A stretch of DNA of 64,000 nt from Haloarcula marismortui ATCC 43049 (GCF_000011085.1 NC_006396.1:1612001-1676000); one strand, 5' to 3'. Shown: positions 1-64,000, counted from the first letter of the stretch. Notes: a model not told the origin generated them from the sequence alone. Numbers and translations: made by a program.

Positions 1-631
1 TGGCGGCCCCGTCGTGGACAGCGTCCCGAACACGCCGCTCGCGCGCCAGTCGGTGATCGATGAGGCGCGCACAGGTCTCCCGCGGCGTCTCGATACGCGG
101 GCCATGGCCCGGTAACAGCACGTCGGGGTTTCTGGCGTGGAGTCGCCGCAGTGACGCGAGATAGGCCCGAACGTCGCCCTCGGGTGCGCCGACGACGACG
201 GTACCCTCAGCAACGGCGAGGTCACCGGAGACAACGGCTCCATCCGTGGCGAAGGCGACGTGTTCCGGCGCGTGCCCCGGTGTATCGATGACAGTCACTG
301 GGCCGGCACCGGTCGGAATCGTCGTCCCGCCGCTGAACAGTCTATCCGGGGTAATGCCGGTCGCGGCTTCGAACGCGCTCGCCCGACCGCGGCGCGCCCA
401 GACCGTCGCGCCTGTCTCTCTGGCGTAGTGTGCAACAGCACCAGCGTGGTCAGGGTGGTGGTGCGTGAGTGCAATGTGAGCGAGGGAACGGTCGCTGAGA
501 AGCGAATCGAGCGCATCCCCGGCGTCCGGAGGGTCCACAAGAAGAGCGGCCTCATCGCCGCAAACGTATGCTGCCGTGCTGCCGGTCGGTGCCCGTGTCG
601 GGACGGACACGTCGGCCCGGTGCCAGTCCAT
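1..631 (-). CDS. MBL-fold metallo-hydrolase (3' end outside window)
   Basis: Reading leftward from the ATG at 629-631 gives 210 codons with no stop before the window edge, so the C-terminus is missing. The metal-binding signature THHHPDHAGA lies near residue 60, followed by DTPGHAPEH, SGDLAV and LLPGHGPRIE. These are the ordered histidine/aspartate motifs of metallo-beta-lactamase-fold hydrolases of the glyoxalase II/LACTB2 type. A Zn-dependent hydrolase is therefore expected; the substrate cannot be told. It starts 9 nt after the stop of the winged-helix gene at 641-910 and is probably co-transcribed with it. Confidence 0.88.
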   Translation of the reverse strand, partial: MDWHRADVSVPTRAPTGSTAAYVCGDEAALLVDPPDAGDALDSLLSDRSLAHIALTHHHPDHAGAVAHYARETGATVWARRGRASAFEAATGITPDRLFSGGTTIPTGAGPVTVIDTPGHAPEHVAFATDGAVVSGDLAVAEGTVVVGAPEGDVRAYLASLRRLHARNPDVLLPGHGPRIETPRETCARLIDHRLARERRVRDAVHDGAA

Positions 632-640
632 GCCGATGGG

Positions 641-910
641 TCAGACCGTGAGGAAATAAACCTGTTTGCGTGCGTCGGTGAAACTGTACCGCGAATCGAC
701 CAGACCGGACTCCTCCAGCCGGTTCAGTGCATATCTGACAGTGCGGTCCGGGAGCAGTGAGCTCTCGGCTAAGTCGCCCTGTGACAACGGGGCATCGTCT
801 TCCAGTACCTTCGCGACGAGCTTCGCGCTCGGCGGGAGTTCACGCAGGGTGTCGCGGAACTCCTCGTCAGTGAAAGGTGCTGGTGCAGCGTTTTCAGTTA
901 ATGCGCTCAT
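641..910 (-). CDS. winged helix-turn-helix transcriptional regulator (MarR/TrmB-like)
   Basis: A protein of 89 residues. Residues 25-75 form a winged-helix domain: a helix (PPSAKLVAKVLED), a two-helix HTH (LSQGDLAESSLLPDRTVRY), then ALNRLEESGLVDSR and a beta wing ending in a hydrophobic strand (KQVYFLTV). It would bind DNA, probably as a dimer. It is the first gene of a two-gene leftward unit with the MBL-fold hydrolase and may regulate it. No ligand domain is present. The 250-bp gap to the next gene holds AT-rich promoter-like stretches near 915-990 but no gene I can support. Confidence 0.8.
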   Translation of the reverse strand: MSALTENAAPAPFTDEEFRDTLRELPPSAKLVAKVLEDDAPLSQGDLAESSLLPDRTVRYALNRLEESGLVDSRYSFTDARKQVYFLTV

Positions 911-1160
911 AGTAGCTGATATTCAAGACTTACTGGTAAAACTTGGCTATATGCATGACCAAACAATACAGATTCTATGAATTGTTTAATGTGTCCTTAT
1001 ACATGGCCGTCATCGTGTGGTTTTCGTCTCTATCACGAAGTCACGCCCAGACCTATCAGGGCAGCAAGCGTGACCGGAGTCGGTCTGGTAGGGAAAACAG
1101 TCCGACCGACGAAAGGGGATTCCAGTATCGTTTTATCCCCCGCGGGGTGAGCAATAGACC

Positions 1161-1865
1161 GTGAAAGGGCAGGAGTGGTATCAGGCCGACACCGTGGCCG
1201 AAGAGTACGAGGCCAAGCGGTTCTCCCGTGGCGGGCGGCTGATCGACCGACGTGAGAAACAGGCCGTCCTCAATGCAATCGGCCCTGTGGCCGATAAGGA
1301 CGTGTTAGAGGTAGCTTGCGGGACTGGACGGTTCACTGTGATGCTGGCCGAGCGCGGCGCGAACATCACCGGGCTGGACATCTCAGGACCGATGCTCCAG
1401 CAGGGCCGTGAGAAGGCACAGGCGACTGGTGTCGACGACCGCGTCGAGTTCATGCGGGGCGACGCCGCCCGGCTCCCGTTCCCGGACGACCATTTCGACA
1501 CCGTGTTTGCGATGCGCTTTTTCCATCTGGCGGACACGCCGGCGGCGTTTCTCGCGGAGATGCGCCGCGTCTCGAAGGAACAGGTCTTCTTCGATACGTT
1601 CAACCGGTTTTCGACCCGGTCGATATACAACTGGGCGCTCCCGATGGGGTCGCGGCTCTATTCGCGCTGGGAAATCGACCGGCTGTTAGACGGAGCCGGA
1701 CTAGAACTGACTGACGCGAACCACGACTGGCTGCTTCCGTACGGCTTCTACCGGAAGATTCCGAACGAACTGGCCGCCTCGTTCCGGTCGCTCGATACGG
1801 CGCTTGGCGGCACGCCACTTGGCGAAAAGCTGGCCTCAGTGTCGTACTGGAACACTCACGTCTAG
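1161..1865 (+). CDS. class I SAM-dependent methyltransferase (UbiE-like)
   Basis: A protein of 234 residues with a GTG start. Motif I (EVACGTGRF) is near residue 50, the acidic post-I position is GLDISGPML, and GDAARLPFPDDHFDTVF is the motif II region. This is the Rossmann-fold AdoMet-binding core of the UbiE/COQ5 type. The C-terminal third (FNRFSTRSIYNW onward) is the variable substrate-binding part, so the substrate is unknown. A GGGGTGA stretch about 10 nt upstream could be a ribosome-binding site and supports the GTG. The next gene follows after 93 nt with its own TATA-like box, so this is probably a single-gene unit. Confidence 0.85.
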   Translation: MKGQEWYQADTVAEEYEAKRFSRGGRLIDRREKQAVLNAIGPVADKDVLEVACGTGRFTVMLAERGANITGLDISGPMLQQGREKAQATGVDDRVEFMRGDAARLPFPDDHFDTVFAMRFFHLADTPAAFLAEMRRVSKEQVFFDTFNRFSTRSIYNWALPMGSRLYSRWEIDRLLDGAGLELTDANHDWLLPYGFYRKIPNELAASFRSLDTALGGTPLGEKLASVSYWNTHV

Positions 1866-1958
1866 CGTGGCGCTGTTCGAACGACCCGTTTCTTGTATCG
1901 GAACGTCGCCGTCCGTCTCCCGCGACTTTTAAGCGCCTTCGCCGTCCTACCCAGAGGT

Positions 1959-2864
1959 ATGGATATCTCGGTAGTGGTCCCGACGTTGAACGGCCGGGAA
2001 GAGCTGACCGGCTGTCTGGACGCACTCACCGAGCAAGTTCCCGATGCCGAAGTGATTGTCGTCAACGGCCCGTCAGCTGACGGCACGACTGGCATGGTCC
2101 GCGACCGGGACGACGTTTCTCTTCTCGTCGAAATCGCCGACCGCTCCGTTACGGTCGCCCGCAACGCAGGGATCGACCGGGCAACAGGAGACGTTATCGC
2201 GCTCGTTCATCAGTCGCTCTCAGTCGAGTCCGGCTGGGCTGACGCCGTGAAAGACGGGCTCTCTGGGGCTGCCCAGGCTATCACCGGGCCCACACACCAG
2301 CAACTGTGGGCCGGGATGACGACCGAAACAGAGGAAACGCGGACAATCGCCGGCCGCGACGTGACGTACTTCAACCCCGGCAACGTCGCGTTCGATGCCG
2401 AGGTGGTGGAAGCGCTCGACGGGTTCGACGAGTACCTGAACGTCGGCAGCGCCCGGGACTTCGCACACCGGATGGCCGCCGGTGAGTACGGCGTCGACTG
2501 GAGCACGGAAATGTGCGTCAGCCGCGAGTTCGAGGCCGACGGCGGTATCGCAGAGACCGACTGGAACTGGAAGTACCGCTCGCTCGCCTACCGACTGGTG
2601 AAGAACTACAACGTCCGGCCGACCGTGGTGCGGCGAATCCTCAGCCACGCGGTCGGTGACGCGAAGGACGCGCTATTTGATGTCGTGCGGGGGGAGACGA
2701 CGCCGTCGCAGTGGCTCGGCACTGGGCAGGATGTGTTCGGCGGCGTCGGGTCAGGAATCGTCGACGGCGTCCGGGCACGCGTGACCGACCGGACGGCTCG
2801 CCGGAATCCGAACGGTCGCTCTGCGCGCACAAACCGCGCGGTGACTGTGTACGACTGGCGATAA
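1959..2864 (+). CDS. family 2 glycosyltransferase-like protein
   Basis: A protein of 301 residues from the ATG at 1959. The frame stays open for 22 codons upstream, but a TATA-like CTTTTAAG at about 1925-1932 puts transcription initiation almost at this ATG, typical of leaderless haloarchaeal genes. The N-terminus MDISVVVPTLNGREEL and ARNAGIDRATGDVIAL are GT-A fold, family 2 hallmarks. Where family members usually carry an Asp-rich metal/nucleotide-sugar motif, this protein reads ALVHQSLSVE. The metal-binding DXD is thus not visible and activity is uncertain. The C-terminus is basic with no clear membrane helix. Confidence 0.82.
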   Translation: MDISVVVPTLNGREELTGCLDALTEQVPDAEVIVVNGPSADGTTGMVRDRDDVSLLVEIADRSVTVARNAGIDRATGDVIALVHQSLSVESGWADAVKDGLSGAAQAITGPTHQQLWAGMTTETEETRTIAGRDVTYFNPGNVAFDAEVVEALDGFDEYLNVGSARDFAHRMAAGEYGVDWSTEMCVSREFEADGGIAETDWNWKYRSLAYRLVKNYNVRPTVVRRILSHAVGDAKDALFDVVRGETTPSQWLGTGQDVFGGVGSGIVDGVRARVTDRTARRNPNGRSARTNRAVTVYDWR

Positions 2865-2907
2865 CTGGTACTGGTCGCAACCGTTCGACTGGGCAGGAGT
2901 ACGGTGG

Positions 2908-3717
2908 TCAGGGGGCCAGCGCCTCAATGACGCGGTTGGGATTGTTCGAGAACACCTTTCGCATCGCGTCTTCGGGAACGTCCAGTGTCAGAATCTCCAT
3001 CACGGCCACGTTCGGGTGGACGCCAGGGACGCCGCTCCCGAAGAGAACGCGGTCGGGATGTTCTAACACCGCCCGTTCCATCGGCCCGCGGTAGCGGACC
3101 GCGCTGGTGTCGAGATACAGATTATCGTGGGTCTCCAGCAGGTCGATGGCCCGTTCCATCAGGTCCTTCCGGAGCGGGTGCGCGCCGAAATGTGAGAGGA
3201 TAACCGGGAAGTCATACGCCAGCAGCGACTCAGCGACAGCTTCGGGTCGGAACCCTTCGCCACCGTGGACGATAACAGGCAGCGACACCGACTCTAGTTC
3301 TGCGAGCACGTCCTCGTCTGGCAGCCCGTCGGTCGGCGGATGGAGTTTGAAGCCGTAGAACCGGTCGTCGTATGCGTACTGCTCGATGTCTTCCGGGGAC
3401 GTGTGGTCGTCCGTGCGACTACTTGCGAGGTTGCGAAGGGTCGACCCGGGGCCGCTTCCCGGGTCCCGAGCGCCGTTGACTCTGGCGAAGGCGACCATCG
3501 GTCGCTCGACGGTCATCCGGGCGACAGCGTTGTTCGCTTTCAGATACGAACCGTCCCGCTCACCGGGAAAGACGACGGAGCGGACGACACCGGCCTGGTG
3601 CATTTCCCGCTCCAGTTGCTCCGGGTCACCCATGCCGTCTCGGGGCCGGCGATGCTTGTCGGGCTCCAACCGTGCGTGCACGTCAACGACCCGAAACCCG
3701 TGCTCCAGCTCCAGCAT
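2908..3717 (-). CDS. amidohydrolase family protein (amidohydrolase_2-like TIM barrel)
   Basis: A protein of 269 residues. The N-terminus VVDVHARLEPDKHRR occupies the place of the first metal-ligand motif (usually DxHxH, here DVHAR). FKLHPP, VIVHGGEG, ILSHFGAHP, NLYLDTSAV and VLFGSGVPGVHP follow in the order seen in amidohydrolase_2 barrels. The usual final Asp motif reads FGSGVPG, so metal binding may be altered. The substrate is unknown. A TATA-like CTTTTAATATGG on the minus strand near 3744-3755 fits a short leader before the ATG at 3717. It is divergent from the thermosome gene and shares its 154-bp intergenic region. Confidence 0.82.
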   Translation of the reverse strand: MLELEHGFRVVDVHARLEPDKHRRPRDGMGDPEQLEREMHQAGVVRSVVFPGERDGSYLKANNAVARMTVERPMVAFARVNGARDPGSGPGSTLRNLASSRTDDHTSPEDIEQYAYDDRFYGFKLHPPTDGLPDEDVLAELESVSLPVIVHGGEGFRPEAVAESLLAYDFPVILSHFGAHPLRKDLMERAIDLLETHDNLYLDTSAVRYRGPMERAVLEHPDRVLFGSGVPGVHPNVAVMEILTLDVPEDAMRKVFSNNPNRVIEALAP

Positions 3718-3825
3718 CTACTATACGGTGTGTATACTCCCATATTAAAAGGTGTGTAGGTCCAGCCGGGATTACAGGGACAGCACGGCGCTGTCGCCCG
3801 ACGAGCGGTCTACGCCGTTAGAAAG

Positions 3826-3834
3826 TTTTATATA
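3826..3834 (+). promoter_or_regulatory. TATA box of the thermosome gene
   Basis: TTTTATATA lies 38-46 bp before the ATG at 3872, giving a predicted start of transcription near 3855 and a short leader. A second, weaker CTTAAG lies at about 3851-3856. Inferred from archaeal TATA spacing only. Confidence 0.5.
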
Positions 3835-3871
3835 GAACCGCTTGCCTTGTCTTAAGTGAGGTTCAACACAT

Positions 3872-5452
3872 ATGTCATCTGGCCAGCGACGCATGGGCGG
3901 CCAGCCTCTTTTCATCCTTGATGAGGACGCCCAGCGCACACACGGGAAGGACGCACAGTCATCGAACATCTCCGCCGGAAAGGCCGTAAGCGAGTCTGTA
4001 CGGACCACGCTCGGTCCCCGCGGCATGGACAAGATGCTCGTCTCCGACGATGGTGATGTGGTCATCACCAACGACGGGGCGACCATCCTCTCCGAGATGG
4101 ACATCGAACACCCCGCGGCCCAGATGATCGTCGAAGTCGCCCAGACTCAGGAGGACGAAGTGGGCGACGGAACGACGACCGCGTCCGTGCTGGCCGGGGA
4201 GCTGCTGACGAAAGGCGAGGACCTGCTCGACGACGACGTCCACCCGACAACAATCGTCGAGGGGTACTCCGCCGCGGCCGAACTCGCACAGGACGCCATC
4301 AACGAGCTCGTCCTTGATGTCGACCTCGACGACGAGACACTCGTCGAAGTCGCCGAATCCTCGATGACCGGCAAGGGCACCGGTGACGTCGAGGCCGAGA
4401 AACTCGCCGAAGTCGTCGTCGACGCTGTCCGCCACGCCAAGAGCGACAACGGCGTCCGCCGGGACAACATCGAAGTCCACACCCAGACGGGTGCGGCTTC
4501 CTCCGCGACCAAGCTTGTCGAGGGCGTCATCGTCGACGAGACGGCCGTCCACGACAACATGCCGACCTCGGTCGAGGACGCGTCCATCGCGGTCATCGAC
4601 ACCGAACTCGACGTCCGCGAGAGCAACATCGACGCCGAGTACAACGTCTCTAGCGTCGACCAGCTCAACGCCGCGCTCGACGCCGAAGAGGGCGAACTGC
4701 AGGGCTACGCCGAGGATGTCCTCGAAAGCGGCGCTGACGTCGCGTTCGTCACCGAGGATGTCGCCGACCGCGTCGCCTCCCAGCTCGCCAAGGAAGGCGT
4801 CTTCGTCGCCGACAGCATCGGCTCCTCGACCGCCAAGGACATCGTCGAGGCCACCGGCGCAAAGCGCGTCGGCTCGCTGGAAGCCCTCGACGAGGACTCG
4901 CTCGGCCACGCCGACAGCGTCGACGTCGAGAAGCAGGGCGATGACGACGTGACGTTCATCACCGGCGGCGCGACCGCCGAGTCCGTCACGGTCATCGCTC
5001 GCGGCTCCACCGAACACGTCGTCGACGAACTCGAACGCGCGCTCAACGACGCGCTCGACACCGTCATCGCCGCGCTCGACGCCGGCGGTGTGGTCCCCGG
5101 CGCAGGCGCGACCGAAATCGCCATCGCCGACCATATCCGCTCCGAAGCGGCGTCCATCGAGGGCCGCAAGCAGCTCGCCGTCGAAGCGTTCGCCGACGCC
5201 GTCGACGTGCTGCCCCGAACCCTCGCGGAGAACACGGGCCTCGACGCCATCGACGCGCTCGTCGACCTCCGCGCAGAACACGAGAGCGAGGGCATCGCCG
5301 GCATCATCAGCGAAGGCCAGACTGGCGTCGTCGGTGACCCAGTCGAGTACGGCATCCTCGACCCCGCCGCGGTCAAGCGCGAAGCGGTCGACTCCGCCAC
5401 CGAGGCGGCGACGATGATCGTCCGTATCGACGACGTTATCTCGTCGAGCTAA
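3872..5452 (+). CDS. thermosome (group II chaperonin) subunit, CCT3/ThsC-like
   Basis: A protein of 526 residues. Group II chaperonin signatures are clear: [12 protein letters not shown] near residue 45, [23 protein letters not shown] (phosphate-binding loop) and [15 protein letters not shown] near the C-terminal equatorial domain. It would assemble into an ATP-driven double-ring folding chaperone in the cytoplasm. The C-terminus ends IDDVISSS with no Gly-Gly-Met repeat tail, which many archaeal thermosome subunits carry. It thus resembles the shorter third-type subunit of haloarchaea (cct3 in Haloferax, from memory). It is monocistronic with its own TATA box. A long antisense reading frame exists but is only a codon-bias shadow. 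Confidence 0.95.
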
Positions 5453-5560
5453 GCGAGGTCGCAACGCGACCTCGACACGAGCGGCATCGCCGCGAGTGTT
5501 CACAATCTGTTTTCTTTTGACTGTGCCAGAGAGCGGCGCGACCGCTGTAGAAACTACCGC

Positions 5561-5992
5561 TCAGTCGCCGCTGGGTTCGACAGAAAGCGTCAGCGTCGCA
5601 TCGTGGCCGTCAGCGAGCGCTTCGACGAGGTCCCGGTCCACGTCGCCGGCTGCCGTGTCGGCGTTCACCATCACGGTCCGGTCATCGACGTAGTCGCTCG
5701 TCCGCAGGACGTGGCTCCGGTCGTTCTCGAAGGAGAGGTCGGGATGGCCGGTTCCGGTCACAGTAACGGTCTGCTCGCCGGCTTCGATAGTCGCTGTAAT
5801 CGTCGCGTCGGCGTCTTGGCAGGCCGTTACGAACTCGCTGTCGAAGTCGGCAGGAACACGGTCGGCCTCGATAGCGAGGATGCAGTCACCTGCAGGGGTT
5901 AGAAAGTCGTCGCTCGTCACTTCCAGCGTGCTGGCGTGCTCGCCGGAGACGTTCTCGTGGCCCTGTGCACGGACCACTTCCTCGAGTGTCAT
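5561..5992 (-). CDS. DUF371 family protein
   Basis: A protein of 143 residues. The N-terminal pattern EVVRAQGHENVSGEHAST followed by LEVTSDDFLTPAGDCILAI matches what I recall of the archaeal DUF371 family (GHxN near the start, then a gdCI strand). A later SDYVDDRTVMV segment also fits. Function is unknown; the protein is small, soluble and beta-rich. It lies 26 nt after the stop of the small cysteine protein at 6019-6192 in the same direction, so the two may be co-transcribed. Confidence 0.8.
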   Translation of the reverse strand: MTLEEVVRAQGHENVSGEHASTLEVTSDDFLTPAGDCILAIEADRVPADFDSEFVTACQDADATITATIEAGEQTVTVTGTGHPDLSFENDRSHVLRTSDYVDDRTVMVNADTAAGDVDRDLVEALADGHDATLTLSVEPSGD

Positions 5993-6018
5993 ACTTCCCG
6001 GTCACTGCCGGGCGTACT

Positions 6019-6192
6019 TCAGCGGGACGACTCCGGCCTGACGACGGTAACCGTCACCGCACCGCAGGCACACTCGTGGGCTTCGCGGCGGCCGGCCTCG
6101 GTCTCGAACACCAGCGCCGGCTCTCCGAGCGAGCGCTCGCAGTGCTGAGCCTCACAGGTCGGTGTCGCCGCCTCGTGCAATTCGGTGAACAT
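6019..6192 (-). CDS. 57-residue cysteine-rich small protein (possible zinc finger)
   Basis: Reading from the ATG at 6190-6192 gives a 57-residue protein ending at TGA 6019-6021. Four cysteines are placed as C-x4-C (TCEAQHC, residues 13-18) and C-x-C (ECACG, residues 41-43), which could bind one zinc ion. Codon use is strongly GC-ending, as in neighbouring genes. I do not recognise a named family. It precedes the DUF371 gene by 26 nt. Short length keeps confidence moderate. Confidence 0.6.
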   Translation of the reverse strand: MFTELHEAATPTCEAQHCERSLGEPALVFETEAGRREAHECACGAVTVTVVRPESSR

Positions 6193-6300
6193 ATCTGGAT
6201 AGTAGGTGGCTACCTATGTCAAAGCGAGCCATCCCCGGAGTGAAAGTGAAAGTGAAGGCGTGGGGCAAAGGATATGCCCCCACGGAACGGGCCACAAGGT

Positions 6301-8145
6301 ATGTCGCTGGAGTGGCGCGGCGCGGCGGTTGCGCCGGACGACGAGATGCCGTCCCCGGAGGCGTGGGAACCAGTATCGGTTCCCAGCCGGCCCGGACAGT
6401 TCGCCGGTGCCGAGGCCGTGGCCTACGAAACGACGTTCTCGGACCCACGGGACGAGAGCGACGCACACACCCTGCTTGTACTGAGTGGAATCTACGCGCA
6501 CACACGCGTGTGGTGCAACGGTGAGTTGCTCACCAGCCACGACGCCTACTTCGAACCGCTCCGGGTCCGACTCCCCGAGAGCGAAGAGTACCGGATCGTC
6601 GTGGAGTGTCGCGCACCCGAGGACCGCTTCGGCGGGTTGCACGCGACTGACCAGCTTCCGTCGGAGCGCTGTGTCCCGGGCATCTGGTGGGACGCGACCC
6701 TCGAAACCCGACCGGACCCGTGTGTGAGCGAACTCTCGGTCCAGCCACAGCTATCCGAAGCAGACGTAACCGACGCGTCGGTGGACGTGTCAGCGACCAT
6801 CCTGACTGAAGAGCCACTCGACGACCGGATTACGCTCTCGCTTCGGCCGGAGGGCGACGTTCGCGGGGGCGGGATGATGGACCGAGCCCGCGTCTCGACC
6901 GACGAGGAGACGGCGACAGTGACCTACACAATGGACGTGCGCGACCCGTCGCTGTGGTGGCCCCACGACCGCGGCGAGCAGTCCCGTTACGTTCTCAGGG
7001 CGAAGCTCGGGGACGACGAGCACTCAGTGACGACGGGACTGCGGACGGTTTCGTACGACGGTGGCCTGCGGGTCAACGGCGAAAGCGTGCCGGTTCGCGG
7101 TGTGACGCTGCGCGATCCGACCGTCGAGGATGTCGCACGGGCCGTTGACGCTAACGCGAATCTCGTCCGGGTTCGAGCACAGGGAACGTCGCCAGAAGTG
7201 GCTTGCGCCTGTGACGACCACGGCGTCCTGCTCTGGCAGGACCTTCCCCTGTCGGGCCCCGGTTCGTTCGACACCGAACGAGGAACTGCCCTTGCAGCGC
7301 GGCTCACTGCGACCTACGCACAGCATCCCAGTTTCGCGGCGGTCGGTGTTCACGACGAGCCAGTGTCGCCGTATGCTGACGGACTGGGCTCTGGGTTCCT
7401 CGACAGGCTTCGGTTCCGGTGGCGTGCCTGGCGAGCCGGCTACGACAGCGCGGACGCCGAATCGGTGGCGTCGGCTGTTGACTCCGTCCCAACGTTCCCG
7501 GTAGTCGGCCCGCCCGGAATCGACCCCGACGCGACCACGCTGTACCCAGGGTGGCGGTACGGCGACGCAGCCGACCTCCCGTGGCTCTATTCCAGATTCA
7601 ACGTCAGCGATGCCGTTGCCGGCTTTGGCGCCGGTGCGCTGGGAACGCCGGGCTCAGGCGATAGTCCTGGGTTCGATAGTGCCTGCCACGACCGCCACGT
7701 CGACGGCGGAGTCGAAGCATCGCAGGCGTATCAGGCTGGTGTCGTCCGCGAGGTTGCCGAGTCGCTCCGGCGACGCAACGCGCCGCTCGTTGTCGTTGAC
7801 AGCCTTCGAGATGTCGGTGATGCGGGCATGGGCCTGCTCACCGCTGATGGGACCGAAAAGGCGGCGTTCAGTGTTCTTGCCGACAGCTACGAGCCCACAC
7901 AGGTGATACTCTCGGATGCAGCGCCCGGCGAGCAAGATATTGTTGTCCTCCACGACCGTCCAGAAAAAGCGGACCTCACTGTGGAGTGGGACTGCAACGG
8001 GGACCGCGAACAGGCCGAACACACTGTCGGCCCATTTGCCCGCGTCACCGTCGACACACTCACCCTTTCAGCCGGTGACGATGTGACGCTTGCAGCCACC
8101 GACGGCCAGACTGTCGTCAAGAATGAGTACCGTATTATCGAGTAA
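6301..8145 (+). CDS. glycoside hydrolase family 2-like protein, probably divergent
   Basis: About 614 residues from the ATG at 6301; an in-frame ATG at 6274 is an alternative. The N-terminal third has a GH2 sugar-binding-like jelly roll (GIYAHTRVWCNGELLTSHD, FGGLH), then an Ig-like domain ending DVRDPSLWWPHDRG. A TIM-barrel-like region follows, introduced by GLRVNGESVPVRGVTLRD and DDHGVLLWQDLPL, the usual GH2 motif pair. The acid/base region reads HPSFAAVGVHDEP, where GH2 enzymes normally have Asn-Glu, and I find no clear nucleophile motif. Activity on beta-glycosides is uncertain. No signal peptide is visible. Confidence 0.72.
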   Translation: MSLEWRGAAVAPDDEMPSPEAWEPVSVPSRPGQFAGAEAVAYETTFSDPRDESDAHTLLVLSGIYAHTRVWCNGELLTSHDAYFEPLRVRLPESEEYRIVVECRAPEDRFGGLHATDQLPSERCVPGIWWDATLETRPDPCVSELSVQPQLSEADVTDASVDVSATILTEEPLDDRITLSLRPEGDVRGGGMMDRARVSTDEETATVTYTMDVRDPSLWWPHDRGEQSRYVLRAKLGDDEHSVTTGLRTVSYDGGLRVNGESVPVRGVTLRDPTVEDVARAVDANANLVRVRAQGTSPEVACACDDHGVLLWQDLPLSGPGSFDTERGTALAARLTATYAQHPSFAAVGVHDEPVSPYADGLGSGFLDRLRFRWRAWRAGYDSADAESVASAVDSVPTFPVVGPPGIDPDATTLYPGWRYGDAADLPWLYSRFNVSDAVAGFGAGALGTPGSGDSPGFDSACHDRHVDGGVEASQAYQAGVVREVAESLRRRNAPLVVVDSLRDVGDAGMGLLTADGTEKAAFSVLADSYEPTQVILSDAAPGEQDIVVLHDRPEKADLTVEWDCNGDREQAEHTVGPFARVTVDTLTLSAGDDVTLAATDGQTVVKNEYRIIE

Positions 8146-8412
8146 TACAGGTGCGTGATATACCATGGAAGCTCGGTGCGATAGTGACCGTCACACCCCC
8201 TGAATTATGGCGTGTGAGACGTTGACGCGGTATTCAATGCACCGGAATGTTTAAACAATATCCACCTCTATTTGTAGACACCAGAACGCTTCCGCGTTCA
8301 GGCAGTATCGCTTTCAGCCCAACATGAGAGGGAACCCTTGTTATTGGTGTCAGCCCCTCAGTAGTGGGTCAACTGTCTGTGCTGAAGCGGTGCTGGCATA
8401 GAGGATTCAACA
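8146..8412 (+). other. intergenic region upstream of the coiled-coil gene
   Basis: 267 bp without a gene. It holds an AT-rich promoter-like stretch (GTTTAAACAATAT near 8250) and then moderately GC-rich leader sequence. If that TATA-like site is used, the leader before the ATG at 8413 would be over 100 nt, unusually long for this genome. No clear hairpin or uORF is seen. Confidence 0.4.
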
Positions 8413-9303
8413 ATGGCAGACTCGATAGACGAATCAAAGAACGTTACAGTAACAGAAGAGGATCTTGAAAACAAATCGAAAGGCGAGCTTATCAAACTCG
8501 CCGGCCAGCTTCGTGACCGACGGAACGAGCTGAACCAGATGGCGTCCGAGCGGGCCTCCGCCCGAGACGACCTGAACGCGAAGACTCGCGAGAAGGTCGA
8601 CGAAGCGCAGGAACACCGCGAGAAGCGCGACGAACTCAACGAGCAGGTCCAAGAACACAAAGACCAGCGTAACGAGCTCAATGCGGAAGCAAACGAGCTG
8701 TTCGACAAGGTCGACAACCTGAAAAACGACCTCGAACTCGATGAGGGGACGTCAGTCGAACAACTCAAAGAGGAAATCGAGGACCTCGAGTTCAAGCAAC
8801 AGACCGAAGTGCTCTCCTCGGAAGACGAGAAGGAGCTCATCGAGAAGATCGAGACCAAGCGCGAAAAGCTCCAGGAGAAACAGGAGAAGCTCGATCAGGG
8901 CGGCGACCTCGAAGAGCTCAAAGAGGAAGCAGAAGAGGTCCGCTCTGAAGCCTCAAAGCACCACCAGAAGGTCACGGAACTGGCCGACGAGGCCCAGAAG
9001 CACCACAACGAGATGATCGAGGCCTACCGCGAGGCCGACGAGATCCGTGACGAGGCCGACGAGAAGCACGAGGAGTTCGTGGATGCTCAGGAAGCGGCCG
9101 ACCAGCACCACGAGGACTTCGTCCGCGTCCAGAAGCGCCTCCGCGAACTCGACAAGAAGGAAGAAGAGCAGGAGCGCTCCCAGCGCGAGGAGAAGCAGGA
9201 AGCCGCTCGCGAGGAAGCAGAGGAGATTTATCAGAAGTTCAAGGAAGGCGAGACCCTCGACACCGAGGACCTGATGAAGCTCCAGAAGGCCGGCAAGCTG
9301 TAA
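8413..9303 (+). CDS. archaeal coiled-coil protein (COG1340-like)
   Basis: A protein of 296 residues that is almost entirely charged heptad-like helix from about residue 15 to 285 (repeated E/K/R/Q with L, A and V; many EEL, EKREEL and HHE segments). There is no membrane segment or enzymatic motif. It resembles conserved archaeal coiled-coil proteins sometimes grouped as COG1340 (from memory); their role is unknown. It is a single-gene unit followed 38 nt later by the LysE gene, which may be transcribed with it. Confidence 0.75.
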   Translation: MADSIDESKNVTVTEEDLENKSKGELIKLAGQLRDRRNELNQMASERASARDDLNAKTREKVDEAQEHREKRDELNEQVQEHKDQRNELNAEANELFDKVDNLKNDLELDEGTSVEQLKEEIEDLEFKQQTEVLSSEDEKELIEKIETKREKLQEKQEKLDQGGDLEELKEEAEEVRSEASKHHQKVTELADEAQKHHNEMIEAYREADEIRDEADEKHEEFVDAQEAADQHHEDFVRVQKRLRELDKKEEEQERSQREEKQEAAREEAEEIYQKFKEGETLDTEDLMKLQKAGKL

Positions 9304-9340
9304 GTCTGCAGGATTTTCTCTCTGTTTTCACTGAACATAG

Positions 9341-10039
9341 ATGCATCACTCACTCGGCCTGCTCCAGCTCGGTGCGCTCTCGCTTGTCCCGACAGCCCTC
9401 GGCGGGGTCCTGTTTGGCCTCGCACTCGCTGCGCCGCCGGGCCCGATGAACGCCGTTATTGCCGAGGAGAGCGCCCTACGGGGCTGGCGGGCCGGCTTCT
9501 TTGCCGGCCTCGGCGCGATGACCGCTGACGCCTGTTTCCTCGTGCTCGCCGTACTCGGCGCCGCCACAGTAATCACCGAAACGCCGGGAGTCCGCCGCAT
9601 AATGGTCGGCGCCGGCGGGCTCCTGATGCTCTGGTTCGCGTACGGAGCAGTCCGGGAGGCCAATACAGCAGTTACAGAGGGAGACTCGTCAGTCACGTCT
9701 GGAGACAGCCGCGGCTTCCGCAAGGCCCTCGTTCTGGCGCTGACAAACCCCTATCAGGTCGCCTTCTGGCTCACCGTCGGCGTGGGCCTCCTTGAACCCG
9801 GCGTGGTCGACGTGGCGTCGTACGTGCCCGCGGTCGGGACTGACGCGCTAACCGTACAGACCGGGCATCCGGTCCTGCTAGGTGGGTTTTTCGGCGGTAT
9901 CGGTCTCTGGATTACAGGGTTCCCGGCGGCGATTGTCGCCGCAAGAGCGCGTATCGAACGGCTCGCACCGCTAATCGCGTGGGTCAGTGCCGCTGTTCTC
10001 GCCGGGACTGGCGTCCTGTTCCTGCTGCGAGCGCTATGA
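9341..10039 (+). CDS. LysE/RhtB family amino-acid exporter
   Basis: A protein of 232 residues with about six hydrophobic segments (near residues 15-35, 50-75, 80-100, 125-150, 175-200 and 205-230). The signature LALAAPPGPMNAVIAEES in the first helix and the following loop GWRAGFFAGLGAMTADA are the LysE/RhtB hallmark. It should sit in the cytoplasmic membrane and export amino acids or similar small molecules; the substrate is not predictable. Its last 6 nt overlap the convergent HD gene. Confidence 0.88.
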   Translation: MHHSLGLLQLGALSLVPTALGGVLFGLALAAPPGPMNAVIAEESALRGWRAGFFAGLGAMTADACFLVLAVLGAATVITETPGVRRIMVGAGGLLMLWFAYGAVREANTAVTEGDSSVTSGDSRGFRKALVLALTNPYQVAFWLTVGVGLLEPGVVDVASYVPAVGTDALTVQTGHPVLLGGFFGGIGLWITGFPAAIVAARARIERLAPLIAWVSAAVLAGTGVLFLLRAL

Positions 10040-10750
10040 GTCGCCCATCCCGGTCGCCACGTCGTCGAGGTCGTCCTCGACAGCCATTTCGGCGACCTCC
10101 ATCGTCAGCCACTCCTGAAACCAGCGGGTCCGCTTGAGCCGCTGGTGGACGAGAGACTCGGCGGTGTCGCTCTGAACACGCTCGCGCGCGTCCTCGCCGC
10201 GCTCGATGACACGGTCGACCATCTCGGCCGCGTCCATGTGTGTCCGGGACTCATACCCCATACGCAACAGCATCAGGGCAGTCCCGTTCGCGCCGACTTT
10301 ATCCAGAATGTCCGCCTCGATGAGACACTGTACTTCCAGCGGCAGGTCGTCCAGTGACCCCTGGTATGAGTGGACCTCGACGGCAGAGCAGACCTGTTCG
10401 ATAAACGATTCGGGGTAGTCACCGTGTGCCCGCAGATACTCGCGTGCGATCCGAGCGCCGGCTTCCGCGTGGAGATCCTGCTCGGCTTCCAGTTTTGCGA
10501 TGTCGTGAAACAACGCTGCCACGCGAGTCACGTCTACGTTTGCCCCTTCCTTGCGGGCGATTTTTGTCGCGATGTCGACGACGTTGAGGATGTGGTTGAA
10601 GCGGTACTCTGCGGAGTGCCACGGGTACCAGCGCATACGACCGCCTTCTTCTTCGTTTTCGACGCTCGCCGCGAGGTAGTCGTGGACGAATTCCTTCATT
10701 TCCTCAAACGCGTCGGCTGAGACAGGTGACTCCCTAATCTCGACGCCCAC
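10034..10750 (-). CDS. HD domain metal-dependent phosphohydrolase
   Basis: A protein of 238 residues. The HD signature runs in order: first His (YRFNHILNVVDIA, near residue 52), LFHDIAKLEAE (HD pair near residue 83), a further His in LHAEAGARIA and CSAVEVHSY, and the final Asp in IEADILDKVGANG. These ligands fit a di-metal HD phosphohydrolase acting on nucleotides or phosphoesters. It is cytoplasmic with a charged C-terminus. It is convergent with the LysE gene, overlapping by 6 nt, and is alone on its strand. Confidence 0.88.
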   Translation of the reverse strand: MGVEIRESPVSADAFEEMKEFVHDYLAASVENEEEGGRMRWYPWHSAEYRFNHILNVVDIATKIARKEGANVDVTRVAALFHDIAKLEAEQDLHAEAGARIAREYLRAHGDYPESFIEQVCSAVEVHSYQGSLDDLPLEVQCLIEADILDKVGANGTALMLLRMGYESRTHMDAAEMVDRVIERGEDARERVQSDTAESLVHQRLKRTRWFQEWLTMEVAEMAVEDDLDDVATGMGDS

Positions 10751-11036
10751 AGCACCACCTCCGGAGACGGATTTCGATATTCATCTTACACATATAGACG
10801 TACGTTCGACTCTTTAGCGTTACGACAGGGAGAACGGCTGCCACACCCGGCGTTTCTGGATGCAAACAGCGTCACAAAACCGGTCTTCGGAGCAGTTGTC
10901 CGAGCAGCGGACAACCGCCATCGCTGTCCCCGATTCCGTGTCAGGCGAGGTCTCTGTCGGGCGACAGCCGAGACTGGTTCTCAGCGGCTGGGAACATCAG
11001 TCCGGCTTTTTACATCTAATAGATAAATCGGTACAT

Positions 11037-11234
11037 ATGTCTCTCCAGCCACTGCATACGCCCGTCGGCGACGTGTCGATCGTTACCCACGCGATGAACG
11101 AACACCCGGTGACTGACGTCCTCGTTGGCGTCGGTATTGCCCTGTGTCTGTTCGGACTGTACTACAAACTGATACTACTCCCGGCGAACAGACAGGAATC
11201 GTCACAGCGCACGGGGGGCCAGTCGCCGCCGTAA
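11037..11234 (+). CDS. 65-residue single-pass membrane protein
   Basis: A protein of 65 residues from the ATG at 11037. The frame is open upstream, but a TATA-like CTTTTTACATC near 11006 places initiation about at this ATG. One hydrophobic helix (VLVGVGIALCLFGLYYKLIL, about residues 27-46) is followed by a positively charged tail. I do not recognise the family. It is convergent with the GNAT gene, whose stop lies 48 nt away beyond a GC-rich hairpin. Confidence 0.6.
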   Translation: MSLQPLHTPVGDVSIVTHAMNEHPVTDVLVGVGIALCLFGLYYKLILLPANRQESSQRTGGQSPP

Positions 11235-11250
11235 TTACGAAGATACAAAC

Positions 11251-11281
11251 AGAAAGCCCGCCCTTCAGGGCGGAGGAGATG
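11251..11281 (+). repeat. CCGCCC-TTCA-GGGCGG hairpin resembling an IS200/IS605 end
   Basis: The segment from about 11255 holds a perfect 6-bp stem with a TTCA loop followed by AGGAGATGTCA. From memory, this resembles the right-end hairpin of haloarchaeal IS200/IS605 (IS1341-type tnpB) elements. No transposase gene is nearby. It lies between convergent genes and could equally act as a shared terminator. Confidence 0.35.
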
Positions 11282-12010
11282 TCAAAGGTAGGCGGCGTCC
11301 CAGCGCATCGGCTTGCGAACGTTGCCGCAGCTGCTACATTCGATGCGACCCATTGAGTCCATCGCATTCGCCAGCGTTTCACAGTTACTGCAGTAGTAGC
11401 CGTAGCGATCGCTCCCCTCCTCTGTGACGTGGACCACATGGAACGGCGCCATTGACCCGGACTCGTGGTTGTTGTGATCGACGTAGACTGTCCGGCCGTC
11501 GTCAGTTATCCGTTCGCGGCCGAGTTCGTCAGCATCGGTGTAGAGGTTCTCGACGTAGGTCCGTCCAGCGATATCGACTTCACCCGTGCCGGCGCGTTCG
11601 AAGCCGCGGTCCTCGTAGAAGCTGTTGCCTTCGACGTTGTCGGCCAGCACGCGTCCCTGAAGCGTCTCGGCACCGCAGTCATGGAGTTCTCCGTGGGTCT
11701 CGTCAAACAACGCTGACCCGACCCCCTCGCCGCGGTATGCCGGGTCAACGTGCAGCCAGAGAATCGTCCCGATACTATCACCTGACAGGACACTCTCTGA
11801 GAGACCGACCACCTGCCCGTCCTGCTCGCCGACGAGAAGCAACCGATTACTCTCTTCACTGAGTATTTCGTTAATACGCGCTTCGTCGTACCACTCCTCG
11901 ATAGCGCTTGTAATCGCCTTCGGTCCCAGCGAGTACGACGCCTCGAGCGAGCGACGCGCCACGTCACGGATAGCCGGCCGGTCCGACAGCACTGCCTCCC
12001 TGATTTCCAT
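11282..12010 (-). CDS. GNAT acetyltransferase fused to a C-terminal zinc ribbon
   Basis: A protein of 242 residues. Residues 1-160 are a GNAT domain: an IREAVLSDRPAIRDV start, TILWLHVDPAYRGEGVGSAL (acetyl-CoA loop R-G-x-G-x-G) and NSFYEDRGFER. After a linker, residues 205-235 form a zinc ribbon with CSNC and CSSC pairs about 20 residues apart. The substrate is unknown; the ribbon may bind nucleic acid or protein. The stop codon falls immediately beside the IS-like hairpin at 11255. It lies downstream of tRNA-Gln on the same strand. Confidence 0.86.
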   Translation of the reverse strand: MEIREAVLSDRPAIRDVARRSLEASYSLGPKAITSAIEEWYDEARINEILSEESNRLLLVGEQDGQVVGLSESVLSGDSIGTILWLHVDPAYRGEGVGSALFDETHGELHDCGAETLQGRVLADNVEGNSFYEDRGFERAGTGEVDIAGRTYVENLYTDADELGRERITDDGRTVYVDHNNHESGSMAPFHVVHVTEEGSDRYGYYCSNCETLANAMDSMGRIECSSCGNVRKPMRWDAAYL

Positions 12011-12189
12011 ATGCCACTAGTTGGCACGGAACATCATAAATCTACAGTTCGGTGTCAGAATTTGGGACACTCGTTGAGCTATTCATGTGCGGACGTACGA
12101 TTTGTGGCCTCGACTGGGACGTGTCTGCTCGCTACCCACTGCTATCGTTGCTCCCCTATAGAAGTGCAGTCGCTGTTCAGACTCTGTCA

Positions 12190-12262
12190 CAGCATACTTC
12201 GGACGGATTCGAACCGCGAGGACTCGAATCCTCTCGTCCTCTGGGCTCGAACCGCTGAGATA
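12190..12262 (-). repeat. tRNA T-arm-like fragments
   Basis: Read on the minus strand, three T-loop-like units (GGTTCGAGCC, GAGGATTCGAGTCCTC and GCGGTTCGAATCCG) lie within about 60 bp downstream of tRNA-Gln. The last is a 14-nt identity with the T arm of that tRNA. No full cloverleaf can be folded. These look like fragments left by tRNA-targeted integration or duplication. Confidence 0.45.
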
Positions 12263-12293
12263 TTTCGCGCTCACGAACTTGTTGGCGCGAAAA

Positions 12294-12366
12294 TAGTCCC
12301 GGGCGGATTCGAACCGCCGTCAAGGGCTCCAAAGGCCCTTATGATTGGCCACTACACCACGGGACT
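12294..12366 (-). tRNA. tRNA-Gln (anticodon UUG)
   Basis: On the minus strand the acceptor stem AGTCCCG pairs with CGGGACT, followed by discriminator A. The anticodon arm AGGGC-CTTTGGA-GCCCT places TTG as anticodon, and the T arm is GGCGGTTCGAATCCGCC. Length is 73 nt, intronless, and CCA is not encoded. An 8-bp stem (TTTCGCGC/GCGCGAAA) just downstream could be a terminator. Confidence 0.95.
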
Positions 12367-12423
12367 GCACTCACTCTGTTCGCTTGACCCGTGAGAGTCG
12401 CAATTCCGAAGGAATTGCTCACC

Positions 12424-12440
12424 ACCACGGGACTGCACTC
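12424..12440 (-). repeat. partial duplicate of the tRNA-Gln 5' end
   Basis: A 17-bp stretch (ACCACGGGACTGCACTC on the plus strand) repeats 12356-12372, which spans the 5' acceptor strand of tRNA-Gln and its upstream flank. The copies are 68 bp apart, with a CAATTCC-GAA-GGAATTG hairpin (12401-12417) between them. Confidence 0.6.
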
Positions 12441-12493
12441 GCTGTATTCGGAATAATCGACGGAACGCACTTGAACGCTTCGAGAGCGGGCGG

Positions 12494-12928
12494 TCAGTCG
12501 CTGGTGACTTCGGCCTCGACTTCGAGCAGGCCACAGACATCTCCTTCGGAGTCGAAACAGTCGGGACACTGTGGTTTGCGATTGATGATAGTGTCGAGGC
12601 GATCAGCGACTGTTTCGTCGATGACGCCCTCCAGTTGCTTTGCCTCGGCCCGAAACTCCTCGACCTCGAGCACTTCGATGAGGAACCGCTCGATAATACA
12701 GTAGTTCTGGAGTGCCTCGCGAGCCTGTGCGATGCCGTCGTCAGTGAGGTCGACGCCTTTGTACTTCTCGTGGTTCAGCAGTCCTCGGCTTTCGAGCTTC
12801 CCGATCATCTCGTTTGCGCTCGCCGGGCTGACATCGAGCATATCGGCCACGTCACCGGTAGATGCCGGACCGTCCTCTTGCTGTTGCGTGAGATAGATCG
12901 CTTTCAGATACTGGGCCTGCGTGTTCAT
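12494..12928 (-). CDS. DtxR/MntR-family metal-dependent transcriptional regulator (SirR-like)
   Basis: A protein of 144 residues. The N-terminal winged helix (YLKAIYLTQQQEDGPASTGD, then VADMLDVSPASANEMIGKLE and GLLNHEKYKGVDLT) is the DtxR DNA-binding signature. The central ELE-rich helices form the dimer and metal domain. The C-terminus adds a CPDC-x7-C cluster. It probably senses Fe or Mn and represses uptake or storage genes. Its ATG overlaps the stop of the ferritin-like gene by 4 nt (ATGA), so the two are one operon and likely co-regulated by metal. Confidence 0.9.
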   Translation of the reverse strand: MNTQAQYLKAIYLTQQQEDGPASTGDVADMLDVSPASANEMIGKLESRGLLNHEKYKGVDLTDDGIAQAREALQNYCIIERFLIEVLEVEEFRAEAKQLEGVIDETVADRLDTIINRKPQCPDCFDSEGDVCGLLEVEAEVTSD

Positions 12929-13407
12929 TGATAGTCCTCCATCAGGTCGGTTACGTCTTCCACGCCCTCCGCCTCGTCCTCACGGATGTCCGATAGCACG
13001 GCAAGCAACCGCTCGCGGTCGATTGTGAATGTCACGTCCGACGCTTCGATCGCTTCGATGAGGTCGTCGTAGAACTTGTACGCCGTCTCCTCGTTACAGA
13101 GCTGGTCGTACAGCACGCCATCGAAGTCTTTGTCGGCTTCGTACTGGGCTTCGACCAGCATCTCGATTTCTTCGAACGGGACGGTGTCCGCTTCGAGGTC
13201 GTCGATGAGCGACTCCAGTTGCCGGCGGTGCTCAGCAGACTCTGTCTCGGCGTGCTCAAGGAGGTCAAGGACCGCCTGCTCGTGCTCTCCGCTCGTTTCT
13301 TCGGCGTGCTTGGCCGACCGTGCCTCGACGACCTCTTCGAGGACGATGCCGATCTGTAGCAGCCGGGCGAGCTGATGGTCGGACGCCACCGGCTGTGTAA
13401 GACTCAC
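12925..13407 (-). CDS. ferritin-like di-iron protein
   Basis: About 160 residues from the GTG at 13405-13407, preceded by a GGGGGTG ribosome-binding-like stretch. A GTG at 13446 is an alternative giving 173 residues. A TATA-like CTTAAG near 13468-13473 puts transcription start near 13444, so the inner GTG seems better. The helical protein carries LEEVVEARSAKHAEE, ETESAEHRRQLE and NEETAYKFYDDLIE. These spaced Glu/His residues resemble a rubrerythrin/ferritin-like four-helix di-iron site. Linkage to a DtxR regulator supports an iron-handling or oxidative-stress role. Confidence 0.72.
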   Translation of the reverse strand: MSLTQPVASDHQLARLLQIGIVLEEVVEARSAKHAEETSGEHEQAVLDLLEHAETESAEHRRQLESLIDDLEADTVPFEEIEMLVEAQYEADKDFDGVLYDQLCNEETAYKFYDDLIEAIEASDVTFTIDRERLLAVLSDIREDEAEGVEDVTDLMEDYQ

Positions 13408-13446
13408 GGTAACACCCCCACTCGGCGCTGTGCTGCAGTCATACAC

Positions 13447-13740
13447 GTAGTTCGGGGAGGGCCGGACTTAAGCGGTTCCCTGTCGCCGCCCTAGCGGCGG
13501 CGTCACGTTCCTGTTGGACCCGTGTGACTGTGTCTGGCTTCGCGGCGACAAGCTCCCCACTGGGACTGAGACTGTCGGCTATCACTGCGACACGATACAC
13601 CCCGTGATGGCAAGCGCCTTGCAGGGCGGACAGCCGACAGTATGAAACGACCCGACGGCTCCGACGTATCGTGATTGCTGTGCCTGCGTCCCGAGACGAC
13701 CGCCCGACGTACTGCGGTCGATACCGTACAGAGGTCACTA
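13447..13740. other. gene-free interval with GC-rich hairpin
   Basis: A 294-bp interval. It contains a CGCCGCC-CTAG-CGGCGGCG hairpin (near 13485-13503) and the TATA-like promoter of the ferritin-like gene. A minus-strand reading frame runs through it but lacks halophile-like composition and has no recognisable features. Nothing else is supported. Confidence 0.4.
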
Positions 13741-14247
13741 TCAGTCGCCTTCGGTCCCCGCCGCCGGTACCGCCTGCCAAGACACGTCCCGCCCCGGATA
13801 GGCGACCCGCCCGAACGGCCACTCGGTCGCAACCCACTCCCTGCAGGCCGTCTCGATCTCGTCGGCAAGGCCACGCTCGACTGCGGCCGCCGCCGTCCAG
13901 TAATATACCGCAGCGTCGTACCCCTCTATCCGTGTCGGCTGGACGTACAGACACCCCAGTTCGGTTGTCTCGGCGGGGTCGAATACACCGTATGTGAACG
14001 CGTCACGCCGCTGGTGTTCCCTATAGTGCCAGCACACGTCGATCCGGTTCTGCTCGGGGGTCAGTCCCGTCGGCCACTCGTCGTCGGGTCCGAAGATCCC
14101 GTGGAGGCGGTCACCGCTCTCGGTCACGGCCTCGTAATCTATTTCCGCGTCGGTGGGCGTCAGCGGCCGGAGCAGGAATTCGTTGGCCGACAGTCGGTCT
14201 GGAACGGGTTCGGACGGCCCGAGCAGGTCCGGCGTCTCGAAGGGCAT
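13741..14247 (-). CDS. GNAT-like N-acetyltransferase family protein
   Basis: About 168 residues from the ATG at 14247; a GTG at 14262 is an alternative. The pattern FLLRPLTPTDAEIDYEAVT near the start, a central aromatic segment, YGVFDPAETTELGCLYVQPT as the beta-hairpin, and YWTAAAAVERGLADEI resemble the GNAT fold. The acetyl-CoA R-G-x-G loop is not evident. Function is unknown. The two hundred bases upstream contain a possible gene fragment (14272-14398). Confidence 0.6.
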   Translation of the reverse strand: MPFETPDLLGPSEPVPDRLSANEFLLRPLTPTDAEIDYEAVTESGDRLHGIFGPDDEWPTGLTPEQNRIDVCWHYREHQRRDAFTYGVFDPAETTELGCLYVQPTRIEGYDAAVYYWTAAAAVERGLADEIETACREWVATEWPFGRVAYPGRDVSWQAVPAAGTEGD

Positions 14248-14271
14248 ACCCCCGAAACACACGATACGGAC

Positions 14272-14398
14272 ATTGTTGTTGCGATTGGCTGTGGCCGTCG
14301 TGTCGGTCTTCGACCTCAGCCTGTGGAAGTGCGGATTCGAGGAACTCAGCGACTTCTTCGGTCTTGTCCGGTTTGACCCTGATGGACGGTGAGACGCT
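14272..14398 (-). pseudogene. possible gene fragment without a start codon
   Basis: A minus-strand frame beginning after a TGA near 14401 reads IRVKPDKTEEVAEFLESA then LPQAEVEDR, an acidic halophile-like segment. It has no ATG/GTG/TTG start and runs out of frame into the acetyltransferase gene. It could be the remnant of a truncated gene; evidence is composition only. Confidence 0.25.
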
Positions 14399-14471
14399 TC
14401 ACAGCGGCTGTCTGGTGAAAACGAGCCGGTAGCAAGAAGCAGTAGACGGGAAAGGCTGCGGACGGGGGCGG

Positions 14472-15683
14472 TTACTGCCTGAGCCGCTCGTAGATCAGCT
14501 GGTCGAGGTCCTCGCGGAGTTCGTCCACCTCGACCTCCTCCAGCACTGGCACGAAGAAGCCCTCGACGAGCATGTTCTTCGCGCTCTCGGGGTCGACACC
14601 GCGGGAGGTCATGTAGAACATGTCCTCTGCGTCGACCTGCCCGACCGTCGCAGAGTGGGAGGCCTCGGTGTCGTGGTTGTTGATGATGAGCTTCGGCGAC
14701 GCGTCGGCCTCGGAGTCGTCGGAGAGCATGAGCGTGTTCTCACGCTGGTACGACGACGTGTCCCAGGCCTCGCGGCCGACGTCCTGAACGCCTTCGTACA
14801 CCGAGCGGGCGTCGTCGTCGAGGACGCCACGGGTGACGAGGTCGGCGATGGTGTGTTCGGCCTCGTGCCAGACACGCGACGCGATGTCGAAGTGCTGGTC
14901 CTCGTGGCCGAAGAACGCACCCAGAATCTGTGACTCGGAGGAGTCACCCAGCAGTCGGGTTTCGACGTTGGACTTGGTCAGGCGGGAGCCGATGTTGCCG
15001 TCGATCCAGTTGACCGTGGCGTAAGTGTCGGCGTGGCCGCGCTTGACCTGGAAGTTGTAGGTCTCCTCCGAGAGGTTCTGGAGCGCGCCGTACTGGACGT
15101 AGGCGTTCTCTTCGGCGACGACCTCGACGATGCCGGAGTAGTACTGGTCAGCGTCGGTCGTCTCGCCCGTCTGCTGGCGCTCCAGAATCGTGACCGAGGA
15201 GGACTCCTCGGCGAGGACGAGCGTGTAGTTGAACAGCGACTGGCTGTTCATCGTCGTCCGGATCTTCACGTCCTCGGCGTCGACGCCCTCGGGGACGTAG
15301 ACGACCGTTCCGGCAGAGAACAGGGCCGTCGACAGCGCAGTGAGGTAGTCCCGCTGCGGGTCAACGGTACTGCCGAAGTGCTCCTTGACGAGGTCCTCGT
15401 GGTCCGCAAGCGCTTCGCTCCAAGAGAGGACCTCGACGCCCTCCGCATCGACGCGGTCCTTGTCCTGTGCGTAGTCGAGCGGGTCGACCAGCGACTCGTA
15501 TTCGAGCGCGTCGAGGTTCGTCCAGGTGCGACCCGGCGTCCGGATGACGTCCGGCATGTCGAGCTCTTCGAGCGCCGCGAGCGCGTCCTTTCGCGTCTCC
15601 AGTAGCCACTCGGGCTCGCCGAGGTCGTCTGAAATCTGTTCTACCTGCGCCTCTGTGAGATTGGCGTGTACCTGCGTACTCAT
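14472..15683 (-). CDS. sufD: Fe-S cluster assembly protein SufD
   Basis: A protein of 403 residues. The N-terminus (EPEWLLETRKDALAALEELD) and the long beta-helix core of the SufBD family are visible. Near the C-terminus are NNHDTEASHSATVGQVDAED and the YMTSRGVDPESAKNMLVEGF signature. SufD partners SufB and SufC in the SufBC2D scaffold that assembles Fe-S clusters in the cytosol. It starts 2 nt after the sufB stop and is the last gene of the sufC-sufB-sufD operon. Confidence 0.95.
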   Translation of the reverse strand: MSTQVHANLTEAQVEQISDDLGEPEWLLETRKDALAALEELDMPDVIRTPGRTWTNLDALEYESLVDPLDYAQDKDRVDAEGVEVLSWSEALADHEDLVKEHFGSTVDPQRDYLTALSTALFSAGTVVYVPEGVDAEDVKIRTTMNSQSLFNYTLVLAEESSSVTILERQQTGETTDADQYYSGIVEVVAEENAYVQYGALQNLSEETYNFQVKRGHADTYATVNWIDGNIGSRLTKSNVETRLLGDSSESQILGAFFGHEDQHFDIASRVWHEAEHTIADLVTRGVLDDDARSVYEGVQDVGREAWDTSSYQRENTLMLSDDSEADASPKLIINNHDTEASHSATVGQVDAEDMFYMTSRGVDPESAKNMLVEGFFVPVLEEVEVDELREDLDQLIYERLRQ

Positions 15684-15685
15684 GG

Positions 15686-17116
15686 TTATCCGAGCGACCC
15701 CTCCATCTCAAGCTCAATGAGGCGGTTCAGCTCAACGGCGTACTCAATCGGCAGTTCCTCCGTAATCGGCTCGATGAAGCCAGCGACGATCATCTGCTTG
15801 GCGTCGTCGTCGTCCAGTCCGCGGGACTGGAGGTAGAAGACGTCCTCGTCGCCGATCTTGCCGACAGTCGCCTCGTGGGCAACGTCGACCTTGGACTCCT
15901 GAATCTCCATGTACGGCATCGTGTCCGACGTCGACTCGTTGTCGAACATCAGGGCGTCACACTCGACAGAAGTCGAGGAGTCCTCGGCTCCGTCAGCGAT
16001 GTGGACGAGGCCACGGTAGTTCGTGCGGCCGCCGTCCTTGCTGATGGACTTGGATTCGATGGTGGACTTCGTTTCGGGGGCGTTATGATAGACCTTCGCG
16101 CCCGTGTCGATGTCCTGCCCCTCGCCGGCGAAGGCGATGGTGATGTGGTTGTCCGTCGCGCCCGGCCCCTTGAGAACGGTCGAGGGGTACAGCATCGTGG
16201 CCTTCGAGCCCATCGATCCTGAAACCCACTCCATCGTGCCGTCGGCCTCGCAGATGGCGCGCTTGGTGTTGAGGTTGTACGTGTTCTTCGACCAGTTCTG
16301 GACGGTCGAGTACTGGACGTGAGCGTTCTCCTTGACGAACACTTCGACGCCGCCGGAGTGGAGATTGAACTCGGAGTACTTCGGGGCGGAACAGCCCTCG
16401 ATGTAGTGGACTTCGGAGTTCTCCTCGGCGATGATGAGCGTGTGCTCGAACTGGCCCATGCCGTCGGAGTTCATGCGGAAGTACGCCTGGACTGGCATGT
16501 CGACCGTAGTGTCCTCGGGGACGTAAACGAACGACCCGCCAGACCAGATAGCGCCGTGTAGCGCCGCGAACTTGTTGTCGCTCGGCGGCACGGCCTTGGT
16601 CATGAAGTACTCCTTGAGGATGTCTTCGTGTTCTTGGACAGCCTTGTCCATGTCACAGAAGATGACACCCTTGTCTTCCCAGCGCTCCTGCATGTTCTGG
16701 TAGACAATCTCGGACTCGTACTGCGCGCCAACGCCCGAGAGGGCGTTCTTCTCGGCTTCCGGGATGCCGAGCTTGTCGAAGGTGTCCTGAATCTCCTCGG
16801 GGAGGTCGTTCCAGTCGTCGACCCCGCCGCGGGTCTCGATGTCGGGACGGATGTACGGGACGATCTCGTCGACGTCGACCTCGGAGAGGTCGGGTGCGCC
16901 CGGCCAGCCGTCCGGCATCGGCATTTCGTGGAATTGCTCGAGTGCGCGAAGGCGGCGTTCGAGCATCCATTCCGGCTCGTCCTTGTCTTCGGAGATGACC
17001 CGGATGGTCTCCTCCGTGAGGCCCTTCTCGGCTTCGAAGGCGGACTTCTCCTCTTTCTTGAACTCGAAGCGCTTCTCCGTGTCGGTTTCCTTGAGGTGGT
17101 CTTGATCTGAACTCAT
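15686..17116 (-). CDS. sufB: Fe-S cluster assembly protein SufB
   Basis: A protein of 476 residues, the usual length for SufB. The N-terminal DEPEWMLERRLRALEQF is typical. The core carries HYIEGCSAPKYSEFNLHSGG, whose Cys lies in the conserved SufB motif, and ESKVDVAHEATVGKIGDED followed by FYLQSRGLDDDDAKQMI. SufB is the scaffold subunit on which the nascent cluster forms. It sits between sufC (36 nt upstream) and sufD (2 nt downstream). No cysteine desulfurase gene is present in the window. Confidence 0.96.
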   Translation of the reverse strand: MSSDQDHLKETDTEKRFEFKKEEKSAFEAEKGLTEETIRVISEDKDEPEWMLERRLRALEQFHEMPMPDGWPGAPDLSEVDVDEIVPYIRPDIETRGGVDDWNDLPEEIQDTFDKLGIPEAEKNALSGVGAQYESEIVYQNMQERWEDKGVIFCDMDKAVQEHEDILKEYFMTKAVPPSDNKFAALHGAIWSGGSFVYVPEDTTVDMPVQAYFRMNSDGMGQFEHTLIIAEENSEVHYIEGCSAPKYSEFNLHSGGVEVFVKENAHVQYSTVQNWSKNTYNLNTKRAICEADGTMEWVSGSMGSKATMLYPSTVLKGPGATDNHITIAFAGEGQDIDTGAKVYHNAPETKSTIESKSISKDGGRTNYRGLVHIADGAEDSSTSVECDALMFDNESTSDTMPYMEIQESKVDVAHEATVGKIGDEDVFYLQSRGLDDDDAKQMIVAGFIEPITEELPIEYAVELNRLIELEMEGSLG

Positions 17117-17152
17117 AGTGTGTGTTATGTTATCGCTGTATACGGAAGGGCG

Positions 17153-18082
17153 TTACGCGGCCTCGTAGGCTTCCTCTCGGACCCAGTCATACCCTTCGTC
17201 CTCGAGCTTTTCGGCGAGTTCAGCGCCACCGGAGGTGGCGATCTGGCCGTCAAGCATCACGTGGACGTGGTCGGGTTCGACGTAGTCGAGGATGCGCTGG
17301 TAGTGCGTGATCTGAAGGATACCCGCGCCCTGCTCGTCACGGAGCGCGTTGATGCCGTTAGAGACATCCTGCAGTCGGTCGATGTCCAGCCCGGAGTCGA
17401 TCTCGTCGAGCACGGCAACTGAGGGCTCGAGGATCGCGGCCTGGAGGACTTCGTTTTGCTTCTTCTCGCCGCCGGAGAAGCCAGCGTTGAGATACCGGGA
17501 CGCGAACTTCTCGTCCATGTCCAGTTGCTCCATCTTTTCCTGGAGGATTTCCTGGAACTCGGCGACGCCGATTTCGCCTTCTTCGACGTTGCCCTCCATC
17601 GGGGAGGTGTCGTAGCCGGCGGCGTCCTCGTTGGTGTCGCCGCCCTCTGTCTCGGCTTCTTCTTCCTCGTCGTCCTCGAAGAGTTCCTCGCGCTCTTCGA
17701 GCTTGGCGTTGAGCGCGGTGCGGAGGAAGTTCACCATCGTGACACCCTCGATCTCGGCCGGGTACTGGAAGCCGAGGAAGATGCCGAGCGCGGCGCGCTC
17801 GTTCGGTTCGAGGTCGAGCAGGTTCCAGGTGCGGAGGTCCTCCGGGATCTCCTCGTCACCGAACTCGTCCTCTTCGAGGTGGATGAGTACTTCCCCGTCA
17901 GTTACTTCGTAGGCGGGATGGCCGGCAATTATCTTCGCCGTTGTGGACTTACCCGAGCCGTTGGGACCCATCAGCGCGTGGATCTCACCGGACTCGACTT
18001 CGAGGTCGACACCGCGAAGAATCGTTTCACCGTCCTCTTCTGCGACTTCTGCGTGGAGATTGTTGATTTCGAGTTTCGCCAT
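17153..18082 (-). CDS. sufC: Fe-S assembly ATPase SufC
   Basis: A protein of 309 residues. Walker A is [12 protein letters not shown] near residue 40, the signature region is [16 protein letters not shown], Walker B is [15 protein letters not shown], and the switch His is in ILQITHYQR. SufC is the ABC-type ATPase of the SufBCD scaffold. It is longer than the usual 250 or so residues because of a roughly 45-residue highly acidic insertion ([15 protein letters not shown] onward) before the signature motif. It is the first gene of the suf operon. A TATA-like TTTCTATATACTG near 18155-18167 implies a leader of about 50 nt. Confidence 0.95.
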
Positions 18083-18207
18083 AGGTATCTCTTAGGTCAA
18101 CCGAAAGAAGGTACGTTTCACCCATGAAGCTTTCGCATTGCCGTGAACTCAAATTCAGTATATAGAAATAATATTTCCCACAGCAGTAAGCGCCCGCCTT
18201 CTGTTGG

Positions 18208-21200
18208 TTACATGAAACTCCCGAGTCCTGTCTGTTCCTGCCCGGATTTGACCTCTTCCCAGGAGATGTCCATTGCCTCCAGAATGCGGGCAATCGGCCC
18301 TTTCAGCGTCTTATCGAGCATCTTGTCCCAGTCGATCTCGAACTCCTCGGGGATCTGGTCTGCGTACTCGAAACAGATTACGTCAGGGTCCCGCCGGAAC
18401 TCGCCGTACAGCGGGTCCCGCTGGGGGTCCAGTCCTTCTTCCTCCTCGATACGCTGGAAGAAGTCCGAGTGGACCCGGTCGAGATACAGTCGCTTGGGCT
18501 TGGACCCGCTCTGGAAGTTCGTTCCCAGAAGCATGTTGGCGTACTTCGCGCCCCGGACCTGCGCAGTGTCGGTGTCGTAGTTGTCGAGTTTCTTCCCGAT
18601 GCCACCGGGAATACCTACGTCGTCGTAGTTGACGTTGCCGTCCTGATAGTCCTCGATGACATCGCTGACGTACTGCTTGATGGACTCTGCGTCCTCTCCG
18701 CGGACGATGCGGTCGATGACCTCCTTCTGGACCCGCTTGGTGATGGGCGCGATATCGGACCGCTGGTATTCGAACCCGGTGATATCGATGTCGTCGACGT
18801 GCTTGCCCTCTTTCCAGACGATGTTGCCCGCGTAGCGCTTCTTTTTGCCCGCCTGGAAGAACCGGCGGTAGAGCTTCTCGAACTCGATTTCGAAGCGGTG
18901 GAACTGGGCGTTAAGCCGCTCCATCGCGAACTCGTCGTAGGAGGCGTTAATCGTCTCCTCCAGTTCGAACCCTTTCTGGATGGTCGTCGCGATGAGTTCG
19001 AGCTCGTCGTCGTCCATCTCGGGGTGTTTCTCGCGCATCTCGTCGGTGATTTCGACGTCGCCTTCGACGTCGTCTGGACCGACATTGCCAAGTTGTAGCA
19101 TGACGGAGTCGGTGTCCCCGTAGACGACCTCGTACCCCTCGTTTGCGACGACTTCGTCGGTGTAGTCGATGACCTCGCGACCGGTGGCGGTGACCGCTGC
19201 GCCCATCTCCTTGTCGTAGAGACGGAACCGGTCCCACCCCAGAACGCCGTATAACGACTGACCGACGAACTGGAATTTCCCGTTGCGGCCGGCCATGAGC
19301 GTGTGGTTGTCCGCAACGGTGACACAGTAGACACCGTCGTCGGCCGTACTCCGTGACCCGCTGCGATGCATCCGGAGCGTGTTCTTGTTGTCTTCCGTGA
19401 CGTAGATTCGCCAGGAGCCGCTGTCACGGTTGTAGTTCGCAGTCAGTCCGAGATGCGCACAGAGCCGGAGCACGTCGTCGCGGAGTTGGTCACTGGAGGT
19501 GGTGTACCGCCAGGAGTTCTTCTGTCGGTCTCCGTCACCGGCGATAAGCGTGTCGAGGAAGCGCCGCTTCTGTCGGTGGCTCAGGTCGAAGACGAACTCG
19601 GGAATCCGCTTCTCGAAACTGTCCTCGCCGCAGATGTTACAGAGCAGGTCGCCCAGCAGCGCCGACGTGAACTGGTAACTCCGGTCGTCGACGTAGTAGT
19701 CGAACCCCAGTCGGTCGAGGAGGTCACCAATTGCCGCGTGGTCGGACTCGCCGCCGTCCGCGATGGCTTGCTGAGCGATTTTGACCGTGGTCGATGCCCC
19801 GCGGGTCTTCTCCCCGAACTGTTTCGTCTCGGAGGTGTAGACGTTCCCTTCGGTGATGTACCACGCGAGCAGTTCGAGGAAGTCGTCGCCGTCGAAGGTT
19901 CGCGGTATCCACTTCCGGCCCGATTCGGCGTGGATATACGTCCGTTCGGCGACGGATTCGATATACTCGCGGTTGGCCTCGAACTCCTTGGGGCCGAAGA
20001 CGTACCCTTCCTCGCCGATATCGTTTTTCAACACTGTGTCCGGATAGTGGCCAATCTCGGCGGCGAACGTGTGGCCGTGGACCGACGGCCGGACCCACAC
20101 CTCGTAGTCGTCGACGTACTCGGTCAGATCCACCGTGTCCAGCGGGTCGCCGTCCGGTCCGTCCCAGTCGTGGGGGAGTTCGTAGTTCGTGGCATCGTCG
20201 AGGTCACCAGCTTCGACGAAACTGTACCCGTCTTCAGTGATTCCGTTGGTCTCGTTCTTTCGGACGAGCATCCGGTGGTTCGGCGTCACACGGAAGTCCA
20301 TCTTGCTCGTCTCTATATCCACGAGGTCGCCGCGGTAGTCCGGATACGACTGTGTCTCGACCACCGGTTTGACCTCCATCTCCTCCGTCTCGGGGTCCAG
20401 CGAATACACCTCGTCGCCGATATCAAGGTCGCGAATGTTCTGAACGCCTTCCGGTGTCAGCACGTCGGTATCCGGCGTGAAGCAGTTCATGATAACCTTG
20501 ACGGCGGCCTGCTGCCTGTCAAAGCGCTCGTACTCGGGGTTGTCCGGGTCGAAGCTGTTTCGCTCGGCTTTCTTTTCCTCGCGTTCTGACAGGAGTTCGT
20601 CGACCATCTCCCGGATGACGCCGTCCGGTTCCTTCCGGAAGTGGGTACCGTTGGGGGCGCGGTAGGTATCGCCGTCGTAGGTCTCCGGGTCAACCTTCGT
20701 CTCTGGGCTGGCGTTGGTCGTCACCATGCACATCGGGTACAGCGACTTCAGGTCCAGCACGGTGACGTTCTCGCGGACGCCCGTAATAGGGTCAAACACT
20801 GCGCCGCCCTCGTAGTCCTCGCTCTCCTGTTGCCCTTTCGAGGGGAGCGCGAACTCGCCATGGAGCTTGTGGAGAACGTACATGTCCACTGCGTCGCCGG
20901 GCGTCGTCGCGTCCTCCAGTTTGCAGCCGACGAAGGTGCGGACCTCATCCCAGAAGTCGATGATGTCCTGTTCGCGGTCGAGTTCGACACAGAGCTCCAC
21001 GTCCCGGAGGTTGTACTCCAGCAACTGCTCGGGGTCCTGCTCCCAGAGGTCACCGATGTCGCCAGTGTAGCGTTCCTTGCCGACGCCGAGTTCCTGCTCG
21101 CCGACGGCGTCAAGCCGGTAGGATTCGAGTTCAGTGAACTGCGTTCGCTTGTAGGCATAGAGGAGGTCGAAGACGACACGGCCTTTGATATCGGGGCCAC

Positions 21201-22251
21201 CCCAGCCCGAACGCCAGACCTCGTCGACCCGCGAGAGTCGGTCGATCTGGAGATCGAAGTCGTGGTTGTAACTCTGGAGTTCCTCCAGACGGTCAAGGAA
21301 GTACGGCGCGTCGAAGTCGTCGAAATTCCAGCCAGTCAGCACGTCTGGGTCGGTGTCGACGATGTAGTCGACGAACGCCTCCAGCATGGCCTCCTCCTCG
21401 TCGAAGACGCGCACGTCGGCCTCGAAGTCCTCCCGAATCGGGTCGTAGCCGGCCAGCGCCTCGGGGCCGTCGATGCCGTCGGGGGACTCGTACAGCCAGA
21501 CGACGTACTCGTCGCGGTAGGAGTCGTGGGAGGTGAGACAAATGATCGGTTCCTCGCCGTCCTCGGGGAACCCCTGTCTGTCGTCGACCTCGATGTCGAA
21601 GGTGTTGACCCGCGGGTCAGCGTGAGCTTCAACCGGCGTTATTTCCTCGTGATGGACCTTCAGACTCCCGTCGTCGAGTTCGCGGGCGGGGACGCGAACG
21701 CCACTCGTGATGTCCTTGTCGATGAGCAGGCGGTTGGGAAAGAGGATGTCCGCCTCGTAGTGGTCGAAGTCGTCACGGATCTGTCCCACATCGCGTGGCG
21801 TCTGGCCGAATATCTTCGTCAGACGCTCGCCTCGAATCGATTCGTAGGGGTCGCCGTCCGCGTCGGCTTCTTCCCAGCCGGCGATGCTGTCGTACTGGCG
21901 GAGTCCGTCCTCGGTGACGCTGTCAGTCGGTGCGTAGAAGTAGGGCTGGAAGTCGAAGACCCGCGCATGGACCGACTCATTGTCGTCAGTGCGCCCGAAA
22001 ACGTGGACGACCGGTGACTCATCATCGCCCTGCCCCTCGATGGTGTAGTCGACCTGCGTGACGACGAACTCGACGGTCTCCTCGACCGGCGGGAACTGGC
22101 GCTCGTCGAGGTCGACGACGCTCGTGTCACCGTCGTCGCTCCCACCGTTGCCCGCGATGGCCGCCGCTTCGTCGGCGACCGGGCGGTCGTCTGTGCCCGC
22201 GTCTGCGTCCTGCCCGAAGTCCCCCAGCGTGCCCTGGGTCCCGTCACTCAT
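18208..22251 (-). CDS. polB: family B DNA polymerase (PolB) precursor with intein
   Basis: 1347 residues from the ATG at 22249-22251; the frame is open upstream, but a TTTTTATGC TATA-like box near 22276-22284 fits this start. The exonuclease domain has FDIEVDD (Exo I), GWNFDDFDAPYF (Exo II) and YNLRDVELC (Exo III). The polymerase domain has DLKSLYPM (motif A), KVIMN then SLYG (motif B, split by the intein) and YGDTDSVM (motif C). Without the 409-residue intein the enzyme is about 938 residues. A PCNA-binding-like QTGLGSFM ends the protein and a similar QGTLGDFG lies at residues 6-13. It is the replicative or repair polymerase, divergent from the small gene at 22359. Confidence 0.96.
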   Translation of the reverse strand: MSDGTQGTLGDFGQDADAGTDDRPVADEAAAIAGNGGSDDGDTSVVDLDERQFPPVEETVEFVVTQVDYTIEGQGDDESPVVHVFGRTDDNESVHARVFDFQPYFYAPTDSVTEDGLRQYDSIAGWEEADADGDPYESIRGERLTKIFGQTPRDVGQIRDDFDHYEADILFPNRLLIDKDITSGVRVPARELDDGSLKVHHEEITPVEAHADPRVNTFDIEVDDRQGFPEDGEEPIICLTSHDSYRDEYVVWLYESPDGIDGPEALAGYDPIREDFEADVRVFDEEEAMLEAFVDYIVDTDPDVLTGWNFDDFDAPYFLDRLEELQSYNHDFDLQIDRLSRVDEVWRSGWGGPDIKGRVVFDLLYAYKRTQFTELESYRLDAVGEQELGVGKERYTGDIGDLWEQDPEQLLEYNLRDVELCVELDREQDIIDFWDEVRTFVGCKLEDATTPGDAVDMYVLHKLHGEFALPSKGQQESEDYEGGAVFDPITGVRENVTVLDLKSLYPMCMVTTNASPETKVDPETYDGDTYRAPNGTHFRKEPDGVIREMVDELLSEREEKKAERNSFDPDNPEYERFDRQQAAVKVIMNCFTPDTDVLTPEGVQNIRDLDIGDEVYSLDPETEEMEVKPVVETQSYPDYRGDLVDIETSKMDFRVTPNHRMLVRKNETNGITEDGYSFVEAGDLDDATNYELPHDWDGPDGDPLDTVDLTEYVDDYEVWVRPSVHGHTFAAEIGHYPDTVLKNDIGEEGYVFGPKEFEANREYIESVAERTYIHAESGRKWIPRTFDGDDFLELLAWYITEGNVYTSETKQFGEKTRGASTTVKIAQQAIADGGESDHAAIGDLLDRLGFDYYVDDRSYQFTSALLGDLLCNICGEDSFEKRIPEFVFDLSHRQKRRFLDTLIAGDGDRQKNSWRYTTSSDQLRDDVLRLCAHLGLTANYNRDSGSWRIYVTEDNKNTLRMHRSGSRSTADDGVYCVTVADNHTLMAGRNGKFQFVGQSLYGVLGWDRFRLYDKEMGAAVTATGREVIDYTDEVVANEGYEVVYGDTDSVMLQLGNVGPDDVEGDVEITDEMREKHPEMDDDELELIATTIQKGFELEETINASYDEFAMERLNAQFHRFEIEFEKLYRRFFQAGKKKRYAGNIVWKEGKHVDDIDITGFEYQRSDIAPITKRVQKEVIDRIVRGEDAESIKQYVSDVIEDYQDGNVNYDDVGIPGGIGKKLDNYDTDTAQVRGAKYANMLLGTNFQSGSKPKRLYLDRVHSDFFQRIEEEEGLDPQRDPLYGEFRRDPDVICFEYADQIPEEFEIDWDKMLDKTLKGPIARILEAMDISWEEVKSGQEQTGLGSFM
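19258..20484 (-). other. intein in PolB motif B with LAGLIDADG-type endonuclease domain
   Basis: In-frame insertion of 409 residues (precursor residues 590-998) that interrupts the conserved KxxxN-SxYG polymerase motif. It begins with Cys (CFTPDTDVLTPEG, block A), has block B as RVTPNHRMLVR, and endonuclease blocks LLAWYITEGN and LIAGDGDRQ. It ends VYCVTVADNHTLMAGRNGKF then QFVGQ before the extein Ser. The last residue is Gln with Gly before it, not the common His-Asn. Self-splicing and homing activity are expected from the motifs but unproven. Confidence 0.93.
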
Positions 22252-22358
22252 TCTTGGCCTTGTTTCGAGATGCCGCATAAAAACACCGGCGGTCGACGGG
22301 GTATTGCCACAGGCAGAAAGTATATGCCATCGAGTAACATACCCAAGTTTGACGGCCA

Positions 22359-22550
22359 ATGTCGCACCACGCATCCCCCCACGGCGAGGCGGATAGGTCC
22401 GAAGAACTGCGGTCGGAGCCGGCGCTCCCGGACGCCATCCAGACGACCGAGACCTACGAGACCGAGGAGGGGACAGTGTTTTACGATGCAGAGAACCCTC
22501 TCGCGTGGCTACAGACTGATACGGCACTCACCTTACAGGAGATTGCATAA
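22359..22550 (+). CDS. small haloarchaeal protein (DUF7331-like) used as integration target
   Basis: A protein of 63 residues with an acidic N-terminal half and the segment GTVFYDAENPLAWLQTDTAL. From memory this matches the haloarchaeal DUF7331 family; function unknown. A TATA-like AGTATATG near 22318 serves it, divergent from polB. Its 3' third (22482-22543) is one copy of the 62-bp direct repeat bounding the integrated element. The final codons ATT GCA TAA come from the element, while the original host end ATC GCC TGA lies at 29184-29192. Both encode Ile-Ala-stop, so the protein is unchanged by integration. Confidence 0.85.
   Translation: MSHHASPHGEADRSEELRSEPALPDAIQTTETYETEEGTVFYDAENPLAWLQTDTALTLQEIA
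22482..22543 (+). repeat. left attachment site (62-bp direct repeat)
   Basis: Identical over 62 bp to 29125-29186. It covers codons for the last 20 or so residues of the small host gene. The host part lies to its left and the element's replacement 3' end (ATTGCATAAGC) to its right. Confidence 0.93.
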
Positions 22551-22927
22551 GCCCGTTTTCAGGGGTTACGCAACTTGCCGCTTTGTATAGCCCCACGCAG
22601 TAGGGTATGCTCTTGCCTGCTGGCGGTTCGAGTGTATAGTAGGTGCCAATACACCTAGTTCTTTCGACCGTTCAAGGCCACAAACCCGATTAGACGCGTC
22701 GCACGCGGGATAAGACGCCAATTCCTCAATGAGTGTATCGCTCTACCCTATGGAGAGAGATACGGAACAGCAATATTTGCCGCTTTTCTACAGTCGTGCG
22801 ACTGAAGCAGTCGCCCTAAAGAGTGCGAATTCGATGATTCGTACAAAGTCGTAGCAGTTCTGATGGGGATAAGTGGTTCCTACGTCGGTATCATCACCGC
22901 TACTTCGTGCGAAGACGTAGTATTCGC

Positions 22928-22956
22928 ACTCAATGGTGCGGAGTTATCCGCACAAC
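22928..22956 (-). repeat. left copy of 29-bp inverted repeat
   Basis: It is the exact reverse complement of 28005-28033 and includes a GCGGA-GTTA-TCCGC hairpin. Similarity continues outward (to about 22990) into the G-rich motif that recurs near 26044-26073, 27606-27645 and 27964-28010. Confidence 0.85.
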
Positions 22957-23001
22957 AGCGACCGCTGCGGGAGAGCCAAAGGGGACAACACTGCTACCCC
23001 T

Positions 23002-23090
23002 GCCTAAGCTTGCTTAGGCCGTGGGTACGCACGGTGTGAACCGTGCAACCCTACCCGTCGTAATTAGGTTGGGAAGGTAACATCTTTTTT
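23002..23090 (+). ncRNA. candidate two-hairpin RNA ending in a T tract
   Basis: Hairpin 1 is GCCTAAG-CTTG-CTTAGGC (23002-23019). Hairpin 2 is GCACGG-TGTGAA-CCGTGC (23029-23046) inside GGGTA/TACCC (23023-23027 and 23052-23056). A CATCTTTTTTAT tract follows at about 23081-23092, resembling an archaeal terminator. It could be a small RNA or the structured end of a longer transcript; expression is unknown. Confidence 0.4.
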
Positions 23091-23211
23091 ATCGGGGTGC
23101 GGGGTGCATAAATGGCCACTCTGCATCAGTTCGCTATCACAGATGTAACGGAATCTTCGATTCCTTACGGCGCATATATAGCAAAATCAATAATATGATT
23201 TAAACTTAATT

Positions 23212-23230
23212 TTTTCTATCAGATAGAAAA
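23212..23230. promoter_or_regulatory. 19-bp perfect palindrome, possible operator
   Basis: TTTTCTATC-A-GATAGAAAA, a 9-bp perfect inverted repeat with one central base. It lies in an AT-rich tract and about 17-25 bp upstream of the TATA-like box at 23247, as expected for a regulator binding site. It could also be part of an AT-rich origin. Confidence 0.5.
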
Positions 23231-23246
23231 TAATCCAATATACTGC

Positions 23247-23256
23247 CTTTTTAAAT
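23247..23256 (+). promoter_or_regulatory. TATA-like box of the candidate structured RNA
   Basis: CTTTTTAAAT centred near 23252 predicts transcription start about 26 bp downstream, at 23278, the first base of the structured segment. A second TTTTTATACC follows at about 23259-23268. Confidence 0.45.
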
Positions 23257-23277
23257 CCCTTTTTATACCATGCGCTC

Positions 23278-23441
23278 AGAAACAGTAGTGAAGCGGTGAG
23301 ATTCCGTTTCAACTTCAAGCTTGCTGCTACCTGTGGAAGTTTGAAGTCGTTGTCCATGTGGCGGGTTAGTCACCCGCCTGCTGCTGTCTGTTTCTATCGT
23401 GGCTACTATTTTCAGCCACAACCTATCACTACCGCTGATAG
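23278..23441 (+). ncRNA. candidate structured non-coding RNA of the element
   Basis: A closing stem AGAAACAG (23278-23285) with CTGTTTCT (23388-23395) encloses a stem ACTTCAA/TTGAAGT (23312-23318 and 23341-23347) and a perfect hairpin GGCGGGT-TAGTC-ACCCGCC (23360-23378). Two more hairpins follow: GTGGCT/AGCCAC (23399-23404 and 23414-23419) and CTATCA/TGATAG (23423-23428 and 23436-23441). A TATA-like box sits at the right distance upstream on the plus strand. It lies just past the stop of the leftward operon, so a role as that operon's 3' structure or as a replication origin is the main alternative. Confidence 0.5.
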
Positions 23442-23447
23442 ATTCGT

Positions 23448-23744
23448 CTACATAAAATCAGATAACCCGTTTTGATTCTCAAAATCATCTAACCGCTTTT
23501 GTTCCTTATCAATAATCTTCGAGTAACCACTCTTTTTCCTCTCTATAGACACATCAAGTTCCTTCGCAGCATGCCGAACAGATTGGCGGCTTATATTAAA
23601 TAACTGACCTATTTCAGCTAAGCTAAGATGTAATTCGTTATGTAGGTAACCTAACACTCTTGCATCCCACCACGGTTTTTGTTTTTCAGCTAATATTCTA
23701 GAAACTTTTTCATTATCGACGGAAATATCGTAGGGATGGCTCAT
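23448..23744 (-). CDS. 98-residue helix-turn-helix protein of the element
   Basis: Residues 26-65 hold an HTH of the type common on haloarchaeal plasmids: WWDARVLGYLHNELHLSLAE, then IGQLFNISRQSVRHAAKELD. A basic tail (ERKKSGYSKIIDKEQKR) follows, so it should bind DNA. Its ATG overlaps the stop of the upstream gene by 4 nt (ATGA), making it the last gene of the six-gene operon. The DARxLxYL and SxAE elements are shared with the 230-residue protein at 24496-25188, suggesting related DNA-binding modules. It may be the element's regulator. Confidence 0.75.
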   Translation of the reverse strand: MSHPYDISVDNEKVSRILAEKQKPWWDARVLGYLHNELHLSLAEIGQLFNISRQSVRHAAKELDVSIERKKSGYSKIIDKEQKRLDDFENQNGLSDFM

Positions 23745-24460
23745 TCGTAGAACACTCCCATCGCTGATTGAACAGTAAAATCGCAGTCTTCAACGTAGGA
23801 TTGAACGTCGTCCCTACCTTTCAGCCGTCGCTGAAACAGCTTAGGTAGCGTCTCAGCGTCTTCGAGTAGGTTCAAGGCGGTATTTGTTTCTGCATCAGAT
23901 ATATCGCCGTGTAGTGCTTCTACGACGATGCTATCTACGTCTGCCCGACGTGCTTTCTCAGCTATATGACTATCATCGGCCACGCACAACGCACCCACGG
24001 CGATTTTTTCCAGTGAGTGGCCTTGCCCATCCACAGCAGAGGCCAGTGTCCGTGCTTCATTCCGCGTAGCTGATGGAATAGAAAACTCTGCCGCAATTCT
24101 ATCGACTACTCCGAGTTTATCCTGATGGGCACGCCTACCAGTTGTATCAGACGGCTGAGAAACCTCGGATTTGTAGCCGTCTGGGTCTTCGTAGCTCGGT
24201 GACGCCCCTTCATTCAGCATCCACAACCTTCGCCACTTTTCTTGTTTCTGCTGTGGAATATCGCCACGGTCGAATCTGCTGCCGTGACTGCTATCCCCGT
24301 CGTAGTCCCTTCGTCCGCTATACTCACTAATTTCGTAGGCATCTCGCTCTCGCACTACGGTTTTAGGGTTATGTGCCGTATCTCCAATATCTCGGCTAAG
24401 ATTATCGCTGCTGCTGTTCCATCCGACTCTACTGTTACCTGCTGCTGTTTGTATAGTCAT
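23741..24460 (-). CDS. 239-residue element protein with cyclin/TFB-like helical core
   Basis: Residues 60-170 read RFDRGDIPQQKQEKWRRLW, NEGASPSYEDPDGYKSE, HQDKLGVVDRIAAEFSIP and GHSLEKIAVGALCVADDSHI. The helical pattern resembles the cyclin-like core of TFB. From memory it also resembles haloarchaeal proteins annotated as RNA polymerase subunit epsilon. The N-terminal 60 residues are polar and probably disordered. A role in transcription of the element is inferred, not shown. It starts 35 nt after the preceding gene and is coupled to the HTH gene that follows. Confidence 0.6.
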   Translation of the reverse strand: MTIQTAAGNSRVGWNSSSDNLSRDIGDTAHNPKTVVRERDAYEISEYSGRRDYDGDSSHGSRFDRGDIPQQKQEKWRRLWMLNEGASPSYEDPDGYKSEVSQPSDTTGRRAHQDKLGVVDRIAAEFSIPSATRNEARTLASAVDGQGHSLEKIAVGALCVADDSHIAEKARRADVDSIVVEALHGDISDAETNTALNLLEDAETLPKLFQRRLKGRDDVQSYVEDCDFTVQSAMGVFYE

Positions 24461-24495
24461 TGATAATTACTGCTGCCTGTTGGTTTGCTAACTAT

Positions 24496-25188
24496 TCAGA
24501 AATCGGATGTGCTAACTGTTAGCCCATCTGTGCCCGAAGTCTCAGATTCCGATAGACTCGCCCCACCCAATCGAATATCGTCGCGCTCACCGTCGTCACC
24601 GTCACCGATGAGAAGTCCGACCATTTCCAGTTCTGTGCGAATATCTGTATTATCCACCGTCCAACGTGGTTTCTCTGCCCCCCGCCCGTGATTCCGTTCG
24701 GATTCCAGAAACTCCCGCATCTCGGCAATAGAGTAACCGCAATCTACGTAGAGATATTCGAGTAGACGGGCGTCTCTATAGATAGGGCTACGGAACTGTT
24801 CTGTAGCCACGACCGTGCCATCAGGAAGCTCAATTTCGCTCTCAGATGGCTGTGCATCGTCTTCAACTGATTCTGGGCGGTCTACATCATGCAGTTCAAG
24901 CGCCTTGCTCACAACCGTTACATCGGCTCTCAGTTCATCAGAGATATCACGGACTGAACCAATAAGCCGATGCTCAACGAGAGTTTCCAGAACCCCGCTG
25001 GCGTCTGGTGAGAGAATATCATCACTGCGGGGATATTCGCTGTAATCCCGATTTAAGAGTGGGTCACCATTCGAGAATCCAACAGCGGGATAATCTCGTT
25101 CAAGTCCGACATCGGCTTCATCTGGACGTTCATCAGCACGTTCCCCATCTCTTTCTCGTGCCTCTTTAAGTTGTTCGTTATCCAACAT
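24496..25188 (-). CDS. 230-residue element protein with two helix-turn-helix-like segments
   Basis: Starts at the ATG at 25186-25188, which overlaps the upstream gene's stop (TAATG). Residues 60-105 (SGVLETLVEHRLIGSVRDIS, then DELRADVTVVSKALELHDVD) look like one HTH. Residues 130-190 (FRSPIYRDARLLEYLYVDCG, then YSIAEMREFLESERN) look like a second, related to the HTH in the 98-residue protein. Both ends are acidic. It is probably a DNA-binding protein of replication or regulation; I do not recognise a named family. Confidence 0.6.
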   Translation of the reverse strand: MLDNEQLKEARERDGERADERPDEADVGLERDYPAVGFSNGDPLLNRDYSEYPRSDDILSPDASGVLETLVEHRLIGSVRDISDELRADVTVVSKALELHDVDRPESVEDDAQPSESEIELPDGTVVATEQFRSPIYRDARLLEYLYVDCGYSIAEMREFLESERNHGRGAEKPRWTVDNTDIRTELEMVGLLIGDGDDGERDDIRLGGASLSESETSGTDGLTVSTSDF

Positions 25189-25475
25189 TACTCTCCGCCT
25201 CCATATGCAGAAATTGGAACGGCATACCACAGCGTCTCATCGGCCACATCAGTACCAAGAATCTCAGAATCCCCCTCTACCTCTGTATGACCTACATCAT
25301 TGCTCAGAACGACGTATTCAGACTTTTTGCCACGGCCAACAACACTGATTTTAAAGGTGCCATCTCCTCGCTGACCTCCACCATAATGGCCACAGTCCTT
25401 CCGTCCAATTTCACTTGGTAGCTCTATGGTCGTTCCAGCGGAGGGGGTGAAAACGATGCTAAAAACCTCAGTCAT
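25188..25475 (-). CDS. 95-residue beta-rich element protein, function unknown
   Basis: Starts at the ATG at 25473-25475, overlapping the upstream stop by 8 nt; an upstream in-frame start at 25511 would overlap much more. The sequence alternates short hydrophobic strands with Gly/Thr/Ser turns (VFSIVFTPSAGTTIELP, FKISVVGRGKKSEYVVLS) and contains one Cys. No family is recognised. It is the third gene of the six-gene operon and translationally coupled on both sides. Confidence 0.6.
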   Translation of the reverse strand: MTEVFSIVFTPSAGTTIELPSEIGRKDCGHYGGGQRGDGTFKISVVGRGKKSEYVVLSNDVGHTEVEGDSEILGTDVADETLWYAVPISAYGGGE

Positions 25476-25650
25476 TGTACATTTCCCTCCGTTCATCACG
25501 GTAATCTGCAAATTCGTCGGGAATATGGCTGAATGTACCGTTGTTTGGCTCTGGATAATGCGATTTGCACCAGTATAGACCCTTCTTATCTAGAAATGGG
25601 GGGAGAATAATCTTACATCCGTCTTCACCGCAAGTCTCATCAACTACCAT
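25468..25650 (-). CDS. 60-residue zinc-finger-like element protein
   Basis: A CGEDGC pair near the N-terminus (C-x4-C, residues 7-12) and WCKSHY (C-x2-H, residues 27-31) could form one zinc site around a short beta hairpin. The rest is acidic. It begins in a TGATG overlap with the preceding 50-residue gene. It is probably a small DNA- or protein-binding finger; the family is unrecognised. Confidence 0.6.
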   Translation of the reverse strand: MVVDETCGEDGCKIILPPFLDKKGLYWCKSHYPEPNNGTFSHIPDEFADYRDERREMYND

Positions 25651-25802
25651 CAGAAACCAATCTCCGAATCTTCAGCCAGCAGTTGCTTAGCTCCCTCAGC
25701 CGCTACGTAGCCGAGGGGTAGCGTCTCATCCTCACTATCTCGTGCGGCCTTCAGCGTACTTAGTTCGCTCTCTGATACTCGAATATTTTTCTCTCGTGTC
25801 AT
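25650..25802 (-). CDS. 50-residue ribbon-helix-helix-like element protein
   Basis: Starts at the ATG at 25800-25802 and is the first gene of the operon. The sequence begins MTREKNIRVSESELSTLKAA, a beta strand followed by a helix as in ribbon-helix-helix repressors. A second helix (VAAEGAKQLLAED) follows. Such proteins bind DNA as dimers and often autoregulate. A perfect hairpin (25821-25840) covers the predicted transcription start just upstream and would be a natural operator. Confidence 0.55.
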   Translation of the reverse strand: MTREKNIRVSESELSTLKAARDSEDETLPLGYVAAEGAKQLLAEDSEIGF

Positions 25803-25820
25803 TTGAATCAACCTCAGAAA

Positions 25821-25840
25821 CGTAGCACTTCTGTGCTACG
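25821..25840. promoter_or_regulatory. perfect 8-bp hairpin at the operon start, possible operator
   Basis: CGTAGCAC-TTCT-GTGCTACG. The minus-strand TATA-like GATATAG at 25850-25856 predicts transcription start near 25827, inside this hairpin, 20-40 bp before the first gene. Either a repressor site or a structured leader. Confidence 0.5.
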
Positions 25841-26103
25841 CTCCTTCTACTATATCGTACTGACAGGTTATGGAGCCAATCTATTGCTGGATTTCTATAT
25901 TCCTGATGTCCTACCATCGTCCTACAATCACTCTCAGAAGCCACAGAATACGCTGTGTGTAATCCTATTCAATTGCGAGTGGTATTCATTGGAATGGAAT
26001 ACCGACCGCTTGAGAAGCCGTGTAGACGGTTACAGCTACTGCTACCGCTGGGGAGAGTCAAAGACCGCTCCCCAACTGCTGCTGTACGGAACAATAGTGA
26101 GGC

Positions 26104-26172
26104 GTGGTAGGTTTGTATATTACTTAAGTGGGTAAGCACAGAAACATTAGTAAGAAGGGCGGTTGCGGTGAC
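26104..26172 (+). repeat. left arm of long imperfect inverted repeat
   Basis: Closely reverse-complementary to 27483-27553. Perfect blocks are 26144-26163 with 27492-27511 (20 bp) and 26116-26129 with 27527-27540 (14 bp). Similarity continues inward to the hairpin module at 26238-26299. The arms enclose the gene at 26431-27120. Confidence 0.8.
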
Positions 26173-26237
26173 TTAGTGCGGTGTGTTGTGGCTGTGACTA
26201 AGACCGTGTTCTGAAGGGCGTTTGCTGTAGATTTCAT

Positions 26238-26299
26238 CAGCGTGTGGCTGTGACTCATACTCATCTACAGCAAACGAGTGTAGAATTATTGGTACGCTG
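26238..26299 (+). repeat. hairpin module 1
   Basis: About 60 bp bounded by CAGCGTG and ACGCTG, with an inner stem ACTC/GAGT around CATCTACAGCA. It is related to modules at 27122-27181 and 27360-27417. Its flank (toward 26195) is the inverted copy of the flanks after those modules. Confidence 0.65.
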
Positions 26300-26430
26300 G
26301 TAGATTATTCAATAATGTTTAAACTCGAAATCATGTGTCCGTCTATATCGTGGCACTTCGGTCGGAATAAGCAAATGGGTATTTGCAAGACTGAAAAGAT
26401 GAAAATAGCCTCCAATTGTGGTGATATATC

Positions 26431-27120
26431 GTGGTAATTTCGTCTAATAGTTGTGAAAAGGGTAAGAATAGTTCGGAGTGTCCAGAATGTAGTAACGAAT
26501 ATCAGAGACTCGGAATGCACTTTAGTCATGTCCCTTCTCATCGGCCAGAGTTGAGCGAGTTACAGTTAGGAGTTGTAGAGTATTTGATACTACGCGGTGT
26601 CACCATTGAAGATAGAACATCTCACCCTTCTATCGACGTATTCAGTACGGATAGAGAGCTTTTACGCGCCTACGATGACCTATTGGGGTGGCTGAGTAAT
26701 GGAATTCGATTGTATAAAGATTCTGATACTACCACAAAGAGATTGAACGACGTGTATGCTATCTCTACGATTCCACACCCTGAGCTTGAGAATTATGCCG
26801 AAGGTAGCACGTCGGTGAAATCTCTCAGCAACAGCTGTTTGAAGGCTACAATCATCACTGCTGGCACTTTTGTAGGTGACTTGTTTGGTAGCCTACAAAT
26901 CGACCTACGGGGTTGGGACGTAGATAGTGATAGATTCGCTGATATGCTGGCTGATAGAGGATATGATACAGTTTCCTACGACGGTGACGGCTATGCACGT
27001 AATAGCCCCACCCACCGCTACCATTACTCAGACGATGTGTTGGTTTTAGAACACTACGATGCGATGAATCTGCTGGATGAAATAGACCTATCTCTCGAAA
27101 CTGTAGCCGAACCGATATAA
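26431..27120 (+). CDS. homing-endonuclease-like protein with zinc finger, catalytic motif degenerate
   Basis: 229 residues from a GTG start. The N-terminus has CPECSNEYQRLGMHFSH, a C-x2-C...H-x3-H finger. Residues 45-120 (VVEYLILRGVTIEDR, then VFSTDRELLRAYDDLLGWLS and DVYAISTIPHPELENYA) follow the layout I recall for haloarchaeal LAGLIDADG-like endonucleases. There an LLLGDG-type motif would carry the catalytic acid; here it reads LILRGV. The protein may therefore bind DNA without cutting. Inverted repeats flank the gene on both sides. Codon use is AT-rich compared with host genes. Confidence 0.55.
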   Translation: MVISSNSCEKGKNSSECPECSNEYQRLGMHFSHVPSHRPELSELQLGVVEYLILRGVTIEDRTSHPSIDVFSTDRELLRAYDDLLGWLSNGIRLYKDSDTTTKRLNDVYAISTIPHPELENYAEGSTSVKSLSNSCLKATIITAGTFVGDLFGSLQIDLRGWDVDSDRFADMLADRGYDTVSYDGDGYARNSPTHRYHYSDDVLVLEHYDAMNLLDEIDLSLETVAEPI

Positions 27121-27121
27121 C

Positions 27122-27181
27122 CAGCGTGGATATTACCCACACTCATCTACAAAAGAGTGTGTGTGGTATGTTGGCACGCTG
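27122..27181 (+). repeat. hairpin module 2
   Basis: Bounded by CAGCGTG and CACGCTG, with inner stem CACACTC/GAGTGTG. It is followed by ATGAAACCACAGCAAACCGC and a block resembling that after module 3. Confidence 0.7.
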
Positions 27182-27359
27182 ATGAAACCACAGCAAACCG
27201 CCCTTTAGAACACGGTCTTAGTAACCGCCTCAGCCAGCAAGAAACGTGAGTAGTCCGCCCCACCGCGGTGGGGTAGGGTGTATGTTGGTATACGTTCTAC
27301 AGCTAATTAAATGCAACGACCATAGCACCAACACTAATCTGAATCGTAGAGTATTCAAT

Positions 27360-27417
27360 CAGCATGAGTATTACCAACGCTCATCTACAGCAGGAGCGTA
27401 GAACTGTTGGCACGCTG
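27360..27417 (+). repeat. hairpin module 3
   Basis: Bounded by CAGCATG and CACGCTG. Inner stems are CCAAC/GTTGG and CGCTC/GAGCG around ATCTACAGCAG. Compared with module 2, paired positions differ on both sides, keeping the stem. Confidence 0.7.
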
Positions 27418-27482
27418 ATGAAATCTACAAAACTCCCTTCAGAACACAGCCTTAGCCACCGCACAGCAATTCAACAACGGTA

Positions 27483-27553
27483 GTCACCACCACCGCCCTT
27501 CTTACTAATGTATCTGTGCAGATACTACTTAAGTAATATAGAAGCACTACCAC
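27483..27553 (-). repeat. right arm of long imperfect inverted repeat
   Basis: Reverse-complementary to 26104-26172 with scattered differences. Together with the outer G-rich motifs, the similarity spans roughly 26040-26300 versus 27410-27650. Confidence 0.8.
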
Positions 27554-28004
27554 CCACCACCCACCACCACCGCTGAATCGCAGAGAATTGTGGTGGCGGT
27601 AGTTGGGGGCGGTTCTCTGCCCTCCCCAGCGGTAGCGGTTGTGCGGCTTATACATTCGTACTGCAGGTTTCGTGCTATCCGAACAACCCCGTGGAGTACT
27701 GTTTGCACCCCATAGACTGTGGGGGTTGGAGTGGTGCAAACGGGTTGCACGGCCCTACAGCAATACCCGAACGTCGCTGCTGGTGGTATGTTCGTGGTAG
27801 CAGGTTGCTACGTACAATATTCCGTCTCTGTACGTTACATCTGTGATAGGAACGTTCTACAGCAAATATAGGGGTATAGAAACACCCCATTCAGCCACTC
27901 GCTACAATTCAGATTAGACGCGTTGTGTGTGCGCACGAAAGTGGGGTGCGGAGTGGGGCGGTAGTTGGGGGAGGGGGCGGTCTTTGGCTCTCCCCAGCGG
28001 TGCT

Positions 28005-28033
28005 GTTGTGCGGATAACTCCGCACCATTGAGT
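28005..28033 (+). repeat. right copy of 29-bp inverted repeat
   Basis: Exact reverse complement of 22928-22956, about 5.1 kb away. It lies just inside the integrase gene's 3' end. Confidence 0.85.
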
Positions 28034-28068
28034 CCCGACTCTACGACTCGGGACGAAGTGTGGTGCGT

Positions 28069-29091
28069 CTACACGCCGTCTAAGTATTCACGCCTCTGTT
28101 CTGCCTTCTCGTCTTCAGTACGACGGTCGTAGTGTTGTTCCAGCACATCAGTCGAGACGTTCATTCTATCTGAGACGACTTTCTCAGGCACGTCTTTGCG
28201 GAGGAAGTGCGTGATAGCACCACGTCGAATAGGATGCCCGCTCACACTTGATGGGCAGTCACTCGCATTAGACATTGATTGGGCAGCCGCACACTCGTTT
28301 TTATCACGACCATGGGGGCATCTATTTCCGTATATGCACGGTCGAGTAATTGCCTGAAACCACCGCCGTAGTGTTTTCACTGGTGCCCGACCGTTTTCAG
28401 TAGCGAATAATGGCACTCTCTCGTAGTCGTCTTCAATATCCATACGCTTGTGATTGATGTAGTCTTCTAACACCTCTGCTACATCTTCTGAGAGCGCACA
28501 GTACCGTTCCGCTTTCTCACCATTCTTTAGCGGGGTATCACTATCGGGCCGATGTCGAATCCGTAGGCGGTTCTGAGCGGGTTCCACGTCGTCTACATCC
28601 AAGGCGACTAACGTGCCCGTTCGAATCCCTGTGTGCCATGTGAGCGCCAATAGGGCGTGTTCTCTTGATGCATAGGCGAACCGTTCCAGATAGTCTAATG
28701 CTGCTTCTGCATGGTCGGCTTCAAGCGTCTCTGTTCGAGCCTCCGTATCTCGGTTCGGAATTTCTACCCGCTCAGGTACAGACGGACTCACTGCGTCTAT
28801 CGTCGTACAGAACTGTAAGAACCGCCGAACCGAGCTAACCCGCTGCGCAAGTGTTGATTGTGCTATATCACCTTTAATTTTCAAGCGGAATCTATGAACG
28901 GTGCGGGCAGAGATATTCCGCATATCGTCTATATCTTCTTCAGCCAACCACTCAACAAATTCATTGAGATGGAACTGTTGTAATTCTTTAGTCGCTGTAG
29001 CCCATTCGTCTACCTTGCTTTCGAGATACAGTCGTAGTGCCTCTACGGGGGTGATAGCTTGCAGGTCGGTCGGATTGGTGTTTGCTTTCAT
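28069..29091 (-). CDS. int: tyrosine recombinase / integrase
   Basis: A protein of 340 residues. A SAM-like N-terminal core-binding domain spans about residues 12-105. The catalytic domain has HTGIRTGTL (Arg I), a Lys-containing beta hairpin, HPIRRGAITHFL (H-x-x-R) and LEQHYDRRT (nucleophile Tyr). A cysteine-rich insertion CIYGNRCPHGRDKNEC lies before box II and may bind metal. It should catalyse integration and excision between the two 62-bp sites. The ATG is 33 bp from the right attachment site. I see no clear TATA box upstream, so expression may depend on sequences within or beyond the attachment site. Confidence 0.95.
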   Translation of the reverse strand: MKANTNPTDLQAITPVEALRLYLESKVDEWATATKELQQFHLNEFVEWLAEEDIDDMRNISARTVHRFRLKIKGDIAQSTLAQRVSSVRRFLQFCTTIDAVSPSVPERVEIPNRDTEARTETLEADHAEAALDYLERFAYASREHALLALTWHTGIRTGTLVALDVDDVEPAQNRLRIRHRPDSDTPLKNGEKAERYCALSEDVAEVLEDYINHKRMDIEDDYERVPLFATENGRAPVKTLRRWFQAITRPCIYGNRCPHGRDKNECAAAQSMSNASDCPSSVSGHPIRRGAITHFLRKDVPEKVVSDRMNVSTDVLEQHYDRRTEDEKAEQRREYLDGV

Positions 29092-29124
29092 CGTTGGTCC
29101 GAACCACCAGCAAGCGGTCGCATC

Positions 29125-29186
29125 TACGATGCAGAGAACCCTCTCGCGTGGCTACAGACTGATACGGCACTCACCTTACAGGAGAT
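29125..29186 (+). repeat. right attachment site (62-bp direct repeat)
   Basis: Identical to 22482-22543. To its right is the original host end of the small gene (ATC GCC TGA at 29184-29192); to its left is element DNA without the gene's 5' part. Confidence 0.93.
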
Positions 29187-29233
29187 CGCCTGACAGGAAG
29201 TACTTTTAGCGTCCACACGTCGTAGCTAGTGTG

Positions 29234-29635
29234 ATGGATATTCCCGGCGAGGACGACCCCAACGAGAGCGGCGGCGTCCTCTCGGAAAAGAGCGAGTACG
29301 AGCCCGAGGAGTTCGACCCGGAGAGTCTCGGGCCGGACGTGCCATCGCCGTCGGACGGCGCTTACGACGGTGACGCCACGGGACTGTTCGTCAAACTCGT
29401 CATCGTCTTCAACGTCGCGCTGCTGGCGCTCTCGCTCGGACCGATGCTGGCCTACTTCGAGGGACAGGTCGACCTCGGGGTCCGGATCTTCCTCGTCGGC
29501 GTCATCGCTTTCGGCTACGGAACGTTTCGGTACGTCCAGTTCGAACGGGAGCGCAAATCGGACGACGAGGACGAACCAACCGAAACAACAGATACCCAGC
29601 CAGACGGCGCGGAGGCAAGCGACCACAACGGCTAA
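29234..29635 (+). CDS. two-helix membrane protein (DUF7322-like)
   Basis: 133 residues from the ATG at 29234; a GTG at 29231 is an alternative. A TATA-like CTTTTAG near 29202 places initiation about here. An acidic Pro/Glu-rich N-terminus (residues 1-50) precedes two hydrophobic helices (FVKLVIVFNVALLALSLGP and VRIFLVGVIAFGYGTFRYV), then an acidic tail. From memory it matches the haloarchaeal DUF7322 family; function unknown. It lies just outside the integrated element and was originally downstream of the small target gene. Confidence 0.7.
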   Translation: MDIPGEDDPNESGGVLSEKSEYEPEEFDPESLGPDVPSPSDGAYDGDATGLFVKLVIVFNVALLALSLGPMLAYFEGQVDLGVRIFLVGVIAFGYGTFRYVQFERERKSDDEDEPTETTDTQPDGAEASDHNG

Positions 29636-29662
29636 CCGGCCCGGTCGGCTACAAACAGCCGT

Positions 29663-30085
29663 ATGCGTACTGTGCGGGACGACGACGGCACGCGATACTT
29701 ATTGCTGAAGGAGTCCACCGAGTCGAGTCTGGTCCGTGACCCCGAAACCGGCGAACAGCAACACCTCCCAAACGCTGATCTCGAACCCGTTGATGGCGAA
29801 TCGCCGCTTGCCACGGCCGCTGAGGGCGTTCCTGACGCCGCCCGCCAAGTCATTACAGCAGCTCACGATGAGCGTGCGCTGGGCCTGCTCGTCGAACTCG
29901 ACGACCGCGGGCCGCTCTCCGTGGCGGAGCTGCTTTCCGCCTACGACCTCTGTGAGAGCGACCTGCACGGCCTGCTGGCCGAGTTTCGTGCCGCCGGCCT
30001 GCTCGCCGAGGCGACGGTCCACGGCCAGCGAGGCTACGACACGACCGAAACGGCCAGCGATGGACTGGCACATCTCCGCGACTGA
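29663..30085 (+). CDS. winged-helix-like haloarchaeal protein (DUF7346-like)
   Basis: A protein of 140 residues. The N-terminus (MRTVRDDDGTRYLLLKESTE, then SSLVRDPETGE) is a small beta domain. Residues 70-140 form a helical/winged-helix region (ALGLLVELDDRGPLSVAELL, LHGLLAEFRAAGLL, GQRGYDTTE). From memory it matches DUF7346. It may bind DNA; the role is unknown. It is convergent with rad50, 25 nt from its stop. Confidence 0.72.
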   Translation: MRTVRDDDGTRYLLLKESTESSLVRDPETGEQQHLPNADLEPVDGESPLATAAEGVPDAARQVITAAHDERALGLLVELDDRGPLSVAELLSAYDLCESDLHGLLAEFRAAGLLAEATVHGQRGYDTTETASDGLAHLRD

Positions 30086-30110
30086 GGCCAGTTCAGCGTC
30101 GTGACTGCGG

Positions 30111-32786
30111 TCAGGCCAGTTCCGCGACCGTCGCTTCGACCCGTTCGACCCGCGAGCGATTGGTCGTGGCGTCTTTCTCGACGCGGACGAGGTCGTCCGC
30201 CGCACCGACCAGTTCCTCGTCGTGACTGACCACGAGAATCTGCTCAACGCCGACCTCATCGCGCATGTACTCCACGAGGTCAAGCAGTTGCGTGACGTGG
30301 CCTGAATCGAGGAACACTGTCGGTTCGTCGAGGATGAGCGGCGGCATCGGCGCGGCCCCTTCGATGCCTTCGGCGAGTAGTCGGTAGATGGCACACCGCA
30401 GGCTGAGGTTGAATAGCGCCCGTTCGCCGCCGGAGAGCTGTTCGGGCTCCAGCGGCTCGCCGTCCTTCTGGTACACCGTCAGCTGATACTGCCCGTCGAG
30501 TTCGATGTGGGAGTACGAGTCGTTCTGGTACACCAGGTCGAACGTCTGGTTGAGCATCCGTTCGAGTGTCTCGACGTTGCGCTGGCGCAGCTCTGCCCGG
30601 AGCGTCCCGTACATCTCCTGTAGCTCCTCGGTTTCCTCGTATAGCGTTTCGAGTCTCTCCAGTGTCGCTTCGAGGTCTTCGCGCCGGTCTCGCAGCGACT
30701 CCAGTTCCTCGATTTCGTTCGTGACGCCACCGATAGCGTTCTGGAGTTCGTCGCGTTTCTCGCGTTTCTCCGTCAGTGCCTCCGCTGCCTGTTCGATGTA
30801 CTTTTTCGCCCGCTGCTTCTCGCTTCGAGCCGCTTCGATGCGGTCCTCGTCGAAGGACTCCGCGAGGTCCTGCTTGCGCTCGCGCTTCTCCGCGAGCTGG
30901 TCGCGGCGCTGGTCGTTCAGTTCGGCCTGCTGACTGCGCTTCTCTCGCAGGCGTTCGATGTCGTCGTCGCAGTCATCGATCTTCGCAAGCAGGTCTTCGA
31001 CCCGCTCTAGGTTCTCTATCGATTGTTTGACCTGCTGGCGCTCCTGATTACACTCGGCGACGACCGAGCGACAGTCCTCGGCCTGCTCGCGGGCTTCGGC
31101 GGCTTTCTCGCGTTTCGTCTCAGCCTCGGACTCATGTGCTGTTGCTTCTTCGCGGAGCGTCTGGATGCGCTCCTGGTCCGCATCCAGCCCCGCTTCTTTC
31201 TCTTCGACGAGCTGGACGATGTTCGAACGGTTGTTCTCAAGCGTCGATAGCTCGTCCGCTGTCTCGACCAGTTCCGTCGCGGTCTCGTGCTCAGACTTCA
31301 GGTCCGAGACATCCTCACGAGCGTCCGCGAGCAACTCCTCTAGCTCGGCAATCCGACCACGGTCGTCCTCAATAGAGTCGACGTGCGGTGACTCGGCCAC
31401 GTCCTGCCCGCACTCGGGGCACTTGCCGGCCTCCAGCAGCGCCTCGGCCTCCGCGAGCGACTCGCGCTCGCTCTCCAGTTTCGTCTCCAGTTCGGTCACC
31501 TGCTGTCGGGTGTTATCGAGGTCACTGGCGACGGATTCTTTGTACGACTGCGACCCGTCACGGTCGGTCGGCGCGTTCTCGAACCTGGCTTCGAGATCGG
31601 CGATCTGGTCGTCGATGTCGCTGATCTGCTCCCGGCGCTCGGCGATAGTCTCCCGCGCAGCTTCGATGTCTGTTTCCAGTTCGGCGGCTTCTTCACGCTT
31701 GTCCTCGGCCCGGGATTCGAGGTCGGCAGCGCTCTCGGCCAGCGCGTCGGCGGTGCTGCTGTGATCCTTCGCATCGACCCGCTGGTCCTCGATGCGGCTC
31801 TGCAGTTCGTCATCGCGGGACTGCAGTTCGTCAAGCCGCGCATCGACGGTTTCGGGGTCCGGCTCCGAACTGTCGAGGTCGGTTTTGGCCACTGTTTCCG
31901 AGAGGTCCTCTCGCAACGACTCTCGCTGGTCCTGTAGGTCGCTGACCTGCTCTTTGAGCTCGGTTCGTTCCGTCTCCGTCTCGGTGATAGTCGCTTCCAG
32001 ATCCTCGATGTCGGCTTCGAGGGTCGACAGTTCGTCGCGTTTCTCTTCGTACTCTTCGAGGACGGACTCGGCCTGCGTGAGCGTCTCCTCGGCGGTGGCC
32101 TTCTGGTCCTCAATGTGTTCGATCTCGTCTTGCAGCTCTGATTCCTTCGTTTCGAGGCCGTTCAGGCGCTCGTGGAGGTCCTTTTCTTCTTTCTCCTGAA
32201 TCTGCTCGTCGAGTTGTGAGAGGGCCCCCTGTTTGTCATCGCGTACCCGACCGACGCCGACGCGGGCGTCGCTGGCCCGCTCGCGGTACGCCTCCAGTTT
32301 CCCCAGTTGCAGGAGGTCGTCGAGCATATCCTGGCGGTCGCCGGGGGAGGCGTTGATGAGCTTGTTCACCTCGCCCTGACGGACGTAGGCGCAGTTGACG
32401 AACGCCTCGCTGTCCATCCGCAAGAGTTCGGTAATGCGTCGGCGCACGTCGCGCGCCCCCTCATAGTTTCCTTCAGGTGTCTCCAGCACACACTTCGCCG
32501 TCGTCGGTTGTGCTCCGGTCGCGCGGACCCGGCGCGTGAGATGATAGTCGCCACCGGCGTGGGAGAACCACAGTTCGACGGTACAGTCGTCGGCTCCGAT
32601 GGTAACCACGTCGCCGAGATTCTCATCCAGTGCCTTCGAGCCGTACAGCGCGAAGAAGCAGGCTTCAAGCAAAGATGATTTCCCGCTCCCGTTGAGTCCG
32701 TGGATGACGGTCACGCCGTTGTCAAGTCGCAGGTCGGCATCGTCGTAACACTTGAAATTGGATAGCTTGACGCGCTGGAATTTCAT
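30111..32786 (-). CDS. rad50: DNA double-strand break repair ATPase Rad50
   Basis: 891 residues from the ATG at 32784-32786. Walker A is GLNGSGKSSLLEA near residue 35. Two long coiled-coil arms flank the zinc hook CPEC (in GKCPECGQDVAES) near the middle. The C-terminal lobe has the signature LSGGERALFNLSL, Walker B PPLILDEPTVFLD and the VVSHDEEL switch. It works with Mre11 as the nuclease-ATPase that processes DNA ends. It begins 13 nt after the mre11 stop and is clearly in the same operon. Confidence 0.97.
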   Translation of the reverse strand: MKFQRVKLSNFKCYDDADLRLDNGVTVIHGLNGSGKSSLLEACFFALYGSKALDENLGDVVTIGADDCTVELWFSHAGGDYHLTRRVRATGAQPTTAKCVLETPEGNYEGARDVRRRITELLRMDSEAFVNCAYVRQGEVNKLINASPGDRQDMLDDLLQLGKLEAYRERASDARVGVGRVRDDKQGALSQLDEQIQEKEEKDLHERLNGLETKESELQDEIEHIEDQKATAEETLTQAESVLEEYEEKRDELSTLEADIEDLEATITETETERTELKEQVSDLQDQRESLREDLSETVAKTDLDSSEPDPETVDARLDELQSRDDELQSRIEDQRVDAKDHSSTADALAESAADLESRAEDKREEAAELETDIEAARETIAERREQISDIDDQIADLEARFENAPTDRDGSQSYKESVASDLDNTRQQVTELETKLESERESLAEAEALLEAGKCPECGQDVAESPHVDSIEDDRGRIAELEELLADAREDVSDLKSEHETATELVETADELSTLENNRSNIVQLVEEKEAGLDADQERIQTLREEATAHESEAETKREKAAEAREQAEDCRSVVAECNQERQQVKQSIENLERVEDLLAKIDDCDDDIERLREKRSQQAELNDQRRDQLAEKRERKQDLAESFDEDRIEAARSEKQRAKKYIEQAAEALTEKREKRDELQNAIGGVTNEIEELESLRDRREDLEATLERLETLYEETEELQEMYGTLRAELRQRNVETLERMLNQTFDLVYQNDSYSHIELDGQYQLTVYQKDGEPLEPEQLSGGERALFNLSLRCAIYRLLAEGIEGAAPMPPLILDEPTVFLDSGHVTQLLDLVEYMRDEVGVEQILVVSHDEELVGAADDLVRVEKDATTNRSRVERVEATVAELA

Positions 32787-32799
32787 TGTTGACCCTCCA

Positions 32800-34074
32800 T
32801 TACAGGAACTCCTCGACGCTCGCCTGGCCGTCGTCATCGGCCCCGTCTACCGGTGCCTTGTCGTCGGCCTCGTTCACTGCCGCTCCGTCGTCGGTGTCGT
32901 CCTCAGCCGTGTCTGTGTTCGCTTCCGCATCGGCCGTCCCGCCGCTCGCAGCCGCATCCGTGTCGGCTTCAAGCGCATCCGAATCCTCACTGAGCAGCTC
33001 ACGAACGTGCCGTTCGACCTCGTCTTTGACGTTCGCGTCAGCGACCTTCGAGGCCCGGATCGTCTCGTCGATGTCGTGGGCGGCCTCGCTCAGTCCGAGG
33101 TCGCGGACACGTTCGGTGACGGCGTCGTCCGGGTCGGCGAAGCTGATATCGGTTTCTCGCTCCTCGGCCGTGATTTCCCGGTGGTCAGTGACGCGAGCCA
33201 CGAGCGCCCCCCGATCGAGCGCGAACGATTCGACGCTGGCCGGGGTGACCGGGTCGCCGTCGCCGCTGATAGAGACGATGACGACGGCATCCTCCAGGTC
33301 GTGCTGGCCGACGCGGCTCCGGACACGCTCGACACCTTCCTTGGGCCCGAGGTCTACGTCGACAAAGACGAACTCGCGGGTGTCGAGACCGCGGCGGGTG
33401 ATCTGGACCTCGTCGTCGAAGGTGACGATGTTGTAGCCGCGGTCCGCGCGCTCGCTTGCACTCGCGCGCTCGGTCGACCCGCAGTAGGTGACCCAGGCGT
33501 CCTCGACCTGCTGTTTACCGGGGTCGTGGTTGTCGCCGAGCAACATCGCGTCGAATTCGACCGACGACTCGGTCAGAATTTCTTCGGCATCCCAGTCGCC
33601 GTAGTCGAAGGGCTGGAACAGGCCGTGAGTGACCAGCGCAGCGCTGTCGGCATCGTGGGGGCCGAAGTCGTAGTCGAGGTCGTCGCGTTGCGAGCGCGGG
33701 ACGAAGTCGAGGCCGTAGAAGGCAGTATCGCCGATGACGGTCGGTTCGTCGTCGAGTCGTGTCGCCAAGCCGAGTGACTCGTACAGGTCGAGCCACTGGG
33801 CGTCCCGCTTGGCTTCGTGGTTACCCACGACAGCAAGGAATGGAATACCGGCTTCAGAGAGTTCTTCGAGAACGGTCAGCGTACCCATGATGTCAGTCAG
33901 GGCCGGGCGGCGGTCGTGGAACAGGTCACCGGCGTGGACGACGGCGTCAGCGTCGTCCGCGATAGCGTCCCGGACCACCTGCCGGAACGCATCGAGGAAG
34001 TCGTCCCGTCGGTCGGGGACGTTGTACTGCTGATACCCGACGTGAGTATCGCCGGTGTGTATCACCCGAGTCAT
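32800..34074 (-). CDS. mre11: DNA double-strand break repair nuclease Mre11
   Basis: A protein of 424 residues. Phosphoesterase motifs run in order: HTGDTHVGY, HAGDLFHDRRP, VVGNHEAKRD, LVTHGLF and LLGDNHDPGK, which bind two Mn ions. The C-terminal 120 residues are a capping/Rad50-binding region followed by a long Asp/Ala-rich tail. It is the nuclease partner of Rad50, encoded directly downstream. A 121-residue gene lies 84 nt upstream on the same strand. Confidence 0.97.
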   Translation of the reverse strand: MTRVIHTGDTHVGYQQYNVPDRRDDFLDAFRQVVRDAIADDADAVVHAGDLFHDRRPALTDIMGTLTVLEELSEAGIPFLAVVGNHEAKRDAQWLDLYESLGLATRLDDEPTVIGDTAFYGLDFVPRSQRDDLDYDFGPHDADSAALVTHGLFQPFDYGDWDAEEILTESSVEFDAMLLGDNHDPGKQQVEDAWVTYCGSTERASASERADRGYNIVTFDDEVQITRRGLDTREFVFVDVDLGPKEGVERVRSRVGQHDLEDAVVIVSISGDGDPVTPASVESFALDRGALVARVTDHREITAEERETDISFADPDDAVTERVRDLGLSEAAHDIDETIRASKVADANVKDEVERHVRELLSEDSDALEADTDAAASGGTADAEANTDTAEDDTDDGAAVNEADDKAPVDGADDDGQASVEEFL

Positions 34075-34158
34075 TTGCCCACTCGTAAGCCAGCGCCACC
34101 TAAAGGGGTATCGTGAGCGGAGTGAAAGTGGTTGACTGTGCTGTGTTCGATCCGCTGG

Positions 34159-34524
34159 CTACGACCCATCACTGGGTCCCGCCGCGGCGTCCCGGTACCG
34201 CCGGAACGCTCGCAAAGCCGCCCGTCCCTCGTCTGCCAACCCGCTCACCTCGTGTTCGGCCTGCGCGACGGCCGCTTCGAGTTGACCGACGCCGAGCGTC
34301 TCGACGAAGGCGACCGCTTCGTCTAGATCGTCGGTTGCCCGAGTCGCTCGCTCAATGACCGTCCGGTAGTCAGCGTTACCGCCCGTCTCGTGGGCTCCTA
34401 TCCGACCTGTGCTACTATCGTCCTCTCGGTCAGCCGCTCGGATCGACTTGTCCCCGTCGTCGCTGTCACCATTTCCATCAGCGAGCGCCGAGAGTGCCGC
34501 TTTCACCTGGTCGCTATCGGCCAT
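34159..34524 (-). CDS. 121-residue acidic helical protein upstream of mre11
   Basis: Starts at the ATG at 34522-34524 (an ATG at 34545 is possible). The N-terminal half is polar and Asp/Gly-rich. The C-terminal half is helical (YRTVIERATRATDDLDEAVA, then FVETLGVGQLEAAVAQAEHE). The family is unrecognised. Position 84 nt before mre11 on the same strand suggests co-transcription and a possible link to break repair, which is inference only. Confidence 0.62.
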   Translation of the reverse strand: MADSDQVKAALSALADGNGDSDDGDKSIRAADREDDSSTGRIGAHETGGNADYRTVIERATRATDDLDEAVAFVETLGVGQLEAAVAQAEHEVSGLADEGRAALRAFRRYRDAAAGPSDGS

Positions 34525-34713
34525 AGGACGGCGTGGGCACGGCATCCAACATAAACGTTCGCTGGCTCCGGGTCAGGTACTGGCGCGTTCGAGACCACAA
34601 CTCAGTCGAACCGAGTAAAAACGCATACAGTTTAGTAATCTGATTGGTTTGATACAGCTACCGACCCAGCGCCGGTGCTAGTTGAGGAAAAGCCACTATC
34701 GGATTTCACCACC

Positions 34714-34842
34714 ATGCCACTGCGCAAATTCCGCTCCGACGAGGAAGCGCTCTCGTCAGTCACAGTCGTCGCGTTGCTTATCCTTGCAACCCTGCTCATC
34801 TCCGTCGTCCTCGCGCTGTTCATCCTCGGCATGAGCGGGTGA
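34714..34842 (+). CDS. 42-residue pilin-like membrane peptide
   Basis: Reading from the ATG at 34714 gives 42 residues: a short basic start MPLRKFRSDEEALSS, then one long hydrophobic helix and the end FILGMSG. This is the layout of an archaeal type IV pilin N-terminus (basic segment, acidic pair, hydrophobic helix) without any pilin head. It stands at the head of the secretion/pilus-like locus. A TATA-like CAGTTTAGTAA near 34630 could drive it with a leader. It may be a minor pilin, an assembly factor or a truncated gene. Confidence 0.6.
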   Translation: MPLRKFRSDEEALSSVTVVALLILATLLISVVLALFILGMSG

Positions 34843-34932
34843 GGCGGAAGAGTACCGTCAGTCAGTGGCCGACGCGTTTCCCGTAGTACCCTGTCCGAGC
34901 GTTCAAATACTAGTACGGGACCAGCGCCGGGC

Positions 34933-35454
34933 ATGACAGATATCGAAACGCTGGCGGAGCGGCTCCGTACGGTCGAACGCGCGGTCACGGACGGAACGAC
35001 GGAGTTCCCGGAGGTAACGGAACTCGCAGAACTGGAGAACCGCATGGACACCGTCGAGGGGCGTCTCGCCGACATCGACGAGCGGACGGCGGAACTCGAA
35101 GCAGCCACGCAAGCCCTCCGGGGGTACGTGGGGAACATCCGTTCGGTCAACGAAGATGTCGAACAGCGCGCTGACGCGGCGCTGGCGACGACCGACCGAC
35201 TGGAGGTCCGACTCGACGAGGAACTGGCATCGCCGTCGGTATCTGACCCGGCGGCAGGGACCGACCAGCGACGGACGGGGAGCACACAGGCCACTTCGAG
35301 TTCGCCAGCCGACGACCACACAGAGACGAGCGCCACAACTGGCCTCACGGCGGAGGCACAGACTGATTTCTCTGCCATCACTGACGGCGGCGACTCGGAC
35401 GAAAGTGAGGACTTGGACGCGGGCGTTATCGGACGTATCCGTGCGCTGCTGTGA
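34933..35454 (+). CDS. coiled-coil protein of the pilus-like locus (DUF7310-like)
   Basis: A protein of 173 residues. Residues 1-80 are heptad-like helix (MTDIETLAERLRTVERAVTD, RMDTVEGRLADIDERTAELE), followed by a Ser/Thr/Asp-rich linker and a short C-terminal helix (VIGRIRALL). From memory it matches DUF7310, often beside secretion ATPases. Its stop overlaps the next gene by GTGA, starting a tightly packed operon. Confidence 0.7.
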   Translation: MTDIETLAERLRTVERAVTDGTTEFPEVTELAELENRMDTVEGRLADIDERTAELEAATQALRGYVGNIRSVNEDVEQRADAALATTDRLEVRLDEELASPSVSDPAAGTDQRRTGSTQATSSSPADDHTETSATTGLTAEAQTDFSAITDGGDSDESEDLDAGVIGRIRALL

Positions 35455-35924
35455 TATACCGGCTGGTCCTCGCTGTCGCGGTCATGACAGCACTTATCGG
35501 TGCAACAGCGCCGGCACTGTCGACGGCCCGAGCGGACGCAGCCAGCGGTACGATGGAGCGACAACTGGACGAACTAGGAGCCGAATTGACGATGCTGGTC
35601 GAGACTGACGACGCGACGCCGAACGGCGACGCCCGACGCGCGGTGGAGTTACGACTCCCCGCACGTACCTACACGAACGCCGGTGTCAGGCGGCTGCAGT
35701 TCACAGAGCGGGCCGGTGTCGGCGTCGCGACCTGGACAGTTGAGTCCCGGAAACAGACCGAACAGCTGGTCGGTATCCCGATCCGAACGACAGCGGGGAC
35801 CGACCGGCTGGAAGAACCCGGCACACATCAGCTGGTGTTCGTGCTGACGCGGTCGGATGGCCAGCGAGTGGTAATGGTCCATCGGTTTAAGTCCGAAGCC
35901 GCGGCGAGGAGTGGCCATGCGTGA
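35451..35924 (+). CDS. secreted or anchored protein of the pilus-like locus (DUF7311-like)
   Basis: 157 residues with a GTG start overlapping the previous stop. An N-terminal hydrophobic segment (LVLAVAVMTALIGATAPAL) looks like a signal or anchor. The rest is a beta-rich domain (VELRLPARTYTNAGVRRLQF, QLVFVLTRSDGQRVVMV) probably outside the membrane. From memory DUF7311. Its end overlaps the ATPase gene by 8 nt. Confidence 0.7.
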   Translation: MIYRLVLAVAVMTALIGATAPALSTARADAASGTMERQLDELGAELTMLVETDDATPNGDARRAVELRLPARTYTNAGVRRLQFTERAGVGVATWTVESRKQTEQLVGIPIRTTAGTDRLEEPGTHQLVFVLTRSDGQRVVMVHRFKSEAAARSGHA

Positions 35925-37779
35925 GTGGCTCTTTGGATCATCGACAGCGCCCGAGTGTCGTTGTGAAACGGCTATCGAGGGCGGGCGGCTGGTGATGACA
36001 GCGGGCGAGTGTCCGGGCGGTGGCGACCTCGCCGCGTCGGCTGACTGCCGGGCGACAGTCATCGGTTCGCTCTCTTCGGCTAGTGTCGATACCGTCGTTA
36101 CGGAGCAAGCCGGACAGGAGCAGATGTACAGCGACCGGGCGGCGGCGGTGCTCACCGCGGCTGGCCGGTTTGCAACCAGAGTTGCCTCGCTGGACGACCG
36201 CCTCGCAAACCGCGCCCGCCGCGACCCTGTCGCTGCTGCGTCGGAGGCAATCGGTCGGTCGGGACCGGTCGCTGACCTGGCTGCGGAGACTGGACTGGCG
36301 GTCGCCACCGAAGGCTTCGACACCAGCGAACAGGCACTCACTGCCTACACTGGGCCAACGATTAGCGACGCCCGTGTCGGTGCAGCGCCGCCGGCCGATG
36401 CGACTCTCCGGGACCAGCAAACGCTCCCGACAGAGGCCGTCGTTCGGAGATACAACACGGGCGGTGACCAACTATCGATGTATCATATCGAGCCCCGCGA
36501 ACAGCGGTTCGACGCGGACACGATGGAGACGCTTGTCAGGGCGTACGAGCGAGTCGCGACCGCTGCCGCCGACGGCGGCTGTCACCCGTACAGTGCAGCG
36601 AACGCGGTTGCCGACGATGGCTCGACGGCAACCGTTGTCGGGGCAGTACTGGAGAAACACACGGGCGGGCTCGGGATTCTCGAAGATATTTTCGCCGATC
36701 AGCGGGTGTCAGACGTGTTCGCGACTGCCCCGGTGAGCGACACCCGGCTCCGAGTGCGCTGTGACGGTGAAACCATGCGAACGAATATCCGCCTGACGCC
36801 GTCGGGCGCGAACACACTGGCGTCGACGTTCAGACGGTCGAGCGGCCGGGCATTCTCGTGAGCGAATCCGACGCTCGATGCGACAGCAACGGTGGCTGAC
36901 CGGCAGATTCGCGTCGCCGGTGTGAGCGAACCGGTCAGTGACGGCCTTGCCTTCGCCTTTCGCGCCCACGACAGCGACGTATGGCGGCTGGCCGACTTCG
37001 TCGACAACGGGACGATGCCAGCCGCCGTCGCTGGATTGCTCTCTGTCGTCGCGGAGCGGGGCGGGGCTTGCCTCGTCGCCGGCCCTCGCGGCGCGGGCAA
37101 GACGACGACACTCGGGGCGTTGCTCTGGGAGCTTCCCCACGAGGTCCGGACCATCCTGATCGAAGACACGCCCGAACTTCCGGCGGCGTCACTGCAGTCC
37201 GACGGACGGGACGTGCAGGCACTTCGGACCGCCAGCGGGGACGGCCCGTCAGTCAATGCGACAGAGGCCCTGCGGACCGCGCTCCGACTCGGCGAAGGCG
37301 CGCTCGCCGTTGGGGAGGTCCGCGGTGAGGAGGCCAGCGTTCTCTACGAGGCGATGCGTGTCGGTGGCGGCGACGGGGCCGTCCTCGGAACGATTCACGG
37401 CAACGGCCCCAACGCCGTTCAGGAACGACTGGTGTCGGACCTCGGTGTCCCTGTCCAGTCGTTTGCCGTGACGGACCTCGTCGTGACGCTGGCTCCGCCC
37501 ACGTCGGAACACGGCCGCGGTATCGCTTCTATCGCGGAAATCGTCTCTCACAGTGACGATGTCACTTTTGAGATGCTCTACGAGCGTAACGGGTCGACAG
37601 CGACAGCAACTGGTCGTCTGGAGCGGGGTAACAGCCGTCTGGTGGAGTCACTCGCCGCGCCCGGTGAGTCCTACGCAGAGGTGCTCGACGCTATCGAGAC
37701 GCGAACCGAACAATTCGAGGAGTCGGTGGCTGTCAAGACTCGTGGGAACGAACCACACACAGACGAGGTCCAGCCGTGA
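35917..37779 (+). pseudogene. type II/IV secretion-system ATPase gene interrupted by an in-frame TGA
   Basis: The frame from the ATG at 35917 is continuous to 37779 (621 codons) except for a TGA at 36859-36861. The first part has a Cys cluster (ECRC, ECPG, ADC) and the start of the N-terminal ATPase domain, broken at SGRAFS. The second, still in frame, continues ANPTLDA and carries Walker A GPRGAGKTTT, the Asp box IEDTPELP, GEVRGEEA and the His box GTIHGNG. A CGA to TGA change would explain it. If real, no full ATPase is made; restart at the GTG at 36892 would give a 295-residue ATPase core. It overlaps both neighbours. Confidence 0.85.
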
Positions 37780-39521
37780 GCCACGCCAGCGGTTCAGACG
37801 ACGCCCATGATGACGTGAACACGGCATCAGCCACACGGCTCACAACCGCGCTCGTTGCGGCCTGCCCGGGCACTGTTGAGGTGCCAGATGACTACCGACG
37901 AGCGTATCGGTTGCTTTCGGTTTCGGCTCCGCCTGAGACACTGCTGACGGCGAGCTACGCCGTTGCGGTGTGTGGCTCCCTGCTCGCATTGCTCGTCGCT
38001 GTGGCGGTGACCGGACCGCTGGCGACGACTGTCAGTCTCGGGTTCCTCGCCCTGTCCCTGGGTGTCGGAGCGCTGGGACGGTACGGTGTCCCCTTTGCCG
38101 CGGAGGCGAAGCGCATCCGAACGCTGGGGGCCGCACCGTCGCTCGTCACGACCTTAGTGCTCGGCGCGACGCTGTGGCCCAGCGCTGAGCGGGCGGCGGC
38201 GTTCGCTGGACGGACCGGAGACAGCCTGCTTGCCAGACGGCTGCACTACCACCGACAGCGAGCCGCAGGTACGCCACAGAGTGGTCTGGGAACGTTCGCG
38301 GCGTCATGGAGCGACCGGTTCCCGGCGCTGGAACGTTCGGTCGGGCTGGTCGAAAACGCGACAGCGGCTCCAGCCAAGGAGCGGCCCGAAGTGCTCGAAC
38401 GCGCACGACGATGCATCCTTGATGGGACGCGCGATGAGATGGCGGCCTTTGCGGCCTCACTCCGTGGTCCGGCGACTGGCCTGTACGCGTTTGGTGTTCT
38501 CTTGCCGCTGGCGATGGCGTCACTGTTGCCCGCCGCCGCTGCCGCGGGTGTGCCTGTAACCGCCCCCGTGCTGGTCGGGACCTACGGCGTTATTTTGCCC
38601 GCCGCGCTGCTGGTCGCTTGCTGCTGGCTCCTGGGACAGCGACCAGTCGCGTTCCCGCCGGCGACAATCCCGCGGAGCCATCCGGACGTGCCGGCATCGG
38701 CGCTCCCGTCAATCGCGGGCGGCATCGTCGCCGGAATCGGGGGATGGCGCCTTGCCGGCGCGCTCGTCGCTGCGTGGGCGTCTCCCATCGGGGCACTCGG
38801 GGCCGGCGTCGGGAGCGCGCTCGTCAGCTACTACCGACCCGTCGCCGAGGTCCGTGGTCGAATTACCGACATCGAAGCGGGCCTCCCGAACGCGCTGTCG
38901 GCTGTCGGTCGACGGCTGGACCGCGGCCAGTCGGTCGAAGCCGCGCTCGTCGAGGCTGTCGACGAGACTCCAAAACCGACCAGCGCCGTCATCAAAGCCG
39001 CCGCCGCCCGACAGGAGCACCTCGGAACCAGCGTCGAGGGAGCGTTTCTGGGTCCCGGCGGCGCGCTCGCTGATGTTCCGAGCCATCGAGCCTGTCGGGT
39101 GGCGACACTGCTGGATACAGCCGCAGCAATCGGGCCACCAGCGGGAGCGTCCGTGACGACGATGGGTGAGCATCTGGACGCACTCCGGACCATCGAGCGT
39201 GAGACGCGCCGCGACCTTTCGCAGATTACCGAGACGCTGTCGAACACCGCCGCGTTGTTCGGGCCACTGGTCGGCGGCGCGACCGTCGCGCTGGCTGGGT
39301 CGATGGGCGGCGGCGAGCAGTTCGCCACCGTTTCGAGTGCGTTGCTGGGCCCGGTTATCGGCTGGTACGTGCTCGTTTTGGCTGTTTTGTTGACGGCGCT
39401 ATCGACGGGCCTGCATCGGGGTCTCGACCGCGCGCTCGTTGGCTACCGAACCGGCCTGGCGCTCCTGTCGGCCACGGCCACTTTCTTTGTCGCCGTCGTC
39501 GCCACCGGGCTGCTGGTCTGA
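37776..39521 (+). CDS. type II secretion system F-like / TadC-like membrane protein
   Basis: 581 residues with a GTG start overlapping the ATPase stop by 4 nt. There are several hydrophobic clusters (near residues 65-110, 215-280, 305-345, 490-515, 520-540 and 555-580) and two duplicated cytoplasmic F domains (YHRQRAAGTPQSGLGTFAAS onward, and GLPNALSAVGRRLDRGQSVE onward). This is the polytopic platform protein that pairs with a secretion ATPase in archaeal pilus systems. A TATA-like TATTTAAA directly follows its stop and begins the next unit. Confidence 0.85.
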   Translation: MSHASGSDDAHDDVNTASATRLTTALVAACPGTVEVPDDYRRAYRLLSVSAPPETLLTASYAVAVCGSLLALLVAVAVTGPLATTVSLGFLALSLGVGALGRYGVPFAAEAKRIRTLGAAPSLVTTLVLGATLWPSAERAAAFAGRTGDSLLARRLHYHRQRAAGTPQSGLGTFAASWSDRFPALERSVGLVENATAAPAKERPEVLERARRCILDGTRDEMAAFAASLRGPATGLYAFGVLLPLAMASLLPAAAAAGVPVTAPVLVGTYGVILPAALLVACCWLLGQRPVAFPPATIPRSHPDVPASALPSIAGGIVAGIGGWRLAGALVAAWASPIGALGAGVGSALVSYYRPVAEVRGRITDIEAGLPNALSAVGRRLDRGQSVEAALVEAVDETPKPTSAVIKAAAARQEHLGTSVEGAFLGPGGALADVPSHRACRVATLLDTAAAIGPPAGASVTTMGEHLDALRTIERETRRDLSQITETLSNTAALFGPLVGGATVALAGSMGGGEQFATVSSALLGPVIGWYVLVLAVLLTALSTGLHRGLDRALVGYRTGLALLSATATFFVAVVATGLLV

Positions 39522-39522
39522 G

Positions 39523-39530
39523 TATTTAAA
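39523..39530 (+). promoter_or_regulatory. TATA box of the pseudopilin-like gene cluster
   Basis: TATTTAAA lies 26-33 bp before the ATG at 39556, the spacing of a leaderless archaeal promoter, so the second half of the locus has its own promoter. Confidence 0.6.
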
Positions 39531-39555
39531 TCGGAGAACGCGGCCAAGCCGTTCC

Positions 39556-40017
39556 ATGTTCGAGACGCACGTCGATACGCTGTACCTCTGGGTCGGGTTG
39601 GGAACAGTGAGCGTGGCCGTTCTTGGGGTCGTCGCCAGCCTGCCGACGACCGCACCGCCGGACGCGACGGCGGCGGCCGCAACTATCGATGAAGTCACGA
39701 CTAGCCCGCCCGGGTCCGTCACACATCGACGACTCATCGCTACGGAGTGGGCGTTCGACGGCCGTGAAGTCCGTCTTCGCAACGACGGCGGGACAGCCAC
39801 CGCACGACTGATTCGAACGGCTGTCCCAGCGCGAACCGACCGACTACAGGCTGTGGTGAACGGGGAGCGGCCACAGGCGGTGTACGATTCGCCCAACGCT
39901 TTCCGTCGGGACACCCGCCGGGCTCGGACTAAGCACGACGGGTGGCGACCAGCTCCAGACCGGCTGACCGTCAGGCACGTCGCCTGGGGAGGGACCGATG
40001 TCACCATCGTCGGATAG
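39556..40017 (+). CDS. anchored protein of the pilus-like locus (DUF7283-like)
   Basis: 153 residues from the ATG at 39556. One N-terminal helix (LYLWVGLGTVSVAVLGVVAS) anchors a beta-rich exterior domain (ATEWAFDGREVRLRNDGGTA). From memory DUF7283. It is the first gene of a four-gene overlapping unit and could be a pseudopilin-like subunit. Confidence 0.7.
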   Translation: MFETHVDTLYLWVGLGTVSVAVLGVVASLPTTAPPDATAAAATIDEVTTSPPGSVTHRRLIATEWAFDGREVRLRNDGGTATARLIRTAVPARTDRLQAVVNGERPQAVYDSPNAFRRDTRRARTKHDGWRPAPDRLTVRHVAWGGTDVTIVG

Positions 40018-40393
40018 CGGGACGACCGAACCCGTCGCCGTGCTCGTTGCCGTTTTCGCCGTCACGCTTGGCGTATCGCTGTATGCCGGCGTGCTGGACG
40101 ATGCGTTCGGAACGTTGGACGACGACCGCAACATCGCCACGCCGACCGCGGATGCTGTGGAACAACGGCTCTCATCGGCCGGTGTCGTTCGGCCCAAAGG
40201 GCTCGACAACGCGCTCGATGCGGTGCCAGCGAACTACCACGGGAACGCGACCATCACGGCGATGACCGGCGAGCGATGGAGTGGTGGCCGGGAGCCACCG
40301 ACCAGCGCCGACACCGAAACCAGAACAGTGAGCGTACAAGTCGGGCCGGGGACAGTCCGTCGTGGAACGCTCACCGTGCGAGTGTGGCGATGA
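39998..40393 (+). CDS. pseudopilin/TadE-like anchored protein (DUF7285-like)
   Basis: 131 residues, overlapping the previous gene by 20 nt. A short polar start precedes a hydrophobic helix (PVAVLVAVFAVTLGVSLYAG) and an exterior domain rich in Thr and Val. From memory DUF7285. Its stop overlaps the next ATG (ATGA). Confidence 0.68.
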   Translation: MSPSSDSGTTEPVAVLVAVFAVTLGVSLYAGVLDDAFGTLDDDRNIATPTADAVEQRLSSAGVVRPKGLDNALDAVPANYHGNATITAMTGERWSGGREPPTSADTETRTVSVQVGPGTVRRGTLTVRVWR

Positions 40394-41262
40394 CCCGAGC
40401 AATGAGTGCCGTCGCCGACGTGACGGTGTTCCTCCTGCTCATCGGTGCGGCCGTGGTGACCCTTGTGAGCGGTGTCGGGGTCGAGAACCCGGCGACGACC
40501 ACAAACCCTGCGGCCGAGCAAGCGTCGACGCTGGCGACGAGTACCGCGAGCGTCGAGTATGATTTGCTCGTCCCACCGTCAGAGCACCGCAGGCCGCCCG
40601 ACCACGCCACGCGACGGCAACGGACGAGCCACGGGACCGTCGCGGAACTGCTCGGTGAAGCAGCGATGAGCAGCGTCACCGTGGGGGGCGAGCGGGTATC
40701 GAGCGCCGGCACGGACTTCGAGTCACGAGTCGCTGCGGCGACGCGTGACAGACTCCACAGCCGCGGGCATCGAACGTCCGTCCGTGTCACCTGGGCACCG
40801 TATCCCGGTGCGCCAGTCAGCGGCGAGTACCGCGTCGGCGACCGGCCGCCGGATACTGTAGACGTTCGAGCGGCGACGGTGACGGTCCCAAGCGGGATGG
40901 AGAACGTCTCGGAGCCGGCCCGGGAAGCGGCGAAGACTGGTGGTTACGACGGTGTGGCGACGGTCGTGGCCCGGAGTGTTGTCGACGGCCTGTTCCCGCC
41001 GACACAGTCGCGGTACGCCCTCCGCGGCGATTACCCCGCAGACGTGCTGATGGCCACGCGGTACGAGCGCATGGCCGACCTGACAGGGGCGAACGTTGCC
41101 GTTAAACGACAGTCGACAGTCGAGATGAACCGCGACCTGACCGCGGCCCTCGCCGCTCGGCTTCGGACCGATATGCGGTCGCGGTACGACTCGCCAGCAG
41201 ACGCCGCCAGCGCCGTCCGAACGAGTCGTGTCCGCGTGACTGTCAGGACGTGGTCACCGTGA
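40390..41262 (+). CDS. pseudopilin-like anchored protein (DUF7284-like)
   Basis: 290 residues from the ATG at 40390. The N-terminus MTRAMSAVADVTVFLLLIGA carries the anchoring helix. The exterior region is Thr/Val-rich with an Arg-rich middle and TADVLMATRYERMADL-like helices near residue 215. From memory DUF7284. It ends in a GTGA overlap with the giant protein gene. Confidence 0.68.
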   Translation: MTRAMSAVADVTVFLLLIGAAVVTLVSGVGVENPATTTNPAAEQASTLATSTASVEYDLLVPPSEHRRPPDHATRRQRTSHGTVAELLGEAAMSSVTVGGERVSSAGTDFESRVAAATRDRLHSRGHRTSVRVTWAPYPGAPVSGEYRVGDRPPDTVDVRAATVTVPSGMENVSEPAREAAKTGGYDGVATVVARSVVDGLFPPTQSRYALRGDYPADVLMATRYERMADLTGANVAVKRQSTVEMNRDLTAALAARLRTDMRSRYDSPADAASAVRTSRVRVTVRTWSP

Positions 41263-44252
41263 GAGACGACACTCGCGGCCGCGTCCCCTTCGCGTTGCTC
41301 GGCGTTCTCCTGCTGGTGAGCAGTCTCACGCTGGCCCCAACGTTCGTCAGCGAACCGGCTCCAAGCGAAACAGCCGTTGAGCGGGCACTTGACGAGGCCA
41401 CGGCGGAGACACAGGTCGCCGTGCGGGACGGCGTCTCGACGGCTGGCCAGCAGGCAGCGGCGAACCCAGTCATCACGCCGGCCAACACACCCGCTGGTCG
41501 GGTCCTGAACGACTCGACAGCGTTTCGGGACGCGCTCAGAATCCGCGCCTATCTCCGGGTCGCAGACCGACTGGAGCGCGTCTCCGGCCGAAGCGGTGAC
41601 GTGACCGTGACCGCCAGCCTGCCGGCGGTTTCTAACATGCGCGGTCTCCGAGCGGCGAAACGCCGCGTCTCGGTCGAACGTGCTGGGCCGAACAAAACCG
41701 CGATGCGGGCGACGGTCGAGGATGTCGTTCTGACGGTTCGGCGCAACGGCGCAGTGGTTTCGACGCGGCGCGTTTCGCCGACTGTTGTCGTTCCGACGCA
41801 GGCGCTCATGCTCCACGACCAGGTGTCAACCTACCAGACGCGGTTGAACAACGGTCTGGACAAGCCGGGCCTGAGCCAGCGGATGACAGCGCGGCTGTAC
41901 CCGATGGCGTGGGCGAGGGGGTACGCGCAATACGGCGGCGCTGGCATCGAAAACGTCGTCGCAAACCGGCACGTCTCGCTGGCGGCGAACGGCGCACTGC
42001 TCGGCGTCCAGCGGTCGACCTTCGGCCGGAGTGACCCGGCGGGTCGCCGTGCGCTGAAAGAGGCAACAGCGGTGACCGGAATCAAAGACATCATTCGGGG
42101 CAGCAGGGGAACCGCTGTCTCCAGCGACGTGGTCGGCCAAGCCCAGTACAAGCCGATCAGTGAGACACCGCCGCGTCCGAAATCCACAACGGGTCCAAGC
42201 TCGACCGATTCGATGACCGTTGGCGTCAACGAGACGGCCGACACCGCGTTCCGGTCCGTCACCAAGCCGTCAGCGCTCAACGAGACGCTCGAAGACGCAT
42301 ACACGGTCGAGGTAGCGCTGGAAACCGACAAACATCGACTGGGCGGGGGGCCGCCGGGGACGCCGTCGTCGCCGGGCACCGAGTGGACACTGGTCGCCGA
42401 CCGGACGACCACCACTACGGAGGCAGTCGGGAACGCCAGCGGCGGTGTTGCGACACCGGACGGCTGGCACGCATTGGAGACGTTTAGCCGGACTGTCGAG
42501 CGCCAGTACACGCGGACCGCCGTCTGGCAGAACGGGTCAGTACGTCGGCGCACAGCTACCTCAAGCACTGTTCGCTATCGGGTGACTGTCGCCGTCGTCG
42601 GCCGCCATCACGGGCGTTCACCGGCACCGAACCGCTCGATTCGGACCGCGCACGATGCCAGCCCGAGTCCGCTGAACGGGTCGAACCTTGCCGACGTGGA
42701 GCCGAAAGCAATGGACGTGCTCGTCAGTCACACCGGGGGTCGGGACGGAGTGGCCGAGCGAGTCGTCGACGACAGCCTCAGCCGGACAGAGGCGACAGTG
42801 ACGGCTGACCGACCGCCAGAGCTGCGGAACTGGGTGTATCGGGACCTGATGACTCTGCGGGCGTCAGTCCGTAACACGACCGTCACCGTTGAGCGCGGAC
42901 GTGTCGGGACCTTCGAGACGAATCCTCCGCAGGAACTCCGAGAACGGGTCGGACAGCGTCGTGCTACCCTTGCGGCCGTGCCGGACACCTACGACAGCGC
43001 GGCCCAGAAGGCACGCGTCGCGGCCCGGCTGACCTATCTGAACGCGGTGTCGGCGGAGTTGGACAAGCAGGCCTCGGCGCGGAACGGTCACCGGAAGCGA
43101 GTCGACGCACAGCTAACGGAACGCACCGAGGGGTCGCTGCGTGCCCTCCGGAAAGGGTTGACCGCTCGTGAGACGCGCGTCCCCCGGTCACGCCCGGTCC
43201 CGGTCGGTCCGGCCGGCCCCGTCAGGACACGGGTCGATACGCAGACGCCGTATCTGACGCTGGCCGAACTGGACGAGCGTCGGTATCGCGCTCTCGACGG
43301 ACGAGAGCACCCGCTGGTAGCGCGGAACGTGAACGTGTTCACGGTCCCGTACGGCGACGCCGCTGACGCCGTCGTTGGCGGTGCATTCGAGAGTGGTGAC
43401 AGGGTACGCCTCGCAACGGCAGCGAACACACTCGCGGCCGCAAACGAAACCCTCGAAGCGGGGTCAAACGCCACGCTCGCTTCGGAACGCGACGCACTCC
43501 AGCGGGAGGTTGCGGCGGCCAACACGGAGATGACGACGACGCTCTGGCTGGCAGTCTCCCAGCACACTGAGGCTGAACAGGACGAGAGCAAGGCGATTGT
43601 CACTGAAGCGATGTCGCCGTGGGAAACATCGGCGGCCAGAGCACTGGCGCTGACCAACGGCTCCGCTCAGGAACGGGTCGCCCGCGTCGCCGGTGCCCGA
43701 CTGAACCTCACGCGGGTCGAACGCGACCGCCTCCGCCTGCAACTGCTTTCGGTCGATACGCCGGCGACCAGACCGACGCTGGAGTCGACGAACGGGACGG
43801 CCTCGGCGGTGCGGTCCGTTGCGAAAGACGAACTGAGCAGCGCTCTGGCGAATGCCGGCGAACAGAAGGTCCAGCAGCTCGCGAAGAAGCGGCTTGGAAC
43901 GGACAGGCTCCCAGCGGGCCTCCCGCTGGCACCGCCAGTTACCCCCTGGTACGCGACGGCGAACATCTGGTGGGTGACTGTGGAGGGCGAGTACGCACGG
44001 TTCGCCGTCTCCGCGAGTCACGGTCCGCCGAGCGAGCCCGGCGCACAGACCACCTATGCGCGTGATGGGCACAACGTCACGCTTGACGTGGACGGCGACG
44101 GCACAGGCGAGCGATTGGGAACCGCCGACCGCGTCTCGTTCCGAGCCGAGACGGGCGTTGTCGTCGTCGTGCCACCCAAACCGCGCGGGGTCGGTGACAA
44201 GGGCGGCAACGGTGTGGAAGAATCGAGTGGGTGGCCGGACGCAGGCTCCTGA
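41259..44252 (+). CDS. 997-residue anchored protein of the pilus-like locus (DUF7286-like)
   Basis: Starts at the GTG at 41259 (GTGA overlap); an upstream GTG at 41250 is an alternative. An N-terminal helix (VPFALLGVLLLVSSLTLAPT) is followed by a very long Ala/Thr/Arg-rich exterior region with many Asn-x-Ser/Thr sites. Segments resemble minor pilin or TadE/G-type surface proteins. No enzymatic motif or cell-wall sorting signal is seen. From memory DUF7286. It is the last and largest gene of the unit and could be an adhesin or scaffold. Confidence 0.68.
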   Translation: MRDDTRGRVPFALLGVLLLVSSLTLAPTFVSEPAPSETAVERALDEATAETQVAVRDGVSTAGQQAAANPVITPANTPAGRVLNDSTAFRDALRIRAYLRVADRLERVSGRSGDVTVTASLPAVSNMRGLRAAKRRVSVERAGPNKTAMRATVEDVVLTVRRNGAVVSTRRVSPTVVVPTQALMLHDQVSTYQTRLNNGLDKPGLSQRMTARLYPMAWARGYAQYGGAGIENVVANRHVSLAANGALLGVQRSTFGRSDPAGRRALKEATAVTGIKDIIRGSRGTAVSSDVVGQAQYKPISETPPRPKSTTGPSSTDSMTVGVNETADTAFRSVTKPSALNETLEDAYTVEVALETDKHRLGGGPPGTPSSPGTEWTLVADRTTTTTEAVGNASGGVATPDGWHALETFSRTVERQYTRTAVWQNGSVRRRTATSSTVRYRVTVAVVGRHHGRSPAPNRSIRTAHDASPSPLNGSNLADVEPKAMDVLVSHTGGRDGVAERVVDDSLSRTEATVTADRPPELRNWVYRDLMTLRASVRNTTVTVERGRVGTFETNPPQELRERVGQRRATLAAVPDTYDSAAQKARVAARLTYLNAVSAELDKQASARNGHRKRVDAQLTERTEGSLRALRKGLTARETRVPRSRPVPVGPAGPVRTRVDTQTPYLTLAELDERRYRALDGREHPLVARNVNVFTVPYGDAADAVVGGAFESGDRVRLATAANTLAAANETLEAGSNATLASERDALQREVAAANTEMTTTLWLAVSQHTEAEQDESKAIVTEAMSPWETSAARALALTNGSAQERVARVAGARLNLTRVERDRLRLQLLSVDTPATRPTLESTNGTASAVRSVAKDELSSALANAGEQKVQQLAKKRLGTDRLPAGLPLAPPVTPWYATANIWWVTVEGEYARFAVSASHGPPSEPGAQTTYARDGHNVTLDVDGDGTGERLGTADRVSFRAETGVVVVVPPKPRGVGDKGGNGVEESSGWPDAGS

Positions 44253-44296
44253 CCCCGGGCCGCATAACCGAAGTAAAATACCCCGGGGCCATACCG

Positions 44297-44731
44297 ATGC
44301 CCATGCTTCGAGGCGAGTTTCCGGACGCTGGCGAGCAGTCCCCCGAGGAGTTACTGACGGCCTACGGCACCGTGCTGGCCGAGACAGTCGAGACAGTCGG
44401 CGTTGAGGTAATCGTCGCCGAGGCCGGTCTCGACCAAGCGACAGTGACAGCGTTCGCCGACGGCGATATCGCCGACCGGACGCTTGATGAGGCGGTCGCT
44501 GTGCTGGCGACCGGGCCGAACCGGCCGGACGCGGACGCACTACAGGCCGAAGCACAGGATATCCTCCTTATGGGGATGACGACGGCTGTCATGGACGTTG
44601 AGTCTCTCGCCTCCGGTATCGACGACGAACTGGAGCCAAAAGAAATACAGCAGAAAATCGAGGGCCGCTACCCGGTGACACTGGCCGAGTATGCCCTCTT
44701 GCACAGTCACATCGAGGGGGAAAAGCGGTGA
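44297..44731 (+). CDS. conserved haloarchaeal protein (DUF5791-like)
   Basis: 144 residues from the ATG at 44297; an ATG at 44303 is equally possible. A TATA-like AGTAAAATA near 44270 fits a leaderless start. It is helical and acidic (SPEELLTAYGTVLAETVETV, ILLMGMTTAVMDVESLASGI, and a C-terminal TLAEYALLHSHIEGEKR). From memory DUF5791, function unknown. Its TGA overlaps the GTG of the epimerase gene, so the two are co-translated. Confidence 0.75.
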   Translation: MPMLRGEFPDAGEQSPEELLTAYGTVLAETVETVGVEVIVAEAGLDQATVTAFADGDIADRTLDEAVAVLATGPNRPDADALQAEAQDILLMGMTTAVMDVESLASGIDDELEPKEIQQKIEGRYPVTLAEYALLHSHIEGEKR

Positions 44732-45618
44732 CGGAGCGCGTCGCCATTCTGGGTTGTGGCTACGTCGGCCTCGAACTCGGACAGCAGTTGCAAGACGACT
44801 ACGAGGTCGTGGGCGTTCGCCGGTCCGACGGCGGCATCGCGGCTATCGAGGACGCCGGCTTCGAGGCGGTCCGGGCCGACGTAACCGACCCCGAGTCGCT
44901 GTCGGCGGTGCCGGATACCGACTGGCTCGTCTTCGCCGCAAGCTCCGGCGGTAGGGGTGCCGAGGCCGCCCGCGAGGTGTACGTCGAGGGGCTCCGGACA
45001 GCTATCGACCACTTCTGGTCGCGGGCCGACCCGCCCGAGCGACTGGTGTACACTTCCAGTACCGGTGTCTACGGCGACCACGGCGGCGCGTGGGTCGATG
45101 AGGAGACGCCGCTGGACCCACAGACCGAGAAGACCGAAGTGCTGGCCGAAGCGGAGCGGGTCGCCCGCGAGCGTCCCGTGGAATACGGCGGCCACGGCTC
45201 GGTCGCTCGCTTCGCCGGCCTGTATGGCCCGGACCGCTACCGACTGGATCGGTATCTGGAAGGGCCGGTGACGGCCGGCTACCTGAACATGGTCCACCGG
45301 GCCGACGCAGCCGGTGCCGTGCGCCACCTCCTGACCGAGAACCACCGTGACGAAGTCGTGCTGGTCGTCGACGACAAACCAGTCGAAAAGTGGGCCTTTG
45401 CCGACTGGCTGGCCGAGCAGTGTGATGTCTCGTTCCCGCCGAAACAGACGACCGAAGAACGACTCGCCGACGAGAGCCTCTCAGAGACCGCAAAGCGCCG
45501 TATTCAGACGAGCAAGCGATGCTCGAACGACCGACTCCACGAACTGGGATATGAATTCGAGTACCCGACATTCCGGGAAGGGTACCGCGACGCCGTCCGA
45601 GACTACCGGCAAAATTAG
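44728..45618 (+). CDS. NAD(P)-dependent epimerase/dehydratase-like SDR protein
   Basis: A protein of 296 residues. The N-terminal Rossmann motif is VAILGCGYVGLELGQQL (GxGxxG), followed by a V-x-A-D segment, LVFAASSGG and LVYTSSTGVYGDHGG (Ser and Y-x-x-x-type region, with YGD). It resembles the extended SDR / YeeZ-like group acting on sugars or related substrates. The catalytic Tyr-Lys pair is not fully clear, so a substrate is not given. It overlaps the preceding gene by 4 nt. Confidence 0.8.
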   Translation: MTERVAILGCGYVGLELGQQLQDDYEVVGVRRSDGGIAAIEDAGFEAVRADVTDPESLSAVPDTDWLVFAASSGGRGAEAAREVYVEGLRTAIDHFWSRADPPERLVYTSSTGVYGDHGGAWVDEETPLDPQTEKTEVLAEAERVARERPVEYGGHGSVARFAGLYGPDRYRLDRYLEGPVTAGYLNMVHRADAAGAVRHLLTENHRDEVVLVVDDKPVEKWAFADWLAEQCDVSFPPKQTTEERLADESLSETAKRRIQTSKRCSNDRLHELGYEFEYPTFREGYRDAVRDYRQN

Positions 45619-45666
45619 CCCTATCGGGGCGAACTTTATTACTGATAGGCTGGCGAACAGCGTGGT

Positions 45667-46851
45667 ATGACACGCGTTGCCGTCGGCGGACTCCAGGTTG
45701 ACGCCGCCGCGGCGGTCGCTAGCGAGAACCCCCTGCTGATCGCTGGTGTCGCTGTGGTCCTCCTCGCCCTCCTCGGTGCCGGTATCTGGGTGCGTCGGTA
45801 TCTCAGCCGAACGCCCGGCGAGCGACTGCGTCGGACGCTGGCCGGCTACGACCGGATCGCAGTGTTGATGCACCCGAACCCGGACCCGGACGCGATGGCC
45901 TCTGCTCTGGCCGTCAGCCAGCTCGTCGCCGGCACCGATACGTCAGCGTCGCTGCTGTACCCCGGGGAGATACGCCGCCCGGAGAACCGGGCCTTCCAGA
46001 CGGTGCTGGATCTTGATTTCGACCACATCGAAACTGTCGAAGACATCAACGGAGAGGCCGTCGTCCTCGTCGACCACAACACGGCACGCGGCTTCCTCGG
46101 TGCCGAGGAGGTCGAACCGGTCGCCGTCATCGACCATCACCCCGGCAACGGCAGCGGCGACGAGTTCACCGACATCCGGTCCGACTACGGGGCCTGTGCG
46201 ACCATCTTCGCAAGCTACTTCAATCAGCTAGAATTTGAGTTCAGCGACACACAGGGGACCGGGAGTATCGATATCGACGCAGCACCGGCAGAAACCGTCC
46301 CCTGTGCGCTGGCAACGGGGCTGATGTACGGGATTCAGTCGGACACCCGGTCGCTGACAAACGGGTGTCAGTCTGAGGACTTCGCGGCTGCCGCGTTCCT
46401 CTACGATGGGATGGACAGCGACCTCCTCAACCGCATCGCAAACCCCCAGGTCGACGCCGAAGTCCTCGACGTGAAATCCCGGGCCATCGGGAAACGGGAG
46501 GTGCGAGCGCCCTACGCGTTCAGCGATGTGGGCGAGGTGTCAAACACGGATGCGATTCCACAGGCGGCGGACGAGCTGGAGACGTTAGAGGGCGTCTCGG
46601 CAGTCGTCATCGTCGGCGAGAAGGAGGGAACCATGCGCATCGCCGGGCGCTCCCGGGACGACCGCGTCCACATCGGCCGGGCGATAGAGGCTGTCGTCGA
46701 CGATATCCCGATGGCCGAAGGCGGCGGTCACGCGCGGATGGGCGGCGGGAAAGTCCCGGTCAAGCACATGGCCGGCCTCGGTCCCAGCGATGGCGTCTCC
46801 CGTGACGACTTCCGCGAACGGGTGTTCGATGCGATGAGCGGCGAACTGTAA
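45667..46851 (+). CDS. membrane-anchored DHH family phosphoesterase
   Basis: A protein of 394 residues. An N-terminal helix (LLIAGVAVVLLALLGAGIWV, residues 23-42) is followed by the DHH domain: HPNPDPDAMASALA, VLVDHNTARG and AVIDHHPGNG, with further Asp in LMYGIQSDTRSL. The DHHA1 domain ends with AEGGGHARMGGGKVP. DHH enzymes hydrolyse phosphodiesters such as cyclic dinucleotides or nanoRNA; which one cannot be told. It is probably a single gene with a TATA-like CTTTATTACTG near 45636. Confidence 0.88.
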   Translation: MTRVAVGGLQVDAAAAVASENPLLIAGVAVVLLALLGAGIWVRRYLSRTPGERLRRTLAGYDRIAVLMHPNPDPDAMASALAVSQLVAGTDTSASLLYPGEIRRPENRAFQTVLDLDFDHIETVEDINGEAVVLVDHNTARGFLGAEEVEPVAVIDHHPGNGSGDEFTDIRSDYGACATIFASYFNQLEFEFSDTQGTGSIDIDAAPAETVPCALATGLMYGIQSDTRSLTNGCQSEDFAAAAFLYDGMDSDLLNRIANPQVDAEVLDVKSRAIGKREVRAPYAFSDVGEVSNTDAIPQAADELETLEGVSAVVIVGEKEGTMRIAGRSRDDRVHIGRAIEAVVDDIPMAEGGGHARMGGGKVPVKHMAGLGPSDGVSRDDFRERVFDAMSGEL

Positions 46852-46923
46852 CAGGCGACCTGTGCGCGGTCGCCGACCGGGGTGAATCTCTGCCCTTTTG
46901 TTACTACCCGACCAACAGCCGGT

Positions 46924-48009
46924 ATGGCTACACGGGAGGCGACCTGGGCGTACCGGGACGACCACGACGAGTTCGCACGCACGTTCTACCGCCGGTTCGG
47001 CGACGGCGTCGTCTCCAGCATCGGCATCGGCACGTACCTCGGCGACCCGACCGACGAGCGGGACGCGAGCTACCACGACGCCATCGTCACGGCGCTCGAA
47101 TCCGGCATCAACGTCGTCGACACAGCAATAAACTACCGCCACCAGCGCTCCGAGCGTGTCGTCGGCGACGCCGTCGCGGACGCCGACGTGGACCGTAAGG
47201 CAATCGCTGTTGCGACGAAAGGGGGGTTCATCCCATTTGACGGGGCGCGCCCGGCTGACCCCGGCGCGTTCGTCCGGTCGGAGTACCTCGACACCGGCAT
47301 CGTCGACCGCGACGACCTCGTTGCCGGCCAGCACTGCATTGCGCCCGACTACATTGACGATCAGATCGACCGGTCGCTGACGAATCTCGGACTGGATACC
47401 ATCGACCTCTACTACGTCCACAATCCGGAGACGCAACTGAAAGTGAACTCCCGTGAAGCGGTGTACGACCAGCTGGAGGCGACCTTCGAACAGTTGGAGG
47501 AACGGGCGGCGGCCGGCGATATCAACCAGTACGGCGTCGCGACGTGGGAGGCGTTCCGCGTGCCCGCCGACCACGACAGCCACCTCTCGCTTCCAGAGAT
47601 CGTTGAGCGCGCCCGCGCCGCGGCAGAGACGGTCGGCAACGCGGCGACGCATCTCCGCGCGATTCAGTTGCCGTTCAACGTTGCGATGGCCGACGCGTTC
47701 ACGGTCGAGTCTCACGACGGCGCGGAGGGGCCACAGTCGGCGCTCTGGTTCGCGCACGAGGCCGGGTTAGACGTGTTCACCAGCGCCTCCATCATGCAGG
47801 GACAGCTAGCCGCGGAACTCCCGGACGACGTAGCGGCGAAGCTCTCGGGTGAAACGAGCGCGCAGCGCGCGATTAACTTCGCACGCAGTGCGCCGGGCGT
47901 GACCTGCTCGCTGGTCGGCACGGGGTCGGTCGAACACGCCCGGGAGAACGTCGATGCGGGCCGATACGAGCCACTCGGTGCTGACGCGTTCGACGCCGTC
48001 TTTGAGTAG
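46924..48009 (+). CDS. aldo/keto reductase
   Basis: 361 residues from the ATG at 46924. (beta/alpha)8 AKR motifs: VSSIGIGTYLGDPTDERD, NVVDTAINYRHQRSERVVG (catalytic Asp and Tyr), AVATKGGF (Lys), DLYYVHNPE (His) and a late SLVGTGSVEHARENVD (cofactor phosphate loop). It is an NAD(P)H-dependent oxidoreductase; substrate unknown. Its stop abuts the convergent zinc-finger gene. Confidence 0.9.
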   Translation: MATREATWAYRDDHDEFARTFYRRFGDGVVSSIGIGTYLGDPTDERDASYHDAIVTALESGINVVDTAINYRHQRSERVVGDAVADADVDRKAIAVATKGGFIPFDGARPADPGAFVRSEYLDTGIVDRDDLVAGQHCIAPDYIDDQIDRSLTNLGLDTIDLYYVHNPETQLKVNSREAVYDQLEATFEQLEERAAAGDINQYGVATWEAFRVPADHDSHLSLPEIVERARAAAETVGNAATHLRAIQLPFNVAMADAFTVESHDGAEGPQSALWFAHEAGLDVFTSASIMQGQLAAELPDDVAAKLSGETSAQRAINFARSAPGVTCSLVGTGSVEHARENVDAGRYEPLGADAFDAVFE

Positions 48010-48180
48010 CTAGCTGAGTTCCTTCCACTTGCCGTCGCACTCGGGGCAGACGCGCACTTTCCCGACCTCGTCCGGGTCGTTCTCCGTCGCAAGCGGCTCG
48101 TCACAGCTGGTACAGGAGAGCCGTCCGTAGTTGTCCTTCTCGACATCGCCGGCCCGGAGGGCCTTCCTCACTGAGTCCAT
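48010..48180 (-). CDS. 56-residue zinc-finger protein (HVO_0758-like)
   Basis: Reading from the ATG at 48178-48180 gives 56 residues with two cysteine pairs, CTSC (residues 23-26) and CPEC (residues 45-48), around a DEVGKVRV strand. The length and the framing (MDSVRKALRAGDVEKDNYGR at the start, KWKELS at the end) match, from memory, the haloarchaeal one-domain zinc-finger family represented by HVO_0758. Likely a nucleic acid- or protein-binding micro-protein. It is convergent with the aldo/keto reductase. Confidence 0.85.
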   Translation of the reverse strand: MDSVRKALRAGDVEKDNYGRLSCTSCDEPLATENDPDEVGKVRVCPECDGKWKELS

Positions 48181-48263
48181 ACCTGCCAGTGTGCTACCCG
48201 CGTGTAAAAACCCCGTGGCGGCGTTCCGGAACGTTGTTCAGGTTTTCCGCTCTATCGCCGGTC

Positions 48264-49436
48264 GTGTCACGTCGCCGCATCTTTGGCTCGCTGCTTGGGA
48301 TGGTGTTCTGCATCAACCTCGGCAGAGTCGTCTTTGCACCGCTTATCGAGCCGATTCGGGCGACAACGGGAGCATCCGATGCGACACTCGGACTGCTCGC
48401 AACGATGGCCTGGGCCGGGAGCGCCCTCCCACGGCTCCCCACCGGCGTCCTGCTGACCCGGATATCGCGGGCGAAGGTCATCTTCGGCTCCGGGGTCGTG
48501 TTGACGCTTGGAACGACGTTCACCGCGTTCGCGTTCGACCCGACGTTGTTGCTCGTCGGCGCGTTCACTATGGGGCTTGCAAGCGGCGTCTACCTGACCG
48601 CAGCGAACACGCTGGTCAGTGAGCTGTTCCCGGAGCGGCCCGGTCGCGCGCTCGGGCAACACGGCGTCGCCGCCCAGCTCGCCGCCGTCGGCGCGCCGGC
48701 GCTGATCTCTTTCGTGCTCGTCGTCGGGACATGGCGAACCGCGCTGCAAGGGATAGCTGTCGCCGCGGGAGTGGTAACCGTCGCGTTCACTATCATCGCG
48801 AGACGCGCCCAGCTTCCAGACGCCGGGAGCAAAGACCGCGACCTCCTCGGCGCGGCGCGTGCCCAGTGGCACATCATTGTCACCAGCGTCGCTACCATCG
48901 GCGTCGCGGGACTGGTCTGGAACGGGCTGTTCAATTTCTATGTCACATACGCCACGAGCGTCGGCCTGTCCGCGGGGTCGGGTCGGACGCTCCTGTTGCT
49001 CGCGTTCGGTGCCGGCGTGCCGGCCTTCTACGTCAGTGGTCGGCTGGCCGACCGGCTCCCGTCGATTCCGTACCTGCTGACGATACTTGCGGCATTTACC
49101 GGCTGCGTGCTGGTGTTGCCGTCGCTGACCGGTTTCTGGTCGCTGGCCGCGTTCAGCGTTATCGTCGGCTACGTCATCCACAGCATCTTCCCGGCGGTGG
49201 ACGCGTACCTGCTCGGCTCGCTCCCGGACCGTCACCGCGCGAGCGCCTACGCCACATACGGCGCGGGGATGATGGTGATGCAGGCCCCCGGGAGTGCGCT
49301 TGTCGGACGGCTACTTGACGCCGGCGTCACGTTTCCGACGCTGCTTCGCGGCATGGGCGTCGCGTTGCTCGTCGTCCTCGTCGCGATGGTGTCGCTACAC
49401 CTTAATGGCCGGCTGCCGAGTGCCGCCCGAGCCTAA
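48264..49436 (+). CDS. major facilitator superfamily transporter
   Basis: About 390 residues from the GTG at 48264; the frame is open upstream to 48189. Around 12 hydrophobic segments span the protein. A cytoplasmic-loop motif GVLLTRISRAKV lies between helices 2 and 3, and the related loop VSGRLADRLPSIPY appears in the second half, the usual MFS symmetry. It sits in the cytoplasmic membrane. The substrate is unknown. No regulator lies beside it. Confidence 0.85.
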   Translation: MSRRRIFGSLLGMVFCINLGRVVFAPLIEPIRATTGASDATLGLLATMAWAGSALPRLPTGVLLTRISRAKVIFGSGVVLTLGTTFTAFAFDPTLLLVGAFTMGLASGVYLTAANTLVSELFPERPGRALGQHGVAAQLAAVGAPALISFVLVVGTWRTALQGIAVAAGVVTVAFTIIARRAQLPDAGSKDRDLLGAARAQWHIIVTSVATIGVAGLVWNGLFNFYVTYATSVGLSAGSGRTLLLLAFGAGVPAFYVSGRLADRLPSIPYLLTILAAFTGCVLVLPSLTGFWSLAAFSVIVGYVIHSIFPAVDAYLLGSLPDRHRASAYATYGAGMMVMQAPGSALVGRLLDAGVTFPTLLRGMGVALLVVLVAMVSLHLNGRLPSAARA

Positions 49437-49468
49437 AGGCTGAAGCCACTCGGTGCCGCGTCACCTGT

Positions 49469-49939
49469 ATGGACCTGCCACCGGACGAGCTGGCTGGCGT
49501 CGTCGACCTCTTCGGTTCGCTCACCAGCGCGGAGCTCGTCGATGCCTGCGGCGAACTCGCATTCAAGCAGGGCATCGACGCCGACCCGGACGCGGTTGCT
49601 GCGGCCATCGACGGCGCTATCGACTCGTACCACCTCGTCGCCGTTGACGACCACGCCGCCGATACCGACGAGACGCTGCTGGTCGTCGGTCCGGTCGCGT
49701 TCCCGGCCCTGCCCGACGGGGCGGCTGATCTCCCCCACATTATGGACGTGCCGGCCCGCGACCTCGCACGCGACGCCGTCATTGAGGCCGTCAAGGCCCG
49801 CTTCCGAGAGGATGCGGTGATGGCCGTCAAGAACGGCGACGAGGACCGCGTCGAGACACTGCTTGACGTGAGCTACGACATCGAAGCCTGGGAGAATGTC
49901 GAAATGGACGGCCTCCGCGACCGTCTGGACGACGTATGA
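49469..49939 (+). CDS. conserved haloarchaeal protein (DUF7109-like)
   Basis: A protein of 156 residues. The N-terminal LPPDELAGVVDLFGSLTSAE is followed by a helical bundle, a beta segment LLVVGPVAFPALPDGA and PHIMDVPARDLARDAVIEAV. From memory this is DUF7109; function unknown. It follows the MFS gene by 32 nt and may be read through from it. Confidence 0.75.
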   Translation: MDLPPDELAGVVDLFGSLTSAELVDACGELAFKQGIDADPDAVAAAIDGAIDSYHLVAVDDHAADTDETLLVVGPVAFPALPDGAADLPHIMDVPARDLARDAVIEAVKARFREDAVMAVKNGDEDRVETLLDVSYDIEAWENVEMDGLRDRLDDV

Positions 49940-50030
49940 GCCCGACGCTCCAAAATCCCGCATAATTAAATCAGTTAGTTCACACGAGTGAGCCACCCGA
50001 ATTAAGACAGTCCATCACCTATCACAAGCT

Positions 50031-50651
50031 ATGCAGTTTGACCGGGTCGCGGCCCACGAGCCAGTCGTCGTGGACGACGAGCCACAGGAGGCGGCCGTCA
50101 TCGCTCCGGTCGTCACGCGACCTGCGGGCGAGGCGATACTGTTCACGAAACGCGCTGACCACCTGTCGGACCACCCCGGACAGATGTCGTTCCCCGGCGG
50201 CGGTCGCGAACCTGAAGATGATGATTTGCTTCGGACTGCACTTCGGGAAGCAAACGAGGAGATCGGGCTCGACCCGCTGGCGGTCAATGTCCTCGGCCGA
50301 CTGGACGATATCCGGACCATCACGCGCTACTCCGTGCGTCCATTCGTCGGGCGGATTCCAGACCGCGACTACCTACCCTCGGACGAGGAGGTTGCGGAAA
50401 TAGTCACCCTCCCGGTGTCGGAGCTGACTGATCTGGACAACTACGAGTCAGAGCACCGCGACCACCCCCACTACGGCGAGATTCGGCTCCACTTCTTCTA
50501 CGTCGACGGCTACACTGTCTGGGGTGCGACGGCACGGATGCTCGTCCAGTTGCTTGAACTCGCGACCGACTGGCGGGTGCCGCCCGAACCGGACCGGTAC
50601 ATGGAGCCGGACGACGATTTGCCGCCGAGCGTGCGCGACGAAGCTGAGTAA
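50031..50651 (+). CDS. Nudix hydrolase, CoA pyrophosphatase-like
   Basis: A protein of 206 residues. The Nudix box is in place: GGGREPEDDD then LLRTALREANEEIGL near residues 56-80. It is preceded by DHPGQMSFPGGG, the extension typical of NudL-type CoA pyrophosphatases. It probably hydrolyses CoA or a related pyrophosphate. A TATA-like AATTAAG near 50000 fits a nearly leaderless start at 50031. Confidence 0.88.
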   Translation: MQFDRVAAHEPVVVDDEPQEAAVIAPVVTRPAGEAILFTKRADHLSDHPGQMSFPGGGREPEDDDLLRTALREANEEIGLDPLAVNVLGRLDDIRTITRYSVRPFVGRIPDRDYLPSDEEVAEIVTLPVSELTDLDNYESEHRDHPHYGEIRLHFFYVDGYTVWGATARMLVQLLELATDWRVPPEPDRYMEPDDDLPPSVRDEAE

Positions 50652-50721
50652 CACAGAGCCGGCTGGAGCGGGGCCGAGAGCGACAGAATTTTCCAACCCC
50701 GAGGCATTGGTGGCGTACTGG

Positions 50722-51507
50722 ATGACCACGCTTACCGGTGCGACACTGGCGGCCGCCGGCATCGACGCGGTGGCACTCAAGCCGACAGAAGTGGACGTGT
50801 CGCAGGCGACAGCCCTCGATGTTGAGACGCTCGCAATCGACTACGAGGGAGCGGCCCACGTCCCAGAGACGGACGTTATCGAGCGACTTGCATCGACTGC
50901 CAACGTACGCGTCACCACGCCGGTCCGGGCCAACGGCTTCGACCCGCTGGGCGATGACAGCGGGTTCGACACGCTGCCGGCAGATGCGAGACACGTGCTG
51001 GTTGCCGGCCACAGCGCGTATCTCTCAGATGATGAGGCCGCACGGGCCGTCGCACCGCGGTTACGGGCGGCCGTCGACGATACCAGCAATCCGTGGGTCG
51101 GTACCGAGGGCATCGAGCGACTCGCGCTGGCAGTCGGAGGCACACAGTACGAACTTCTCTCGCGGACGACCGCCCGCGATGTTCGGACGCTCCGGACGGC
51201 GGGCTTCGACGGGTCGATTGCCGTGTACGCCCCGCTGGTGCTCTCGAACAGCGAGGACGCGATGCTGGACGCCGTCGGCGACTACACGGCCCGGCGCGGC
51301 CCGGTTCGGAACGCACTGCCCGACGGCGCGCCGACGGACAGCCGAGCGACGGGTCGGACTAGAGACGTACTCAAACAGGCTATCCGCGATTACGCGCTCG
51401 TCGGCTCCGTCGAGACAGTCGCCGAGCGAACCAAGCGACTCCACGACATCGGTGTCGACACGATTGTCGGCTACCCGGCGCGTGGACTCGACCCCTTCCT
51501 CTCGTAA
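50722..51507 (+). CDS. luciferase-like TIM-barrel protein (DUF7388-like)
   Basis: 261 residues from the ATG at 50722; a GTG at 50710 is possible. The C-terminal segment DYALVGSVETVAERTKRLHD followed by IGVDTIVGYPARGL resembles the end of F420/flavin-dependent luciferase-family barrels (GSPEEVAERV...G.D). From memory the whole protein matches haloarchaeal DUF7388. Activity is unknown. The next gene begins immediately at the base after its stop, so they form one unit. Confidence 0.72.
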   Translation: MTTLTGATLAAAGIDAVALKPTEVDVSQATALDVETLAIDYEGAAHVPETDVIERLASTANVRVTTPVRANGFDPLGDDSGFDTLPADARHVLVAGHSAYLSDDEAARAVAPRLRAAVDDTSNPWVGTEGIERLALAVGGTQYELLSRTTARDVRTLRTAGFDGSIAVYAPLVLSNSEDAMLDAVGDYTARRGPVRNALPDGAPTDSRATGRTRDVLKQAIRDYALVGSVETVAERTKRLHDIGVDTIVGYPARGLDPFLS

Positions 51508-52611
51508 ATGCACGTCGCCGTCGTTGGCGGTGGGGCCGTTGGCCTGTCGACCGCGCTAGCACTGGTTCGCCGCGGTGCATCGGTCACGGTATTTGAACGT
51601 GATACGCTCGGGAGCGGCGCGAGCGGCCGGGCGGCCGGCCTCTGTTACGACGCGTTCGCTGACGACGTGGACGCCGTCGTGGCCGCGGACGCACTCGCTC
51701 GCTACCGTGACATGGGCCTGTTCGAGGCCCAGCCCTACGTCTGGGTCGCGCGCACGGAGAGCGACGCCACGGCCGTCCGCGAGCAGATCACGCAGATGCA
51801 GGAAAACGGCGTCGGGGTCGAGGCGCTCACACCAGCGGCACTCGGCGACCGCTACCCCGCACTCGAGACCAGCGGCATCGAGGTGGCTGGCCTCGCCCGC
51901 GACGCCGGCGTACTCGACCCAGACGAGGTGGTGGCGACGCTCGCCGAAACAGCCCGCAAAGCGGGTGCGACCATCGAGACTGGCACCCCGGTCTCCCTCG
52001 ATTCGCCGGCGACCGTCGAAACAGCGAACGAGGTTCGGGCGTTCGACGCGGTGGTCGTCGCGGCCGGCCCGCAAACGAAGCCGCTCGTCGCCGATGTCGG
52101 CGTCTCGCTCGCGCTGAAAGCCTACCGGGCGCAGGCCCTCGTGACCGAACCGGTCGATGCCACGCTGCCGTCGTTCTACGACGCGACACGAGAGTTCTAC
52201 TGGCGGCCAAAGGGCGACGCGCTACTGGTCGGCAACGGCGCACACGAGGTCGACCCGACGGACTGGAACCCGGACGCGGACGCCGAGTTCGTCACTCGGA
52301 GCCTCGACCGGGTCGAGCAGACGGCGGCGCTCACGCCAGCCTGTGACCGAGCCTGGGCCGGCCTGTGTACGGCGACACCCGACGGCGCGCCGCTGGCCGG
52401 GCAGGTCGCCGACGGACTCTGGGTAGCCACTGGCTGGCAGGGCCACGGACTCATGCGCGCGCCGGCGATGGGCAACTATCTCGCCGCAGACGTTCTCAAT
52501 CGCCCGAACCCGCTTTCAGAACACTTGCCTGGTCGCGTCGACCCGACACGGTTCGACGGCTCCGAAGAATTCGCCGCGCTGGACGACCCGACGCGTGACT
52601 GGAACGAGTGA
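51508..52611 (+). CDS. FAD-dependent oxidoreductase (DadA/sarcosine oxidase type)
   Basis: A protein of 367 residues. The N-terminal FAD-binding motif VAVVGGGAVGLSTALALVRR ends with VTVFERD. GSGASGRAAGLCYDAF is the DAO-family second motif and WVATGWQGHGLMRAPAMGN the C-terminal flavin segment. It likely oxidises an amine or amino acid. It directly follows the luciferase-like gene with no gap, suggesting a shared pathway. Confidence 0.9.
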   Translation: MHVAVVGGGAVGLSTALALVRRGASVTVFERDTLGSGASGRAAGLCYDAFADDVDAVVAADALARYRDMGLFEAQPYVWVARTESDATAVREQITQMQENGVGVEALTPAALGDRYPALETSGIEVAGLARDAGVLDPDEVVATLAETARKAGATIETGTPVSLDSPATVETANEVRAFDAVVVAAGPQTKPLVADVGVSLALKAYRAQALVTEPVDATLPSFYDATREFYWRPKGDALLVGNGAHEVDPTDWNPDADAEFVTRSLDRVEQTAALTPACDRAWAGLCTATPDGAPLAGQVADGLWVATGWQGHGLMRAPAMGNYLAADVLNRPNPLSEHLPGRVDPTRFDGSEEFAALDDPTRDWNE

Positions 52612-52641
52612 ATACGCTGTGAGAAGGAGTATACAGAAGGA

Positions 52642-53166
52642 TCAGGCGTCGTCGTCTTCGCCCTCGTCAGCTGCGTCGGTCACGTCTTCGACATCAGCCG
52701 TTTCGCTGTCTGCATCCGCGTCAGTCACCTCAGCAGTCCCGCTATCGTCGGTTGCAACGCCGACATCCGTTGCTTCGTCCTCGTCGTGGTCCGTGTCGGC
52801 TTTCGGGACGCGGACGTGGAGCGTGCCGTTACTCTTGAGCGTCGCCTGCGCTGTCTCCGGGTCGACAGCGGCATCGCTCGGCAGCGTGACGCTCCCGTCG
52901 AGTGCGAGCCCGCGGCCCGGGTAGCGCATTTCGAATCCATCGTAGAAATCGCGGAAGCGGTCGATACGGACCTCCACGCGGTCGTCGACGTACCGGACCT
53001 GGATGTCCGACGCCGTCGTGCCGGGCGCGTCGAAGACGACGAGGTAGGCATCGTCTGACTCCAGCAGGTCCGAGGCCAGCGGCTTGTTCTCCTGGACCCG
53101 GCCGGCGGCCCGCCCGATGTTCTCGAATATCGCGTCGCTGATAGAGGAGCCGATGTCTCGCATCAT
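52642..53166 (-). CDS. Hsp20/alpha-crystallin-like small heat-shock protein
   Basis: 174 residues from the ATG at 53164-53166, overlapping the upstream stop by 4 nt. The alpha-crystallin domain runs about residues 30-115: YLVVFDAPGTTASDIQVRYV, VEVRIDRFRDFYDGFEMRYP and a TLKSNGTLHVRVPKAD end, which matches the conserved G-x-L/hydrophobic region. A strongly acidic repetitive tail follows. It is expected to hold unfolded proteins. It is co-transcribed with the zinc ribbon gene upstream. Confidence 0.82.
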   Translation of the reverse strand: MMRDIGSSISDAIFENIGRAAGRVQENKPLASDLLESDDAYLVVFDAPGTTASDIQVRYVDDRVEVRIDRFRDFYDGFEMRYPGRGLALDGSVTLPSDAAVDPETAQATLKSNGTLHVRVPKADTDHDEDEATDVGVATDDSGTAEVTDADADSETADVEDVTDAADEGEDDDA

Positions 53167-53321
53167 AGTTCCACTTCGTCGAGGCAGTCCGTTCCGCCAC
53201 AGTACGGGCAGGAGAACGCCGCGAGTTCGACATCGTCCGGCATATCGTACGTGTAGTGCATCTCGAACATGTCGAGTTCGCAGCTGTCGTCCGTGCAGAC
53301 GACCTCCATAGTGGCTGGCAT
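53163..53321 (-). CDS. 52-residue zinc-ribbon-like protein (DUF7559-like)
   Basis: 52 residues from the ATG at 53319-53321; an upstream start at 53348 is less likely. Cysteines are CTDDSC near the N-terminus and CPYCGGTDC near the end, and DMFEMHYTYDMPDDV lies between. From memory this matches DUF7559. It probably binds zinc. Its stop overlaps the Hsp20 ATG (ATGA), indicating coupled translation. Confidence 0.75.
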   Translation of the reverse strand: MPATMEVVCTDDSCELDMFEMHYTYDMPDDVELAAFSCPYCGGTDCLDEVEL

Positions 53322-53425
53322 AGTATTTCGTTGGTCCGTCGGGGACAAACCCCTTACGGACGGGGCCGGGGTTACCCCGTCTTGCCAGTCCCAACATTGA
53401 TGCCGTCACCAGCGTACTCAGGTGT

Positions 53426-54223
53426 ATGAGTGAACGCGTCCTCGGGGCGGATTTCAGCGGCGCAGCAAGCGCTGGCGACGCGCTCTGGGTTACCGAGGCG
53501 ATACCAACGGACGACGGGCTGACGATTCAACGGTGCTACCGCGGGACGGACGAATGGGGCCGGGACCGCGAGGCGGCCCACGCCGGCCTCCTCGACCGCA
53601 TTACCGACGATGATGTCGGCACGGTCGGGCTGGATTTCCCGTTCAGTCTGCCACAGGCGCTACTTGACGCACAATGCGGCGGAACCTGGGACGGCTTCGT
53701 CGACTGGCTTGCGAGCGGTAGCGGCCCGACTGACCCGGGGTCGCTTTCGGAGGCCTGTCGGCACACCGCCGAGATGGCAACCGGCAGCCGTGACCTGCGC
53801 CGGGAGACGGATTTCCGACGCGGCGCGCTGTGTCCCTACACGAATCGGACGCGCAGTATGACCTTCTACGGCGTCCGGGACGTGCTCGGAAAACTGCGAG
53901 ACGACGAGGAAACAGCCGTCGTACCGATGGAGGGCTGGGACGCCGAGACGCTCGTCGCCGAGGTGTACCCCGCTGCGACGTTCGGCTGGCTGGGCTGCTA
54001 CCGCGAGGGGTACAAGAACGTCGACGACCCCCGACAGCGTCGGGAAGCAAACATCGCGGCGGTTGAGGCCTGTAGCGTCACCGTCGGCGACCACCGCGAC
54101 ACCTACCTCGGAAACCACGACGCGCTGGACTCGCTGGCTGCTGTCGTCTCTGCGGGCCGACTGGCCGACGGTGCAAGACCGCCCGCGGCAGGCCCACAGA
54201 GCGAAGGCTGTATCTACGTTTGA
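53426..54223 (+). CDS. DUF429 family protein (RNase H-like fold)
   Basis: A protein of 265 residues. The N-terminal VLGADFSGAASAG holds the first Asp of the RNase H-like fold. GTVGLDFPFSLPQALLD is the second acidic motif and ETLVAEVYPAATFGWL the third. The C-terminal HDALDSLAAVVSAGRLADG carries the last. This order is that of DUF429 predicted nucleases. Function is not established. Confidence 0.85.
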   Translation: MSERVLGADFSGAASAGDALWVTEAIPTDDGLTIQRCYRGTDEWGRDREAAHAGLLDRITDDDVGTVGLDFPFSLPQALLDAQCGGTWDGFVDWLASGSGPTDPGSLSEACRHTAEMATGSRDLRRETDFRRGALCPYTNRTRSMTFYGVRDVLGKLRDDEETAVVPMEGWDAETLVAEVYPAATFGWLGCYREGYKNVDDPRQRREANIAAVEACSVTVGDHRDTYLGNHDALDSLAAVVSAGRLADGARPPAAGPQSEGCIYV

Positions 54224-54292
54224 CGACGCAGTGGCGGCAGTGTCTCTGGGTCGAAGCCCGGCATATATCAGCTTCCGGCCCAACTACCGTCT

Positions 54293-56215
54293 ATGCCTGA
54301 CGACCAGGGCGGCTTCGAAGGCGTCCGTGAGAACGTCGACGGCCACCCGATGGTCAACCTCGTCAGCTACGCTACGCCCTACTGGCTCCGGCTATTCGTC
54401 GGCATTCTGGCGGCGTTCTGTACCCGGTTCGCCCGCCTCGTGCCGCCGATAATCGTCGCCGCGGCCATTGACCGCGTCGTCCTCAACAGCGGCGAACCGG
54501 GGTTGCTGACCGACGCCGGTCTGTTGCCGCCCGGCCAAATCACTGGCGAAGCCGCCCGAATCGCCTTCCTCCAGCGACTCGTTGTCATCGCGGCCATCGC
54601 GTATCTCATCCGGTCGGCAGCGCGTTTCGCATCGAGATACCTCTTGCAATCGAGCGCCCAAAAAATACAGCGGGACCTCCGAAACGAGACGTACGACCAC
54701 CTCCAGCATCTCTCGCTGTCTTTCTTTGCGAACCACCAGACCGGCGGGATGATGTCGATACTCAACAGCGACATCAACCGGCTGGAGTCGTTTCTGAACA
54801 CGGAGTTCCGCCAGATGATACGGGTGGTGGCGACCGTCGGCGGTATCGCCGTCATCCTCTACACTTACTCGCCGAAGCTAGCGCTCATCGCGCTCGCACC
54901 GGTCCCGATCATCGGCGTCGCCAGCGGCTTCTTCCTTACGTGGATTGAGCCGCGGTATCGCTCGATTCGCCAGACGGTGTCGCGGCTCAACACGCGGCTG
55001 GAGAACAACCTCAGCGGCGCGCCGGTCATCAAGGCATTCGACCGGTACGACTTCGAGCGCAAGCGAGTGACCGACCAGAGCCAGGAGTACCACGATGAGA
55101 AGGTCGCCGCGCTCCGCATCCGCCGGGCCTTCTTCGCCGGCCTGCGGCTATTGACCGGCATCGTGTTCGTGCTGATTCTGTACGTCGCCGGGATGGACTT
55201 CATCACGAATCCACAGGGCGAAACGGCGCTGTCGGCAGGGGCGTTTACCGCTTTCTTCCTCTACATCCGCCGGCTCTACTCCCCGATGCGGCGGGTCGGC
55301 AAGTCGGCCAACAAGTACCAGCTCGCCAAATCCAGCGCCGAGCGCGTGTTCGGCCTGCTGGGCCAAGAACCCGAAGTCACCGACCCCGAGGACACCTACG
55401 AACCCGATAGCATCGACGGGTTAGTCGAGTTCGACGACGTGACCTTCGGCTACGGCGACGAGCCGCCGGTCGTCCGCGACGTGTCGCTGGACGTGCCAGA
55501 CGGCGCAACCGTCGGCCTCGCCGGGGCGACCGGGGCCGGCAAATCAACCCTGCTGAAACTGGTGCCGCGGTTCCACGACGTGGATAGCGGTGCAGTCCGA
55601 GTGGATGGCGTCGACGTGCGCGAATACGGCCTCCAGAGTCTCAGGAGCGAAATCGCAATCGTCGAGCAGCAGCCGTACCTGTTCTCGGGGACCGTCGCCG
55701 AGAACATCGCCTACGGCGACCGCGAAGTCCTTGACGCTGAGCAGTCGGACGACGAGGCGCGGGGGAGTAGCTGGGAGACCGCACGCGACCGCGTCCGCGA
55801 CGCGGCGGAAGCCGCACAGGCCCACGAGTTCATCGAGGACCTGCCGGATGGGTACGACACGCAGATCGGCGAGCGCGGCATCAAACTCTCCGGCGGCCAG
55901 CGCCAGCGTGTTGCCATCGCCCGGGCCCTGCTGAACGACCCCGAAATCATCATCTTCGATGAGGCGACCAGCGACGTAGACACGGAGACAGAAGACCGCA
56001 TTCAGGAGAGTATCGAGCAACTGGTCGCGGATCGCACCGCCTTCGTCATCGCCCATCGCCTCTCAACGATTCAGGACGCGGACCGCATCGTCGTGATGGA
56101 CGACGGCAAAATCGTCGAACGCGGTAGCCACACCGACCTGCTCGCGGCGGACGGCGATTACGCCGACCTCTGGCACGCCCAAGCCGACGACCGAACGGTC
56201 AGCGCCGACGACTGA
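54293..56215 (+). CDS. ABC exporter, fused membrane and ATPase domains
   Basis: A protein of 640 residues. The N-terminal 330 residues form a six-helix transmembrane domain (for example LFVGILAAFCTRFARLVPPI, RLLTGIVFVLILYVAG). The ATPase part has Walker A GLAGATGAGKSTLLKL near residue 410, the signature LSGGQRQRVAIARALL, Walker B IIIFDEATSDVD and the H-loop VIAHRLST. It is a homodimeric exporter of the MsbA/lipid-drug type; substrate unknown. Confidence 0.94.
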   Translation: MPDDQGGFEGVRENVDGHPMVNLVSYATPYWLRLFVGILAAFCTRFARLVPPIIVAAAIDRVVLNSGEPGLLTDAGLLPPGQITGEAARIAFLQRLVVIAAIAYLIRSAARFASRYLLQSSAQKIQRDLRNETYDHLQHLSLSFFANHQTGGMMSILNSDINRLESFLNTEFRQMIRVVATVGGIAVILYTYSPKLALIALAPVPIIGVASGFFLTWIEPRYRSIRQTVSRLNTRLENNLSGAPVIKAFDRYDFERKRVTDQSQEYHDEKVAALRIRRAFFAGLRLLTGIVFVLILYVAGMDFITNPQGETALSAGAFTAFFLYIRRLYSPMRRVGKSANKYQLAKSSAERVFGLLGQEPEVTDPEDTYEPDSIDGLVEFDDVTFGYGDEPPVVRDVSLDVPDGATVGLAGATGAGKSTLLKLVPRFHDVDSGAVRVDGVDVREYGLQSLRSEIAIVEQQPYLFSGTVAENIAYGDREVLDAEQSDDEARGSSWETARDRVRDAAEAAQAHEFIEDLPDGYDTQIGERGIKLSGGQRQRVAIARALLNDPEIIIFDEATSDVDTETEDRIQESIEQLVADRTAFVIAHRLSTIQDADRIVVMDDGKIVERGSHTDLLAADGDYADLWHAQADDRTVSADD

Positions 56216-56494
56216 GACTGCTGCTGTCCAAACGTCTCCGGCAGGGAGGTAGTACCAGTGGCACGACCAACTGCGCTGTCTCGAAATAGTTGCTGCCGAG
56301 AAATACTTGATTTGCTCATTCAAGTCCCTCGATAGCAGCCAGCATGGCCGCCAGTCAGGTGCACGTTAACCCCGCTTCCGGTCTGCTGTATCGATGCTTG
56401 GTAACGATAGGCTTGAAAGTGACAGTGTCACATATGCGCTACAGAGATATTATCGCTCGTTTTAATACACACAAGTTATTAGGTCGGCGTAGAC

Positions 56495-57949
56495 GTGACA
56501 TCACTCACTCTCGAACCGCTGACGTACGAGGACATCCCGTCGGAGCGCCGTCCGGGGGTACTGCAGGCGCTGGTCCCCGTACTCGGTGTCGTTCTGTTCC
56601 TCGGCATCGGATCGGGATATCTGAAGCTGGCCCCACACGGGCCGCTGCTCTGGAGCATTGTGCTGACTGGCGCAGTCGGCAAATACTGGTTAGGGTACTC
56701 GTGGGACGACCTCTACGAGGGCCTCGCGGACAGTCTGCTGATGGGGCTGCAGGCCATTCTCATCCTGTTCATCATCTACGGACTCATCGCGACGTGGGTG
56801 AGCGCGGGGACTATCCCCGGGCTGATGTACTATGGCCTCTCGATACTGACGCCGGACGTGTTCCTGCCGGCGACGGCGCTGCTTGCGATGGTCGTCGCCT
56901 TTTCTATTGGGTCGTCGTGGACGACAGCCGGCACTCTTGGCGTGGCCTTCATCGGCATCGGCTCCGGTCTCGGCGTGCCAACACCGATGACCGCTGGTGC
57001 TATCCTCTCGGGTGCCTACGCGGGCGACAAGCAGTCTCCCCTCTCAGACACGACAAACCTCGCGGCCGCCGTGACGAACACCGACCTCTACGACCACATC
57101 CGGGCGATGCGCAACGGGACTGTGCTGGCGTTTGGCCTCTCGGTCCTGCTCTACGCTGTTCTGGGACTGCGTGCCGTCGGTGAAATCCCGACCGGGCGTG
57201 TCGCCGAGATACAGGGCGCACTCGCTGGGAGCTACGACCTCTCAGTGCTGGTGCTCCTTCCACTCATTGTCACCTTCGGGCTGGCACTGTACGGCATCCC
57301 GGCGCTCCCGACGCTCGTCGCCGGAGTCTTCGCCGGGGCCTTCACGACCATCTTCGTGCAGGGCCGGTCGTTCACTGCCGCCTGGACTGTCTTTCTCGAT
57401 GGGACGGCCCCTGAGACGGGGACAGCCCTCGTGAACGACCTACTGGCAAGCGGTGGTATCTCAGGGTCGGCCTGGACGATTGCCGTCGTCGTCGCGGCTC
57501 TCAGTCTCGGTGGGCTCCTTGAGCGGACCGGCGTCCTCGCCGTGCTCGCACACCATCTCGCAACTGCTGTCCGCGGCCCGCGCAGCTTAGTCGTCGGGAC
57601 CGGCGTTTCGGCCATCTTCGTCAACGCCTTCTCGGCCCAGCAGTACATGAGCATCGTCGTCCCCGGACTCACGCTCCGGAACCTCTATGACGAGTACGGT
57701 CTGTCCAGCGACGACCTCTCACAGGCTATCGAGTCCGCCGGAACCCCGACCGGCGCGCTCTTCCCGTGGCACGCCGGTGCCGTCTACATGTCCGCAGTCT
57801 TTGGGGTCGGAACGCTTGCCTATGCCCCGTACTACTTCTTCGCGTTCCTCTCGCCGCTAATCCTGTTTGCGACAACGCTGTTCGGTGGCCGATACGACGG
57901 GTCCGAGCAAGCTGATTCAGCTACGTCATCCGCTGTCGCCGACGACTGA
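56495..57949 (+). CDS. nhaC: NhaC family Na+/H+ antiporter
   Basis: 484 residues with a GTG start. A TATA-like TTTTAATAC near 56459-56467 gives a very short leader. There are about 11-12 hydrophobic segments. Characteristic stretches are AFSIGSSWTTAGTLGVAFIG, GAYAGDKQSPLSDTTNLAAA (conserved D-K-x-S-P-x-S-D-T motif of NhaC) and GTPTGALFPWHAGAVYMS. It should exchange Na+ for H+ across the cell membrane, a housekeeping need in halophiles. The exact ion is inferred. Confidence 0.9.
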   Translation: MTSLTLEPLTYEDIPSERRPGVLQALVPVLGVVLFLGIGSGYLKLAPHGPLLWSIVLTGAVGKYWLGYSWDDLYEGLADSLLMGLQAILILFIIYGLIATWVSAGTIPGLMYYGLSILTPDVFLPATALLAMVVAFSIGSSWTTAGTLGVAFIGIGSGLGVPTPMTAGAILSGAYAGDKQSPLSDTTNLAAAVTNTDLYDHIRAMRNGTVLAFGLSVLLYAVLGLRAVGEIPTGRVAEIQGALAGSYDLSVLVLLPLIVTFGLALYGIPALPTLVAGVFAGAFTTIFVQGRSFTAAWTVFLDGTAPETGTALVNDLLASGGISGSAWTIAVVVAALSLGGLLERTGVLAVLAHHLATAVRGPRSLVVGTGVSAIFVNAFSAQQYMSIVVPGLTLRNLYDEYGLSSDDLSQAIESAGTPTGALFPWHAGAVYMSAVFGVGTLAYAPYYFFAFLSPLILFATTLFGGRYDGSEQADSATSSAVADD

Positions 57950-58009
57950 ATTCGGCTGCCCCTGGGCGATTGCTGTCACCGCATCATCCCCTCCGGAAGT
58001 GCTGCTGGC

Positions 58010-58348
58010 CTACATCCGTTCGACAGTGAGATTGCGGTCCTCACAGAACGTTTCGAGTCGACGCCTGACCTTTCGAACCTCCTCGGATTCACGGCCACCC
58101 GCATCGGCTGTCAATCCGTATCCACCGCCGCCAGCGATGATCGTCACCTCGCAAGTTGTCTCATCTATTAGCTCCAGCACGGTCGTCGCCTGTACCTCAG
58201 TGAGTTCCATGCGGTAGTGGTTCTCCGTAACCGCCACAACGAACCCGTTGCCGTCATACAGCTCGCGGGAATCTTCGGCGATATCGTGGAACGCGCTGGG
58301 CAGCGTGCTGGCCCCTTCGCCACGGACCGTAAATTCGACCCGTTCCAT
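58010..58348 (-). CDS. 112-residue haloarchaeal protein of unknown function
   Basis: 112 residues from the ATG at 58346-58348. The start MERVEFTVRGEGASTLPSAF is followed by HYRMELTEVQATTVLELIDE, a Gly-rich IIAGGGGYGL and a helical end. It seems a small alpha-beta soluble protein. I recognise it only as a conserved haloarchaeal type without a named role. It is alone and convergent with nhaC. Confidence 0.68.
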   Translation of the reverse strand: MERVEFTVRGEGASTLPSAFHDIAEDSRELYDGNGFVVAVTENHYRMELTEVQATTVLELIDETTCEVTIIAGGGGYGLTADAGGRESEEVRKVRRRLETFCEDRNLTVERM

Positions 58349-58496
58349 ACACATCCATGGCACGGGCTGGGAGAAAGTGATTTTGTACCATGGGTGGCCG
58401 TGGTGCTGACTACGCCCTCTTTAGCTCGCACATAACCGTTCCTGTTTCCACGGCCGACCAGACACGGTTTTAGGTATCGAACGTCAAGCGACGGGT

Positions 58497-60215
58497 ATGA
58501 CTGACCCCGAGACGCTCGACGTGACCATCGTCGACGGCTACGTCGACGAGCCCGCGCACTTCGGGGTGCCGCCGTACATCTCGACGTATCCGCGGTACGC
58601 CGCCGGCGCGCTCGTCGATGCCGGCGTCCCCCGCGAGCAGATAACGTATCACACCATCGACGAACTCCGGGAGGACAACGCAGTCTGGCGAGACGTTGAG
58701 GCCGCCGACCTCATGGTATACGTCGGCGGCATGACCGTTCCCGGCAAGTACGTCGGTGGGACGCCGGCGGAACCCGACGAAGTGCGCGAGCTGGCTTGGA
58801 CGGCCAACGGGACCTCCATCATGGGCGGTCCGGTCCGCTTCGGCGTCGGCGAGGCAAACGAGGGAGCGAGCGAGACGGCCCGCGACGACCTCGATTTCGA
58901 CTTCCTGGCGATGGCGGACGTCGAGGCCGCGGTGTTCGACCTCGTGGAGTCCGGCCTGGAGGGGTTCAACGACCGCTACCGCGACATCGAGGAGGAGACA
59001 CGTTGGGCCCGCGCCGGCGCGTTCGTTGTCGAACAGCACCCGAACCACCCCGACTACCTCATCTGCGAGATGGAGACTTCCCGGGGCTGTCCGTACCGGT
59101 GTTCCTTCTGTACGGAGCCGATGTACGGCAACCCGGACTTCCGGCCGCCCGAGAGTGTTGTCGATGAAGTCGATGCCCTCTCGGACCGCGGTGTGAAGCA
59201 CTTCCGGCTGGGCCGGCAGGCCGACATCCTCGCGTACGGCGGTGACGGTGAAGCACCGAATCCCGACGCCCTGCGGCGGCTCTACGGCGGTATCCGCGAC
59301 GTTGCGCCGGACCTTGAGACGCTGCATCTCGACAATATGAATCCCATCACGGTTGTGAAGTGGCCCGAGAAGGCCCGCGAGGGGATTCGCATCATCGCCG
59401 AACACAACACGCCCGGCGATACCGCCGCCTTCGGCCTGGAGTCAGCCGACCCGAACGTGATGAGCGACAACAACCTCAACGTCACCGCCGACCAGTGTTT
59501 CGAGGCGGTGAAAATCGTCAACGAGGTGGCTGGCTGGCGACCCGGAGGAGATAAAGACACTGCCCCCAACTTTGGCGACGACGCCGCTCGGCGGCTCCCC
59601 AAACTCCTGCCCGGTATCAATCTCGTCCACGGGCTGAAAGGCGAGACGCGGGAGACCTTCGAGCACAACAAGCGGTTCCTCCAGCGGGTGTACGACGAGG
59701 GGCTCATGCTCCGGCGGGTGAACATCCGGCAGGTGATGGCCTTCGAGGGGACCGACATGGCCGACACCGGCGCAGAAATCGCTAAGGACCACAAACAACT
59801 GTTCAAGCAGTACAAACAGGAGGTCCGTGAAACCATCGATAACCCGATGCTCCAGCGGGTCGCGCCGCCGGGAACGGTGCTGCCCGATGTCCATCTAGAG
59901 TACCATCAGGACGGCAAGACGTTCGGCCGGCAGTTGGGGACCTACCCGCTCCTTGTGGGCATTCCGGGCGAACGCGAACTCGGCAGTGTCGTCGACATCG
60001 CGGTCACCGACCACGGCTACCGGTCGGTCACCGGCGTCCCCTACCCGCTGGACCTCAACAGCGCGTCGATGAACGAACTCACCGAGATTCCCGGTATCGG
60101 CCGGAGCACCGCCGGCGATGTGGTGGTAAACAGACCCTACGAATCGGTCGGAGATATCGACGTCGCGTCAATCGAGCGGTTCGCAACCACCCGGTCACAG
60201 GAAGGCGCTGACTAA
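58497..60215 (+). CDS. radical SAM protein with C-terminal helix-hairpin-helix
   Basis: A protein of 572 residues. The radical SAM cluster motif C-x3-C-x2-C is in SRGCPYRCSFCTEPM near residue 200. An N-terminal 170-residue domain resembles a B12-binding/Rossmann-like module (VTIVDGYVDEPAHFGVPPYI, DLMVYVGGMTVPGKY). The C-terminus carries a helix-hairpin-helix (LNELTEIPGIGRSTAG-like, near residues 520-550), often DNA- or RNA-binding. Its substrate is unknown. A TATA-like GTTTTAGG near 58467 fits. Confidence 0.88.
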   Translation: MTDPETLDVTIVDGYVDEPAHFGVPPYISTYPRYAAGALVDAGVPREQITYHTIDELREDNAVWRDVEAADLMVYVGGMTVPGKYVGGTPAEPDEVRELAWTANGTSIMGGPVRFGVGEANEGASETARDDLDFDFLAMADVEAAVFDLVESGLEGFNDRYRDIEEETRWARAGAFVVEQHPNHPDYLICEMETSRGCPYRCSFCTEPMYGNPDFRPPESVVDEVDALSDRGVKHFRLGRQADILAYGGDGEAPNPDALRRLYGGIRDVAPDLETLHLDNMNPITVVKWPEKAREGIRIIAEHNTPGDTAAFGLESADPNVMSDNNLNVTADQCFEAVKIVNEVAGWRPGGDKDTAPNFGDDAARRLPKLLPGINLVHGLKGETRETFEHNKRFLQRVYDEGLMLRRVNIRQVMAFEGTDMADTGAEIAKDHKQLFKQYKQEVRETIDNPMLQRVAPPGTVLPDVHLEYHQDGKTFGRQLGTYPLLVGIPGERELGSVVDIAVTDHGYRSVTGVPYPLDLNSASMNELTEIPGIGRSTAGDVVVNRPYESVGDIDVASIERFATTRSQEGAD

Positions 60216-60283
60216 CAGCCGGTTTGGTCCCGAAAGCATACCGAACGGAAAGTACTTTTCACTCCGGGGATGACCAAGAGCGT

Positions 60284-62101
60284 ATGACTGCGGTCAAGGT
60301 GAGCGTCGTTCTCCCTGCCTACAACGAGGCGGATACCATCGAGCAGACGGTGTCGATAACACTCGAAACGCTCGCCTCGTTTCTCTCCGAAGACGCGTAT
60401 GAGGTCATCGTCGCGGAGGACGGTTGCTCGGACCGCACACCCGAAATCGCGGCGCGGCTCGCGAACGAGGACAGCCGGATCCGACACGTCCACAGCGACG
60501 ACCGCCTCGGACGCGGCGGCGCGTTAGAGTACGCCTTCGACCAGGCCGACGGCGACACACTGGTGTATTTTGATACGGACCTGGCGACGGATATGTCGCA
60601 TCTCGAAGAGCTCGTCAACGCCGTCCGCGTCGACGGCTATGACGTGGCGACGGGGTCACGGTGGCTGCCCGAAAACCGAGCCGACCGACCCGCGAAGCGC
60701 GGGATTCCGAGCTTCGGCTACAACACGCTCGTTCGGACGGTCCTCCGCTCGGACCTCAAGGACCACCAGTGCGGGTTCAAGGCCTTCGACCGGGGGGCAC
60801 TGGAGACGCTGTTGCCCCTCGTCCAGGACGAGCACTGGTTCTGGGACACGGAACTGCTTGTCAAGGCCCAGCGCAACGGCTATCGGGTGAAGGAGTTCCC
60901 CGTCGACTGGACGCCCAAGGGCGATTCGAAGGTCGACATCGTCCGGGACGTGTTTGGCATGGGGAGCCAGATACTCCGGACGTTCTGGGAACTGTCGGTC
61001 AGCCCCCGGATTACCCGTGAGGTGTCGCTCGGCGCGGGCACGATGCTCGTCGTTATTGCCCTTCTGTTGATGACACAGTATCTTGACCCCGACCGCGTCC
61101 TCGCGGAGATGGCCGGGGCGGCACCGGAAATCGTCGCGCTGAGTGCCGTGTTTTATGCTGTTTCATGGCCGCTCCGTGGCATCCGCTACCGGGACATCCT
61201 CGTTTCGATGGGGTATCGTGAGCGGTGGGACTTCCTGACAGGCGCGATATTCATCAGCCAGACCGGGAACCTCGTGTTCCCAGCGCGAGCTGGTGACGCG
61301 GTTCGGGCGTACGTTATCAAGGCCCGTCGCTCGATTCCATACCCCTCCGGGTTCGCGTCGCTGGCCGTCGAGCGCGTGTTCGACCTGCTGACGATAACGC
61401 TCCTCGCCGGCGTCGTCATGATCGGGCTAGCCGTGACTGGGTCGGCCGAACAGTTGCTGACGGCGCTGACGGGCGATGCCGTCGGCGGCGACGCGGCCAG
61501 CAGCGGGCGAACCGCCGTGGCCGTGGCAGGCGGTGTCGGCCTTGCAGCAATTGGTGCAGTGGTGGCCATCGTCGCCAGTGCGCGGAGCGACCGGAACCTC
61601 GTCCGAGCGGGCATCGGCCGGCTGAGCAGCGACTCCTATGCCGACTACGTCGCTGGCATCATCGAGGGGTTCGTCGGCGACGTACAGACGGTGGCCGCCG
61701 ATGGGTCGGCCTTCACCCGTGTCGGCATCGGCAGTCTCCTCATCTGGACGTTTGACGTGATAACGGCCCTGATCGTCTTTGCGGCCTTCGGCTACAGCCT
61801 GACGCCGTCGCTGGTGGCCGTTGGCTTCTTCGCGGTCAGTGTCGGGAACCTCGCAAAGGTCCTGCCGTTGACCCCCGGTGGGGTCGGGCTCTACGAGGGT
61901 GCGTTCACCGTCATCGTCGCGTCACTGACGCCGGTCGGCGTCGCCGCGGCTATTGGCGTCGCCATCGTCGACCACGCGGTAAAGAACATCGTCACCATCA
62001 TTGGCGGCGTCGCGTCGATGGGCTGGCTCAACGTCTCGCTGACGACGGCCGTCGAAGAGTCCCAGTCTACAGACGCTATCGAACCGGAAACGAACGACTG
62101 A
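60284..62101 (+). CDS. glycosyltransferase family 2 fused to flippase-like membrane domain
   Basis: 605 residues from the ATG at 60284. Residues 1-240 are a DPM-like family 2 transferase (SVVLPAYNEADTIEQTV, VIVAEDGCSDRTP, TLVYFDTDLATDM, KDHQCGFKAFDRGAL). Residues 250-595 form an LPG_synthase_TM/UPF0104-like membrane domain with FPARAGDAVRAYVIKARRSI, ERVFDLLTI and LTPGGVGLYEGAF. It probably makes and moves a lipid-linked sugar, as in surface glycosylation; this is inference. A TATA-like TACTTTTC near 60252 fits its start. Confidence 0.88.
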   Translation: MTAVKVSVVLPAYNEADTIEQTVSITLETLASFLSEDAYEVIVAEDGCSDRTPEIAARLANEDSRIRHVHSDDRLGRGGALEYAFDQADGDTLVYFDTDLATDMSHLEELVNAVRVDGYDVATGSRWLPENRADRPAKRGIPSFGYNTLVRTVLRSDLKDHQCGFKAFDRGALETLLPLVQDEHWFWDTELLVKAQRNGYRVKEFPVDWTPKGDSKVDIVRDVFGMGSQILRTFWELSVSPRITREVSLGAGTMLVVIALLLMTQYLDPDRVLAEMAGAAPEIVALSAVFYAVSWPLRGIRYRDILVSMGYRERWDFLTGAIFISQTGNLVFPARAGDAVRAYVIKARRSIPYPSGFASLAVERVFDLLTITLLAGVVMIGLAVTGSAEQLLTALTGDAVGGDAASSGRTAVAVAGGVGLAAIGAVVAIVASARSDRNLVRAGIGRLSSDSYADYVAGIIEGFVGDVQTVAADGSAFTRVGIGSLLIWTFDVITALIVFAAFGYSLTPSLVAVGFFAVSVGNLAKVLPLTPGGVGLYEGAFTVIVASLTPVGVAAAIGVAIVDHAVKNIVTIIGGVASMGWLNVSLTTAVEESQSTDAIEPETND

Positions 62102-62418
62102 CCGCAGTTTTGACACGCCCTGCAACAGCGCTCTGTCATTACTGGGATTACTATAGCAATAGGAAGTGACAGCGACGGGGACGACGCTACCTATTGTCTG
62201 TGATTATAACCGGGTTGTGGGAAATCAGTCAAAATACCCGACAGTCATTATATGAATGGTCATGCGACCAATGCACAAACATGGGTTTCGTGACGTGTAT
62301 CGGCGGTCTCCATGACAATACCGGAATGCTTTAATGACTTTCGTTCGAATACAGTGTTACCGACTGCCTCCGGGTTCTGTGATGTCTCCCACCCGGTGAG
62401 CACCCGCCTTCGCAACCA
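62102..62418 (+). other. 317-bp upstream region of the TFB gene
   Basis: No gene is supported. It contains several AT-rich promoter-like stretches, the nearest being GCTTTAATGAC at about 62328-62338, which would give a leader of about 55 nt. CATTATATGAATGG near 62247-62260 is another possible TATA. Multiple promoters are possible for a general factor gene but this is not shown. Confidence 0.4.
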
Positions 62419-63384
62419 ATGAGTGAACACACACGGACACGACAGCAGCGTGAAGAACAGACGACGGAGTCGACGGAATCGGAGAGCACAGCGTGCCCGG
62501 AGTGCAGTGGCTCGCTCGTTATCGACGACGAACACGGCGAAACGGTCTGTGAGGACTGTGGCCTGGTCGTCGAGTCCGACGAAATCGACCGCGGCCCCGA
62601 GTGGCGCGCGTTCGACTCCAGCGAGAAAGACGAGAAGTCCCGCGTCGGTGCGCCGACGACGAACATGATGCACGACAAGGGGCTGTCGACCAACATCGAC
62701 TGGCGCGACAAGGACGCCTACGGCAACTCCCTGTCGGGCAAGCAGCGCCAGAAGATGCAGCGCCTGCGCAAGTGGAACGAGCGCTTTAGAACGCGAGACT
62801 CCAAGGAACGCAACCTCAAGCAGGCCCTCGGTGAGATTGACCGGATGGCTTCTGCGCTCGGCCTCCCCGAAAACGTCCGCGAAACGGCCAGCGTCATCTA
62901 CCGCCGCGCGCTCGACGAGGACCTGCTGCCCGGCCGCTCCATCGAGGGTGTCTCGACAGCTTCCGTCTACGCCGCCGCGCGACAGGCTGGCGTCCCACGC
63001 TCGCTCGACGAGATCACGGAGGTCTCCCGCGTCGAGAAGAGCGAAATCGCCCGGACCTACCGCTACGTCGTCCGCGAACTCTCGCTCGAAGTGCGCCCTG
63101 CTGACCCCGAGAGCTACGTTCCGCGCTTTGCTTCCTCGCTGGAACTGTCCGACGAGGCCGAGCACCGCGCCCGCCAGCTTCTCCAGAACGCAAAAGAGCA
63201 GGGCGTCCACTCTGGGAAGTCACCGGTCGGCCTCGCCGCCGCCGCGGTGTACGCCGCCGCACTGCTGACCAACGAGAAGACGACGCAGGCCGCCGTGTCT
63301 GAGGTCGCCGACATCTCCGAGGTCACTATCCGCAACCGGTATCACGAACTGCTGGAAGCCGAGCAGGACCTGCCTGTCGCGTAA
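62419..63384 (+). CDS. tfb: transcription initiation factor IIB (TFB)
   Basis: A protein of 321 residues. The N-terminal zinc ribbon has CPEC and CEDCGLVVESDEIDRGPEW. The B-finger/linker region is GAPTTNMMHDKGLSTNIDWR. Two cyclin repeats follow (NLKQALGEIDRMASALGLP, VYAAARQAGVPRSLDEI; then HRARQLLQNAKEQG, AAAAVYAAALLTNEKTTQAA). It recruits RNA polymerase to TATA-bound TBP. Haloarchaea usually encode several TFBs, and which paralogue this is cannot be told. Confidence 0.96.
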   Translation: MSEHTRTRQQREEQTTESTESESTACPECSGSLVIDDEHGETVCEDCGLVVESDEIDRGPEWRAFDSSEKDEKSRVGAPTTNMMHDKGLSTNIDWRDKDAYGNSLSGKQRQKMQRLRKWNERFRTRDSKERNLKQALGEIDRMASALGLPENVRETASVIYRRALDEDLLPGRSIEGVSTASVYAAARQAGVPRSLDEITEVSRVEKSEIARTYRYVVRELSLEVRPADPESYVPRFASSLELSDEAEHRARQLLQNAKEQGVHSGKSPVGLAAAAVYAAALLTNEKTTQAAVSEVADISEVTIRNRYHELLEAEQDLPVA

Positions 63385-63883
63385 GCTCCACTCTCGTCTG
63401 GTATTGCTCTGAGAACCGGGTTTTGACTGCTGTTTCCAAGCGTAGTGTCCGCTCCTGCAGCGGACAGTCTGAACAGCCAGAAAGCCCCGGCCGGCTGAAC
63501 TCGGGGGACTCGCTGTGGTCCTCGTTCGCTTTGCTCACTGCGGTCCTTGCTTCGTCCGCCGTCGTTCAGCCGCCCGCCCCTTTCAGTCCCACCTCATAAC
63601 TGATTGGGCATCCGAAAACGGGTGGACTGAAAGGGGTCGACAGCGTGGCGGCATCGCCGCCACGTTATGCGGTGGTCGACAGAGCCGACCACCCACGCCC
63701 CGGGAACCCCGGCGACGTAAGCACCACAGGGAGTGCAACGACTGAGGAGCGCAACGAGCCGCGGGACCGGAGCGTGTCGGGGGCTTTCTGGCTGTCTATG
63801 GTCGGTAGTTCAACACTAGACGATAGCCACAGATACCGACCGATAACCGCAAGACTAGAGTCGTCTCATCTGCTGGGACCGGT
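63385..63883. other. 499-bp gene-free interval holding a MITE-like repeat
   Basis: No gene is supported. It contains the 323-bp nested inverted repeat at 63473-63795. Outside it there is only a CCGCTCCTGCAGCGG-type hairpin near 63449-63463 and an AT-poor leader with a weak promoter before the methyltransferase. Confidence 0.6.
63473..63795. repeat. nested inverted repeat, MITE-like
   Basis: Outer termini ACAGCCAGAAAGCCCC (63473-63488) and its exact reverse complement (63780-63795) are 16 bp. An inner pair CCCCTTTCAGTCCCACC (63577-63593) matches GGTGGACTGAAAGGGG (63621-63636) with one base bulged. A GTGGCGGC-ATC-GCCGCCAC hairpin is at 63645-63664. No reading frame is supported. The layout resembles a non-autonomous inverted-repeat element; similar sequences recur, from memory, in haloarchaeal intergenic regions. 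Confidence 0.6.
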
Positions 63884-64000
63884 ATGGAGACGACACACCG
63901 GGTTCGAACCGGTGACGCCCGCACGCTTGCGTGCCCCGACGACAGCGTCGAGCTGGTGATCACATCCCCACCGTACCCGATGATCGAGATGTGGGACGAC
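63884..64000 (+). CDS. DNA methyltransferase, SPPY-type (5' end only)
   Basis: The first 39 codons from the ATG at 63884 read to the window edge. The segment VRTGDARTLACPDDSVELVI followed by TSPPYPMIEMWDD carries the TSPPY motif IV of amino-methyltransferases (N4-cytosine or N6-adenine). The remainder, including the AdoMet motif I and target recognition region, lies outside. The GGTTCGAACC stretch within it is coding, not a tRNA. Confidence 0.82.
   Translation, partial: METTHRVRTGDARTLACPDDSVELVITSPPYPMIEMWDD

Follow-up and report, generated by a model that had tools for sequence, protein, structure and literature searches.

The window analysed here, a stretch of 64,000 nucleotides within a 3.1-Mb contig of the 4.27-Mb genome of Haloarcula marismortui ATCC 43049, harbors a 6.6-kb element integrated at the 3′ end of a protein-coding gene. 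We consider this element, with a probability of about 80%, to be an intact plasmid-type integrative element and a member of a cryptic integrative family of haloarchaea, the core of which is a pair of genes termed C and D.

Ends and target site of the element

A first-pass annotation of the window had described a perfect 62-bp direct repeat at both ends of the element. The two copies (22482–22543 and 29125–29186) are indeed identical, with a start-to-start spacing of 6643 bp and an identity far above chance. With one mismatch (98% identity), the repeat extends to 65 nt, which places attL at 22482–22546 (+ strand; checked against empty sites) and attR at 29125–29189 (+ strand; defined by direct-repeat comparison). 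The DNA between them is AT-richer and foreign-looking, as had been claimed: the G+C content per 1-kb segment is 44–51% in the element and 55–70% in its surroundings. Elsewhere in the window, positions 8001–9000 show a local drop in G+C content (54.5%) and a strong AT skew (0.31).

The 62-bp repeat represents the 3′ end of a DUF7331 family gene (22359–22550, + strand; 63 amino acids; PF24018, 1.9e-23). The left copy reads on into GAGATTGCATAA, the right one into GAGATCGCCTGA; in congeneric genomes, empty sites finish with GC followed by CTGA, like the right copy. The element has therefore brought its own gene end: the 5′ part of the gene belongs to the host, and the last codons and the stop belong to the element, so that a host ...EIA followed by TGA became ...EIA followed by TAA. 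The supplied codon is synonymous, the reading frame is intact and the protein is unchanged. The annotation was thus right to place the element in a protein-coding gene, with the qualification that this gene is restored and not destroyed. Beside the target lies a family-B DNA polymerase gene (18208–22247, – strand) with an apparent intein (NCFTPDTDVLTPEG ... VGQSLYGVLG) and an endonuclease-like middle part, as judged from its translation only.

In 28 of 30 congeneric genomes, DUF7331 and its neighbor DUF7322 are 42–131 bp apart, and the two genes are split only in the present genome and in a second one, G016. The joined flanks of the element match the congeners at 88–96% of positions, ungapped or almost so. 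The scenario in which the locus would always be fixed, with no empty-site allele in close strains, is therefore not borne out. In G016, the same DUF7331 site is filled by a related element of 6.8 kb with the same gene order. Comparison of filled and empty sites shows that the element integrated at the end of DUF7331; its excision by the reverse reaction would yield a circle of 6,643 bp. All eight element genes show dN/dS values of 0.07–0.25 between the two genomes, indicating purifying selection, and the spread of their dS values (0.42 to 2.6) suggests a mosaic history of the two elements. In either genome, attL and attR agree completely over 62 nt or more, and 5 of 65 positions differ between the present genome and G016, a pattern that would result if attP came from the same host species or if the copies were homogenized.

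Gene content and noncoding repeats

The minus strand of the element carries the integrase gene and six tightly packed genes, A to F, and the plus strand carries gene G. The six genes overlap or almost abut (23448–25802), in agreement with the predicted operon. Likewise, the absence of virus and plasmid hallmarks held up when we searched the element proteins against Pfam, PHROGs and further resources, which revealed neither a capsid or conjugation gene nor a known Rep. A search against Rfam gave no match.

The integrase gene (28069–29091, – strand; 340 amino acids; dN/dS 0.07 relative to G016) has an intact reading frame and is located beside the right repeat copy, as annotated, starting 34 bp away from it. 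Its product contains a Phage_integrase (PF00589, 1.6e-11) and a SAM-like domain (PF02899, 5e-6), both above the cut-off. It is 41.5–42.1% identical to the integrases of SNJ2 and HHPV4 across 97% of its length, and the grouping criterion for SNJ2-type integrases is an identity of 30% or more across 60% of the protein (PMC8371274). Based on this comparison, it is an SNJ2-type integrase with predicted recombination activity. Contig C8 of the same genome encodes at least four more similar integrases (2031016, 1308462, 2121207 and 514748), which points to other integrated elements.

Gene A (23448–23744, – strand; 98 amino acids; dN/dS 0.25) encodes a small protein with an HTH domain match and overlaps gene B by 4 nt. 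Gene B (23741–24460, – strand; 239 amino acids; dN/dS 0.10) lacks the N-terminal zinc ribbon expected of a TFB (TFIIB), which is retained in its homologue at locus L080 (Zn_Ribbon_TF, 9.8e-7). In hhalign comparisons, a profile of six B proteins is co-linear with the host TFBs over the linker and the first cyclin repeat with a probability of 92%, and of 65% after removal of the zinc ribbon; values did not exceed 0.4% for 30 column-shuffled control profiles or 3% for the other element proteins. The zinc ribbon of the L080 homologue and the controlled profile match therefore identify B, by homology, as a TFB-derived protein, and we class it as such and not as a TFB. Because the AF2 model of B is poor (pLDDT 48), this assignment is founded on the controlled profile comparison. 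One of the roughly ten TFB genes of the host genome, with TFIIB repeats, lies close to the right end of the window (about 62806–63357, + strand).

Gene C (24496–25188, – strand; 230 amino acids) defines the family. Its product is a candidate initiator or partition protein. The AF2 model is helical, confident (pLDDT 80) and contains HTH-like helix groups; a Foldseek search with this model returned nothing at E ≤ 0.001 among solved or viral folds. Gene D (25188–25475, – strand; 95 amino acids; dN/dS 0.10) encodes a small protein coupled to C. It is followed by gene E for a small Cys/His-rich protein (25468–25650, – strand; 60 amino acids; dN/dS 0.14) and gene F for a small, possibly ribbon-helix-helix protein (25650–25802, – strand; 50 amino acids; no Pfam match). 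D, E and F have no match to any family, and sequence-profile searches of the PDB with B, C and G yielded no usable match.

Gene G (26431–27120, + strand; 229 amino acids; dN/dS 0.19) encodes a C2H2-like zinc finger followed by a LAGLIDADG-like region. Its relation to LAGLIDADG proteins is supported by hhalign (98.8% probability with HVTV-1 gp143) and by matches to haloviruses down to 2e-11. SDG and GDG are both replaced, so that the catalytic acidic residues of both LAGLIDADG motifs are gone. We therefore rejected a homing endonuclease; as judged from these replacements, G probably binds DNA without cleaving it.

Gene G is flanked by an inverted repeat, the left arm of which (26104–26244, +) is 80% complementary across 145 nt to the right arm (27411–27553, +); the equivalent pair in G016 comprises 149 nt at 85%. 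In addition, a double-hairpin module is present at 22902–22970 (+; RNA fold z –3.7) and, inverted, at 27991–28060 (–; z –4.8). Among 32 congeners, this module was seen only in the two related elements. In hairpin helix 1, four of nine pairs are changed on both sides with pairing kept when the five copies of the two elements are compared, as occurred in 1 of 500 shuffles; since all changes trace to one divergent copy (W2), they amount to a single lineage of change. On the circular form, the two modules would flank the segment containing the integrase gene and att. A DNA search found no copies of the noncoding repeats elsewhere in the genome, ruling out a host repeat or MITE. Stem-loops near G (27119, 27357 and, reversed, 26232) were also considered as structured RNAs, and this claim was dropped because their consensus shows no compensatory pairs.

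The C-D family in haloarchaea

We extended the search to other haloarchaeal genomes, as the first-pass annotation had proposed. A profile of C had hits in 23 of the 392 Halobacteria genomes; without two weak ones, about 21 credible genomes remain. D adjoins C in 21 of 22 mapped loci. The full or almost full set of A-B-C-D-E-F plus G is present at L031, L080, L089, L090, L127 and, in Halosimplex aquaticum, L160, although neither B nor a full-length integrase was found at the latter.

The related elements are 6.5–8.8 kb in size and reside in tRNA genes or at the 3′ ends of protein genes. Based on att repeats, the targets are tRNA-Leu (L082, L083), tRNA-Glu (L086), tRNA-Val (L084; 17 nt), tRNA-Arg (L128) and tRNA-Ser (L130). 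A 105-nt repeat marks the 3′ end of a thermosome gene (L126; name read off the sequence), and L127 has a 44-nt repeat. The 3′ ends of menB (L080; 15 nt) and aIF-2 (L089; 14 nt) are probable sites, graded so because L089 has another 14-nt repeat. At L079, L085, L087, L088, L090, L091, L124, L125 and L129, we searched for an att repeat and found none. The view that a target in a protein gene sets the element apart as a new class finds no support, since relatives of the element use five types of tRNA gene as well as protein-gene 3′ ends, and in Thaumarchaeota, 14 of the 68 integrated elements for which sites are defined also target the 3′ ends of protein genes (PMC6563490).

Gene set and integrase do not go together in this family. 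L080 has the whole gene set in common with the element in the window, yet its integrase is only 29% identical; L084, by contrast, is without A, B, E and G, yet its integrase is 47% identical. Integrases have therefore been exchanged within the family and say little on descent.

The cargo that separates the core from the ends differs among the relatives. Among 56 scanned, mostly accessory proteins, we found one Mrr-like restriction enzyme and one GIY-YIG protein, and no virus or conjugation hallmark. The relatives also encode a HEPN-like protein (L086:5483–6073) and a 626-amino-acid protein without matches (L130:7054–8931).

One relative is a free replicon. Plasmid unnamed4 of Halomicrobium urmianum (NZ_CP084094.1) is circular, 4,491 bp in size and carries homologues of F, D and C; a comparison of C with PLSDB gave no match beyond this organism. 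The plasmid also encodes a coiled-coil/HTH protein (L081:3669–4373, – strand), which may serve in replication or partition; the C-terminal part of this protein is seen again on other plasmids of haloarchaea, with a total of 17 records.

Interpretation and comparison with known systems

We propose that the SNJ2-type integrase would recombine the DUF7331 3′ end carried by the element (attP) with the chromosomal copy (attB), restoring the gene with a new stop codon. C, with its HTH-like helix groups, and D may form a replication or maintenance module. The TFB-derived protein B and the HTH protein A could steer the host RNA polymerase toward, or off, element promoters, and the nuclease-dead LAGLIDADG protein G might act as a regulator by binding the repeats around its own gene; homology thus suggests that A, B and G control transcription. 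The near-universality of C-D and the free plasmid make a plasmid-like maintenance function of this pair conceivable, at somewhat short of an even chance. Counting against it, the 4,491-bp plasmid carries unrelated genes of its own that could replicate it. Autonomous replication is offered as a proposal only, because no known Rep was recognized in the element and C resembles none of the solved or viral folds. As neither conjugation nor capsid genes are present, transformation, vesicles, mating or helper packaging are all possible routes of transfer.

The annotation had suggested a small integrative plasmid or a satellite. The first half gains indirect support from the circular relative, and the second is left without positive evidence. 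A satellite or reduced provirus, packaged by a helper such as a pleolipovirus with the same integrase type, would fit the 42% identity of the integrase to those of HHPV4 and SNJ2, the small size without a capsid gene and the relation of G to halovirus LAGLIDADG proteins. Yet the annotation's alternative of internal genes from a known virus family did not materialize: only G, among the element-internal genes, matches phage records, C, B and D being unmatched in 50,697 of them, and scans of viral contigs (IMG/VR) with C and G returned nothing. Given also that integrase swapping weakens the argument from descent and that one relative is a free plasmid, we regard such an origin, including a provirus remnant or satellite whose structural genes escaped recognition, as improbable.

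An integrated regulatory or defence island that depends solely on its integrase for movement and solely on the chromosome for replication is a better candidate, if still an unlikely one. The lack of a Rep, the DNA-binding regulator look of most genes and cargo such as the Mrr-like restriction enzyme in some relatives agree with an island, for which the free plasmid would be a distant exception. However, PADLOC identified no convincing defence gene in the present element, and C-D is retained in almost all members, the free plasmid included, whereas cargo varies. That the element is dead, a fixed genomic remnant kept by chance, is hardly credible: it is single-copy in the present genome, but all its genes are open and under purifying selection, 28 of 30 congeners are empty at the site, and the att copies have stayed identical within each genome despite the differences between genomes.

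We therefore return to the intact plasmid-type integrative element. A broader picture, about which we have more doubt than confidence, is that the family comprises widespread minimal haloarchaeal plasmids that replicate by means of an undescribed C-D initiator module, encode a TFB-derived initiation factor as well as a LAGLIDADG regulator without nuclease activity, and exchange their integrases to select either tRNA or protein-gene 3′ ends. The family offers a concrete, testable set of tiny archaeal replicons for which no Rep is known. Because one host class has both occupied and empty sites, integrated as well as free forms, and targets in tRNA and in protein genes, changes of integrase target become traceable. 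A mobile TFB-derived protein would moreover be a route for the diversification of general transcription factors in haloarchaea.

With regard to known systems, the element has no relaxase, coupling protein or T4SS and is thus not an integrative conjugative or mobilizable element. It shares the integrase family with the pleolipoviruses SNJ2 and HHPV4 (42% identity) but has a non-tRNA target and less than half their genome size, and it lacks both the structural (spike or membrane) and NTPase genes of Pleolipoviridae (no Pfam or PHROGs match) and the replication genes of their genera (RCRE, Rep or PolB). The pL6-family plasmids of Haloquadratum are likewise cryptic haloarchaeal plasmids of about 6 kb. 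They are described as encoding betapleolipovirus-like replicases (PMC11431627), and no such replicase was recognized in the present element. H. urmianum unnamed4 is circular and carries F, D and C homologues arranged as in the element, but lacks the integrase, A, B, E and G, and has the coiled-coil/HTH protein instead.

The closest description is that of the thaumarchaeal cryptic integrated elements (Krupovic et al. 2019; PMC6563490). In the sense of that study the present element belongs to this type, having an integrase, att sites checked against an empty site and no virus, ICE or casposon hallmark. Archaeal cryptic integrated elements were hence known before, including those at protein-gene 3′ ends, one of which replaces the stop codon of its target. 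The scattered haloarchaeal C-D gene family is apparently undescribed, as we found no description in the literature searched, mainly openly accessible papers. The thaumarchaeal elements resemble it in their tyrosine integrase and direct-repeat att sites; they differ in phylum and genes, the haloarchaeal family being built around the C-D core, with att sites that are mostly long, up to 105 nt.
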